Part shown: positions 1 to 64,000 of the stretch, piece after piece
Numbering within the stretch: the stretch's first letter is position 1
Layout: every line of letters starts with the position of its first letter
From: Porphyra umbilicalis
Lineage: Eukaryota; Rhodophyta; Bangiophyceae; Bangiales; Bangiaceae
Length of the DNA stretch: 64,000 nt
Direction of reading: 5' to 3'
Assembly (NCBI GenBank): GCA_002049455.2
Contig: KV919000.1
Coordinates: forward strand, 59,384 to 123,383
Notes under the pieces: model-generated
Told to the model about the DNA's origin: nothing
The model's database searches: none
Seen by the model: only the letters and a program-made list of their open reading frames with translations
Translations under genes and position numbers: made by a program

Positions 1-3000
1 GCACCTTGGGCGACGCCTCAAAGTAGGCGACCTCGGTCGGGAAGCCGGCGGCGGTCATGCCCTCGGCCAAGAAGCCCTGCTCCACATACTCAAAGTAGGT
101 CGTCATCATGAGCTCCCGCCGCGGCGCATCCGCGTACATGGTCACCCGCACCCGCACCGAGTCGGGGCTGACCAACTCGGAGTCTGGCCTGAGCAGCGCC
201 GGCGCGGTGCGGCTCGGCACCGTTGCGGCGGGGAGGCCCAGCCCCGCCGGCGCGGGGGTAGGCGACGCCGTCGGCGTCACTGCCGACCCGTCGGCCTGCC
301 GTTGGGCAGACTCTGTCAGGCGCGGTGGCGCCGCGGTGGCGGGCGGCGCCCAGGCCGCCGGGGCGGCGGCCCCAAACCGGGCTGCCGGCACGGGCGCGGC
401 ACTCGGCGCGGCCGTCACGACGGGCCTGTTGGGCGTCCCGATCGTCACGACATCCTCCCCATACTCAAACACCGCCGGCCCGTCGGAAATCCCCGTGATC
501 GCCCACAGCCGCCGCTTGGTCAGCGTGTTGGTCGCCGACAGCGTGAGGAAGTGCTCCGCCACCGACTCGTTGAAGCCGCAGCGGCCGCGGAAGGCCGGAC
601 CCGCCAGCAAGAGTACAGCCGACACTCGGTAGTAGTAGGTGGTCGGGTCGAGGTCGACTTGCGAGAGGTTGCGGGCCACGGCGCAAGCGCCCAAGCCCGT
701 GGGCGTCGGCGTCGGCGTCGGCGTCGGGCACGACCCGTCGGCGCACGGGTCGGCCGTTGGCGTCGCAAAGGCCGGGCCGCTCGTGGCGTCCGGAGGCTCG
801 TCCGACGGCTCGGCGCTCTCCGACGCGCCCGCCTCGTCGTCCGACGGGTTGGGCGACTCGGAAGCATCCGCTTCATCGTCCGACGGCTCCGCGCTCTCCG
901 ACGGCTCGACGCTCTCGGACGGCTCGACGCTCTCCGACTCGGTCGGCTCCACCGACTCGGACGGCTCCACCGACTCTGATGGCTCCACCGACTCGGACGG
1001 CTCGACCGACGGGGACGCATTGGCCTCGCCCGTTGGCGTCGGCTGGGGGCTCGACCCGCCGCCCGGGCTGCGCGTCGGCGTTGCCGTGGCAGTCGGCGTT
1101 GCTACCGACCCGGGATCGCGAGTTGAGGACGGCAAAGTCGCCGTAGGCGTCGCGGTCGGCGTGCGGGTCGCACCTGGCCCGTCTGGGGCCCTCGTCGGCG
1201 TGGCCGTAGCGGTCGGCGTCGGCCCAGGACCGGGGCCAAACGTCCGCGACGGCGTCGGCGTCGGTGTCGGTCCAAAGGCCGTGCCCGTTGGCGTTGGCGT
1301 TGGCGTCGGCGTCGGTCCAAAGGCCGTGCCCGTTGGCGTTGGCGTTGGCGTTGGCGTTGGCGTCGGCGTTGGTCCGAGCGCGGTGCCCGTCGACGTCGGT
1401 GACGGCGTCGGTGTCGGCGTCGGCGTTGGTCCAAAGGCGATGCCCGTCGGCGTCGGCGTTGGTCCAAATGCAGTACCCGTCGGCGCCAGCGTCGGCGTCG
1501 GCGTCGGCGTCGGCGTTGGCCCGCCGGGAATCGGGGTTGCCGACGGCAGACCAGGCCCAGCCGTCGCGCTCGCGCTCGCGCTCGGCGACGCCGTCGGCGA
1601 CGCCGTCGGCTGCTCCGGCAAGCCCGTTGCCGTCGGCAATCCCGTCCGCTGTGGCGTCGACGTGGGAGAGGCCGAGGCCGTTGGGACCACCGGCCCGGTC
1701 GTTTGCACGGGCGAGGCGGTGGGCGTCGGAGATACAGGGCCAGCCGTCCGCACCGGCGTGGCGGTTGGCGTCGGGAAGACCGGGTCAGCCGTCCGCACCG
1801 GCGTGGCGGTTGGCGTCGGAGACACTGGACCAGCCGTCCGCACCGGCGTGGCGGTTGGCGTCGGGAAAACCGGGTCAGCCGTCCGCACCGGCGTGGCGGT
1901 TGGCGTCGGGAAGACCGGGTCAGCCGTCCGCACCGGCGTCGCGGTTGGCGTCGGGAAAACCGGGTCAGCCGTCCGCGTCGGCGTGGCGGTCGGCGTCGAA
2001 AAGCCCGGACCAGCCGTCCGCAACGGCGTGGCGGTTGGCGTCGGGAAAACCGGGTCAGCCGTCTGCACCGGCGTGGCGGTTGGCGTCGGAGACACTGGAC
2101 CAGCCGTCCGCGTCGGCGTGGCGGTCGGCGTCGGAAAGCCCGGACCAGCCGTCCGCACCGGTGTGGCGGTTGGCGTCGGGAAAACCGGGCCGGCCGTCCG
2201 CACCGGTGTGGCGGTTGGCGTTGGGAAGCCCGGGCCGGCCGTCCGCACCGGTGTGGCGGTTGGCGTTGGGAAGCCCGGGCCGGCCGTCCGCACCGGTGTG
2301 GCGGTAGGCGTCGGGAAGCCCGGGCCGGCCGTCCGCACCGGTGTGGCGGTAGGCGTCGGGAAGCCCGGGCCGGCCGTCGGCACCGGTGTGGCGGTTGGCG
2401 TTGGAAAGCCCGGGCCGGCCGTCCGCACCGGTGTGGCGGTTGGCGTCGGGGAGGCCGACGCGGACGGCACCGCCGTGGGAGACGTCGACGGCGCCAACGG
2501 GCTCGCCGAGGCCGTCGGGGTGGCGGTGGGGTCCGGCGGCAGCTCCGTCTCCTCCACTGGCTCCTCCGTCTCAGTCTCATTGTCAGGCGTCACGGACGGC
2601 GACGGTGCCACCGACGGCCCCGTCGATGGCGACGGCGCCGCGCTCGGCGTCGGCGGCAACGACGGACTCGGCGACGGCGACGGCGCCGCGGTCGGCTTCG
2701 GCGGTATCGACGGACTCGGCGACGGCGACGGTGTCGCGCTGGGCGTCGGCTCCACCGGCAGGCTGGTCTCGTCCGGCACCTCCGTCTCAAACGGCAGCTC
2801 CGTCTCCATGGGCCCATCCGTCACAACGGGCTCGTCCTCCGACGTCTGCTCCGGCACCGGCTCGGGCGTAGCCGACGGCGTGGCCGTTGGCGCAGCGGTC
2901 GGCAAAGGCGTCGGCAAAGCGGTCCGCGTCGGCGTGGCGCTTGGCGTCGGCGAAGGGGTTGGCGTCGGCGTTGGCGTATTCAATTCCAAAAATGGGAGCG

Positions 3001-4261
3001 CAAGGCCACCGTCGATGCGACCGACCAGCGCGGGCGCCTCGTCGCGGCACACTGAAATGCCATTGACGATCGAGTCAGGGATGCCAATGGTCGCCATGGC
3101 GACAAACTGGCCGTCGGTGGTCAGCTCCATGACGAGGCCGTCCTCCACATCGCTGTTGCCGACGTGCTCCACCGTAAAGCCCTCAAACGTAAAGTCCCCG
3201 TCCGTCGACCCGCCGACATAGAGGCCCGACCCGTCTGGCTTGAGAACGACCGACGCGGCGCGCTGGCGGCTGCCAACACCCACCACCTGCCGCGTCCACA
3301 CCGGCCCCGAGTTGAGTACCGTCCCGTAGCGCCGGATGAACGCGTGGTACTCATTGAGGACGACCTGCTCGGGCGCCAGGTCGTCGCTCATCGACTCGTC
3401 CGTGTTGCCGACAATGTAGTACGATCCCGCCCCGTCCGCGACAATGCCACGAATGGCAAAGCCATTGGCAAACAGCCTCGACATGGCGTGCGAGTCCGTG
3501 ACCGTGCCACTCGCCAGGCTAAACCGAAAGATGTACCCCAAGCCCAGAAAGTGGCCAATAGCCACGACACTGTCCGTCGCCGACTCGTACACAAACCCAA
3601 GGGCGTCCACCCCCGACGACAGCAGGAACGGGTTGGCCGACGGCACGGTGATGTCCCACTGGGCGATCAGCGCCAGCGTGTCCGCATCCACTTGGAGGAG
3701 GTTCAGGGGGAGTCGACTCGAAATCGACCCCGACTCGAGCGACTGGCCGACCGACATGAGCAGCAGGTTGCCATCGCCGTCAAAGTCCACCGACCGGGCG
3801 ACATTGTCATAGGACGCCCGAATGTCATACTGGTTGCGCCGCAACACGCCACCCGAGAGCGCGTCGTACACAATCACGACCGCGTCTTGGAAAGAGCCGT
3901 CCCGGTTGTTACCAACGTCCCCAGACGTGGAGCCCACCGCGTAGAGGCGGCCGTTGCGGAACTTGACGTCCCACAACGAATCACGGGCCGAGGTGGACCC
4001 GACAATTCGCTCGTAGAGGCGGGCCTTGGTCTCGTCCAACCGCCCGACCATAAAGTTGTTGCCGCTCGAGCCGACGTAGTAGGAGTTGCAATTGGCGGGG
4101 TCCGTCGCGACCGCGTTGGAGACGCGCACCGCCCACGCGCCGCCGCCGCCGCCGAGCAACACCACGAGCACCAGCGGCAGCACGCACAACACCCAGCAGA
4201 GGGCACCCCGCTGCCGGGAGCGCCCACCGCCGCCGCGTCCGCCGCGTCCGCCGCCCGCCAT
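1..4261 (-). CDS. Secreted beta-propeller-like protein with giant Pro/Thr-rich stalk (3' end outside window)
   Basis: An uninterrupted minus-strand reading frame starts at the ATG at 4261 (an in-frame ATG also lies at 4306) and runs off the left edge. Residues 1-20 are Gly/Arg rich, followed by a hydrophobic stretch ([16 protein letters not shown]), a signal peptide or type II anchor. The next roughly 370 residues look like a beta-propeller: blades carry motifs such as [21 protein letters not shown] and [11 protein letters not shown], resembling SBBP-type repeats. From about 2980 leftward lies an extracellular-type stalk of PTPT, PSPS, PSESVEP and 15-residue [15 protein letters not shown] repeats. 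Near 700 a folded-looking segment resumes ([28 protein letters not shown]). I infer a cell-wall or surface protein whose stalk could be hydroxylated and glycosylated. The exact family is not recognised. The frame is convincing because non-repetitive parts show GC-rich codon thirds and no stop for over 4 kb. Confidence 0.8.
1255..1530. repeat. GTCGGC/GTTGGC hexamer-rich tract
   Basis: Runs of gttggcgttggcgtcggc are interspersed with gtccaaaggccgtgcccg-like units. On the minus strand this reads (PT)n with TGTAFGP or TGIAFGP punctuation, the second repeat class of the same stalk. It lies inside the minus-strand surface-protein gene. Confidence 0.8.
1690..2460. repeat. 45-bp coding minisatellite, about 17 copies
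   Basis: Tandem 45-bp units contain ggcgtggcggttggcgtcgg plus a variable part reading gaaaaccgggtcagccgtcc or close variants. The unit is a multiple of three, so each copy adds 15 residues ([15 protein letters not shown] type) to the stalk of the minus-strand surface protein. Copies on the 2460 side are more uniform (AGPGF) than those near 1700 (ADPVF, AGPVS), suggesting recent expansion at that end. Confidence 0.9.
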
Positions 4262-4306
4262 GCGCGCGCCCGCACTCCGTCCGGCCCGCCCACCGCCCGA
4301 TGGCAT

Positions 4307-7300
4307 GCGCGCAGCGTCGCGGCCACGACTCCCCCCGTTTGGCGGGTGCGCACGTCGCCCCCCTCCGCCGCGTCCGTCCTCCTCCACCGCTCCCCGGCAA
4401 AGCGGCCGATGACGCGGCTCATTGCCAAGCCTCATCAGCGGAAAATGGGAGGCCGCAGCCGGGCGTCCGCATACAGCGTCCGGGGCGCTCCCCCGCGGCG
4501 CCGCTGCGTCGTCCTCCGCCCGCGCCGCCGTCGCTCTCCAACCCGCAAGCCGAGACACGGGGCGCATCGCCACCCTCCCGTCGTCCGCCGAGGCCGCTCC
4601 GCCCAGCAGCCGCCCGACCGACGGCGGCGGCTCCTCCGTTCCCACGTCCGTCACCACCGCACGAGGCGGTGGTGGCGTGTCAGCCGCCAGGACGACCGCG
4701 AGTCGCAGCCGCCGCGACCCCCAATGTCGACGACCACCCCCGCTGCGGTGCCCGGTGCCCGCGTCCCTCACCTCACCCGCAAAAGACACAAGAACACAGC
4801 ACCAGGGCGCGCGCACGGAAGCGGCGCGCGGCCCCGGTACGCGACGGTGCTGCCGTCGTTGGCGCCCTCAAAGTCACGCACCCTGGAGGCACGACAAGAA
4901 CAGGGTGGGCGGTCGCAGCGCGTGGGCCACCCCCCTCTGCTGGGGGGGACGCCTTTGGGTCGGGCGGTCGGGCAGCCGCCAGACCACCACACTAACCACC
5001 GCCTGTCAAGCCAGGCGACAGGGGGAGGGCGGTGGAGCGCGCTGGCGTGCAGAGTCAGTCACACGTGCAGCCGGGGGGGGCAGCCCGGTCTGTACGCCAG
5101 GAAAAAAAAAATCGATCCGCCCCGCCGTGGCCGCCGCCACACCAAACAGGGCCGGCCGCGCGCGCCCGCGCGGGCAGCAAAGGCCAAGCGCCCGACCGGC
5201 ACGGCCAGCCATGTCACCCAGCCGGCAGCCGGGGTGCCCATCGACCGCCGTCGCCGGCCGCCTCCCTCCCACCCCCCCGCGACGAGCGGGCGGGGTCGAC
5301 CACCCCCCACGCCCCACAACGAGCGCCGCCCGGGGGGCCGCGCCCGGCGATGCGATAGCAACGGCGGGGACTGACAAAACCCCGCCAACCGGCAGCGGCA
5401 GGCCAACCCGCCAAAACCGCCCGCCCACACACGCGTGGCCGGCGGCCGCCGGGCGTGCCGGCGTGCCCGCGTCCCGCCACACCACGCACGCGCGCCCCAC
5501 CGACCGCCGCCGCTGCTACTGCTCCATTGTCAGTCCGGAAGAGTCGTGGACGCACGACATCCGACTTGGCAGGCACCCGCCCGCCTGCATCTCCATTGGA
5601 GGTGACCCCCCCCCCCCCCAAGCCAACAACACGTTGCCGATGCCGCCAGCGCGCCATGGCGTGGTGCGTTCGTGGCTTCCCGCACGAGACGAAATAACAA
5701 GCCGCTGTAGTGCGTCGTAGCGGGGCCACGGCGTGGTCACCGGCCGCCGCCACACCCGCCGCCGCCGTCATTGCCGCCGCAGGTACCGCCGTAGCGGCCG
5801 CCGTCGCGGGGCGGCGAAGCGCACCCGCCCCAATAATTTCACGGGCGTGTGGAACAAAAGATGCGCCACGCACCCGGTTGCCGCCACCGCCGCGCCGCCT
5901 GGCCAGTCATTGCTCACCGCGGTCGCCGTCTTGCGGCCGTGGCCAACCGGGCGGGCGGGCGGTCATCGCGTGAAAAACAACCAGCGACGAGCGTACATCA
6001 GCCACAAAGCCCCCCCCCCCCCCCGACACCTCCAAACAGGCAGCTGGAGCGGGCGAGGAGCGTGAGGCGCCGGGCCGCCGCCCCGTCCATCGCCTCGAAA
6101 GAGCCACGTGCAGGATGCATGCCGTACCAGGTCCTCGGCCGCCGCCGTCCCGAACGCTGCCAGCGCCCGCTGGGCTGAGCGACGGGGCGCGGGAACGCGG
6201 GCTTGGGAGCGCATGGCATCCGCATTGCCAGGACACAATTCGATTTTTTGGCAAGAATTATCGGAAGGTATTGATAAGTGTCGAACACTGCAAGGAAATG
6301 CAAGCACATCGAAGTCTAGCAGGTTTGCCATGTTGAGTTGTGTGACAGTGGCGCACATAAGGGCTTCTGATTGGGTCAAAGAGGAACCTACTTCCAGAAG
6401 CCAATGGACGGGCTGGATCAAGAGCCAGGGCCGTGCATAAGCGAACAATATATGCTTCTATCCCTTCAATCTGGTGGTCCTGGTGTCCAGAAAAGGCACT
6501 CCACAGTGCCAGTCTTTGATTCGAAGCCGAATGGGTACCTTCTGGCTATCAGCAGGCCACGTGTTGCGTAAGAGACCCATCTGATTGGTGGAAGATAGAA
6601 ACTCTTCAGTTTCGCAGTACAGAGCCGGAACATGTACAAGCGAACGGATCTGTTGATCCCTGAGTACAGTTGTGCGCTCCGTTCATAATAGCGCCGGCAC
6701 CGAACACGATCTTCAGGAGTCGTGCCCGTCCTTGGTGGACGCTGCAGTGGGGAACTGGTTGTGCTATGAAGGCAGCTAGGATGTTGCCTATGATGTGGCC
6801 GCTGCAGCCTTGAAGCTTGACCACCTCCTTGCTCGGCTGTGCTCTCCACAAAGGGCTCAATCCGACAGCCGACATGTGTGGTATGGTGACTCGACGAGGG
6901 TATCGCTGCGCGGTGTGAGAGCCTTTCTGATGACAGGATCATCGTGCAGCCGGGTACTTCTCGGTCATGCTTGCCACCCTGGACGAGTATGGTTGGGCGT
7001 GCAGCCGCTTGATACGTCGGCAGGGCGGACATAAGTCGTAGTGCGGGTGTTTGCGAATGGCCGACAGCCTCAACTGGTCTTGTTGCTTGAGGCTGCGGCG
7101 CAGCACTATGGCTTTGCTCTCGGCCCATCACCGTGGGCCCAAGACGCTGGTCACTCAGCCACGCGGCCCAGCACTCGCGCATTGCCCACTCCATCACACG
7201 AGCTGGGCCGACGCCCACTGCTTCCTGCGAGCACTGCGGCTTGTGCTCTGCTCAGTGGTGCATCATCGAAATCCTGCGAGCGAGACAATAGGTGTCCTCC

Positions 7301-8293
7301 TCACAGGCGCAAGGAAGCATACAGCGATTCACTTCGCAGCGCAACGGAAACGCGCTTGCAACGGCCGCCGGATGACCCCCCGCACGCTCCCGCCCCTCCC
7401 TTGCCGTGAAACGCCTGGCCCTGCGCGTCGTCGTCTGGCCTCGCCTCGTCGCCTCGGCGGCGGCGCCCGACACAGGTGCCACGCCGCCCGCGGCCGTCCC
7501 CACACCCGCTACGGGCCGAGGGCGGGGGCGCGCGGCCCCGCCGCCGCCCGTGGTGTGGCGCCGCGCCGCCGTCGGCAGAGGCGAGGCGCTTCCCCAGTGT
7601 CTGTCGGGCGCGCCGTTGCGGGCCCCGCGGCCGACCGTGGCCACGCCAGACGGGGGTTGCTTTGCTTTTTCAAACCGCGCCGTTTCAGAGGGAGGGGGGC
7701 AGGGGCAGACACCCCCTCCCACGCCGCGCGCGCGCGCCGCGCGCACGACGCACCGCGGCGACGCGCGACCGCCCGAATCGCAGTGGCACGCAACGGCGTG
7801 CGATTGGGCGGTGCCTTGTCTGCATTTTTTCGGGTGGCGCGCCTCGAGGGGGAGCCGGGGGGGGCGTTGACAGCACGCGGCGTGGGGGGGGCTTGCTGTC
7901 GGACGGGCCACCGCGGCGCCTGCGGCGCGGGGCGGCTCGGGGGCGGGGGCGCGCCTGGCGCCCGGGGACACAGACGTCGTCGTCGACGGGACAGCGGGGG
8001 GGGGCTGTCCACCGCGACCGTGCCAGGGCCTTCCCCCCCACGTGCGCGCCCGCGTTGATCCCCGTCGCGGTCGCGTCGCGGCGTGGCGCACCCCGCTGCC
8101 GCCTTGCCGCCGTTGGTGGTGGCGCCGCGACCGGCGCCCGCGTCGTTGGCAGCGTCGGGGTGGGGGGCGTGCGCCGCCGTCTGCTCGTGTGCCCGCCGTT
8201 GCTGTTGCGCGTCGGCGGCGGCGTTGCCGGGCGGATCGGGCCCCCCCGCCGGCCGGCCGTGCGGGCAGCGTCAGGCCGACCGCGACGGGCGCC
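4307..8293. other. Gene-poor interval; no supported gene
   Basis: About 4 kb with no recognisable protein. 4300-6200 is very GC rich with several C or G runs and only shadow-type Arg/Pro/Ala ORFs. 6200-7400 is less GC biased and reads like degraded transposon or intergenic DNA. 7400-8290 is GC rich again and precedes the reticulon gene, so it may hold its promoter. I see no RNA gene, TATA box or repeat family here that I could defend. Confidence 0.4.
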
Positions 8294-9090
8294 ATGGTGT
8301 CGGGCAAGTCACGCCGTACGTTTGGTGGGGCGGGCGGCGGCCCCGGCGGCGGCGTCTCGCCTGAACGGGAGGGGGGGGAAGGGGGGAGGTGGAGCAGGGG
8401 AGTTTCGGGGGCGCACGCCGCTGCTGCAGAGCCGTGCGGCGGCGCCCGCCGTCGTGCGTCGGGCCCGTTGTGCTCCCGTGGGCGCTGTGTACTGACGCCG
8501 CTCCGTGCTGCCGGTTCCGCCTGCCCCGCCCCCGCCTGTTTGACTCCCTTGTCTCCCCCCTCGTCCCGTGTGCCCCCCCTTCCCCCCCCTCCCCAACCCA
8601 GTGCGGGCGATTGTGCACTGGAACAACCCCGTGCGGTCTGGCACCTGGTTCACCGCCGGCCTCGCCCTCTTTTACCTGACGACCGTGCGGGGCCTCTCCG
8701 TCCTCTCCGTCGCCTCCCTCCTCGCGGGCGTCGCCCTCATCGTCCGCCTGGCCGTCGCGTCCGCGTCGCGCGCGCTGTCGGGGGCCCCCCCCCGGGGGCG
8801 TCCCCCCCCCCCCCCGCGAGCCCTACTTCCGCCCGGACGTGGTCGCCGCGTGGGCGACCGCCTTTGCCGACACGGGCAACGAGGTGGCCGACGACCTCCA
8901 CCCCGTCCTGTCGGGGGGCGACCCGTGGGCGAGCGCCAAGGCGCTCGCCGCCCTCGCCGGCACCTACCTCCTCGGCCGCATCGTGGCAGACGGGGTGCTC
9001 GGCGCGTCTGCTTGGGTCGCCGCCTTCACCCTCCCCTCCGTGTACCGGTGGAAGCGGGAGGAGATTGACGCGGCGGTGGGGGGTTGGCCG
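8294..9090 (+). CDS. Reticulon-domain membrane protein (start and core; 3' end unresolved)
   Basis: Reticulons shape tubular endoplasmic reticulum through two hydrophobic hairpins. Exon 1 is 8294-8315 (MVSGKSR plus one base). A GTACGT donor follows at 8316, and the acceptor cccaacccag ends at 8601 after a pyrimidine tract. Exon 2 then reads RAIVHWNNPVRSGTWFTAG, the classical WrnPxrSg entry of the reticulon homology domain. Hairpin 1 is LALFYLTTVRGLSVLSVASLL. After a C-rich run (8785-8815) the frame changes. The domain continues with PYFRPDVVAAWATAFADTGN, hairpin 2 (ALAGTYLLGRIVADGVLGAS) and the typical exit FTLPSVYRWKREEIDAAV near 9075. Beyond that only low-complexity sequence follows and I cannot place the stop; a further intron from the gcggtgggg at about 9075 is possible. 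The family call is firm; the gene structure is only partly resolved. Confidence 0.8.
8316..8601 (+). other. Predicted spliceosomal intron of the reticulon gene
   Basis: GTACGT donor after codon 7, a long pyrimidine-rich stretch before the acceptor (8525-8595), and CCCAG at 8597-8601. Splicing leaves c|tg to form a Leu codon and joins exactly into the reticulon homology domain. This is the clearest intron in the window. Confidence 0.65.
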
Positions 9091-9974
9091 CGGGCGTCCG
9101 GGGGGGGTCGCCCGGGGCGTCGATGGGGTGGGGGGGGGGTGTCCGTCGCGCGCGCGCGGCTGGCCGAGGGGGGGGGGCGCCTCCTCGAGGGGCAACCGGC
9201 GCTGCGGGGGTGGGCGGCGAGCGTCGGGTTGGCGCCGGGGGGGGGAAGGGCGCCGAAGTCAAGTCGCTTTGAGTGGGGGGGGGGGAGGAGGCTTGGCGTC
9301 ACCCCGACGCCGGCGGTGGCGGCCGCGCCGATCACGGGCGGTCGCGCTCGACGGGTGCCGGCGGGGGTAGTGTGCCAGTGGGGGGTCTGCCGAGGCGCGT
9401 CTGCCAAGGGCGGCGCCGGCGCGGCAGCGGGAGGCGGGACGGCGGCCGAGGGCAGCCTTTGTTTGCGTTAGCGAGAGGCCCCCGCGCGTGTGGCCGCCGT
9501 AGCGGGGGTTGACCGGGGTGTGTCGGACAGTGTTCAAGGGCGTCTCCTCTGCGGCGCGCTGCGGAACCCCAGGTGTACGATAGATTCGTTCGTGCTCTTG
9601 TGCCTCGTTTGGTTTTGCGCTCCGCGTCCCCCCGGCCGTGGCGCCGGCCGTCGTGGGGCGGCCCGGCGACGCGGTCGGGGGCCGCCCCCAGTTGTGCCCA
9701 CCGCCCATCGAGGGGCGCAGTGTCGCCGCTCGACGCAATGGGAACCGCCTGCGGCGCTGCCCATGAGCGCCGGGCGCGTCTTGCACGGCCTCGAGTCGCC
9801 CGCCGCCCCCCTGTGTTTGCGCCAGCCGGCGCGCCGCAGGCGGGGCGTGCCCCGGCTCTGTGACGTGTGCGCTGGCTCGGTCGGCGCCCGCCGCGCGCCT
9901 GGGCGGGACAGCCGCCGTGGTGCGGTTGGCGGTAAGTCGCCGGCTGCGGCGGGGGCATGCCCCCGCTGCAGCCT
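9091..9974. other. No supported gene
   Basis: GC-rich sequence with G runs and only Arg/Gly-rich shadow frames. It may contain the 3' end and 3' UTR of the reticulon gene (one frame stays open to 9471). Nothing else is recognisable. Confidence 0.3.
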
Positions 9975-12022
9975 GCGCAGTGCACCTCTTCGCTGGATCA
10001 ACCACGAGCTCGTTTTTCACTCGAATTCATCGCACGATTCTTGCACGACCCCTCGTAACGACCTCTGTGGAGCGTTTTTCTTGTCAAAAACTCGTTAAAA
10101 CATGCATACGTGCATTCCGGGACATGCGATTGGTTTGATAGCGATGAGAATCGACCAATCAAATTGTGGCATCCTGCTGTCAGAAACCAATTCAAGTCGA
10201 TTTGAAGTCCCTGGTCCCCCCGGCGGTCCCCCTACCCCGAATGAGAGTAGGTTACGAGATTTCTGCGCGCTGCATTAGGAGACCCTTCTCGTCGCGTGCA
10301 TATCAAGTCGCGTACGGGGCACCGAGGTGCTGCGCAAGTGCCGGTTTTTGAACTTAAGTTCCTCGTGCGTGCGAGTTGATGATAGTTATTGCCATTCACC
10401 CGACCGACATCTGTCCGTCGATGGAGGATGGTTGCGCTACTGTGATTGTCCATTCCACCAAGTTCTTCGGTCAGTCCCACAAAACTGTGCATCCCGTGCG
10501 CAGAAAGCGCCATCTCCATGCCCACCACCACCGCCATCACCGTAGAACTGCCCCCGCCGTCACTCTCCTTACCACCACCGCCTCAGGGCTGCCCCCGCCA
10601 TCACCCTGCCCACCACCACCGCGGGACCGCCCCCCGCCGTCGCCCAGCCCGCCACCACCGTGGGACCGCCCCCCGCCGTCGCCCTGCCCGCCACCACCTT
10701 GGGGCTGTTCCCGCCGTCACCCTTCCCACCACCACCTCGGGGCTGCCCCCGCAGTCACCTTTCCAAGCACCACCGCGGGCCTGCCCCCGCCGTCGCCCTG
10801 CGAACCACCACCGCGTCGGGGCTGCCCCCGCCGTCACCCTTCCCTCCACCACCGCGGGACCGCCCCCGTCGTCGCCCTGCCCACCACCACCGCCAGGATG
10901 TACCCGCAGTCGCCCTGCCTTCCACCACCACCTCGGGGTTGCCCCCGCCGTCGCCCTGGCCACCACCATCGCGGGGCTGCAGCTGCCGTCTCCGTGCCCA
11001 CCACCACCGCGAGGTTGCCCCCGCCACCTCCCTGCCGCGTACGTCAACGGTTGGCTCCCATATCAGCTGCTGCCATGGTGACATATAGAAGCATAGGTGC
11101 GACGGGTGGGGGGAGGGGGGAATAGAGGTGGGAAGGTGCAGCTCGTCGTAAGATAGCGCGGTCCCGCCACCACCCGGCGTGGAAGACCCCGACCCCGGCC
11201 GTCCGGCAGGACACTGGTACAACACTGGTACTTCCCTTGGCATGTGAGCCACACTGAGCACCCTGGCTTTTGCCAGATGGCACAGTACCCACAAAATGGA
11301 CCCATGTTGCAACGCACCAGTCTAGTCCTGTGACCCGTCCTTTCGTAAGGACCTGCCTGGGTAGTGGGCATAGCTGAATACTGCGCAGTCTTAGGTGCTG
11401 GGTAGTGGGTGCGGGCTCCAGTGACGAGGGGGGGGGGGGGAGGAGATGGGGCGGTGCAGAAAAAAGGATGGAGGCTGAACCGCACCATTGCTTGGGTGGC
11501 CACGTCTCTCTTTTTCTGCTGGTACAACTGCGAGGGTTCATGTGCTCGCGCGCTAGTGGGGGACTCATGCGCTTGACTCCACAGCGATAGGAAGTTAGAA
11601 GCCGGCGTCGGCTTCGGCGGCGGCCAGAGGGAGCGCATCGGCGATAGCGACGCGCCGCGCTGCGAAAAGTGCGCTCTCTCCTCCCGACCACTGCCCCGAA
11701 GTGGGCGCAACCTTCCTCTGCGCACGGGCTGCACAGTGGTGTCCTTTCGCGTATTTCTTGTCCTACTTGGCTCCACCGTTGTACTGAGGACCACAACTGA
11801 CTAGCGCATCAAGTCGCAATTGAAAGAAGTTATCAGGACTTCGTAGTGCTCTTAATCACATCGTAATCACGTCGCCAACACGCCTGAACGAGTTTTTTGG
11901 ACGGGATACGAGCTATCATAACACTCTCAGCGTGCGAGGAAACACCCATTTTCAACGAGCGTTTACGAGGGATGCGAGGGAAAAACGAGCTCGTGGTGCA
12001 TCCAGCAAAGAGTTGCACTGCG
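9975..12022. mobile_element. Approximately 2-kb element bounded by diverged inverted repeats of about 150 bp
   Basis: The plus strand from 9975 (gcgcagtgcacctcttcgct) is matched by the minus strand from 12022 (gcgcagtgcaactctttgct). Similarity continues about 150 bp inward on both sides, including the shared block ccacgagctcgttttt. Translated, both arms encode the same peptide: AVHLFAGSTTSSFFTRIHR on the left, AVQLFAGCTTSSFFPRIPR on the right, followed by QKLVKTC or KKLVQAC. The interior carries a proline-coding minisatellite and no transposase. I infer a non-autonomous element, or an inverted duplication of an older repeat. Exact ends and target duplications were not found. Confidence 0.6.
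10541..11030. repeat. 39-bp degenerate minisatellite, about 12 units
   Basis: Units of about 39 bp built around ccgccgtcgccctgcccacc and accaccgcggggctgccc, for example from gggaccgccccccgccgtcg near 10621. The unit is 13 codons long, so the plus frame stays open and reads PPPSPCPPPPW-type repeats. I do not call a gene here because every frame is repetitive and no non-repeat domain flanks it. Confidence 0.85.
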
Positions 12023-12927
12023 CTGTGATGGGTGCCGGCCCCACCCGCGGGCACACCGCGGCGGTGCGCACAGCCGGGCTCGCTGCTCCCGCTTGGCACG
12101 CGCCGCATCGTGCGGCGCTGCAGAATGGTCCTCAGAGGACGATTCACAGTTTCCCTGGATTTATGTGGGCGTTTGTGTGAAACCCCGTTTCCAGGCACTC
12201 CACGGGGGTTGCTTATGTGAAGTCAAAATCCGTATACAAATCCGTTCCAAAGAGCAAAGTATCAACCTTAACTCGCCTGCCGCATAAATACGAAGGGGGA
12301 CTGCGCCTGGTCGGCTCGCCCTGCAGGACTGGGAGGGCGCCGGGCGTCCTCCGCCTTGAGCTGTTGGATGAGGACGCTGCTTGAGTGGCGGGGGGGCGGA
12401 AGCTCGGCACACTGAGGCACGTGCGCGCCGAGTATGACATCCAGGTGGCCCCCGAGAGCGACGTGGCGATGGCCATTGGCGTCGGGAGGGATCAGCCAGT
12501 GGGTGCTCGACCCTGCGTGGACGAGCGCGTCAGAGATGATCGGGCGGGATGCGCACCTGCGGTTGCGGGTCTTGTGCGCGGCGCAGGGCCCACGGCCTCA
12601 CGAGTCGGTGGCGCGAGCGCTTCAAGCCGAAAACCAACCTGCAACGTCATGGACTGAGCGCATCTACCGTGTTCGAGCAGGTTCTTGAAATGTTCTCTGC
12701 CTTGACGGGCTTCGATTGAGATCCCGTCACGCGTGGTGGAGTGGGCGGCAGTTTTGTCTCTGGGCGTCTTGAGATCCCCTCCTGAGGCGGTAGGGGCGGC
12801 ATGCGCGGCTCTTCACCGCCATGATGCGACCTATGCCAACTTAAGTGAGGGATGGACGGAGAGCCTGGAAGACCAGGTCTGGCGTTCCAGACTCTCGCAC
12901 ATCTTTGTGGATGATGCGGCTGGAATA
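12023..12927. other. No supported gene
   Basis: Mixed-composition sequence between two mobile elements. Short open frames exist on both strands, but none carries a recognisable domain or consistent codon bias. Confidence 0.3.
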
Positions 12928-13718
12928 CAGCCGATCTCCCAAAAATCCCGCACTCCAACTGTTCCCTGGCCTTTAGGACAGGGTGCTCTTAAAGTGTAAT
13001 GATGCACACATATACTTAGATCAAGGAACTTGCTCTTCGTTTCAGAGGTGGCAGTCTGCATTCGTGTCCGCAGGGAGCTGAGGGCGTGTCAGGGTCGCGA
13101 TGACGCTAAAAGCGAATAGAGTTTCGTGGCTGAGAAGGACTGTCCTGCCACAGGGGTCACAAGGCCCAGACGGCGCCTGCCCCCCAGCCCCACCCCACCG
13201 CCCCGAGTTGCGCGCGGCGACCGCGCGCAGCGACTTCTGGGATTCAACGCGCCCACGATGACCCGCGGGTGATCGTGCCTGCTCGCCGGCTTTTGTTGCA
13301 GCGGCTCGTCGGAGAGATCTGAAGCCATCTAGCGGCGCGGTTAGAGGCGCCCCATCGCGCGGCGGTCGGTCCCACCCGCCCGCCCGTGCGCTGTGTCGGC
13401 CGCCCCACCCGCCCTGCGCAGGTGCGCTGCGCGGCGGAGTGACGGTCCCTCCCGTGGGCGTCGCGCGACGCCGGCGGGCCGTCGCCGCTGTGGTGGCGGC
13501 GGCGGCACCCCTTTTCCCGCCCCACGCCCCCCCCGCCACGGAAACGGGGCTGTACGCGCCCCCGTGCGCGCTCGCGGCTATGGAGCCGGCCTGCGTGCCC
13601 GGTGTCAGTGCGTCGCCGAGCGCGCCACCGCCCTGAAGGCCAGGGTATTGCACGCACGTGCCTGGAATTGGAAGTCTTTTGCAACTGTTGGAGTGCGGGG
13701 TTTTTTGGAGAACGGCTG
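12928..13718. mobile_element. TA-flanked MITE-like element with CAGCCG terminal inverted repeats
   Basis: The left end, cagccgatctcccaaaaatc with following cccgcactccaactgtt, is mirrored at the right by aacagttg... read on the other strand as cagccgttctccaaaaaacc with cccgcactccaacagtt. The inverted repeats are about 40 bp. TA dinucleotides flank both ends (12926-12927, 13719-13720), as expected for Tc1/mariner-type insertion. The 790-bp interior is GC rich and holds no transposase frame, so the copy is non-autonomous. A short hairpin copy of the same family lies at 58613-58744. Confidence 0.75.
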
Positions 13719-14309
13719 TAGGTCCGAATGACCGACTTCGCTAACATAGCGTCCAGAAACCGTGAATAGTCCTCAGGCAGGCAAGCAGTCCCGTGGCCGT
13801 TCGTGCTTGAAAAAAATTGACTTTCGCGAAAAGGGGTCTCGCTGTTCCTTACATCAATATAGCGCGCCGCCAATGGCAGGAGCGGTCCCTGCCTTCGATG
13901 CGGCGTTGTGGCCCGCAGTGGTCGGCAGTGCGCCACGTGCACACCGACCGACACGAGGCGGCGGCCGTTCGGACAGCCGACCGCAACGGCCCTGTGGCGC
14001 CGAGCGCAGCGGGCGGTGGGGGTGCGCGCTTTGCACGGCCGACCACGCGGCTGCCTGCAGGCGGGCGGGGGCCGCATCGCCCGCCCGCCCGGCCACACCC
14101 GCTGGTGACGGTTGCCGAGCAGCGCCCCAGCTGCGCTCTCGGCCGCGGCTACGGCCCGCCTGCCTTCCCTCTCCCTCCTCTGATTGTTCCACTCTGTTCA
14201 TCTCTCTCCCTGCGCTGCTGCGTGGCCTTGGCAGCAGCCTGCTTTTTTTTCTCGGTTTTTCACTCATCTCTGTGGTTCCCACGTTGCCCCCTCCCTGCAT
14301 CCCCCCGCC

Positions 14310-15631
14310 ATGGAACCAGCCAACGGCGGCAACGCCGCCGCGAGAGGCGCTTGTACTGGGACTGGTGCCCGCGCAAGCGCCTCCCCCCCCCCGCCAGCGG
14401 CCGTGACCTCATCCGCCTCAACGTGGGCGGCGCGCCCTTCACCACCACCCGCTCCACGCTCACCGCCCGCGCGCCGACCTTCCTCTCTGCCCTCGTCACG
14501 CCCGGCGGCCTGCCGTCGGCGACCGACGGTGCGGGCGCCCTTTTTATCGACCGCGACGGGTCCCACTTTCGGCACATCCTCACTTACCTCCGGTCGGGGG
14601 CGGTGCCCGGCACCGCCACCGCCGGCGCCGCCACGGCCACGACGGCCACCACCGCCGGGCGTGGTGGCGGTGGCGGCGGCGGCAACGCTGCCGGCGGCCG
14701 TGGCGTCGTCTGCTGCGGCGTGGGGCTCGGGTGGCTCGCGGAGCTGCGGGGGGAGGCGGACTTTTACGGCCTGCGAGCGCTCGTGGGGGAGCTCGACGCG
14801 GTGCTTGCCGCCGCCGACGTGGCGGCAGACGTGGAGGCGGCCGCCGCCGCCGCTGCGGCCACGTTCGCGGTGGCAGCGGCGGCGGCGGCGGCCGCCGCCG
14901 CCGCCGCCGCTGGCGACGCGGCGGGTGGCTGGGGTCCTCGCCTCGACGGCAAGCGCCCGCGGTGCGGCGGCGGCGACGGTGGTGGCGATAGCGGCAGCGA
15001 CGGGGGTAGCGGTGGCGGTGGTGGCGGTGGCGGCTGGCCGGTGGGCCCCGCCGGTGCCTGGGCACGCCCCGGCGGCCCGGCGGCCGCCATGGACGAGAGC
15101 GGGGAGTGGGGCGGACACCCCGCGTCGCCCCGTTCGCTGTCGCCCCTCTCCTCTTTGTCGGCGGGGAGCTCCTACGCGTCCGTCGGCGGCTACGCGTCGG
15201 TCGGCGGCTACGCGTCGGCGGCGGGCTACGCGCCCGCCGCGAGCGCCGCGGCGGGCGGGGAGCCGCGCCGCCGGGGCGTCGTCCGCCGCTTGGCCCTCTC
15301 CGAGGCCCCGACCGACGGCGGCGGCTGCGGTGCCCCGCACTGTACGGGGTGGGGGTGCGGCCGGGGGGCACCCCGCCCCGGTCAGCGGCGTCGCCGCCGC
15401 CCGCGGGGGCGGCGGCGCACCACATTTTTTCGTTGCATGAGGACTTTTGAGGCGACTGCCGCCGCCGGCGCGCCGTTTTTGGTGCTTGACCCCCCCCCTC
15501 CCTCTTGTCGACTCTTCCCTTGTCTTCTGGGGGGAGGGGCTTTGGTTTTTGCCTCGGTTCCTCCCTTCCCTTTCTCCCTTGTCGGCTGGGTCTGGCCGAC
15601 GGGCGGAGCTCCCTTTCTCTTTGGTCGCTAG
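14310..15631 (+). CDS. BTB/POZ (T1, KCTD-type) domain protein
   Basis: T1-type BTB domains oligomerise and often recruit cullin-3 ligases or channel subunits. The start ATG at 14310 sits in ccccgccATGG after a long pyrimidine-rich leader. The first 27 or so codons (MEPANGGNAAARG) are in another frame from the domain; the switch occurs at the C run 14381-14393. Then comes DLIRLNVGGAPFTTTRSTL, the diagnostic L-N-V-G-G start of KCTD T1 domains, followed by LFIDRDGSHFRHILTYLRSG and, after a Gly-rich insert, LAELRGEADFYGLRALVGEL. This matches the full T1 fold with one disordered insertion. The rest (from about 14830) is low complexity: Ala/Gly runs, a KRPRC basic patch and GYASVGG repeats. The frame stays open to 15631, but the last 50 or so residues look like read-through of UTR, so the true stop may be near 15450. 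Confidence 0.75.
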
Positions 15632-17850
15632 TGCCGTTCCCCTTCGCGTAGTAATTTTTCCTCCTGCTCTGGTTTTTTCCTCGTGCACAGAACCGTTTGG
15701 CCGTTTTCCCCCGGCTCGTGTCCTTCTTGTCCATCCTCGTCTTGACCACGAACAATCCCGAGGGGGTCGCCCCCGCCTCCGCCTGTGCGCCAGGGCTCCG
15801 TGGAGCCTGCCGTCGCCCCCACCCCCACGCTCGCTTGGTGAAAGTCGGGCGGCGGGCGCGCCGACCAAAGGGAGCAACCTTGCGGGTCGGCGGGACCCCA
15901 AACCGCCCGGCGGTCCGCTCCACGCCGCCGTCAACGGCGGTGAGGCGGCGTTTGTCAGTGGTGCGCCCACCTGCCGCTGTCGACACACGGGTGGTCGACA
16001 CCGCGGCAGCGGGACAATCACACGCAACCAATGGATGGATCGCGGGGGTGGCAGGGTCAGGATGCGGAGCCCATCCGTCTTGGAACCCTCCACGCGGGCA
16101 TGGACAGGCGGCACGAAAGACTGAGAGCTGACGCGGCTCCCTCATCTCCACGCCGGCCCTCAAGAGGTGGCCGCTTCGCCGCCGCCTTGGTGTGCGGGCC
16201 CCCCGCCCCCACCCGCGCGGGTGTCCGTCGACGCTGTCCAGGGTTCAACACCCGACGCCGCCGGCGCTCCCCGCTGGCAGCACCGGCGGGCAGAGCCGAG
16301 TGGGCGCGCCCTCGAAAGGCAACTTCGGGCCGTCCGCTCGTCGTTGCTTGGGGCGACGGTGCCCCCCAGTCGGTGAGGCAGCACGCTGCCGCCGTGCGGG
16401 CGAACAAGGGCGGCTCGCGGACACTGCTTGGCCGCGACAACCTCCAGTCGGCGGGCCCACGGGGCCCCACCGCGCCAAACTCAAATATCGCAGCCGTTCG
16501 GCGCAGCCGGCGGCCGGGGCGTCCGCTTGCACTGCTGCCGTACAAACCGAAAGGCAGACCACGCCGCACACGGAAGGGACCGACCTGTTGACGGCGGCCG
16601 CGCCCGACGTCCACCCGGGCGACGGACCGACGGCGACCGTCGTAAAACGTGGGTTTGGTGGGCGGGTGGCTGCACACCGAGGCGACAGTAGGCGCTGCCA
16701 TGCACCTAGACGCCGCACCGGTGGCGGCCGTCAAGGCGCCGGTAGCCGCCGCCACCGATGCCCACTGGCGCGCGAGCGCCGCGAGGGCGCCCACGCCGAC
16801 CGCCGTCTGCACGGGAAATGGTTACCGCCGACGCCCGCACGTGGGGGCGACGGCGTCACTGGTACCGCCGACAATGCGGATGCCAGAGCGCCGACGCCGG
16901 CGGTGCGCCGTCGCCGCGCACCCCGCGCACGTCGGCTGCGTGCGGGGGCGTGGGGTGGCGCCGCCACGGGCCACCGAGCGCCGTGGGGCGTGCCGCCGCC
17001 GCCATCTAAAGGTCGCGGTCGGGGCGGACGGCGCGCCGCCGACCACGGCGGCCAGCGGTGGAGCCGCGGGTCCGGGGTGCGGCGGGCGCGGCGCCCCCAT
17101 GGCGGCGGCGTTTGCACCCCCTGTACCCAGCGGCGGGCCCATTGTGCGCGGTTGCACACCACGCCGCGGCCGCAGCGCCGACGCTCACCGTCCACGCCCG
17201 GCACCACGGGGAGGGTGCCTATCGGGAGCGCGACGCGCGGCACAGGAAGCGCGCGCGGACGGCACCCGGCCGGCGGCAGCGACACGACCCCCAACGGCCG
17301 CCAGTGCATGCCGTGGTGGATGTCGCCGCCGCGCCCATGCCCGCGAGCCGCCCCGTGGCGGCGCCGCCGTCGGCCACCGCCGTGGGGCCGCCGCGGCTGG
17401 AGCATGGCGCCCCCCCCACGCGGTCGGCGACGGTGGGACCGTGGCCCGCTGGGGGAGCGCCCCGCGGGGGGGCACCACAGTGACGGGGGGCCACCGGCGC
17501 CATGGCACCCAAGGCGAGCCGCCGGCCACAGGGTGGCCACCCGCTAGCGCCGGTGCGCGCGCACGGTGCGGCCACCCGCGGTGGGTGGGAGCGGGTGTGC
17601 TGTCGGGGGGGGGCGAGGCGCTGGCGCCCTCCGTGCACGGGGCTGCCCGAGCCGCGCGGCGCGCCGACGCGCAGACCGGCGTGGCGCCCCCCGTCTGCGA
17701 CGAGCGCGGACCAAAAAAAAGTGTTGGCTCTCCGTCGAGTCCGCGCCGAGCACGCGGAATAGTAAACGCAACCAGTCAGCACCGCCCGCCTGCGGCGGCA
17801 CCTCCGACCCAGCCCCCCTCCGTGTGCCCCCCGTTCCCCCCCCTCCCCCT
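15632..17850. other. No supported gene
   Basis: About 2.2 kb between a plus-strand gene and the 3' end of a minus-strand gene. Long Arg/Ala/Pro shadow frames exist on both strands but no family is recognisable. The first 150 bp, T and C rich, are probably the 3' UTR of the BTB gene. Confidence 0.3.
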
Positions 17851-19353
17851 TTACAACACGAGCGGCCCCGACGGCAGCGCGGCGACCCCCCCCGCACCGC
17901 GTCGAGCGCAGCGACAAACCACCCCCCCCCCCCCCCCCCCCCCCCCCCCACCGCGTACGCCCACCGCAGCGGCGCGAGCAGCCCCGCCGCCACCGCCGGG
18001 TGCACGGCCGTCGTATACGTCGACGTGCGGATGCCGTCGACGACCACCTCCCCCGACAGCGTGTGCGGGTGGTACAACCCGCCCGCCACCACCGTGTCGA
18101 CGGCCACAACGGGCGCGGCCGCCCCGTCGGCGGCCGTGAGCGCGTCGCCCACCCGCACCGTGCGCGCGGCGGCGAGGCGCCCATTCACCCACAGGTAGTG
18201 CCCCGGGGAGAGCAGCAGCGGCGGGCGGCGGGTGCCGCCGCACGTCGGGACCGCCGCCGCCGCGACCGACGCGTTGGCCGCCCCGCCCACACTGCGTGCG
18301 GCCAACGACGCCGTCCGCAGGCGCACAAAGCGGGACGTTGCCGCCGCGTCTGCGTGGCTAAACGCGTAAACGGCCGACGGGGCGCCGGCGGCGCCCGCGG
18401 CAGCGACCGCGTCGCCGACGCGCAGGGCGTCCATGGCAACGGTCGCGCCCGACGCGAGTCGCACCGTGGCGGTGGCGGGGAAGCAGGCGCTCGGCTCGTC
18501 GTCGACGGCCCCATCATCATCATCCGAGGTGGTGCGAATGCCCCCGCCGCCGCCGTCCGCGTCGGCGGTCGGCACCTGAGGGGGCGTCGCGTCGACACCG
18601 TCCGTCGGCCCAGTCGGCCGCGCCGTGGAGGTGGGGGGAGCCCCTGCTGTCGGCACTGGCGGCGGCGGCGGTGGCGGCGCGTCGGGCGTGGCCGCGGGTG
18701 GCGGCGCAGGCGTTGTCGCGGGCGGCGCCATGGGCGGTTCGGCGGCCGCTGGGGCGGCCGTTGCCGAGGCCACCGGCACCCCCACGACCGGCAATGCGGC
18801 CACCGTTGGCGTCGGCTCGTCCTCCCCCCCGCCCGACGGCGCCGTCTCGACGGCCACCACCGGCGGCGGGGGTGTCAAGGCGGTGACCTCGGCCGCCCCC
18901 CCAAAGCCCGGCACGTCCACCTCCGTGGCGGGGTCCCCCCGCCCCACCGACGCCTCCCACACACACACCCGCCACGACGCGGGCGGCACCCCAACGGGGT
19001 CGCGGCGCAGCAGGTACCGGCGGCCGCCGGGGAGGGTCAGGGACGGCTCCCCCCCCCCCCCACGCCGAGGGGCAGGCGCACGGGAGCGGCGGCGCGCAGC
19101 ACAAACGTGCGGGCCGTCTTGACCGACGCGTACGGCCCGCACTCGAGCGGCGCGAGCGCCCGTGGGGTCCCCGTGTACGACCAGCCGGTGTAGTAGTCGG
19201 CGGCGGCGGCGCGCAGGGCGTCATCCCACGCGTCGGGCGTGGAGACAAAGCGGGCGGGGAAGAGGGCGAGGTACGCCAACGCCCCGTCGGACCGGGGGCA
19301 CCCATACGTGCGCGCCGTGCCGTTGCCGCTGCCGCCGCTGCCGCCGCTGCCGC

Positions 19354-19419
<66 letters not shown>

Positions 19420-19780
19420 CGGCGGCTGCGGGGGTGACGGGACCGCCCGCCATTGACACCCACGCGTGAAAGACGCCGACGAGGCCCTCCACGTCGGGCG
19501 CCGACACAAAGTGCGCGTGCGTGACGGACGCGGCGCACACCGCGTCGGGCGAGCACAATGCCGACCGCACAAAGGTGCCGGTCACGTCGGCGGGGGCCAC
19601 GCCAGGGGCGGTGGGGGGGGGGCCACCCCCGGCAGAGGGGGGCGGCGGAGGGGACGCCGTCCCCGCGGCTGTGGCACCCGCCACGGCCGTGGCGAGCAGC
19701 GCCGCAGCGGCAACGGCGGCGACGGCGGCGGCGGCGGCGACGGCGGCAGCCGCGGCGGCCACGGACCTCACCGTGTGCAT
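17851..19780 (-). CDS. Secreted protein with C-terminal hedgehog-type Hint (Hog) domain
   Basis: Hint domains perform autoproteolytic N-S acyl shifts and can self-cleave. The start ATG at 19780 gives MHTVRSV followed by a long Ala/Val hydrophobic stretch, a signal peptide (an upstream in-frame Met also exists). The N-terminal extracellular part has paired cysteines (ALCSPDAVCAAS, TYGCPRSDGALAYLALFPAR) interrupted by a poly-Gly linker coded by a CCG repeat (about 19326-19425). At the C run near 19050 the frame changes and continues SLTLPGGRRYLLRRDPVGVP. After a Pro/Ala/Thr linker the Hint domain begins with CFPATATVRLASGATVAMD, LRVGDAV, then LLLSPGHYLWVNGRL, VRVGDAL, and GLYHPHTLSGEVVVDGIRTS, ending at LLAPLRWAYAV. 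The nucleophilic Cys and the block-B His are present. A 28-base C run (17922-17949) obscures the last residues and the stop. Confidence 0.8.
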
Positions 19781-21358
19781 GCGGGGGGACCGCCGCCGCC
19801 GCCGCCGCGGGCGCCCGCACACGTGCGGCGGCGGGCGGCCGGTGGACACTGGCCGCGGTAGTGACGGCGGCGGGGCGGCGGCGGCCATGCCGCCGCGTCG
19901 GCCGTCGCGGTCGTCTGCCCGACCGGCGGGGGGCGTGCGGGGGCGGCGGGGAAGGTGCGGGGCGCCGGGGCGTGCGTCGGCCCCGCAGCGCGCCGGCGAC
20001 GGGTGCACGCCGGCCGGTGCAGCGCCGCGTCGGGACGGGGACGGGGACGGCGGTGGCGGCGGCGGCGGCGGCGGCGCGGCGACCGCAGAGGCGGCGGCGG
20101 GGACGGCAGCCGCACACCCCCCCCCCCCCCGCGCGCGGCGGGCGGCGCGCGGGGCGCCCCCGCACCGGCGCCCCCGGCTGCCGCGGCTGCCCGCGCGGCG
20201 CGCCGCACCGGTGTTGCCCAAAGGGGCCCACGCGCGCACGCGGGCGCCGCCGCGGCGGCCCGGCGCGGGCGGCGGGGCAGGCGGGCGGCGGGCGCGTGCC
20301 CGCGGGCGGCCGCCGCCCCCCTCCACGCCCGCCGCGCCGCGCCGCGGCCGCCATGGCAGTGTAATCGGTGTGCGGGGGGGGGGTGCGGCCGGGGTGCGCC
20401 TCGCGGCGGCGCCACGGCTCGGCTGCACCGCGGGGCTGACGGCGGTGGGGGGGGAGGAGCGGCGGGGGCCTTGCAGCCGCAGCGCGGGGGCGGGCGGGCG
20501 GTTGGGGGCGCGCGGGCCCCCCCCCCCCCCGCGCAGACGTCGGGCCGGCGCGGCGCCCTTTTGGGCCCGAAACCACCGCGCAGGCGGGCGAGCGAGAGAC
20601 GCTGTCCGCCCGTCCTTGTCAGAGGCGGCAGCAGGCCACCGCGAACAAAAGTAGCGCCCTTTGGCCGCTGCTGTGTCGGATCAGGGTCCCCCGACCGCCG
20701 CGATCGTCTAGGAGTTGCTGTGCGTACCGACAGTAGTTGGCGGTGCGCACCTGCTGGAATTCGACGACGTCACCCGTGGCGCGGCGGCGGCCCGCGGGCC
20801 GCCGACCCGCCGCCTCTGCCGCTGCCACGACGGTGGCGGCGCCACGCGGGCGGGGACCACGTCCGCCGCGCCCCGCCCCCGTGCCCGCGTTTGCTCCGCC
20901 TCGCCCGGCGCCCGCCCGGCGCGCTCGACCTGGCGGTGGCGGTTTTTTTCCCTTCTCGTGTAGGGGACCCGTGGCGGCGCTGCTGGTCCGTCTTCTTGCG
21001 GTTCTCCGCGCGCCCACCGCCCCCGTCCGCCCCGCGACCACGGGCGGCCCGCGGTGGCGGGGGGGGGGGGCGGTCCCGCGCCTGCACTGGGTGCTCCCGC
21101 CGCGCGCGTTCCCCGTGACGCCCGTCTGGGTGAGGGGGGGGGGGGGGGGGGCGGGGGTTGCTCGCCACCGAACCAGGAAAGAGGGGTAGAGGGGACCGCA
21201 CCTGCTCTGCTCTTGCACTCCTGCGGTTTGCCGTCGCGGCGGCCGCTGCCGGTGGTGTTGGGCCCCCCCTGCGCGGCGGCCTCGACCGGCGCTGCGTCGG
21301 CGTGGGGCGGCACCCGTCCGCCGCTGTGGCGCCCGCCACGTTGGCGCGAGGGACGACC
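19781..21358. other. Divergent intergenic region; no supported gene
   Basis: About 1.6 kb between the starts of the Hint gene (minus) and the nonaspanin gene (plus), so it presumably holds both promoters. It is extremely GC rich with G and C runs. No TATA-like or other regulatory motif stands out, and no protein family is recognisable on either strand. Confidence 0.3.
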
Positions 21359-23766
21359 ATGGAGGGAGACGGACGGCGGAGGGCACCGCCCCGGTCGGAC
21401 CCAATCGCCCCACCGGCGGCGGCGCCGCCGCGCAGGAGACGGCGGCAGCCGGCGTGTAGCCGCTGCGGAGGCGACGCGGCGGATCCATCGCCCGCGGCGA
21501 CGGCGGGCGGGGGTGTGGGGGGGACCGCACGGCCGGCGGCGGGGGCTCGGGGGGCGGCCGCGGGTGCCGCCCCCCCCGGACGTTGGGGCATCGGCGCGGC
21601 CGCGCGGCGGCGGCGGCGGCGGCGGCGGCGGCCACCGCCACGGACGGGCAGCCGACGGGCGCCTGCCGGCGGTGGCAACGGCACCGCGCGTTGCCGCCGC
21701 CCGCGGTGCGGGTGGCGGTGACGCTCGCGGCGCTGCTGGTGGCGGTGGCGCTCCCCCCCCTGCGGCCGGCGCCCGCGGCCGCCCTCTTCCTCCCCGGCCT
21801 CGAGCCCGTCGACTACACGGACGGGGAGGCCATCCCCGTCTTTGCGCACAAGCTCGCATCCACCCGCGTGCAAATGCCGTTCGACTATGAGTCGCTCCCC
21901 TACTGCCCCGTCGACGCGGCCGACGCGGCGGCGGCCAAGCGCGGGCGGCGGCGGTTGAGCCTCGGCCAGCTGCTGATGGGGGAGCGCTCCCGCCTGACCC
22001 CCTACCCGATGCGCCTCCGCCGCAACGTTGCGTGCGACGCCCTGTGCTCGACGCTCGTGACCGCCGACGACGCGGCGGTGCTCGGGCGGCGGGTGCGCGA
22101 CGGCTACCGCGCGCGCCTGTCCATGGACGACCTGCCCCTCATTATGCGCGCGCGCACGTCGACGCGGGCGCCCTACCTCCGCGGCCACCCGCTGGGGGAG
22201 CCGGCACCCGGCGGGGGTGGCGCGTCGGCGGCCGCCGCCCGCGACGCGCCGCCGTTTCGCCTGTACAACCACCTGTCGTTTGTCGTCTACTACCACGACG
22301 CGTCGGCGCCGGCGGCGTCGTCGGCGGCGGCGGCGGTCGAGCCGGGGGGGTCTGCGCCGTCTGGGGCGCCCCCGCGCTACCGCGTCGTCGGCTTTGAGGT
22401 CGCCCCCGTGTCGGTGGACCACGTGTGGGCGCCCGCCGACGGCGGCGCGGCGCGCCTCACCACGTGCCCCGTCAATGCGTCGACGGCGGCGCCGCTGCTG
22501 CTGACGCCCGCCTCGGGCGCCGCCGTCAATGTGACCTACACGTACGACGTGACGTGGCGGCCGTCAGAGGTGGCGTGGGCGACCCGCTGGGACGCGCTGA
22601 CGCCCGTCAGCACCGGCCGGGAGACGGTGCAGTGGTTTGCGGTTGCCAACTCGGCGCTGCTCAGCTGCACCCTCACCGCCGTCGTTGCCGTCATCATCCT
22701 GCGCACGCTCAAGCGGGACGTGGCGCGGTACGCCGCCCTCGAGGCGCTCGTCGATGGGGACGATGGGGCCGACGAGTTTGGCGCGGCAGAGGACTACGGC
22801 GGGTGGAAGCTGCTGCGGGGGGACGTCTTTCGGGCGCCGGCGCACGCGGCGCGCCTCGCCGCCCTCGGCGGGTGTGGCTCCCAGCTGGCGGTGATGGCGG
22901 CGGCAACGGTGCTCGTCGGCATCCTCGGCTTCCTCTCCCCGTCCCGCCGCGGCGGCCTCCTCTCGATGCTCATCACGCTGTGGGTGTTGTCGTCGGCGGC
23001 GGCGGGGTACGTCAGCGCGCGGCTGCACAAGGCGCTCGGCGGGTCGGGGCGCTCGTGGCTGCCGACCGCCCTGGGGGTGGCCCTCGGCTTGCCGGCCTTT
23101 ACCTTTTCCGTCCTCCTCTTCCTCAACGGCGTGTTGTGGGCGTCGGGCTCGGTCGGCGCCACCCCCTTTGCGGCGCTCCTCGCGCTCGTGGCGCTCTGGT
23201 TTGGCGCCACGACGCCGCTGACGCTCGCGGGCGCGCGCCTCGGCCACCGCGTCAAGGCGTACGACTTCCCGGTGCGCACCAACCAGATCCCCCGCCCCGT
23301 GCCGCTGCAGCCCGCCTACCTCCGCGCCCCGTGGTGCCACCTCGCCGTCGGCGCCGTCCCGTTTGCGTGCGTAATGATTGAGCTGCGGTACACGCTCGAC
23401 AGTTTGTGGCGCGGGGACCTGTATGGCGGCTTTTTTTTCGTCACCCTCTGCTTCTTCCTCCTGACCGTCGTGTCGGCCGAGTGCGCGGTCGTCCTCGTGT
23501 ACGCCAAGCTCGTCCACGAGGACCACCGGGTGGTGTGGGACGCCTTCCTCGCGCCCGCCACGTCGGGGCTGTACGTGCTCGCCTACTCGGTCGCGTGGAT
23601 GGTGCGGTCGCCCGACTTGGGCGGCGCGAGCGTCGTGTCGGACTTGCTCTTTGTCGTCTACAACCTGCTCGTCGCCGTGTGCTTTGGGCTGCTGACGGGC
23701 GCGGTCGGGCTCGTGTCCGTGCTGTGGTTTATGCGGCGGATCTTTGGGGCGGTCCGGTCCGACTGA
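21359..23766 (+). CDS. TM9SF / EMP70 nonaspanin (nine-transmembrane endomembrane protein)
   Basis: Nonaspanins are Golgi and endosomal proteins involved in membrane-protein sorting. From about 21700 the frame reads a signal sequence (VAVTLAALLVAVALPPLRPA), then the family hallmark GLEPVDYTDGEAIPVFAHKL, FDYESLPYCP and a lumenal domain with FRLYNHLSFVVYYHDAS and VTYTYDVTW. TM1 follows (NSALLSCTLTAVVAVIILR), then GGWKLLRGDVFRAP, typical of TM9SF. Eight more hydrophobic segments follow, with the signature KAYDFPVRTNQIPRPVP. The protein ends FMRRIFGAVRSD, an Arg-based version of the usual C-terminal K-x-D/E COPI signal. No ATG precedes the signal sequence in this frame. The best start is ATG 21359 (accATGGAGG), joined through a frame change at the C run 21570-21577. 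Domain order and length fit the family. Confidence 0.9.
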
Positions 23767-23771
23767 ATAAA
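23766..23771 (+). promoter_or_regulatory. AATAAA overlapping the stop codon of the nonaspanin gene
   Basis: The stop TGA (23764-23766) shares its last base with a perfect AATAAA. If used as a poly(A) signal it would give a 3' UTR of only a few dozen bases, which fits the tight convergent spacing (150 bp) to the end of the next gene. Use of this hexamer in this organism is not known to me. Confidence 0.4.
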
Positions 23772-23915
23772 CCCACTGGCCGTTTCCACTCTGTTGTCCC
23801 CAACCGCTCTTTTCGTAGTGCCCGAGTGCCGCACAACGCCTCTTCTCCCCCAACGCCGCTTCCCATCGTGTCAGTTTTGATTGCTGCTCTTTCTTTCGCT
23901 CTGGGTGCGGCGCGT

Positions 23916-24195
23916 TCACGCGCGCCCACCCCCCCCCGCCGCCCCTCTCCGGCCGCGCGCCACTGGCGGCGGCGCCCGAAAAGCCTCGTGCCGGTAATAC
24001 TTTGGCGCATCCCCGAGGCGCACGTGGAGCCACGGCACGCCCAAGCCCGCGGTGCTCACCCACAGCGGCCGCCTGCCATTCCCCTCGAGCCGCGCGGCCA
24101 CCGCGTTGCCGACCGCCGCCCACAAGGCGGCCACAGCCGCCGGCGGGGCGCCCCGCACAAACGCGCCGAGGTGGCCATACGCCCCCACCGCGCCG

Positions 24196-24227
<32 letters not shown>

Positions 24228-24822
24228 TCCGCCGCTGCCGCCGCTGCCGCTGCCGCCGCTGCCGGCGGGCGGTGGCGCCGACGGCGCCACAAGCACCGCG
24301 TCGCCGCCGAGGTTGGCAAACACCGCCGCGCCGCCGCGCGGCGCGGCCGCCAGGGGCCCCGCAAACGCCGCCGCGTCGGCGCGCCGGGCGGCGAGCGCCG
24401 CCGACGACACGAGCACAAAGGCCGCGGCGGACGTCCCCGCCGTGGCCGCCGTCACGGGCGGACACTCCCACGCGTAGGCGGCGGGGGCGGCGGCGGCGCC
24501 GAGCGCCGCCACAAAGGCGGCCGCGAGCGGCGCGGGCGCCGCCGACGGGAGCGTCGTGAGGGCCTTGAAAAAGTCGGCAAACGTCGCAGACGGCGTCGCC
24601 GTGTAGAGGGTGGTGGTGGGGCTGACGGGGGTGGCCACCCACGTGGGGGGGGGGGGGGGGGCATGCCCCCGCCCGCGGGGGGGGGGGCGGGGGGGGGGGG
24701 GGGGGGCGCCCCCGCCCGCCAGCCGCCCACCAGGCGGCGCACGCGGCGGCGGTGAGGGCGACGGCAGCGACGCGGCGCCAAGGGGGGGGGCTCGGCCGGT
24801 GGGCGGCGGCCACGGGGGGCAT
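23916..24822 (-). CDS. DUF6940-like protein with N-terminal hydrophobic leader
   Basis: The start ATG at 24822 gives MPPVAAAHRPSPPPWRR and a hydrophobic segment (VAAVALTAAACAAWWAAGG), a signal peptide or anchor. Poly-C/G tracts at about 24645-24712 shift the frame. The domain then starts PTWVATPVSPTTTLYTATPS and continues FADFFKALTTLP, YAWECPPVT, FVLVSSAALA, AVFANLGGDAVLVAPSA. A Gly linker follows, then YGHLGAFVRGAPPAAVAALW and RRPLWVSTAGLGVPWLHVRL, ending in DAPKYYRHEAFRA. The last blocks match, from memory, a widespread uncharacterised family (DUF6940) found in bacteria and algae. Its biochemical role is unknown. The leader suggests an organellar or secreted location. The gene is convergent with the nonaspanin gene, 150 bp apart. 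Confidence 0.7.
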
Positions 24823-25375
24823 GGATCCTGCCGGGGGCGCCGCTGACCGTGCCGCACAGCAGGTCCCAAAGCTGTGCCCACACAGAAAAACACATATTTT
24901 GGGCGAGAACGTTGCCTGCACATGCTGCAGGAACATATTTGTTGAAGAAGACCCCCCCCCAGTCACATCGAAGCCCCTGTTGAATGAGGCCACACAGCTG
25001 CTGCATGAGACAGCCACTGGGCGGCCCACTTCGCGATTTCACGTCGCAAGAGCTGGCCGACGTCGCTGATGCGGGTCGCGACGCTTGTGTCGTTGCGAAG
25101 GGTCTCTGCTCAGCTGTTCTTACCTCCCTCCCGTTTTCTCTGCCTCGGTTTGTCTTCTGTCCTCGCCCACGCATCCATACCGCAGACTCTGGGCGCTAGA
25201 TGATCTGGGTGGGGGTGGTCGGGCGCCGCCCGCCAACACTCGGTCCCCTAGACATACCCGCCGGAGTGCCTTTCGATGGGCGTGTCGCGCCCGCCCGTCG
25301 CCTCGCTTTGTGGGATTCTCGGGGCTGCGTCTGGGCATTTGCCGATCCGGGTGGGGGTGGTCGCGTGCCTCCCAT
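24823..25375. other. No supported gene
   Basis: Upstream region of the DUF6940-like gene. 24860-25130 is less GC rich than its surroundings and looks like an old insertion; no family recognised. Confidence 0.3.
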
Positions 25376-25660
25376 CAGCTCTCGGCCCCCTTGGCGCTTG
25401 CGCCGGGCCGAGGGTTATGGGTGAGACGCGCGCCCCGCCCATCAGCTCTCGGCCCCCTTGGCGCTTGCGCCGGGCCCAGGGCTGTGGGTGGTGCCTACGG
25501 GCGACGCGCGCGCCTCGTCCCAGCTCTCGGCCCCCTTGGCGCTTGCACCGGGCCGAGGGTTGTGGGTGGCGCCTGCGGGCGACGCGCGCCCCGCCAATCA
25601 GCTCTCGGCCCCCTTGGCGCTTGCGCCGGGCCGAGGGTTGTGGGTGGTGCCCGCCGTCAC
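25376..25660. repeat. Tandem repeat, four units of about 65-78 bp
   Basis: Each unit begins cagctctcggcccccttggc, continues gcttgcgccgggccgagggt, then tgtgggtggtgcc and a variable part with gacgcgcgcc. Unit length varies by internal deletions, so this is a decaying minisatellite. It lies outside any gene I can support. Confidence 0.85.
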
Positions 25661-27626
25661 TGCCGTCGACCCCTCACACTACGTCGGCGCCCTCCCCCCG
25701 ACGCTGGCTGTCGCCCACCCGCTACACGTGGGCATGGTGTCACCATTCCTCCCCTTCGCGCCCGTCGACGCGCGCGGAGCCCGCTGCTTTTGGGCGCAGA
25801 CCGCCACTGCCGCCGCGGCGACGGCGGCGGCGGCGGCGGCGGCGGCGGGGCTCCCCTACGCTGCCCCACCACCGTCGGCCTAATACGCGGCGGCGGTGGC
25901 TGCCGCCGCCACGGCGGCCGCCTACTATCCGCTTAGCCAACCCCCCCGCTGCTGGCGGCGGGCGGCGCGGTGCGGGGGTTCGTCGCGGCGGCGGTCGTGC
26001 CGCCGGGCTTGCCACCGGCGGAGCCCATGGTCCTGCTCGGGCGTGCCCGCCCTCCCCTGTGCCTGTCGCCTGCGGGGCTGGGAATGACACACGCTGGTGG
26101 GGACGGGGGTGGGCGGGCTCCCATCCGCGACCCTGTTCGTCGCGCCGCCGCCGGCAACCCGGGCCGCGGCGCCTGCGTCGCAGCGGCCTCCTCGGTTGGA
26201 GGAGTGCGGCAGGCTGCATGTACTCGAGGTGTACCCGCCCCGATCGACCTCGTAGGCGCCCGAGGGCCGGGCGACCAGGCTGCAGCAACGGCGGCGGTCG
26301 TAGCCGCTTCCTCGGACGCTTTCGCCGCCGCTCTGGTGCTCGAATGCCCGCTCCCACGCCCGCGGGGCGGCATCACGCGCCCGCGGGCGGGTGCCGACGG
26401 CCGCTCAGCGTCTCACTGGGGCGACGGCAGGGCCGCCAGCGGCGGCCCTGCCTCTACAGGGGCCCCCGCCACTGCCGGCACGTCGAGGACGGTCGGCGGC
26501 GTCCGGCAGATGCACCGGGCTGCGCGGGTGGCTGCGATGGAGGTCGCAGTGGCGGCGGTGGCGGCGGTGGCGGCGACGGCGGCCGCGGCAGCCGTGTCGT
26601 CTCCAACTGCCTCGTCCGCTGTAGCTGTGCCGGCCAAGGCCGCCGCCGCGCTCCTGTCTGCAAAGGTGGCGATAGCGCCGGTTGCGTCGGGTGACACCGC
26701 CGTCCTCGGCCAAGCCGAAGTCCTGGGTCTGCGGCCTGGGGCACAAGGCCCCGGCGTGGTCGCCGCGACGAGCGTATCTCGTGCTTCCCTCGACGGTGGC
26801 GCTGCCCTGCTTTCGCAGGCGGGGCCGTCCGTTTGTGCGGCGGCGTCCGTGGCTCCGGCGACGCACACAGCGCCGGTGGTACATCCCTCGCTGGCCGCCG
26901 TCGAGCCCGCCCTATCCCTGGGCGGGCGCATCCTGCCGGCTGCACGCACGCCTGCCGCGGCCACCATGACCGGCCTTTCCCTTCCCCGTGGGTCCCATCG
27001 CACGGGGCGCGCCGCGCCTCCCCCACCACCCCCCCCTGTGCCCCCCCCCGCTCCTGGCGCCCCGGCGGGCGTGCCGCACGGCGCGCGTCGCTCGGCAGCG
27101 CGGTGACCTCCGACTGCCGCGCAGATGGCCGTGCCGACGGCGCTCGCGTCGGCTCCCCTTTCCGCTGCCGTCGCCCCCGCTGTCTCTGCCGCCATGACTC
27201 GCTCGGCACCCACGCGCCTTCCTGGGTCGACCCCGGCCCCCGCCCGTGCCTGGCCGCCGGCCGGCCGCGGCGCGCGTGCTGCCGTGGCGGCGTGCCGACC
27301 TGCGGGGGTGGCGGCGATGGCTCGGGTGGCGAACGCGGCGGCGTCGGCCCCGGCTGCCACCCCCCCGCCCCCCCCGCACACTGGACACTGGACGTGGGCA
27401 TGGGCGTGGCCTCTAAAGCTGCCGTTTCGATATTCAACTGCGGATGGTGGCTATGAGGCTGTCTGCGGCCGATGCGGCGGGATTGTAGATGCCTGTATTA
27501 ATAGATGGAACGGTAATGCCGAAGGTGGGGGGAGAGACGGGACTCCACAACGGCGGTAGTTGCCGCGTGGGCGGTGCTGGTGGTCTCGCCAGAATTTCAC
27601 AGAAATCTATTTTAAAAGCGTGCATG
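25661..27626. other. Region without a recognised gene; long Ala/Gly/Pro open frames only
   Basis: A plus-strand frame is open from 25970 to 27106 and a minus-strand frame from 27381 to 26413. Both are Ala/Gly/Arg rich with no folded-domain signature and I cannot choose between them. Repeats of ggcggcggtg type occur around 26540-26590. A hypothetical protein is possible but unsupported. Confidence 0.3.
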
Positions 27627-29143
27627 TCATCCTTGCCGTGGGGGAAAACCATGTTCCCGTCCGTACACCACCCACGAGTTGGTGCCATCATGACGAACGC
27701 GACCTGTCGCCAGAGCACAGCAAGCACTTGTGCAATCATGGACCGCCAATGCCTTGCGGACGGCACGGCCCATGGGTAGATGCAAAACACCAGATGCGTC
27801 CAGTCTCCACGCTCCATGCGAGGCAACAGAAAAAGGGGAAACCACGGCACTCGGTCGCCCGTCTGCTTCAACCCAGAGCGCAACGACGTGGAAGAAGCTG
27901 ACATGTGCACCAGGTGCACCCTCCTCACCAGAGTTCACCACGTGGACAGCATCCTCCCCAGCATCACTCGCGACAAGCACAGCAACAGTGTCTGAAGGCC
28001 GAACAGCCACCCCCCCCTCACAGCGTGACGCCTCCAACTCACCTTGAACGTCCCTGTCACGCGCCCTTCCACCAGGCGCTTGGCACAAGCTGGAACGTCG
28101 TCCTCCTTCGCGCAGTGCCGCCCAGCCGTCCAGGCGCCTTCAACCGGGCGGCTTGCGAGCGGCACTGCGGACTGGAACAGCTTCCTCAGGGAGGCCTGGC
28201 GCAGCCAGAAGGAAGGAACATCGAACTTGGACGGATCCATCGCCAGGCGCGACACAATCTCGTTGTCCACCATCTTGGTCATGGCGCGGTTCACGTCGTC
28301 GTGTCCATTGCCACTACGAATGGATAGCTTTAAAGGCTGGTGCATGCTTTCAAACAGGAGCTCGAGCGCGTCGCGCAAACAGCCGAGTAGCTTGACGGCG
28401 TGCCACACCGCCTCACTCATGCGGTGGATGTTTGGTACGTCGATGATGGCGGCCAGGGCGACGCAGTCAGGGCGAGCGCACGCAACACGAAAGGCCCGAA
28501 GCAGAACCGCAACTCGACGCCGGAGCTCCGCTGCGGCGTCGTCTCTGCTGTTGCAAACCGCTTCGCCGTCGAGCTCGTCACGGGGGTAGTAGTAGGCAAG
28601 GCGCACCACATCGTACAGGTCCTGCAGCAAGTCGACGGCAATGGCCAGAGGAGAAACACTAGAGGCATGCCCCGTCAGAAGAGCGTCGGGGATTGCTCTT
28701 CGAAAAGCATGCGGCCCGATGACACACACCGCCGCCCACTCGGAAATGCCCAAGCTGTTGACGTGCGTCTTGTTGCTCGGGTTGTACACCTTTGTACACG
28801 GATGCCCAGCGTACGCCAGAGCGTCTCTCAGGGAGACGCCGACGGTTGGTCGCAGGTTCAGAGGGAGTAGGGAGAAGACGCCCTGCACAAGCTTCTTAGT
28901 CAGCCCCAAGAAGAACAGATGGTCGGGTGACGGCAGCACACTGCGGTGGCCGTCAAACATGCCACCCGGTAGGCGAGCGCTGAGCTCGTGGAAGACGCTC
29001 AGGTCACTGTCCCGCCAAAGGCCAAGCGCAAAAAGACCCGCATCGACATGCTTCATCTTGTACAGCGCGATGAAACCACCACCACGGCTGCGGGTGGGAC
29101 ACTCCCAACGAGCGGCAGGCCGTGGAGGTTGGGAGATCCACAA
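27627..29143 (-). pseudogene. C-terminal half of a CACTA/Plavaka-like DDE transposase
   Basis: Transposases of this superfamily cut and paste DNA through a D-D-E RNase-H fold. This fragment contains PSPDHLFFLGLTKKLVQGVF, corresponding to the conserved D-x-x-H...KG block, and later ESMHQPLKLSIRSGN with GHDDVNRAMTKMVDNE, matching the E-x-x-H...K...R-x-x-N...M-T pattern around the catalytic Glu. No ATG opens the frame (the first codon is TTG), and the N-terminal part with the first two acidic residues is missing. At the 8-base C run near 28008-28016 the frame changes, and a further protein-like stretch (AVRPSDTVAVLVASDAGED ... SWVVYGREHGFPPRQG) continues to 27627. An AAG|GTGAGT donor-like site also lies just before this break. 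The matching N-terminal half lies at 30113-31930 on the opposite strand. Confidence 0.7.
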
Positions 29144-30112
29144 AAGGAGACGTTGGGGGGGGCACAGCGGCGTCCCGGGGGGGAGTTGGGGATGACTACT
29201 CGTGGCGTGTCAACAAACCACCTCGCAAGTCAGGCCGGTGAGGGCACCCCCGCGCTCGAGGGCCTTCGAAGACAGCTTCTCTTGCGGTCAATGGCCACTG
29301 GCATGACGTCACGCGAACATTGTCAGCGGGCACTCAGGTCGCTTCACGTTGCAGTAGCTACCACATTGGAGAGGCGAGGTGTGGTTTGCATGGACGGGAC
29401 GCTCACGCCCACAAAGGAGACGAGAGCAGCTTCCGAGTGCGCCATCGAACCATACTGACGACGATCCTGGGCGTCTTCGCTGTTGATTGCCATGCAGTTC
29501 GGAATTATTTCGATGGTGGCGTCGTGGCTGCAGTTGAACAGGGGGCTTGCGCACAGAGCGGTGGCCAGGCGACGTCTCAAGAGACAGGTCCGGGCATTGG
29601 AGCAAGCTGCAGACTAAATCGTACTTAAGAGCGAGCAAGGAGCGCAGAATTACGACAAGCAGTCAGTCGACCGTGCTGACAAACCTCAGCTTCTCCATCC
29701 CGCTCGCACTCGAAAAATCGCGGCGGCTGGTACTGCATGCCACTGCAGCCCTGCCGCCGTTCATCGTCTGGCCGCAGATGGCACCTGTTACGGCCGGTGT
29801 TGTCGTGTGAGCCATGAGGTATGTGCGTTTCTGGAGTGGCGTGGCTTTTTTCTGCGTTTGCACTGGACGCTGGAAGCCCGGAGGCGCACGTCTGACTAGA
29901 CGAGGCGGGGGGGGGGGTGAGGGAGGGCCTTGGGCAGTCTTTTGCCCAGCCAAGGCGGTGGGGAGAGAGGGAACGTGGGAAGGAGGACCTGCCATCCACG
30001 CCCTCGTTGCTCGTAGCGCCTCCAGTCGAGCCGCTGCTTCCACATTCGTTTTCCGGCCGTGCTCACGCGGTGCAGCTTGAAGGCTATATTTTGCCTTTCG
30101 CTGATCGTCGGT
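29144..30112. other. Spacer between transposase halves
   Basis: No recognised coding sequence. A TATA-like ctatatttt at about 30083 lies 30 bp before the start of the plus-strand transposase half and could be its core promoter. The rest contains only short shadow frames. Confidence 0.35.
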
Positions 30113-31930
30113 ATGTCGCGCTACCGCCCGTCACTTGGAGTGCACAAGCGGGACTCTGAAGTGTGCGACGTGACGCCAGTCGCACGCGCCCGACCATTTT
30201 GCCACACCTGCCCGGTCGGTGTCCTAAGCGGCAGTGGAGAAGTAGACCGCGCTGTTGACGGAACCGCGGTCGTCGACCGCTCACATGTCAACCCCGCCCT
30301 CATTTACGTCCCCACTGGCGTTCACCGTAGGTTCAACCATGTACCGAGCGACGGCCTACAAGTCCGACACGCCCCCGATGACACCCTAGTTGACGGCCAT
30401 CGCCCGGACGCACACGATACGGCCATCAACCACCAGCAAGCCGATGAGCATCCTGGCGACCATCCGCCCTCCCACCCTTCTCTGGGCGACCAGCTTGTAG
30501 ACGAGAACGCTAGTGAGGTGTCAAACTACTTCGATGCCGACCCGTACGACGGCGCGTTTGAGCTAGAAGTTGGCGAGGACGATGCGACAGACCCTGGGCT
30601 GCTGGACGCGCAGGTGACGGGCTCGCCGCGGGACATGCCGTTTGCAGACTACACCGAGTTCTTCTGCTTCTACTTCTTGCGTGGGCAGGCGGGAGTTACT
30701 CAGGCGCAGTACGACATCATGCGCGCTTTCATCCAAGATATTCTCCCTGGAGCAACGCCGCCGTCTCTGAGCCACATCAAACGCGAGCTGCTGCCGCGCG
30801 TGCGTACGGCGTGGGGGCTGCCGCTGCGCGTCCTTCCCACCGATCCCGAGGTGGTGGAAGACGCACAACCACCCCACCTTCTTGTTGTGCTCCCGAGCGA
30901 CCACGTTGCCCGCGACTTTTGCTTTGCGGAGACGTTCTCCTTATTCACCGCAGCCGATCAACGGAGTGACGCCGAGCGAGCTCTCCACCCCGAGTTTTGC
31001 GACTCACCCCTCTTTCAAGACCGTACAGCATCGACAATGGCAGGCGAGACGGTGAAGCGCTTTGTGCTCGACGAGGAGATGCTGTGCTGTGGAGACGTGG
31101 TAGTCGTTGAGCTCACTGGGGGAGCCGGGCGACTCTCAGGCGTCACAGTCGGTGCAGGCTCATTCTCCAGCAGTGAGGCCGGCCTTCTACCCGGCACTTC
31201 CGTACACGCTGGCGACTTTGTCGTCCCCTGCATGTTGGACGGCTCGGCGGTTGGCTCTCTCGTTGTGCGCCACTGGCGTCGAGCGGACAACAATGATGTT
31301 TGCTGGGTGTTTGCGGGCGGTCGAGTCGTCGGTGTGAGCAAGGTCCAGTTAGTGCCTCTTACCGAGCGTTCCGCACCTTCACCCGGTTCCGAACATCCAC
31401 CACGCCCGCGCCGACTGTTGAGCGACATCGGGCCGGGCGGGGAGCGCCGGTACACGGTCTCTTTTGCCCTCTACTCTGACGACTTTGATGGGATGGGGGG
31501 CGTGTACATGAGCTATGTTTCTTGGCTCTTTAAGCACCGCATGAGCCGCAACGGCGGCCGGGTTTTGTCCTTGACGGAGCGTGGGGTGAGCTCTGACATG
31601 GTGCTCCGTGCCGTGATGCATGACTTTGCCGTCGGTGCTCACCAAGGGTGGGTCGTCGAGGATCCAGACGGAGTCAAGGTGCGCGTGTTCGCCGACGTCG
31701 CGTTTTACGTAGGCGACTACGAGCAAGTGTCCAAGACCAGCCATCTCCGCGGGCACAACGCTCGGGCGCCCTGCAACCTTTGCGCTTACGCAAACAGAAG
31801 GGGCGCACTCGGCAGCGTGTACGCACAGCAAGGGACGTCGGAGCACATCGGCTTAGCGCGAACGACGGCTCGCACCGTTGCGATTGTTCAGGCCGCTGAG
31901 GCGGCGGACGAGAATGGACTGCCTCTGTAG
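30113..31930 (+). pseudogene. N-terminal half of a CACTA/Plavaka-like DDE transposase
   Basis: The 605-codon frame opens at ATG 30113 (MSRYRPSLGVHKRDSEVC; a CHTC motif follows) and ends at 31930. Recognisable blocks are YTVSFALYSDDFDGMGGVY, carrying the first acidic cluster, and VFADVAFYVGDYEQVSKTS followed by HLRGHNARAPCNLCAYANRR. The latter corresponds to the second Asp region plus the C-x-x-C zinc knuckle of Plavaka/Tnp2 transposases. The frame stops shortly after the knuckle, so the region with the D-x-x-H block and catalytic Glu is absent. That region exists at 27627-29143 in reverse orientation. As it stands the protein cannot contain a full D-D-E triad. It could be an exon of a spliced gene, but downstream DNA is antisense to another ORF. 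Confidence 0.7.
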
Positions 31931-32031
31931 CCTTTCCAAGGACGCTTGCTGCAGTTGTTACAAAGCAGCTCGTGTTCAATGTTGTCCCTACCTCTCACTT
32001 TCCTCCTAGCCTCTGTAGCAAAATGAAATGA

Positions 32032-34206
32032 TCAGGCCTCATCCATTGCGCCCTCGCCCCCTTCAGTCCCGTCTTGTTGGTCGGGAAGGTCCAGCGGGAT
32101 GTCGTTCAGTAAGTCGTCATGCTCTTGCGATGGGTGCTGTCCCTGCTCCAGGACTTCCATGGCTGCGGCCAAGGCTGCAGCCGCGCTCTCATCGACGACG
32201 TCATCTTCAACCACCTCTGTAGTCTGGAGCAACACGTCCTCAACGGCGCGCTTGGTCATTGTGGGCATCAGCACGTACCACCTCCCGGGACGGTTGCGCC
32301 CGTCTGCCCCAAGCTCGGCCAGCCCGCTGTCGGTTGTCCAGTGAGCCCGCGGCTCCACAACCATCTTGCGCAAGCACGCGGCTACGGCGAAGACGACTGT
32401 GGCGGGGAACTTGTACGGGTCCCGCCCGGAGAGCGCATGTAGAAACGCAGTGGCGACGCGGAATAGGCATCCCACTGACGATACCTGCACCTCATCAGGA
32501 ACTTGGCATGCCGTGGCTGACGAGGGATCACCACCCGAAGGGTTTGGTGGTGCTGAAGTAGATCCCCCTGTCAAGCTCGCGGCAGAGGTGGACATCGCCG
32601 CACGTCCCGACGTCTTGGCGAGCGCTTCGCTCGTCATGAGCTGGATCGACTTGGGCACGTGCTGCTGCACGGAGACACGTCCTGACGGAGACGCGAGGTG
32701 CGCCCGCTTAAATTCAAAGTAGGGCGATCCCTCTGCCTCGTGGAGCGCCGGCCGCGTGGCATCGTTTTCGGCCATGTTGACATAAACGAGCGGCGACGGG
32801 TGGAAGATGAAGTACCCAATGGTGCGCCACCAGTACGCCCGCGCCTGGCACCGTCCGTCGTTGACAATGACGCGTAACACTGCCAGAATGGCTAGCGTGA
32901 CCTTGTTCTTGGATGTTGACGTGCTAGGGAGATCGCGTATCACGTCAGGGGCCACCTGACGCGCTTTTAGAACCAACATGGCCCGCTTGAACACCGAGTC
33001 AATGAATGCGGTGAAGTGCTTGATGGAGAAGGACTTGTCGCCCACCGCTTTCTTGACGGGCGGGAAAAAGGGGGTCAGAACGTCCCCGCTCGCCTCGGGT
33101 AACTCATACAAGAGCATCACCATGGCCGCAATGGCTACAGCAGCGATGGGCCGCACAAAGGACGAGTCAAAGACCGACTCCACCTCGGGGCGGATCACCT
33201 TCTTTTCGCGCTCGGACCATGGACGCTCAGAGGGTGCCGAGCGTGTCGCATGAGCGACGAGCACTTCCTCTACCGCTTTCTTGATCGACTTGAGCAGGGG
33301 CCCGTTCGCGTCGGGCAGTCTCTCGACTTGCTTGGCGACTTCGTTCCCGACCTCCTCGCGCACCATTGTTCGCCAGGCGGTCTTTGACGCCTCAACGGTA
33401 GCTTTGACAGCCTGCGAAACGACTGAGGCATGCGCAATGGCAGGCGAGCCACCAGTGGAAGCCGTGGCGCCCAACGCATGGGACAAACGAGCGTCGGCTC
33501 CCAACCGCGGCGCGCCGCTAACAGCTGCGGCCGCGACACTGCGACGGTGAGCCAGCCGCTCCGTAGCAGTTAGAGCCGACGTGCTCCGGCCGTGCGCGTC
33601 TTGCGTTGTCGTTGCCGCTGCCGCTGCCATCCCCGCCGACGTGTCAGGCCCCGAAGTAGTGGTTGCCAGTGATCGGCTTCGTGGCGTGGACGCCCCCCCG
33701 GCCACCGCCGCCGTCGCCCCTGCTCCGCCAGACGCTGAAGGTAAAGTGGCCGTTGGAAGCGAGCGCCGCCCTGCCGCCGTCACTGGTGCCAACGCTGTTG
33801 CCCCTGCTGCACCACCACCCGCAGATAAAGTGGCTAGAGGAGGGGCTGGCCGCATCGAGGCAGTCCTCGGCACCGCCGCCGTTGCCGCCGCCGCATGAGA
33901 TGCCGCAGGTGTCGGGGCGGAAGACAGGGCTTGCTGAGCCGACGCCGCCGGCGCAGACGGCGTGGACGGAGCCGCAATTCTCCGCCTGGCCGACGTGGTA
34001 GCCGCAACAGGCGCCTGGTTGCCACCCGCGCTTGAACGTCTCGAGCCCCGTGCTTCGGATGAGGCCGCGGCCGGCAATGACGTCGAAGCGGCTGGTGCCG
34101 CAGATGTCACCGCCGCGGCGGCAGCAGTCCCTGTAGCGCTTGATGCGGCTGTAGCACGCAGCCGCCTCTTCTTTGCCACCATCGATGGCGGCGGCAGGGG
34201 CTCCAT
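32032..34206 (-). CDS. Uncharacterised 724-residue protein, probable transposon companion ORF
   Basis: Start ATG at 34206 (MEPLPPPSMVAKKRRLRAT); the frame is open further upstream but without a better start. Residues 1-250 are Ala/Ser/Thr rich and disordered, with a KKRR nuclear-localisation-like cluster at residues 11-14. The middle is helical (VVSQAVKATVEASKTAWRTM, WSEREKKVIRPEVESVFDSS), with a hydrophobic stretch (PIAAVAIAAMVMLLYELPEA) and a folded-looking block (QARAYWWRTIGYFIFHPSPL). The C-terminus is strongly acidic. I recognise no family. It lies tail-to-tail with the N-terminal transposase half, 101 bp apart, and has the same less biased codon use. I infer that it belongs to the same element, in the position of the second (tnpA-like) gene of CACTA elements. 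Confidence 0.6.
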   Translation of the reverse strand: MEPLPPPSMVAKKRRLRATAASSATGTAAAAAVTSAAPAASTSLPAAASSEARGSRRSSAGGNQAPVAATTSARRRIAAPSTPSAPAASAQQALSSAPTPAASHAAAATAAVPRTASMRPAPPLATLSAGGGAAGATALAPVTAAGRRSLPTATLPSASGGAGATAAVAGGASTPRSRSLATTTSGPDTSAGMAAAAATTTQDAHGRSTSALTATERLAHRRSVAAAAVSGAPRLGADARLSHALGATASTGGSPAIAHASVVSQAVKATVEASKTAWRTMVREEVGNEVAKQVERLPDANGPLLKSIKKAVEEVLVAHATRSAPSERPWSEREKKVIRPEVESVFDSSFVRPIAAVAIAAMVMLLYELPEASGDVLTPFFPPVKKAVGDKSFSIKHFTAFIDSVFKRAMLVLKARQVAPDVIRDLPSTSTSKNKVTLAILAVLRVIVNDGRCQARAYWWRTIGYFIFHPSPLVYVNMAENDATRPALHEAEGSPYFEFKRAHLASPSGRVSVQQHVPKSIQLMTSEALAKTSGRAAMSTSAASLTGGSTSAPPNPSGGDPSSATACQVPDEVQVSSVGCLFRVATAFLHALSGRDPYKFPATVVFAVAACLRKMVVEPRAHWTTDSGLAELGADGRNRPGRWYVLMPTMTKRAVEDVLLQTTEVVEDDVVDESAAAALAAAMEVLEQGQHPSQEHDDLLNDIPLDLPDQQDGTEGGEGAMDEA

Positions 34207-36479
34207 GATGTCGAGGCAGTCTTGGGGCGTCCGCCAACTGTGGTGGAAGCGGTGAGCACAACGCGACCAGGCAGGAAGGCAGATGTCTGCCACACAAGAT
34301 GACAATGGTTTGAGATGGGTCTGAAACGTGATTAGGGCAATGATATCAGAAAGCCAGACCTGAAGCACAGTGGGCATTGGCGGCAGCGCCGCCAAGAACC
34401 AAAGGCCACCACCGGTCAGACTGTTGTCAAACCAGACGCACTCGCATCAGTCCTCACGAGCTTGCCTGAGTGCCCCCGCACATCGGCGCCAGGACATGGG
34501 CCAAGACAACTGGAGTCGGCACTGAACGGGCCAGGCCACCGGGTGTCGCGCGTACCGTTGGCCTTGCTCGTCCTGCACATGCGCTGTGGGCGTGCCACAA
34601 AGAATATTGTTGTCAGGGGAGCGGCTTCCGGAAGCACACAACACGTCACAATGCAAGCCAGTAAATCACGCCCAAGCTCATGCCAGTGGGCAGGGCCCAC
34701 GCAACCTCCACAGAAGCCCTGATCTCATGCCCGTAAGACCGTTCAACGCTCGCCTCTTGGATGTACGTTGGGAAGGGCGCACCGCGCTCGCATCAGTGGC
34801 TCGTCATCTCCCGTTATCGTCCATTGCGGCGCGCATGGCGCGAATCCCAGATTGTGTCGCCCTCTCAGTCAACGTCCGGCGTCCAATATCCGGAAAGGGA
34901 TGGCGAGTCCTCCCCCGTTCAGTGAAGTAAAGCTGTCATGCAGAAAAGAAAGAATCGGTCCAGTGAGCCAGCCGGTCTACCTCATTGCGGAACAGCGCTA
35001 AGGGCAACGAATCGGTGAGAGTTGCCAGAGTGACGCAGGAGTGAGCGATGAACGACCTCCTTCCACGGCCGGGGCAGTCCGGCGAAAGGACCGGGAAGCT
35101 AGTCAAGGCAAAGCTCATTGACATCGCACAGGTATCTGGTTGGGATCGGCAGACCAGAGGCCACGCACGGATGCGGCTTTGGGCTCAGCACGCGAGACGC
35201 CGATGTCGGCAGGGATCACAGAATCGTCACCGATGGAAACTAATGCGTGTGGACGTGCGTGTGAGCGGTCGGCGGCGAGACAGTGCGTCTCTCGATGTGA
35301 GCGGTCCCCGAGTGGTCGCGAGGATATTAATTTGTACGCATTCCGTCCAAGCCGCGATTGATTCCAACAGCTGTTCACCTCAAGTCCGCTAAGTATAGCG
35401 GCTCTCATGTCGCGACAGACGGACAAAATAGAGCTCCTACAGGAGTGCGACACTGCGTGTGGACTGGGCAGACGTTCTGGCTGATGTGCCACTGGAGCGA
35501 TTATATGCATGCCATGTCTCCTTGACGTTCCGGTGGCAGGTGGCGCGCTCTGTCATGTTCTGCAGCCGCGCTACAGAGAACGCACGGACCCTGCCGCCAG
35601 GATGCGGTTAGCCCCGCAGAAGTCGGAATGAGTTCTAGTGTCCAATTCTGATGCAATTTTTGAGCAAACTTTTCATCATTACTGGACGGATGTGGCACTG
35701 CACCGGTTCCACCAGCTCGAGGCTGATAAGGAGAGCAGATGCTTCTTGGTCTCCCGCTACGCTGCCACGGTTGCATTTGACACCGGTGCGGGATGGGCCG
35801 CAGCAGCTGGGATGACGGTACCGCACCAACCACGCTAGCGCTTCAATGCAGGACGCAAGTCTGCCACGGGCAGGCGCTGGCTCCACGGCCGGGTGGTTGT
35901 CGGGCGCTCGGTCAGGCGGCCCATTGGACGCGGCGCTTGTCTGGGGCGCAGGTCGTAAGCTGCTTGCCGTCGGTCTCTCAGGCAGGTAGGGTGCCTGCAC
36001 CCCGAGCGTCGTTTACGCTCCGCTGCCTACCCCTGCAACAGCGGTGCGTTGCGCTGGTTAGTCGGCTGCTGCGGACGACGGCAGCAGACGTGGACGGCCG
36101 AAACGATTGCCTCGAGGAACGCGTGAACCTACCTGTAGAGCAGCTGCCTCGGCTCTGGCGCTGACCCAGTCGAGGTCATTGTCGGCGCGAAGACGGCGCG
36201 CGTGGCGGCCACGGCTGCCAACGCTTCCAAGGAGGACCTGGCGCTAGTGGCACAGGTCAGTTGCGGGGGCACAAGTTGTGACGTCTACCACTGCGTGGCC
36301 GCAGCAATAATGCACGCTGGGCGAACGGACCAAGCTGTTACGACGCGACCCGGGCGTGGCGGACTGCCACCACAGCAGAGCGCTCGACGGCAGCCGACCA
36401 CCAACCTTATTACGCTGCGCAAGGGCGAACGCTTGGCTGGTGGGCTGTGTACAAGGTCACGTGCTGGGTGTCGGTTGGT
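34207..36479. other. Unannotated region upstream of the H3 variant
   Basis: About 2.3 kb of moderately GC-rich sequence with short frames on both strands and no recognisable domain. It may include the terminal part of the neighbouring transposon and the promoter of the histone gene. No histone-type promoter motif is evident. Confidence 0.3.
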
Positions 36480-36887
36480 ATGGCACGCACAAAGAACACG
36501 GCTCGCAGGACGCCGCCACCGCCGCCCAAGCCCCGCGGTGCAGTGATTGGACCCAATGGCGTGACGCGCAAGCTGGCTCCAGGGGCCGGTGGCATTCGCT
36601 ACCGCCCCGGCACAATAGCCCTCCGCCACATTCGTACCTACCAAAAGGCAGACGCCCCGTTGCTCAGCAAGCTCCCTTTCAAGCGACTGGTGCAAGAGAC
36701 GGCTCATGATGTTGGGTTTGACTTGCTCATCCGGCCAACGGCGGTAGCTGTTCTGCAAGAGGCTGCTGAAGCGTACCTGGTGCAGCTGTTCGAAGACAGT
36801 AACCTCTGTGCCAAGCACGCCAACCGCAAGACAGTGACGGTGAGGGATATGATGTTGGCACGCCGGCTACGGGATGGACGTGTTTAG
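36480..36887 (+). CDS. Divergent histone H3 variant (centromeric H3 candidate)
   Basis: A 135-residue protein opens at ATG 36480 (an upstream in-frame start exists but [10 protein letters not shown] matches the H3 N-terminus). The histone fold is complete: [20 protein letters not shown] (alphaN), [18 protein letters not shown] (alpha1), [20 protein letters not shown] (alpha2), and [19 protein letters not shown] (loop 2 and alpha3). The tail is unusual: ARTK is kept, but position 9 is Arg rather than Lys, and a PPPPP stretch replaces the 11-15 region. The K14-K36 modification sites are not recognisable and the K79 position is Gly. Loop 1 ([10 protein letters not shown]) differs from canonical FKTDLRFQSS but has the same length, whereas CENP-A usually has an insertion. 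It is therefore either a CenH3 or another specialised H3. It is intronless and lies in transposon-rich DNA. Confidence 0.85.
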
Positions 36888-37412
36888 ATGTGCTTGCAGC
36901 GTGGTCATGACATGTTTCATTGCTCCAAGACAGTGGTGAGGACAGGTATTATTGAACCACTAAAGATTTTGTTGCTCCACGACAGCCGCACACCCATTAA
37001 GGCGCTGCCGAAAAGCACATGTTTCCCTTGTCGGTGGGCACCTCCATGTACCTGTCTAGCACTCTCTTGCTGCTCAAAGAAACAGCGAGAGAAGTACTCG
37101 ACTGCGTCGCATGGGCAAGAGAAAAAAGGTGGCAAGCTCCCTGCCGTCACCGTCGACAACAGTGGACAGCATAGAATGACAAAGAAAACTCCACACCAGA
37201 ATGGCGTCGGTTACAAGACGACAGCTGGTCATGCTGGCATGCAACGAGATGCAGCATTGCAGGTTTGAATGCCCTGCAACCAATCGGCAGCCGTCCAATA
37301 ACACATCGCTCCTTTTCTGTCGACGTCCCCAACTCCTGACAATGGGCGCCCCAGAGTCCACAACAGAAGCGGGGTCCCCCTCTTCCACCTCCCCTCTCTC
37401 CTATTGGATGGC
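36888..37412. other. Downstream region of the H3 variant
   Basis: Contains the H3 3' UTR (no histone stem-loop found) and the first copy of a diverged duplication described separately. No gene supported. Confidence 0.35.
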
Positions 37413-37560
37413 CTAGAGCACAAAGATTGCTAGCCCTCTGCCATCGCCATTGACAATTGTGGATGGCAGAACGAGACACAAACGCCCCCACACCATATTA
37501 GCCTCGGCTTCTAGACGAGAGCTCGTCATATTGCCATGCCACGACAGGTGGCAAGGCGGG
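37105..37560. repeat. Diverged tandem duplication, two copies of about 135 bp roughly 315 bp apart
   Basis: 37110-37255 (agagaaaaaaggtggcaagc, then ccctgccgtcaccgtcgaca) aligns with 37420-37560 (agagcacaaagattgctagc, then cctctgccatcgccattgac). Both continue through caca(c)cagaatgg / cacaccatatta and a cgacagctggtcat / cgagagctcgtcat block. The second copy overlaps the 3' end of the minus-strand ORF at 37413-38222, whose C-terminal GRGLAIFVL has the counterpart GRELATFFLL in the first copy. Confidence 0.6.
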
Positions 37561-38222
37561 CGCGCGGGGAGGTGAACAACGTCATCAACGGCAACCATCT
37601 TCTGCTGGATGGGGTGCCGGTGTCGACCGAGAGAGACGTCGATGTCCTCCGACTCTCTCACAGCAACAGAAACCGTGCGGCCATCCTCACAACGCCCAAG
37701 TATGTAGTGCATGGCCCCGTTTGGCGTGACGTGGTTCTCGAGCAGCAGCCGCGTAACCATGTCGCCGTTCTGCCGGGAGAAGCATCGGAGCATCACGGTC
37801 GGAATCATGTGCACCGGAATCTCGAGGGCATCGAGAACGGCCCGGGGTGATTCCAGCTGCGCGCCACATGACGCCCGGCATTGGCGAAGAGTACACTCGG
37901 ACAGCTGCAGCCGCCGCAAGCGCACGAGCTGCAGCAGCGCCCCGTACGTGCAGTCGAGCTCCACCTTCACGATAGACGGGTCACGACCTCGAGCAACTGC
38001 GGCAGGCCTCGCTTGTAGTCGGTCCAACAGCTTGCCGCGCAGCGTAGACTGCAGTGCGCGCCCCGTGGCAAACTCGTCAACGCCAGCAATGGTGTACAGC
38101 CACCGTCGGGGGGAGAACGTGGTGTCTGACTCCCGCAGCTGCTGGGCGAAAGCAAGCAGCGTGGAAGGCACGCCCGAGAGCAGGACAGCCAGGCGATGCA
38201 AATCCGTGAACTGCTGCCGCAT
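37413..38222 (-). CDS. Unrecognised coiled-coil protein
   Basis: The frame is open from 38609, but its first in-frame ATG is at 38222, giving a 269-residue product beginning MRQQFTDLHRLAVLLSGVPS. If translation starts upstream by splicing, the preceding NTIESLAVEVQG extends the predicted coiled coil. The middle is helical with Arg/Leu-rich segments (LLQLVRLRRLQLSECTLRQC). The C-terminal part is polar (VSVAVRESEDIDVSLGRHRH) and falls into a duplicated sequence. I recognise no family. Composition and neighbourhood suggest a transposon-derived gene, but a host gene is equally possible. Confidence 0.4.
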   Translation of the reverse strand: MRQQFTDLHRLAVLLSGVPSTLLAFAQQLRESDTTFSPRRWLYTIAGVDEFATGRALQSTLRGKLLDRLQARPAAVARGRDPSIVKVELDCTYGALLQLVRLRRLQLSECTLRQCRASCGAQLESPRAVLDALEIPVHMIPTVMLRCFSRQNGDMVTRLLLENHVTPNGAMHYILGRCEDGRTVSVAVRESEDIDVSLGRHRHPIQQKMVAVDDVVHLPARPPCHLSWHGNMTSSRLEAEANMVWGRLCLVLPSTIVNGDGRGLAIFVL

Positions 38223-40380
38223 GCCCTGCACCTCGACCGCGAGGGACTCAATTGTGTTGGCAGCAGCGACAGCTCGTCCGTCGGTAGCATCTGGGACCGC
38301 TGCTGCGAGGGGGGCATCGTCGATAGGCGCTGATGGGTCCGCTGCGTCCGGAGGCAGGCGCAAGCGACCTTGGGTGGCGCCACTGCCCGCGGCGGGAGCG
38401 AGGATGGAGGGAAAGTCCCGTGCTTGGGATGATAGTTGCGACGCAGCATGCACATCTGGGGATGTAGAAAGCAGCGGACGAGGGTGGTGGTTCAGCGAGG
38501 AAGATGGACTGTGTCCTTGCACAAATAAAGCATGAGGAGGACCAGGCCAAAGCGCCGAGGAATCAGGAAGAACACAACGGTATGATGAACTAGTCAGAGG
38601 GTGAAACACGGCGGCGTATTCTTAGGAGCCCACCGACAAAAAGGCAGTACCAGGCCACAGAAAAAAGACGAACAATATGACAAGGCCTTCTGTTTAAACG
38701 CACCTGGCCGTTGATTGACCGCTATCCATGATCTTCAGGCCAGGCACAGGGAACTGAGGACACGAAGAGGGCGCTTGGCGTATCTGCCAAGGTAGCAGCA
38801 GGTGACCGGCTGGCACGCAGCGGGACGGGAGTAGCCGCGTGCGAGGAGAGAGAAAGCAGGTAGGTATCGTCTGGACTCAGGAGCTGGCCGTCCCAGCAAC
38901 GATAGAGAGACGTGGCGGCGGTGACAGAGTGCAAGGGGAAAGGGAGAATCTGTCGTCGTGGATGATGGCGCGGTGAGACGGAAGCGACGTTGCCGAGGAG
39001 GGCGGGAGGATCCGGATCGGGCTTGCCGGAAGAGGGCGAGGTACACGACGACATTGGGCCTGTGTCCTTCGAATTCAAACGGATCGTGCTTTGGTGGCTC
39101 AGGAGAGCCTGGCCGCGTTGCATGACACCCGCGCCCCGAATCCATGGTCCGGTTGTACTTGCAGGATTGAACAAGGCTGAAGAAAGAATTGAAGATACAC
39201 TAGTTAAATTCAATACATGGGTCACAGGTTGTGCCAGCTTCGTCGAGGAGGTGCCGCAGGCAGCGACCGCCTCCGCTGGCCACCACCCCCCACCACTGGA
39301 CACCGCCCCCGCCGCTGGCCGCCGCCCCCGCAGCTAGCCGCCGCCCCTGTCGCTGGCGGCCGCCGCCCCCGCTGCAGGCCACGGACGTGCACGCTGTGCT
39401 GCGTCCATGCCGCGTCTGCGTCACTGATGGCTGCCAACAGGCGGGTGAGCTGGCCATCAGAGCCGGCGGCGGAGGCGGCGCGCTGGGCCACCGCCGGCAC
39501 GTGCCCGCTGCGGCCGCGTTGCCGTCGGCCACAGCCGCGCCCTCGGCATCGTCCGGCTCGGCGGCGGCCGCCGGAGACGCGTCGCCGCCTGGCACTGGCA
39601 ACGGCGCGGGTGGCGTCCCTCCCCCCCCGCGCCCCCCCTTCGCGGTTGCGGCACCTTTTTGTGGCGACAACGCTCCATGCTGGTGCCGCCGCCACCCGCA
39701 TCGAAGTGATCGTGGGGCCGCGCGAGGCGCTTGCCGATCCGTCGCCGTCGACGACGCGGCGAGCCCGCCCCCCCCCTGCTCGGGGCGTTCGTGCCGCCAC
39801 TCTTGGTGCCACGGTGGGCGTCGCCGCTGCCACACGCCGGCGTCGTTGTGACGGCCCACGACTAGCTTGGTCGGTCGATGGGGACGGTCGAGCAAGACGC
39901 CCTCCAAGCGACGCTTTCGCGATCGCAGCGGTGACACCATCGGGGCCGTGGCGGTTCCCTAGCATTTTATGGTGCTTGTATCTGTCCTAACATGTGCGAG
40001 ATGGAAGACCGTAGCCCTTCAGTTCGGTTCTCTTATGTGGGGTGTGGGGCCGTCTTGGACGTGGTGTGCAGGTTTACATGGCAACAAGTGGGTGTGTTTG
40101 GGAGGGGGAGTGTTGAGTGATCTTGGACTTTCGGTAGGGAGGTGTCTTGGAGTGTCTTAGTGGCTTGACGTCCTTGTGTGCGTGGGGGTGGTGTGTTTGG
40201 GAGGGGGGGTGTTACGTTCTCTTGGCCGTGGGGCATGCGGGTGTCTTGAAGATTCTTAGGGCCTTGTGACCCTTGGTCGTCTTGCTTGGTTTCTTGGCTG
40301 GTCTTGCTTGACCGGCTTGACTTGCGTGACCGCGCGTCGTCCACCTCGCGGTTAAGAGCTCCTCCTGGGTAAGCAACCAC
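38223..40380. other. No supported gene
   Basis: Open frames at 39303-38722 (minus) and around 39217-39990 (both strands) lack recognisable domains. 39280-39380 holds gccgctggccgccgccccc-type short repeats. 40000-40370 is G/T rich on the plus strand and includes two copies of ggtgtgtttgggaggggg. Confidence 0.3.
40090..40215. repeat. Two copies of a G-rich 24-bp sequence
   Basis: ggtgtgtttgggaggggg followed by (a/g)gtgtt occurs near 40091 and 40190, each in a G-rich plus strand with several GGG tracts. It is a short direct repeat with possible G-quadruplex potential. Confidence 0.6.
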
Positions 40381-40785
40381 GACAGCCGACGTTACTCACG
40401 TCGCCGGGCCCGACATCCGCCTCGAACGACTGCGCCGCATCGTCCACGTTGATGACGTCGTAGTACAGGAAGCGGGCAGGAGAGACAGGATTGGGGAGCT
40501 CGCAGGGAACGTGAAGGGGGACTCAGAGAGTGGGGGACGACGGCAGTCGCTGACCTGCACGGGCGGCGTTGTGGGGTTGGATGCCTCCGACGGAACCGCA
40601 CAACCACAGCAGCGGTGCGTTCATGGTTTAAATGCGCGCTTCGTCGCAGTCCCGGCGTACCGAAGGTCTCAAAAAGCAGCGACGGCCGCCAGCGCCCGGT
40701 CGCCGGGAGCGGACGCTGCCTGGAAGCAGCGCATGTGCCACCGCCAGGAGGTGCAGGGTGTACCCACGTTGAAGCGGGCGCCCGT

Positions 40786-40902
40786 GGGTCAGCCCCGTGC
40801 CGCGATGTGACCTGCGGCCAGCATGGGTCAGCCCCGTGCCGCGATGTAACCTGTGGCCAGCATGGGTCAGCCCCGTGCCGCGATGTGACCTGTGGCCAGC
40901 AT
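40786..40902. repeat. 39-bp tandem repeat, three near-identical units
   Basis: Units 40786-40824, 40825-40863 and 40864-40902 read gggtcagccccgtgccgcga then tgtgacctgcggccagcat, with two point differences among copies. High identity implies recent duplication. Confidence 0.95.
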
Positions 40903-42722
40903 GACCTGGCCAGTCTTGGAGGTACGATCTCCGTGTCGGCGACCTCTGGTACTTCAGATCGAGTCCAAGGCCAGGGTGTCTTCCAGAACACGGTTTCAAT
41001 TCCTCTTGCCCACCCGTGAAGTCCCTACTTCCCTCCGCCTGGCTGCGTCGCAGGTCGACACGTGCATTTCGCACGAGACCCCCCTGCACGCGTCAGCAGT
41101 GGCACTCGCACAACCGACACTGGATGTCGCCCCCACTGGCACGAGCGCCTTCACCCTGTGTTGGGCACACCTCGAGTGCCACGGGCTCGCCGTCCTGCGG
41201 ACAGCGTCATCGTCCTGACTCCTGCAGCGCACTGGCCGTCGGTCCTCGTCGCCTCTGACTGTGTTCTTGTGGCCCTGGTCGTGGCAGTCGCCCCTGGGCA
41301 TGACATCGGCTGCCGTCGTGGTGGTCGCCACACTGCTTCTTTTGCGCTCGCCGCTTTGCTTTTCTGGGTCTTTTTCCCTGTTTGAGGGTGTCGTCCGAGC
41401 TTCCATGATGTCTTACGGGGACTAGCATGTACGGGTTTGTGGTCCGTTACAGTACTGAGCGTTGGATCGTAGTCGTGCATGCAAGCCAACTGTGTTCCCC
41501 GTCCGACACGCAGGTATTTGTCCACACATCATGCTCACGCTGTTTTCTGGCTGACGTTACTCTTGCCCTGCAGTCTGCGGTCGGTTGCGTCCGTTTGTGG
41601 CTCTTGTTTGACTGTTTTGTATTCAACTACGGTTCTGTCATTCACGTACGTTTCTTCCACTCCCGTTGATTTCTTCTTGTGCCTTGGGCAGGGCCCGTCG
41701 TTGACGACGCTCACAACCGGCGTCCTTTCGGGCGCGCTCGTCGGCCCATCCTCCTTTCCCTGCTCCCAACGCCACCAGTGCGCACGCGCTGCTGCCACCG
41801 TCCGTAGAAGGGCGTGCGGGCGGAGCAGGGGCCCTCTGCTTCCTCCAGTGCGGCACTTAGTCGACGGGCAGCGAGGCGTCTGCTTCCTCCAGTGCGGCAC
41901 TTAGTCGACGGGCAGCGAGGCGGCGGCCGAAGATCGCGAGCTCGTTGCTTTATGTTCAGACCTACAAGACGTTGGCAGACGGAGAGCACATGTATCCCAG
42001 CAGAGGGCTTCCATGATTTTCTTTGGTCACTAACCCCTGTCTTGCCCTTGCCTGCATGTTGCTTGTGTTTCATTGCTGTGGGATCTGGCTGGCGTGTTTA
42101 TCATTGTCCCTTCTTTGTGTTTGTTCCCTCATTGATGTTTGTTCAATACAGGGAGCTGACGTAGAGCGCTGGGCGTAGACGGGAACACCTATGAGCGGCG
42201 CCGTCGCGGCGGTGCGTGGCGTCGGAGTCGGGGCGCGCATAGCGACGGCGATGATGAGGTTCAAGAGGGCCGGCCGGTATTGAAGTGGCAACTGCGGCGG
42301 CGCCAGAGCGAGAGGGCGATGTCCAAGCGAGCGCTGGGAGGAGCGTCGGGGGGGGGGCGACGACGAGGATGGTGAGCGCGGGGGTGGTTCAACGTGTACT
42401 GCTAGCGACAAGAATGACCACAACCATCGTGGTAAGGTGTGCACAACACGTGTTGAGCGGTCCCTTGAAGGACATCACATCGCTGTTGCCGGTACACATG
42501 GTCTCCACGTGTGGCGAGAACGTGTGATGAGCGTTCAACAGTCTCATTGTCTGGCTGTCGATGGCAGAGGTCCCTGAGCTGGTGTGGTGAAATAGGATGA
42601 CCTCATGGCAGCATCCACGCAGTCAACAGCTGGTCAGCCATGCAGTGGGCAGCTGCTATTGTGAGGCATTATGATCTCGTTGGGCCTCCACGCAGGCTGC
42701 AGCTGTGGCGTAACCCTGCAGG
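40903..42722. other. No supported gene
   Basis: Mixed-composition DNA, 1.8 kb, with short frames on both strands and no recognisable product. It includes the 44-bp tandem duplication annotated separately. Probably transposon-derived or intergenic. Confidence 0.3.
41835..41922. repeat. 44-bp perfect tandem duplication
   Basis: tctgcttcctccagtgcggc followed by acttagtcgacgggcagcga and ggcg occurs twice back to back (41835-41878, 41879-41922) with no mismatch that I can see. Confidence 0.95.
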
Positions 42723-42758
42723 GTCAACTGTTGCCCACAGCTGTGGGCAACAGTTGAC
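42723..42758. repeat. Perfect 36-bp palindrome
   Basis: gtcaactgttgcccacag is followed immediately by its exact reverse complement, with no spacer. It could be the fused ends of a transposon, a recombination product or a dimeric protein-binding site. Confidence 0.95.
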
Positions 42759-43176
42759 AAGCACATTCCTGGCATGTGTTTAGATCGGGTGCTGGCACAC
42801 AAAATGGAAGCATATCCAGAGAACCAATCCAGGGGAACAGCCTGGTCGAGTTCTGCCCAACATGACAGGAATGTGACTGGGGAACCTCTGGTCTGTTTGC
42901 TTGTCAAATAGCAAAATGTGCATGAGATCCGAGTACGAAAATAATGAGATCGTGGACACCCGTTTCTCCGTTGTGAGCATTGCCCTGGGACCTGCTGTGC
43001 GGCGGCGGGGAGAGGGTGGCGGGGCGGGCGGGCGGGGCGGGGGGCGGCGGTGGGCGACAGCACGCCGCGCCGCTGTGCCACGTGTTTGATCAACCGCCAA
43101 AGTCGACCCGGTCCGTGCCTCGGCGGCGCGTCGGGGCACGGCCGCGACGCCGGCGCGGTGCCCGCAGGTGGCCACA

Positions 43177-43706
43177 GCCGACTGCCGGCGGCCGCTGCCG
43201 ACTGCCGGCGGCCGCTGCCGACTGCCGGCGGCCGCTGCCGACTGCCGGCGGCCGCTGCCGACTGCCGGCGGCCGCTGCCGACTGCCGGCGGCCGCTGCCG
43301 ACTGCCGGCGGCCGCTGCCGACTGCCGGCGGCCGCTGCCGACTGCCGGCGGCCGCTGCCGACTGCCGGCGGCCGCTGCCGACTGCCGGCGGCCGCTGCCG
43401 ACTGCCGGCGGCCGCTGCCGACTGCCGGCGGCCGCTGCCGACTGCCGGCGGCCGCTGCCGACTGCCGGCGGCCGCTGCCGACTGCCGGCGGCCGCTGCCG
43501 ACTGCCGGCGGCCGCTGCCGACTGCCGGCGGCCGCTGCCGACTGCCGGCGGCCGCTGCCGACTGCCGGCGGCCGCTGCCGACTGCCGGCGGCCGCTGCCG
43601 ACTGCCGGCGGCCGCTGCCGACTGCCGGCGACCGCTGCCGACTGCCGGCGACCGCTGCCGACTGCCGGCGACCGCTGCCGACTGCCGGCGACCGCTGCCG
43701 ACCGCC
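43177..43706. repeat. 20-bp minisatellite, about 26 copies
   Basis: The unit gccgactgccggcggccgct is tandemly repeated with almost no variation from 43177. The last four or so units carry ggcgaccgct instead of ggcggccgct, and the final one ends ccgccagcg. Because 20 is not a multiple of three, all frames on both strands stay open and give 20-residue periodic peptides. It begins just past the 3' end of the ankyrin gene. I do not call these frames genes. Confidence 0.97.
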
Positions 43707-43732
43707 AGCGTGGGCGGCAGGGGACCGGGCGC

Positions 43733-46581
43733 TCAACGTCCCACATGAGACGGCGCGCTCGCTGGGCGAAGGCGGCGGCGACGGTGGCCATGCGCCGACG
43801 GGGCGGGGGGCGGGGTCACCCCCCCCCCCCGCCCCCCCCCCCCCCTGTCGGCCGCCATCGCCGCGGCCGCCGCCGCCGCCGCCGCCTGCGCGCGCACCAG
43901 GAACCCAACGGTTGCCGTGCGGAGGCCGCGTGAGCGCGACACCCCCCCCCCCCCAGAAAGGAGCAGGTCGGCCAACTCGGCCGGCCGCGCCTCGTCCGCC
44001 ACCACCACCCCGTCAATGTCGTGGGCGACGGCCGCCGCCGTGACGGCCGTCTGAAAAGCGGCCGCGCGCGCGGTCGGCCGGTTGCGAAAGACGTAGGCGG
44101 TGAGGCGGGCGGCGAGGGCGGCTTCATCGGCCGACTCGATGCCGACGGTCGGGTCCGTGCCGGGGGGGGGGGGGGGGGCGCCCCGCCCTCCCCGCCTTGC
44201 GCCACGGAAGTGGCGGGGGTGGGTGCGCACGAGGCCGCAGCCCCGCCCGTGGGCGCGGGGGCGTCGGCCGTGGGGGGAGGTGGTGAGGGGCGGTCCCTCC
44301 CGTGGGACTCGGATGGGCGTGGGGTGGCCGGCCGGGGGCCGGCCGCGCCTTCCACACCCGCCGCCACGACTCCGTCGTCGCTCCCCGCGCTCCCATCCCC
44401 CACTACGCTGTCGCCGCCGCCGCTGTCGCCGCCGCCGCCGCCGCCGCCGATGCAGCCGGCGGGCGGCCACTCGGCTTGGGCGTTCTCCACATAGGCGAGC
44501 GCCGCGCGGATGTCGGCCAGGGGCGCGCCCCCGAGGGCGGCGGCGGCGGCGCTCGGCGCCGCGAGGGCGGCCTCGTCGAACACCTCCCGCGCGGCGGCAA
44601 TGTTGGCGCCGTCTGCCAAAAACGTGTAGGCGGCGCCCGCCATGGCCACGGACCCAAGGATGGGCGTGGCGGCGGTGGCCGCTGCGTCGGCAATGGCGGC
44701 GAGCGATGCGCCGACGAGCGGGGCGAGGCTCACCCCAATCTTGACCGCCGCCGTTGCCACGGCGACGCGCTTTCGTTGCTGCTCCGCCGCTTCGAGCGCC
44801 GCCCGCAGGTCCCGCACGTTGTCCAACAGCCGCTGGGCGGCACCAAAGAGCGTGTCTTGGTCCGACTCGACGCGACCGAGGCGGCGTGCGAGCGCCGCCA
44901 AGTCCGCCTGCACCGCCACGTCGTAGCTAAGGAAGGATAGCAGGCGCATGGCGTCGGCCGTGTCGAGGAAGCGCGCGGCACGTGCGTCGCGCACGACCGC
45001 TGCGGCGATGGGGACTTCGGTGGGGTCCAGGCGCCGCACGACGGCAAAGTAGACGCTCATGTACAGGTGCTCGTGTAGCGTATGGTCGGTTAGCGGCGCC
45101 AAGTCGTTGACCTGGGCAGCGAGCTTGAGCAGCCCATGAGCGATCGTCAGGGTGTGGAGGTCCACAACTTGGCCGCCAGTGACCGCCTCCGTGACGGCAT
45201 CGACGGTGGCGGACTCGGGGTGGGCGATGAAGCGCGCCCGCGCACGCTCAAGGGAGCACCGGTGCGCCTCGGCCGGGTCGGGCAGGTCGGCCGGCCCCTC
45301 CAACGGTGGCCTCTGGGTGGGTAGGCGCGGGTTTGCGGCCGACTCTGACGGCGGCACCCCCGTCGAAGCCATCTCGTTGGACGAGGCGACCGATACCGCC
45401 ACGGAGGATCGCCACGGACGCCGAGTGCGCCGCGCTCGCCATCGACCAGCCATGGACGTTGACGCGCGGTCAGGCACCACGAGAATGTCCTCGGTAGGGG
45501 CGATCGAAGCCGCGGCCGAGGATGTCGCCCGTCGCCGCATCAAACAATGATACCAGCGGCTGCCCAGTGTTGCTGTGGACGAGCCATCTTCAACCGGGAG
45601 GCCGTTTGATGAGGCGTCCGACGCCGTGGCCGAGGAACGCCTATGATGGCGCGGCCGCCGCAGCCGCTGCCGGCTGCCGACTGTCCTGGTGGACGCCGCG
45701 CCCTCCACCGTCGCAGCGTCGTCAGCGCTCTCCGCGGGGCGATCCATTGCCACTATCTGGGAGTCGTTCGCTGAAGCGGAGGAAGAGATGTGTTGCGAAA
45801 GACACGGAGCACCGTTCATCGGCCGCCGTGGCTGCGGCTGGGAGCCTGGCGCCGAACTAAACGTGTCTGCAGGCACCCAGGCAACGTCGACGAGCTGGTC
45901 CCGCTGCAGCGGCCCCGTGATGCTCACGGTTGACAGCGACGAGCTGCCGGCTTCCGGTGTGGTGCTGCGCATCGCAGGGTCACTCGATGCGCCAGCCATC
46001 CCCGGCCCGACCGGCAGAGGGCAGCACCTACGCCGAATCTCCACCAGATCGTCGCCGAGCTCTTTAACCGCCGGGAGCCGCTGCTCCGACGTCAGCACCG
46101 CCGTGGTTGGTACATTCCGCAGGGACTTCCTCTTCTTCACCGCTCCGATCGAGGCCCCCCACGCAATCAGCAGGTCAACCGTTGTAGGAGCCGGGTCGTA
46201 GCTGCTCCTTGAGATCGGCTTGAGAGCGTAGCTGAGTGGCGTTCGACCCCATCGATCATATGCGTCGACATTTGCACCGGCTGCCAGCAACGTCTTGGTC
46301 ACATCGGCATGGCCCGCTTCAGCGGCCAAGTGCAAGGCAGAGATGAGGGACACGTCAGCAGAGGCGTTTGACAGCATACCAGCAGCTAGTAAGAGGCGCA
46401 CAATGTCGTCCTTCCCCGAGCGCGCGGCCACGAGTAGGGGGGTGCGACCCAGGCCGTCAGTCGCCGTAAGCACCACATCCGGATTGGCGTTGAGGGCAAG
46501 AATCACGAGCACATCATCTCCCGCCATGCAAGCATTGTACAGGCCGTCAATGTCCTCCGGGCGCGCCTCAAACGACTCCAT
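43733..46581 (-). CDS. Ankyrin-repeat protein with helical domain and C-terminal module
   Basis: The start ATG at 46581 gives MESFEARPEDIDGLYNACMA. About four ankyrin repeats follow (GLGRTPLLVAARSGKDDIVR, ISALHLAAEAGHADVTKTLL, DRWGRTPLSYAL) within residues 10-135. A Ser/Arg/Thr-rich disordered stretch comes next, then from about 45150 an all-helical region (HGLLKLAAQVNDL, VAVQADLAALARRLGRVESD, NVRDLRAALEAAEQQRKRVA). It ends in a small Ala/Gly-rich hydrophobic region (IGVSLAPLVGASLAAIADAA). After a Gly/Ser/Pro linker the frame changes at the G run about 44161-44178. The C-terminal module follows, from EAALAARLTAYVFRNRPTAR through FQTAVTAAAVAHDIDG to RTATVGFLVRAQA. C runs at 43817-43845 hide the last residues and the stop. 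Function unknown; the architecture suggests an adaptor or signalling protein. Confidence 0.75.
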
Positions 46582-47330
46582 CCGGCCCGGCCAGCACCGC
46601 GCCCGGCTGTCGTTGGCCACCAAAGGGAAGTGAGGCCTCACAGGCACTGGAACGTGGCACGAACTGGGGTTGTATCCAGCAGTTGCGACCGCTTCACGCG
46701 CAACGCTGCCTCAAGAATCTATACACAAAGACGAAGGGGAGGCAGAGTGGTGCTATCAAGTGGTGCGCACATCAAAACGAGCAGCGGCCGAGCCGCGGAC
46801 TGTCCGCGTTTCCAAGGAACCACTCGTTGCCAGGCGAATCCTCCCAGTCCGCCACAGTCCTCGTGCAGTGTCATGCAACTGGTCACCAGTACTCACGGTG
46901 AGTACAGCTACATGACACTGCACGAGGACTGTAGTGTCACCTCGTTGGGCACGCATACGGTTCGTGGCGGCCATGACGTGCCCTGCCGAGGCTCGTCAGT
47001 CCAGTCTAGAGGCCACGCCGACATTGTTGCCTGCAGGCGATCGTAATCCCGCCGTAATTGGTTATCGACAAAGGGAGAAATTAATTACTCTTTCGAGGTG
47101 GGAAAGGAGTTATTGAGTCGCTGGACAACGAAGCTTTTTCCCAGACAGGAGACATGCGCACAGGATATGTGGTGGTTTGAGCCAGAGCGCGAATGTCTCG
47201 CCTCTGAGGCGCCCTTGTGGGGGTTCTTGCGGGCAGCCACAGAAATATGGGCCATTATTGGGGAGTCCCACGCCGCTGTCCCACAAGACAATTTTCGGCA
47301 ATAACGGCATGGTGCTACCCTCTGTATCAT
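46582..47330. other. No supported gene; contains a foldback
   Basis: Upstream region of the minus-strand ankyrin gene up to the retrotransposon end. Apart from the hairpin at 46854-46932, only short shadow frames are present. Confidence 0.35.
46854..46932. repeat. Foldback: 22-bp perfect inverted repeat with a nested hairpin
   Basis: 46854-46875 (acagtcctcgtgcagtgtca plus tg) pairs exactly with 46911-46932. The 35-bp loop contains its own palindrome, gtactcac-g-gtgagtac. It is a compact double hairpin, of MITE-remnant type. Confidence 0.85.
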
Positions 47331-47360
47331 AACCGGGTAGGAGAGGGGGGTGTGGTGCCA
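47331..47360. repeat. Repeat B, 3'-terminal copy
   Basis: Exact 30-bp copy of the internal B repeat; its outer edge is the inferred 3' end of the element. Unlike textbook elements, about 170 bp of unique DNA separates it from the inner A copy. Confidence 0.85.
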
Positions 47361-47532
47361 ATGAACGCATAGCCGTTTAAACGGTCATGGGAGAGAACTA
47401 ACACTACCTAACTAAATCGAGCAATCGTCATTGCGTGACACGATAGAACACACACAAGGAATCCACGAGGCGTTACACCGCCCGTTCGGAAGCGCGACAC
47501 CGCCCGAGGCGGGGGCGCGGGGTGGCTTGGGG

Positions 47533-47843
47533 AAAGCGGCAAGGAGGAGGACGTTACCGGCCTCGGGGCGCCGGTGCAGGGGGCGTGGCGGCCCGACCGC
47601 TCTTGTCGGCGCCCCAGACGGGGGGGGGGGCCGCCGCCGCCGCCGACCGGTACCGCCTGTTGCCACGGCGCCCGCCAATGCGCCCACGGCGGCTCCCGCC
47701 ACTGCCGCCTGCCGCTGCTCGGCCGCCGTGGCGAGCCAAAACGGTCGGTTCGGGCCGTCGGTGCTTACAGCGTCCGCGCGGCCGGGCCGCCACAGACTTG
47801 ACCAGTTAACAGCCTTGTCCAGGGAGGGGGGAAAGTGGGCGTA
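47533..47843. repeat. Repeat A, internal 3' copy (split direct repeat)
   Basis: Begins aaagcggcaaggaggaggac and ends ggggggaaagtgggcgta. It is near-identical to 52118-52429, including an 11-base G run. It contains the last residues and stop of the recombinase ORF. Confidence 0.93.
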
Positions 47844-48885
47844 ACCGGGTAGGAGAGGGGGGTGTGGTGCCATCTTGTCGGAGATGAGGCCGCGCCCGCG
47901 GCACGTAGCGGCCAAACCAGCTCCAGGCTGCCCCAGACGCCGCCCAAGTGGCGTCAATATAGTACCGATATGCGGTCTGCACGGCCGACAGTCCCATGAG
48001 CTGCTGAACGAGCGCATCACGGAGGCCGATGGCGTGCGCCTCGGACGCCGCACCAGCGCGTATCGAGTGCCCCGTCCACTTGGTGCCAAGAGGCGCCCGA
48101 ACGGGGGATAGCGCCATCAGGTCGCGCATCCAGCGGGTCACCACCCGCGCCGCCAGCGGGCGGACCGTGCCGGCCGGAGCGAAGAGGCGCTCGTTGCGCG
48201 GCCGCCCAGCAGTCATGTGCGCCCGCCAGTGCGCGCGGATAATTCGCAGCACGCGGTCCGCCGGCCAACCGCCCGCCGCGACCGGGACGGTGTAGGCGAT
48301 GCGGTCGCCGTCCTTGAGCACCGCCATCTTGTAGTCCGGCACTTGGACCTCCAACCCATTGCGGGAAGGGAATACGTCGGCGGCGCGCATGTGCGACGCC
48401 GCCCCCGGGCGGTTAAAGAGTAGGTACGCCAAAGCCGTACCCGCAATCTTGTGCCGCAAGGATGAGTCGGCCACGGGCCACAGGTCGAGGAATGCGTTCA
48501 CCGCAGCCGCTGGCAACGGGGCGCGCCTTTCCGGGCGCGCGCCGACCGCGGCCGTGTGACAGCGGCGGTAGCCGCGCTTGGCCTGCCGGACGAGGTAGTC
48601 ATCCGTCGGGCTTTCGTAGCCCGCCAACAGGTGCACTGTCTTTATGGGCGCGAGGCGGTTGCCCAAAGACCGCGCCGCCACGGTTCCCAACTCTCGGACC
48701 AGGCCGAGGTAGCGTACGACCGTCGCAGGTTCCGCGGGGAGCGCGCGCAATCGTGCCCGCGAGCAAAACTGCTCGAACAGCTCCCAGCTGGAAATGTACT
48801 TGCGCGCCGTGCTCTCTTGGCAGGCGGCCTCGAGCAGTCGGGCACCCGCGGCCGCGCCCATGCCCGCACCCAGGCGGTGCCGCAT
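47806..48885 (-). CDS. Tyrosine recombinase of the DIRS-type element
   Basis: A 359-residue protein opens at ATG 48885, which overlaps the RT stop (TGATG). The N-terminal SAM-like domain reads LEAACQESTARKYISSWELF and VVRYLGLVRELGTVAARSLG. The catalytic domain includes HKIAGTALAYLLFNRPG (probable first Arg), a lysine-containing beta hairpin (VPDYKMAVLKDGDRIAYTVP), GHSIRAGAASEAHAIG (H-x-x-R box) and VQTAYRYYIDATW (nucleophilic Tyr). These are the R...HxxR...Y residues of tyrosine recombinases, which replace integrase in DIRS elements and insert a circular DNA copy. The last 25 or so codons run through repeat B into repeat A, so the stop lies in the terminal repeat. No inactivating change is seen. 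Confidence 0.9.
   Translation of the reverse strand: MRHRLGAGMGAAAGARLLEAACQESTARKYISSWELFEQFCSRARLRALPAEPATVVRYLGLVRELGTVAARSLGNRLAPIKTVHLLAGYESPTDDYLVRQAKRGYRRCHTAAVGARPERRAPLPAAAVNAFLDLWPVADSSLRHKIAGTALAYLLFNRPGAASHMRAADVFPSRNGLEVQVPDYKMAVLKDGDRIAYTVPVAAGGWPADRVLRIIRAHWRAHMTAGRPRNERLFAPAGTVRPLAARVVTRWMRDLMALSPVRAPLGTKWTGHSIRAGAASEAHAIGLRDALVQQLMGLSAVQTAYRYYIDATWAASGAAWSWFGRYVPRARPHLRQDGTTPPSPTRLRPLSPLPGQGC
47843..47872. repeat. Repeat B, internal copy
   Basis: aaccgggtaggagagggggg then tgtggtgcca, 30 bp, touching repeat A. On the coding strand it encodes DGTTPPSPTR near the end of the recombinase. Confidence 0.88.
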
Positions 48886-50984
48886 CACGCGGTCGCACAG
48901 ATGCTGCCACCTGGCGAGCGGTGGGGCGCGGCAGGTTTTCCGTCGAACCGGAATGCCGCCACTGCCCAGGTCGGGGCCGGCGCCGGCCGGTCGTGGGTGG
49001 CGTGGGTGAAAACCCCCTCCTCCGTCGACAACACCTCGTACGTGTCGCACGCCTCCACTGCGCGGTGCCACCAGGCCTGCGACCTCCACACCGGAGCAAT
49101 CAGCGTCGCCGCCGCGCCTTGTCGCAAAATTTTGTCCAGCACTGACGCAATTAACTGGAATGGGGGATTGCACCAGCAATTTTCCCCACGCCAACTCTGT
49201 TGCATCGCGTTGACGCCCGCCGTGCCCGGGTCCGCCGTCGCCGAGTAGAATCGGCCGCACTTGTGGTTTAGGCTGGCCGCGAACAGGTCGACCGAGTGGG
49301 GCCCGTACATCGTCTCCAGCCGCCGGAACGCCCGGTCTGACAGAGACCAGTCTGTGGAGTCGCGCGCTCGCGACAGCTTGTCGGCAACGTGGTTGACGGC
49401 TGACGGCAGGTGGGAGGCCCGCACGTGGACGCCGAAACGAGCGCACACGCGCTGCAGGCGTCGCAGCTCGTCCATCATCGCGTCGGACTTGGAGGTGCCG
49501 TTGTTGATGACATGCACGCTTACGAGGGAGTCCATCATGAGCCGCACGACCGTCCCCTCCGGCCGCAGGTGCTCCACAAAGGAAAGGATTGCAAGCCGCA
49601 CGGCTGCCATTTCGTGGATGTTGATGTGGAGGCACCGGCGAGCAGGGGAATGGAACCCCCGCGCGGGCACGACGCCGTTCCACGCGGCACCCCATCCGGT
49701 CATGCTCGCGTCCGTGTAGAGTACAGCGTCTTCCTCTGGCGGCCACAATGCCCGCCCCAGCAGCGCATGCTTGGACAGGTCGGCCCACCACTTGAGATCC
49801 GAAAGGGCTTGGTGCCCCAGGCGCAGGTCTCGCTGCCTCTGGCGGCTGCCGGCCTCGCGTAGGAGCGGCCGCATCGCCGCAAACAGCGACTGGCAGCGAA
49901 ATCGAGCCTGCGGGACGGAGAGAGTGGTTGAGATGGCCGTCCCGCAGAACGACCGCAAGGTCCCCAGGCGCACCCACCGCCGGTGCTTGCTCGCGTAGCG
50001 CAGCAGCGCCGCCGCCATCGTCTCGACCTTCATCACCCGCTTGGGCTGCAGCCGAAACACCCCGAGACGCGTGTCGACGACGTGCCCCAGCAGCGGCAGG
50101 GATGTCGTGCCCTCCCGCTCCCCTTTGTCGCTGTGCACCTTGAGCCCCAGCGCCGCAAACAAGCTCGTCGCTGTTTTCCAGCCTCGGCGCGCATCGGCCT
50201 TGGTCGCTGGCCACCCCTTCTTTCGCACGGGCGGGCGGCCCCCAAAGTCGTCTACGTACGCAGTGAACACGAATCCCAGCTCCCGTAGCCGCGACACGAC
50301 CGGGCGGCACACCTTCGTCCAGGTGTAAGGCGCCACCGCCAGTCCGAAGGGCATGGAGACGGGCGCGAAAAACCGCCCGCAGAGGGTGAACACCAGGTAC
50401 GTCCGGTCCGCCTCCCGCAGGCGTAGGTGGTGGTACGCGTCCGCCACGTCCCACGAAATCAGGTTGTCGCCCGTCTGTAATCCTGGTGCGAGCTCCCACA
50501 GCGTTTCGTACTTGAATCGCCTTTTTGTCATGAATTGATTGGGATGACGGTAGTCCACGACCAATCTCGGCTTCCCCGCGCTGTGGGTCACAAATGCCCC
50601 GACCACACAATCTGCCTCGGCCGCCACCTTGGGCGTCAGCTCTTCGAGGTAGCCAGCGGCCAGCCACCGTGACAGCTCCGCGTGGGCCCACAACTCGTCC
50701 GACGGGGACAGGCTGTAGCCCTTGCTGCGGTAACGGGGCGGCCGGCGCGTCCAGGGAATCTGTACCCCGTCCAGGAGAGTGCGGATGACCCACCGCGAGG
50801 CTCCCAGTGCTCGCCACTCCTTGATGGCCCGCCGGGTCGCCACAAAGGGGCGATTGGACGGTTCGCGGGGTGGCTTCTGTCCGCCGATGGGGCTGGTGTG
50901 CCCCCCACCGGTCGGGGCGTCTTGGTGCGTGGCACCCGGGGTCGAGGCCAGATCCCCCGGGGCCGGCCGAAAAGCCTTAGGCCC

Positions 50985-51027
<43 letters not shown>

Positions 51028-51905
51028 CGCACCACCGGTTCTCCCGCCACCCTTCCTGTCCCCTGCTGGGGCCTTGGGCCCGCTGGGCTCTTTACCCCGG
51101 TTGGAGGGCCCCGGGGTGGGCCTCTTGGGACCCCGCCGACGGTGCCGGGACGCGCGTTCCTCGGCCGCGGCCTTGGTGTTGATCTTGATCTCGTCGCGCG
51201 CGACGACCGACAGCCAGCGCCGCCCGTTGGGCCCGCGGAGCGTGTTGCGGGGCACGGCGTCGGTGCTGCGGTAGAGCTCCGCGCCCACGGGATCACGCTG
51301 CCTGTACTCGAGGTAGTCGTACTGCGCTGTGGCCAAGTGGAACAGCTGACGGGCGGCGATAGCCGCGCCGGCGAGCCGGTCGGCGAGGCCGGCGGCGCTG
51401 AAGGAGTCACGCTGGTGAAAGAGGTCGACGGCCGCGTTGGAAAGCTCTTGAGACCAGGCCGCCATCTGGTAGGCGAAGGCGGCCTCGTGATACTCGCTCG
51501 ACCCCTCCTTGAATCGGGCGAGGAAGCGCGCGTCCGACGGCTCAAACGGGACGGGGATGCCGTCCGGCCGCCGCACCCCGTAAGGGATCTCGTACGCTCG
51601 TATGACATCGCCGGCGTCGGGCAGGGCGGGGTCGTCGAATCCGTCCGGGTGGGCGGCAGCGTCGCGCGGGCGGTCCCGTCGCTCACCCTGTCGCGCCCCG
51701 CCGAGCGCCGGGCCTCCACCGAGCCCGCCAAGCAGGGAGTCAGCGTCGCTGCCGCTGCCGATCGTCTGCCCCTCGGCGTCCGAATGTCCGCCGTCGTTGG
51801 TCCTTTCTTTACGGCCCGACGAGGCACCGCCGTTACCGGCGGGCTCTCGTCCCGCAACTTGGGTGGAAGCCGCCGCGGGCGGCGGCTCCGTCGTGGCGCC
51901 TGCAT
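48885..51905 (-). CDS. Reverse transcriptase - RNase H - methyltransferase-like polyprotein of the DIRS-type element
   Basis: Domains lie in the usual DIRS order. Reverse transcriptase from about 50870: RLVVDYRHPNQF, ISWDVADAYHHLRL (first catalytic Asp), VSMPFGLAVAPYTWTK, and FTAYVDDFGG (YVDD box). RNase H: VLYTDASMTGWGAAW (Asp), INIHEMAAVRLAILSF (Glu), VVRLMMDSLVSVHVINNG (Asp), and NHVADKLSR (Asp). A C-terminal segment reads VDLFAASLNHKCGRFYS, then GENCWCNPPFQLIASVL and ATLIAPVWRSQAWWHRAV, matching the N6-adenine methyltransferase-like domain carried by many DIRS elements, with NPPF at the catalytic motif. The frame is open from 51905, but residues before about 345 are the out-of-frame shadow of gag, so expression probably relies on a frameshift or internal start. 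It ends in TGATG, overlapping the recombinase start. Confidence 0.9.
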
Positions 51906-52035
51906 CGGCCGGGGTCCCGGTCCGCACGAGAGACAGGATCTGCGCCAGCTGCGCCTCGACCCGCCCCTGAAAGTCGGCCAGCTCCGCCCGCGTCGCGGCC
52001 CCAGTAGGGGTCGCCGCCACCTCGTCCTCCCCCAT
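50977..52035 (-). CDS. Gag-like protein of the DIRS-type element
   Basis: The 352-residue ORF opens at ATG 52035 (MGEDEVAATPTGAATRAELA), 83 bp inside repeat A. Residues 15-35 form a short coiled coil (ADFQGRVEAQLAQILSLV). A Gly/Asp-rich linker follows, then a helical core from about residue 140 (PFEPSDARFLARFKEGSSEY, YQMAAWSQELSNAAVDLF, LAGAAIAARQLFHLATAQYD). The C-terminus is basic and Gly rich and ends in a poly-Gly run coded by a CCG repeat. No zinc knuckle is present. By position this is the nucleocapsid-like protein, but sequence alone does not prove it. It overlaps the RT frame, which is open in another register from 51905. The junction at the poly-Gly tract (about 50980-51010) is a natural place for a frameshift. 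Confidence 0.7.
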
Positions 52036-52117
52036 GCCCACGCCTAGCAGGCGCGCAGCCAGCGTCAAGCCAAGGCACGCCCGAGGGGGCAGCCTGGAGG
52101 TCCTCCCCGCCGCAGCA

Positions 52118-52429
52118 AAAAGCGGCAAGGAGGAGGACGTTACCGGCCTCGGGGCGCCGGTGCAGGGGGCGTGGCGGCCCGACCGCTCTTGTCGGCGCCC
52201 CAGACGGGGGGGGGGGCCGCCGCCGCCGCCGACCGGTACCGCCTGTTGCCACGGCGCCCGCCAATGCGCCCACGGCGGCTCCCGCCACTGCCGCCTGCCG
52301 CTGCTCGGCCGCCGTGGCGAGCCAAAACGGTCGGTTCGGGCCGTCGGTGCTTACAGCGTCCGCGCGGCCGGGCCGCCACAGACTTGACCAGTTAACAGCC
52401 TTGTCCAGGGAGGGGGGAAAGTGGGCGTA
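52118..52429. repeat. Repeat A, 5'-terminal copy (split direct repeat)
   Basis: Same sequence as the inner copy; its outer edge (gtgggcgta at 52421-52429) marks the 5' end of the element. It is followed by unrelated sequence (tcgtacggaggtc) leading to the glycosyltransferase gene. Confidence 0.93.
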
Positions 52430-52651
52430 TCGTACGGAGGTCCGCGCGGGTGCGGCGCTCGTGCGCCTCCCAACGAGCGGACGCACGGCCCCACGCGGCA
52501 CCTGGAACGCACCCGCGCCTCGCCGCGCCGCGCCCCGCCGCGCCCCGCCACCGCGTGCCGCCGCCGCCCCTTCCTCGACATGTCGCTTGGCCGCTGACGT
52601 CGGCCGGCAGGTATCCTCTTGGTCGACCCCCGTGGCGGCGGCGGCGGCGGC

Positions 52652-52708
52652 ATGGCGACCCCCCCGGCGGCGGCGGCGCCGACGCGCCGCGCGCCCCCGC
52701 GCGGCGCG

Positions 52709-52746
<38 letters not shown>

Positions 52747-52996
52747 GGCAGCGGCAGCGGCAGCGGCGGCACCCGCGTTGGTGGCCACGGTCGCGGGAGC
52801 CCCCCCCCCCCCCCCCCCCGTGGGCGGCCGCCCCCGCCCTGGGCGGCGGCCGCCTCCGCGGCCGCCCGTCGGCCCCCCCCCCCGTGGGCGCCCGCCGCGG
52901 CGCCGGCCCCCCTCCTCGCGGGGCATCCCCCCCCGGCGGCCCGCCGGTGCGCCCGCCCCCGCCCCCCGCCGCCCGCGCGTACGTGCCGGGGTGGCT

Positions 52997-53036
<40 letters not shown>

Positions 53037-53256
53037 AGCGCCCGCGGCGGCGGCAGCGGCCGCCCCCCCGCCGCCCTCCCGTGGCGCGCCCGCCACGGGC
53101 GCGCCGACCGCCGCGCCGGCGCCGGCGCCGGCGGGCGGCGGCCGTGGACCGCCCGCCCCCCCGCCCGCCGCCGGCGCCCCGCCGCCGGCGCCGTCGGGGC
53201 GGCGGTGGCGGCGGCGGCGCTGCTCGCCGCCGCCGCCCTCCTCGGCGCCGGCCGCC

Positions 53257-53293
<37 letters not shown>

Positions 53294-53828
53294 GCACCAC
53301 TGGTGGGCGCGCCACCGGCGGGGGGCGCCCCCCGCCCCCGCGTCGACGGCGGTGGAGGTGTGGACGACCGCGTCGGGGGTGGCCGTCTGCCGCGCGGGGC
53401 CCGCCTGCGTGGATGCGAGCGGCCGCTTGGCGCTGCCGGCGTGGGTGGGGGCGGACGCGCGCGTCCGCGCGCTCCTCGCGGGCACCTGCGGCTTGCCACC
53501 CGCCGACGTGGTGTTCGGGGGGGACGGGGACCCGCTTGGGGGGGGGGGGGGCGGGCACGGGGGGGGCCCCCCCGCCAACCGCCCGGGGGGGGGGGGGGTC
53601 ATTGCGCCCCTCGACTGGGTCGGCGCCGGCGTGCCGCCGGCGCGGCTCGCGGCGCTCGCGGCGACCGCCCTCGCGCCCGTCTTTGGCGCGACGGCCGCGG
53701 CGCGGGCGGCCGCGCTCCGCGACTGCCACGTGCCCCGCGGCGGGGGTGCGGCGGCCGTCCGTGCCGCCGACGGCGGTTCGCCGCGGGGCGGTTCCCGCCC
53801 CCCCCCGCCCTGGCCCGGCACCCCCCCT

Positions 53829-53869
<41 letters not shown>

Positions 53870-54074
53870 GTGCCGACGGCGCTCGCGCCGGCGGTGCTCG
53901 CCGACGCGCCGGGCCTCCCCGCCGCCGACGGCCTCGACGGCGCGGCCGTGGCGGCGCTGCACGGGGCGTACCGGCGGGCGCTCGGCGCCCGCGCGGCGGT
54001 CGTGTACGCAGCGGGCGCGCTGGCGGGGGGGGGCGCCTCTGCTTTCGCAGCGTCGTGCTCACGCCGTCGGCGGT

Positions 54075-54107
<33 letters not shown>

Positions 54108-55331
54108 GGACCGCCGGCCCCGCAGGCGGTGGGGGGGGGCTGGGCGTCGGCCACCTCGGCACCCACCTGTTTGACTTTGAGGGGGTGGGGGCGCGCGCCG
54201 CCGCGGCGGCGGCGGCGGTCGCCGCCGCCGCCCCCGCGGGGGGGCCGGCCGCCGCCAACGCGTCGGCGACGCGGGCGGGGGCGGCGGGGGTCGGCGCCCC
54301 CCCCCCCCTCACGCCGTTGCAGAGGCGCGCCCCCCCCCCCCCCTCGAGCCGCCGGTGCCGACGTCCCTCCTCAGCGGCACGGACGTGCTCGCCGCCGAAG
54401 GCGGGGTGGAAGTGCTAACCGTCACCACCCCCGCCGGCCGCCGCGTCGCGACCGCCTGCCGCCTCTACCGCGTGTGCCGCTCGTCGGCCGACGGGGCGCT
54501 GCTGCTGCCGCCGTGGGCGGCGGTCCACGCGGAGCTCCTCGACACGGCTTGTGGCGTCGACCACGCGCGCTTTGTCGGCGGCTTGGGGCGGGTGTGGGCC
54601 GAGGCGGCCGTGGCCGACGGGCGGGGGGAGGGGGGGGGGTGCCGACCACGGGGCTCGACTTGCTCGGCCCGACCATGCCCCGCGACGGCGCCGCGCACGC
54701 GTTTTTGGCGACGCTCCTGCCAAAGCTGCCGGCCATTGACGCCCTCTTTCGGCCGCTCGCGGCGGACGGGCGGGCGGCGGACGGCGGCGGCGGCGGCAAC
54801 GGGGCGGCGGCGGCGGACGTGGCGGCGGCCGCGGGGGCCGTCCCCCCCCCCCCCCGGCGGCCCCCCGACGGTCGTCCACCGGCGGTGCCTCTACGCCTCC
54901 CCCGCCACCGCCGCCGGCGTCGGCGCGTACGAGTCGGGCTTGTGCAACGGGAGCCGCGCCGACCCCGCCACGCTCCGCCCCGCCCTCCTCCTCCCCGAGG
55001 CGCTGCGCCACGCGGCGCCCGGCGGGCCCGTCAAGGCGCTCGTCGCGCGCCTGCTGCCGCGGCGCCTCGCGGGCGGCGGCCCGCTGCCCGTACCGCCCCG
55101 GTCGTGGCCGCGGCCCCTGTATGGGGGGGACGTGCGCCGCGCGGGCGACGGCGTCACGACCTGCTACCGGTCGGTGGTGGCGGCGCCAAAGCGGCTGCCG
55201 CCGCCGGAAGCGCTGCCGGGCTCCCTCACCTTTTTCGCCGACAACCGGCTGGCGCGCTCGCCGCCGCCGCCGCCGCCGCGCCCGTGCGTGGTGTCCGTGG
55301 CCGTCGTGCAGCCGCACGAGGCGGGTCCCGC

Positions 55332-55372
<41 letters not shown>

Positions 55373-56184
55373 GCGGGGACGGCGGCGCGGGCGGCGGCGG
55401 CGGCGCGCGGCCCCCCCCCCACGGTTTCCTACCCGCCCTCGCCAACGCCGAGGCGCTCATCACCGCCCTCCACCGCCGCGCCGCGTCTTCCGTCAATGCG
55501 CGGCGGCTGCGCGGCGGCCTCACCCTCCGCGTGCGTCTCGTGCGGCCGGCGGCGGTTGGGGTGCGGGCGCTCATGGGCGCCCTGCAGGGCGCGCACGTGG
55601 TCCTCGCGCCGACCGACCCGTCGCTCGGCGCGGTGCTGTACGTGCGCCCGGGGTCGACGGTTGTGGAGGTGTCCCCGTTTGCCTATTATGGGGGGGGGGT
55701 GGCCGCCCTCGCCGCCGCCCTCGGCGTGGCGCACCGGCGGGTGGTGGCGCCGCCGGATTCGGCAACCTTCCGCGCGTGCGTCGAGGCGGTCAAGATGGAC
55801 GGGTGGGGCGCCGCCGGCAGGGCGGCGACGGCGGCGTCGGCGGCGGCGGCGGCGGCGGCGGCCGGCGCACCGCCGCCGCCGCTGCCGCCCCCACCGCCGC
55901 CCCCGCCGGCCGCCGACGTCGTCGACGGCGCCGTGGCGGCGCTGCTCGCGGCGTGGGATGCGGCCGCCGACGATTACGCGGCGTTTGGCAAAGTCGACGG
56001 CCTCCGCCTCGATCAGGGGGTCGGCCGCGGCCGCGGCGTCGGCGGCGGCGACGCGGGCGACCGCCTGCGGCTGCCGCGGGAGCGCGAGTGCGCGCGCGCG
56101 CAGCGGCTCGCGCCCGACCCGGCGGCGGTCGCGGCGGTCGTCGTAGCGGCGGCGGTGGACGTGTGTCAGCCGCCGCGGCGGTGA
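52652..56184 (+). CDS. GT61-like Golgi glycosyltransferase (several homopolymer frame breaks)
   Basis: The probable start is ATG 52652 (ggcATGGCGACC), about 220 bp from the retrotransposon. After a Pro/Ala/Gly leader a membrane anchor appears near 53195-53250 (VGAAVAAAALLAAAALLGAG), giving type II topology. Two related Cys-containing segments follow: ASGVAVCRAGPACVDASGR with LALPAWVGADARV (about 53350-53510) and RVATACRLYRVCRSSADGA with LLLPPWAAVHAEL (about 54440-54590). The C-terminal catalytic-type region reads NAEALITALHRRAAS, GVRALMGALQGAHVVLAP, GAVLYVRPGSTVVEVSPF, and VAALAAALGVAHRRVVAP. This resembles GT61 (DUF563) enzymes such as xylosyl- or EOGT-type transferases. The frame changes at G or C runs near 53530, 53590, 54090, 54310, 54640 and 54850. 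Stop at 56184. Substrate cannot be predicted. Confidence 0.65.
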
Positions 56185-56438
56185 GGGGGGGGTGCGGCGG
56201 CGGTTGGCCCGTGGGGCCGGTAACGGTCGGGCACCGGGACGGCGGCGGCGACGGACCTGTTGGGGGCGTGGATAGAGGTGGACGTCTGCCCATGACCGTG
56301 GCGGCGCGCGGGGCAGCATCAACACGTGCAAACAAAAACACTTTTTGGAAAAAAAAAACGGGGAGGTCCTACGGGAAACAGCAAGCATCATCACAGCACC
56401 ACCAACAAATGAGCAAAGCATGCACAGCAGAAACAACC

Positions 56439-59835
<3,397 letters not shown>

Positions 59836-62800
59836 ATGGGTGGCGTCAAGACCACCCCCGGGGCGCTGTGTCGGCTCGGTCTGCCCCCCGACTGTCGACA
59901 CAAACAAGAAAGGCGGTGCATGGCCGTCTGAGCCGGGACGGGCATCCCCTCCCAGCAGACGTGGCGTGGCTCCAAGCCAAAATTTCCGCCTACCCCGCGC
60001 TGCTGACAGACTCCCTCGACGACGAAGGCCGCACCGCCCTCCACGTCGCCGCGTCTGCCGAGCACGTCCCCTATGTCGACGCGCTCCTCGACGCTGGCGC
60101 GCGCGTCAATGCCAAAATGCGGTGCGGCCACACGCCCCTGTGCATGGCGGCAACCGGCGCATGCGTCGCGACGGTGCAGGCGTTGCTCGGTGCGGGCGCG
60201 CGCGCCGGCCGCCGCTCCGAAGACGACATGACGCCGCTGCTGTTGGCGGCAGAGTCGGGCAAGCCGACGGTTGTCGCGGCGCTGCTGGCGGCGGACCCGC
60301 CGCCCGACCCCGCGGCGGTCAACACGGACGGGGCGACGGCGTTGGTGCTGGCGTTGCTCAACGCCCCGAGCGTGGTGCGGCAGCTCATCAAGGCGGGCGC
60401 GCCGGTCAACGCGCGCATGCCGGGCGGGTGGACGGTGTTGATGGAGGCGGCGCACCGGGGGCTCATGGGCCACCTCGACGCGCTGCTCGACGCGGACGCG
60501 AACGTGCACGCCGTTGCCGATGACGGCACGACGGCGTTGCTGGCGGGTGCCGACGCCACCACCTCTGCGTCGGCCGTCGTGCGGGCGCTGCTGGCCGCCG
60601 ACGCTGACCCCGCGGTCGTTGGCGGGCGGCTGCGGCGGTCCCCCCTGTACGCCGCCGCCGAGGCGGGCCTCTGGGTGGCCGTCGAGGCGCTCCTCGCCGC
60701 CGGCGCCCCCGTCGACACGCCCGCCCGCGACGGCTCCACGCCGCTCATGGTCGCCGCCCAAAACGGGCACACGCGCGTCGTGCGGGTGCTCCTCGCAACC
60801 ACCGCCCGCCGCGGGCGCCCCGACGTTGGGAGGCGGCGCGCCCGCGACGGCATGACCGCCTTGCACTTTGCAGTGTTGCACTCGTGGCACCCCATTGTGC
60901 ACGCGCTCCTCGGCGCGCGCGCGCCCGTCGACGCGGTGAGCGCGTCGGGGCACACGCCGCTGCACTTGGCGGCGGAGCGGGCGGCGCCCGACGCGGCCGA
61001 CGCGCTCCTCGCCGCGGGCGCGTCGGTGGGGGCGGCAACGCCCGACGGCGTGACGCCGCTGCACTTGGCGGCCGCCAATGGGGTGCTGCCGATTGTCGAC
61101 GCGCTGCTGCGCGCGGGGGCGGTGCCCGACGCGGCCGCCGACGATGGGCGGACGCCGCTCGTGGACGCGGCGGACGAGCGGCGGCTGGACGTGGTCGCCC
61201 GCCTGTGGCCGCTGACGTGGTGGCGGCAGCGGGCGGCGGCGGACGCGCGGCGGCTGCGGTTGGCGACGGCGGCGGGGGTGTTGGCGTCCATGGCCGCGGG
61301 CCACGGGGGGTGGTGGTGGGGGGAGGGGACGGCGGGGGGGCACCCGCGGAGCAGGAGGGCAGTGGGGACAGCAACGGCGAGGAGCCGCCGCCGCTCGACG
61401 ACGCCGGTAGTGGCACTGCTAGCGACGGCGACGCTGCCCCGTCCATGGTCGCCCGCCCGGCTGTGGCGGTCCGGGGGGGGGCGCCGCCGGCCGGCGCGGT
61501 GGCCGCCGCCGGCCGTCGGGGGACGATGGGGGCGACCCCGCGTCGGCCGCCGACGCCCGGTCGTCGGCGGCGCGTCGCGGGCGGGGGCGCGCTTGGGCGC
61601 TCGCCCGCCGCGACGGGCGGGCGGGGGGGAGCGGCGCCGGCGGCGCCGCGTCGGCAACGGCGGCGCCCCGCGCGTCGTGGCACCAGGAGCCGTCGGCGTC
61701 TGCGCCAGACGCCTCGGACGCGACCGCGCCCGCGTCGGCGCCGCCCGCGTCGCCGTCTGACGCGCGGCGCGGGGGCCGCTTTGCACCCTCCGCGTCGTCT
61801 GCGTCGGCTGCGTCCCCCGCCTCCCGGTCGCCGTCCCCCCCGCGCCGCGCGTCGCGCCGGCGGCACCGACGGCCGGGGGCGTCCCCCCCGTCCGTCTCCC
61901 CACCCCCGCGGCGGCCGTCGGCGCCGCGGGCGCGCCGGCACGCGCGCCGCGCCACGGTGGGGGGCGGCGCGGCGGGCGACCGCCGGGGGCTCGACGGCGC
62001 CGTCGCCGCCGCCGCCGCCGCGCGCCGGCGGTCGGCGCCGGCGGCGGGGTCAACCGCGTCGCCGTCGGTCGGGTCGGCGTCGCCCCACCGCCCGCCGCCG
62101 CGGCGCGGCCGCGGCGCCGTGGCGGGCGCCGCCGACGGGGCCGCAACGTCCCTCTCCGCCCGCCGCCACCGACGGCAGGCGGCGTCGCCGTCATTGTCAC
62201 CGTCGCCGCCGCATCGGCGGCGGCGCCGGCCGCCGTCGCCGCCCCGGGGGCGGGCGGGTGCGCCCGCGTCGCCGCGGCAGCGCGCTGCGGGCGCTGCCGC
62301 CGCCGCCGCTGCGGCGGCGGCCACCACCGCGCCACCGCCACGCGCAGCGGCGGCGGCACGGACGGGGCCGCTCGACCACTTCTTGACGCCCGTGACGCCG
62401 CTGGCAACGCAGACACCCGCGCGTGCCGCGGCCCCCGCCGGTTCCGCACCGACGCCGGTGGGGCGCCCGCGGCCTGGGGTGCCGCCGCCGCTGCCGCCGT
62501 CTGGGCCGGCGGCGGCGGCGGCGGCGGCGACGGCGGCGGTGGCGCCCGCGCCTGCTCCCGCCCGGCCGCCGCCGGCCGTGACGGCACTGGCGGCGCCGAC
62601 GCCCGCGCCCCCGATGCGGCGTGCCGTGCCGGCGGCGGCGCCGCATCGGCCCCCTGTGCCGCCCGCGTCTGCAGCAGCGCCGGCAGCGGCGGCCGCTGCC
62701 GCCCCGCAGCTGCCGCCGCCTCCTCCCGCCGCGCCGGCAGACGTCAAGTCCGAACCCCCGACCGACGACAGCGACTATTGGACGACGACCGACGGGGAGG

Positions 62801-63631
62801 ACGGCGAGCGGGACGCGCCGCTGTCGTCTGTGGCGGCGGCGGCGGCCGCGGGGCGGGCGGGCGGTCCGGCCGCCGCGTCGACCGCGGATCGCGCGGCGGC
62901 ACTGGCGGCCGCACCGGCGGCGGCGGCGGCGGCGGGCAAAGGGCCGGCCGGGGGGGCTGCGGCCGCACCCGCAGCCTCCCTTGACGGGTGGCGGCGGACA
63001 AAGCAGCGCCCGCCGGCGCCGCCGCCCATCATCATCATTGACGACAGTGACGACGAGCCGGTGGTCGTCGTCGAACCGCGGCCCGCCAAGCGCGCCCGCG
63101 TGGAGCCCCCGGCGGCCACCGCCGCCGCCGCCGCCGCCAGTGTGGCGGCCACGCCCGCCGCGCCCGCCGGTGCCGGTCCCGCCGCCACCGCGCCCGACCC
63201 CGTCGAGGGCGACGTCAAGCGCGACGTCAAGCGCGCCGTCAAGGCGGATCCCGGCGCCCCCCCCCCCTCCCCCCCTCGCGACGGTCATCCGGTACACGCC
63301 CGCCGAGTTGGCGGCGGCGGTCATTGCGGACGTGGGGTTTGGGATGGCCCCCGCGTCGCGCGAGCGCCTCGCGACGGCCGTCCACCGGGGCGCGGCGGCC
63401 GAGGAGGTGACGGGGCGCGTCGCGGCGGTCGGCGACCCGGCGGCGGTGGCGGGGTGGCTCCTCCAATTCTACCCGCGCGGCGGCGCGGGGGCGGTCCCGT
63501 GTGGCACGCGCAGCATCGTCGTGCACTTTTTGCGGGAGCTGCAGGCGCAGGGGTGGGGGGGGGGGGGGGGGGGGGCGGCCGCCCCCCGGGGGGGGGGTGC
63601 CGCCCGGGGGGGGGGTGCCACGGGCTGCTGA
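59836..63631 (+). CDS. Large ankyrin-repeat protein with disordered middle and C-terminal module
   Basis: About 11 ankyrin repeats lie between 59990 and 61200 (DEGRTALHVAASAEHVPYVD, GHTPLCMAATGACVATVQAL, DGSTPLMVAAQNGHTRVVRV, SGHTPLHLAAERAAPDAADA). The likely start is ATG 59836 (MGGVKTTPGALCRLG) in another frame; a short intron ending at cctcccagcag before ACGTGGCGTGGCTCC would join it to the repeats, but this is not proven. After the repeats, G runs (61311-61345, 61473-61480) change frame into a long Ser/Arg/Pro/Ala-rich disordered region. This contains acidic DDSDYWTTTDGEDGE, a SUMO-interaction-like IIIIDDSDDE and a basic PAKRARVE nuclear-localisation-like motif (near 63030-63110). After the C run at 63258-63277 the C-terminal module follows: ELAAAVIADVGFGMAPASRE, LATAVHRGAAAEEVTGRVAA, RSIVVHFLRELQAQ. 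The frame ends at 63631 after G runs and may really continue past the window. Confidence 0.65.
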
Positions 63632-64000
63632 CGCGCGCGCGGCGGACGCGTCGGGGCGCGGTCGGCGGCGCGAGCGGCGGGCGCAGCGCCCGCCTCGGCG
63701 GGGTCTTGCGCGCGCGCGTGGTCACACCCCACGTGCGCCGGCGACGGACCGCCGGCGGTGGTCCAGCGGCGCGGCGTGCCGCGCCGCGCGCCAGTGCGCG
63801 TTTTGCAAACGTCCATGCGGCCGCGGCCGCGGGCGTCGGTTCGCCCCTCGACGCCGCTGGTGCCGTCGCCACGCGCGCGCCCCACCGAGTGGTGGCTGCC
63901 GCTCGACCCGTCGACCGGCGTGGCAGCGGCGGGCCGCCGCATCGACGGCGCCGCGCGTCGTTCGGGAGCCGCGTGCGACGCTGCGCGTCCGTCGCACGCG
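63632..64000. other. Window edge; possible continuation of the ankyrin gene
   Basis: One plus frame stays open from the last G run to the edge (RFANVHAAAAAGVGSPLD, ATRAPHRVVAAARPVD) and could be the true C-terminus after another homopolymer frame change. A competing plus frame has Cys/Arg-rich sequence. I cannot decide. Confidence 0.25.

Follow-up and report, generated by a model that had tools for sequence, protein, structure and literature searches.

A C-terminal module found on ankyrin-repeat, GATA-finger and transposon proteins of the red alga Porphyra umbilicalis

Tankyrase carries its domains in the order ankyrin, SAM, PARP, and two-gene DNA transposons such as PIF/Harbinger encode a transposase and a second, DNA-binding protein. 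Excerpts of two studies (PMC4980433, PMC9712121) describe tankyrase as an ankyrin scaffold that assembles through its SAM domain. ANKS3 and ANKS6 combine ankyrin repeats with a C-terminal SAM domain, and the ANKS3 SAM domain polymerises, according to an excerpt of PMC4105859, which also describes SAM domains as typically binding through mid-loop and end-helix surfaces and as able to polymerise. Here we describe two genes, A and B, in a 64,000-nucleotide stretch of the P. umbilicalis genome (the window, on contig C240), both of which end in a module of about 85 residues (Table 1). The literature matches listed held no work on such a module by title or abstract opening, and the excerpts of two algal transcription-factor surveys (PMC8304369, PMC4827209) do not mention it.

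Table 1. Coordinates of the features discussed; positions are those of the window unless another contig is named
Feature	Position	Strand	Description and basis
Module A	43874-44143	-	SAM-like module at the C-terminus of ankyrin gene A; the C253 module matches it at E 5e-9
17-C run (minus-strand reading)	44162-44178	-	Change from ankyrin frame to module frame; sequence and codon-usage frame profile
Ankyrin-repeat open frame, gene A	43816-46647	-	Pfam Ank_2 5.8e-14; middle part without Pfam match; low-complexity linker; frame changes before module A
Ankyrin open frame, gene B	59232-61760	+	Ankyrin repeats in 10 stretches (Pfam Ank; Ank_2 2.4e-55); probably encodes the N-terminus of the B protein
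Low-complexity linker, ankyrin part to module B	61534-63258	+	Frame 1; little coding signal up to about 62.25 kb
VKSEP in B linker	62743-62757	+	psi-K-x-E
IIIIDDSDDE in B linker	63028-63057	+	Sequence
KRAR in B linker	63088-63099	+	Basic
C11-T-C7 run	63257-63275	+	Change from linker frame to module B frame nearby; sequence and frame profile
Module B	63281-63550	+	SAM-like module at the C-terminus of ankyrin gene B; structure modelled
6.94-kb DNA transposon	C197:54739-61679, near-identical copy on C8		Inverted ends, DDE_3 transposase, second gene

A sequence-only reading had proposed that the two window proteins share this module. The peptide strings it quoted are present, for A in a minus-strand frame (ORF 43733-44470) and for B in a plus-strand frame (ORF 62621-63631). 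Their alignment, with one 1-residue and one 3-residue gap in 83 columns, is not quite gapless. BLASTP aligned A with B at E 0.005 over 60 columns. The local score (BLOSUM62) was 62, which was reached in none of 2000 double shuffles (mean 31.2, sd 5.9, maximum 59). Searching slices of the window with B, we obtained scores of 67 and 63 for two unrelated Ala-rich slices and 62 for A; the reverse search, with A, gave 55 for an unrelated Ala-rich slice versus 53 and 51 for slices holding parts of B, which the slicing had cut. The pair alone is thus marginal, because unrelated Ala-rich slices reach equal raw pairwise scores, and these scores are what favours the explanation that A and B resemble each other through Ala-rich composition only.

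Profiles of other loci argue against that explanation. A profile from four other ankyrin proteins picked out only B (E 9.4e-18) and A (4.8e-14) among 927 window ORFs, with the next match at 0.47, and a profile built without A and B found them at 1.2e-21 (B) and 1.6e-9 (A). The module of C61 was matched by both A (6e-4) and B (9e-4), and that of C253 by A at 5.5e-9 and by B only at 0.07. Against the same window ORFs, a profile of 14 modules from GATA-type and short genes gave 4.3e-17 for B and a domain E of only 0.023 for A. The common C-terminal module is therefore homologous by the family profiles, the composition test came out against mere Ala-richness, to which we leave almost no probability, and A and B are, as judged from sequence, the same protein domain rather than a chance likeness.

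In both window genes the ankyrin frame differs from the module frame. Using a frame profile trained on the codon usage of four intact members of the family, we traced the coding signal of gene A from 46.65 kb down to about 44.3 kb in the ankyrin frame (weak near 45.5 kb) and then in the module frame, with a single change. In gene B the best frame changes three times, at about 61.3, 61.5 and 63.26 kb, which gives the order 0, 2, 1, 2; the ankyrin-frame signal fades at about 61.26 kb, and the stretch from 61.5 to 62.25 kb shows a weak signal without a stable best frame. Because frame changes separate the ankyrin part from module B, their fusion in one protein is only probable. Long C or G runs are common across the window. 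Introns or real frame changes may account for the changes in the two genes; our preferred reading is homopolymer errors in the assembly. The middle part of protein A (about 44590-45290, minus strand), between ankyrin repeats and linker, looks helical and partly hydrophobic, has no Pfam match over cut-off and, by eye, might be a membrane-associated segment. Just past the 3' end of gene A lies a tandem array (43177-43710) of 26.7 copies of a 20-base unit with 99% match.

Twelve phycobilisome-linker matches in the genome mark it as that of a red alga; four of them share one contig, C665, which we take to be the plastid. Across the 83.8 Mb of genome searched, tblastn with modules B, A, C268, C188 and C253 identified at least 30 module loci at E <= 1e-3, and one further locus, C60, passed the core profile (2.4e-13). 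One Gly is invariant in an alignment of 24 modules. We scanned 17 other module proteins, one of them (C10) of transposon type, against Pfam. Ankyrin repeats and module shared one open frame in 4 out of 17 (C196, C253, C188 and C200), and a GATA zinc finger (PF00320) over the cut-off shared a frame with the module in 3 out of 17 (C268, 3.9e-13; C151 minus strand, 3.7e-11; C117, 2e-6). A fourth GATA case, C137, was recognised by the places of finger and module in one 717-residue frame; the finger of the C38 plus-strand gene is sub-threshold (0.037), and that of the C205 minus-strand gene was seen by eye only. Genome-wide, 14 GATA loci exceeded the cut-off (two half-matches at C205 counted as one). 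Four of these carry the module, and none was found at the remaining ten among the matches listed. The C38 minus-strand gene, the C205 middle gene, the C151 plus-strand gene, C193, C89, C60 and C10 had no Pfam match at E <= 0.1; a match of PF13665 on C205 (E 0.08, under the cut-off) was taken as low-complexity noise. The remaining genes of C95, C70, C20, C211, C155 and C224 were classed by module likeness rather than by whole-gene reading. The proposed family of ankyrin repeats, linker and module is thus borne out as a multi-protein family by the four ankyrin carriers and does not hold as an ankyrin-only one, given the GATA, no-Pfam and transposon carriers. The C61 module protein (L045 3092-4585) shows two repeats of about 90 residues by eye, with no Pfam match at E <= 0.1.

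Module genes stand in head-to-head pairs at C38, C95, C70, C20, C211 and C205, and the C38 pair encloses a DUF676 esterase-like gene (1.1e-14). These pairs join a GATA-type module gene with a short module gene that has psi-K-x-E and an RRR motif; at C268, the finger, the psi-K-x-E/RRR motif and the module lie within one protein. In an unrooted module tree, the ankyrin modules fall on one side of a branch with weak support (67/75) and the short-gene modules on one side of another (91/89); GATA needs two changes, and several branches are long. Whole 3.2-kb stretches are common to C95, C70 and C211 (98 and 92%), which indicates that some clusters were duplicated recently. The idea that GATA-type and short-gene clusters are large mobile elements gained no support at C38: the segments that it shares with related clusters span just 68-387 bases each and fall mostly at modules, and inverted ends were not seen.

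We rejected 31 weak matches of the C268 module (E 0.002-0.9), which all fall on roughly one part of the query. Three of them (C4, C119, C165) lie antisense to a Ty1/copia-like gag-pol gene (named by eye), and the remaining 28 are taken to be alike. For this reason, a single match weaker than about E 0.002 had to pass a profile test to be counted. No module relatives were found in the genome-contig collection, and a candidate on a viral contig (L065), whose match of 31 residues falls within an ORF resembling a phage tail protein, was taken as chance.

No Pfam family matches the module over its cut-off, SAM_1 (PF00536) and SAM_2 (PF07647) at their curated cut-offs included; genome searches for SAM domains listed five other loci only, and PDB sequence searches with the module gave no credible match. 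The earlier statement that no named domain has this pattern therefore stands for Pfam sequence searches, whereas the fold evidence points to SAM. The best model of B has helices at residues 7-18, 24-41, 45-50, 53-61 and 74-89, so that module B is predicted to be helical, as had been suggested. Five of the six best rows in a structural search with this model were SAM domains; the solved SAM domains of PHC3 (4pzo), liprin and CNK2 aligned over 66-71 residues at 7-13% identity. The model of A has four helices at a pLDDT of 57, and we do not read the absence of SAM from the structural matches of this poor model as a sign of another fold. Set against SAM loci of this genome (three of the five) in hhalign, the module gave E 0.0017 (36 columns) and 0.00087 (62 columns), with probabilities of 15.5 and 23.5% and with 0/150 and 1/150 shuffles as high. 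The collinear features that a SAM domain would be expected to show, as listed by eye, are an N-terminal helix, a Gly after helix 2 and a Gly-x-Arg opening the end helix. In 22 out of 24 modules the region that follows the invariant Gly is acidic (it is neutral in B), and in 22 out of 24 the last stretch is basic; head-to-tail joining would call for such an acidic middle and basic end. Together, the structure model, the profile comparison and the charges suggest a diverged and enlarged SAM domain. The rival is a helical domain unrelated to SAM, which would still serve as a protein-binding tail of regulators and would resemble SAM through a common helical arrangement. We consider it less likely, given the share of SAM among the top structural rows for B and a profile match with SAM loci above shuffles.

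We lean somewhat towards a diverged, enlarged SAM-like five-helix connector whose head-to-tail docking joins ankyrin, GATA-finger and transposon proteins. The same tail on ankyrin, zinc-finger and jumping-gene proteins suggests docking through a common connector. The acidic part after the invariant Gly would dock on the basic end helix of the next module, and modules would thereby join head to tail. The ankyrin proteins might hold clients and the GATA-finger proteins bind DNA, and these proteins and the transposon second proteins with their Cys-rich exon would build assemblies of one kind or of mixed kinds, probably inside the nucleus. The SAM fold, polymer formation, cross-binding and nuclear location are what we infer from the data. 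Across 18 module-protein sequences, psi-K-x-E occurs at 9 sites in 7 (1.2 expected), and several module proteins have basic clusters. Together with IIIIDDSDDE of B, these are sequence hints of nuclear, SUMO-linked proteins. In the B linker, we take VKSEP to be a SUMO-acceptor-like motif and KRAR to be nuclear-signal-like; IIIIDDSDDE presumably resembles a SUMO-interacting motif.

The module is also the end of a repeated gene (C29 type) present at 24 loci (26 rows at E <= 1e-3, four of which are pieces of two loci). In 19 out of 24 copies, a relative of a DDE_3 transposase lies within 2 kb, tail-to-tail; in two more it lies at 9-11 kb, and in three there is none near, among the 150 of 371 transposase candidates that were scored. 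The transposase of the C197 copy matches PF13358 (DDE_3) at 1.5e-10. The C197 and C8 elements share 6943 alignment columns at 99.5% identity and have unrelated flanks; inverted ends (CATATTGTC..TGCGCCAAAA), seen in this pair, enclose the module gene and the tail-to-tail transposase. The repeated module gene is thus the second gene of an IS630/Tc1-mariner-like DNA transposon, and by eye it looks multi-exon, with a Cys-rich exon, a linker exon and a module exon. Three of four transposon-type members tested matched a profile of 23 other modules (7.6e-8 to 5e-5); the fourth, C76, gave E 4.5. At C76 (L077 1598-2164), a module-like last exon stands beside a transposase, a likeness to which the profile alone gives no support; this diverged exon hints that the element family may reach further back, and more widely, than the 24 loci. 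In profile-profile comparison, core and transposon modules matched at E 5.4e-7 (probability 92%), a score reached in 0 of 120 shuffles.

These results raise the question of which came first. The module may at root be a domain of the IS630/Tc1-mariner-like second-gene protein that host ankyrin and GATA genes later captured, or the element may have captured the host's. Such an origin is quite possible, at somewhat less than an even chance, and it and the SAM-like connector can both be true. It is favoured by the tail-to-tail transposase beside most repeated copies, by the 6.94-kb element with its inverted ends and by the core-transposon profile match. In addition, 8 out of 22 GATA-type and short-gene loci have within 7 kb a more distantly related transposase (36-39% identity to the query), against 0.6-1.4 expected; these are not eight independent events, because the transposases are seven distinct ones and near-copies such as C95 and C70 were counted separately. 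By contrast, 0 out of 9 ankyrin or other module loci had a transposase within 7 kb (150/371 candidates scored), the unrooted module tree does not give the direction of transfer, and the window holds no transposase at E <= 1e-3. Still more tentatively, the shared ending of the transposon's second protein and the host ankyrin and GATA proteins, the same SAM-like connector, could mean that the element borrows host regulatory assemblies for targets or expression, or that the host tamed an element protein, with connector-connector binding joining both. If hosts and DNA transposons share an assembly domain, the direction of capture and the binding between element and host proteins become testable questions.

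A domain without a Pfam name thus occurs at 30 gene loci or more and in 24 repeated transposon-gene copies of one algal genome, and its presence on ankyrin, GATA-finger and transposon proteins offers a handle on how red-algal regulators may assemble. Like ANKS3 and ANKS6, the ankyrin carriers combine ankyrin repeats, a linker and a small helical C-terminal domain, with head-to-tail assembly only proposed for the algal module. Unlike in ANKS3 and ANKS6, this domain is about 15 residues longer, lacks a match to the SAM profiles and is the C-terminus of GATA-finger and transposon proteins as well. The proposed SAM-type assembly of an ankyrin scaffold recalls tankyrase, from which the scanned algal ankyrin carriers differ in having no PARP domain and the module as their last domain. 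The SAM domains of Polyhomeotic PHC3 (4pzo), liprin and CNK2 differ from the algal module, which does not match them at the sequence level. As in PIF/Harbinger, the algal element pairs its transposase with a second gene, whose Cys-rich exon has, by eye, a zinc-binding look; unlike in PIF/Harbinger, the algal transposase is of the DDE_3 type and the second protein ends in the module.
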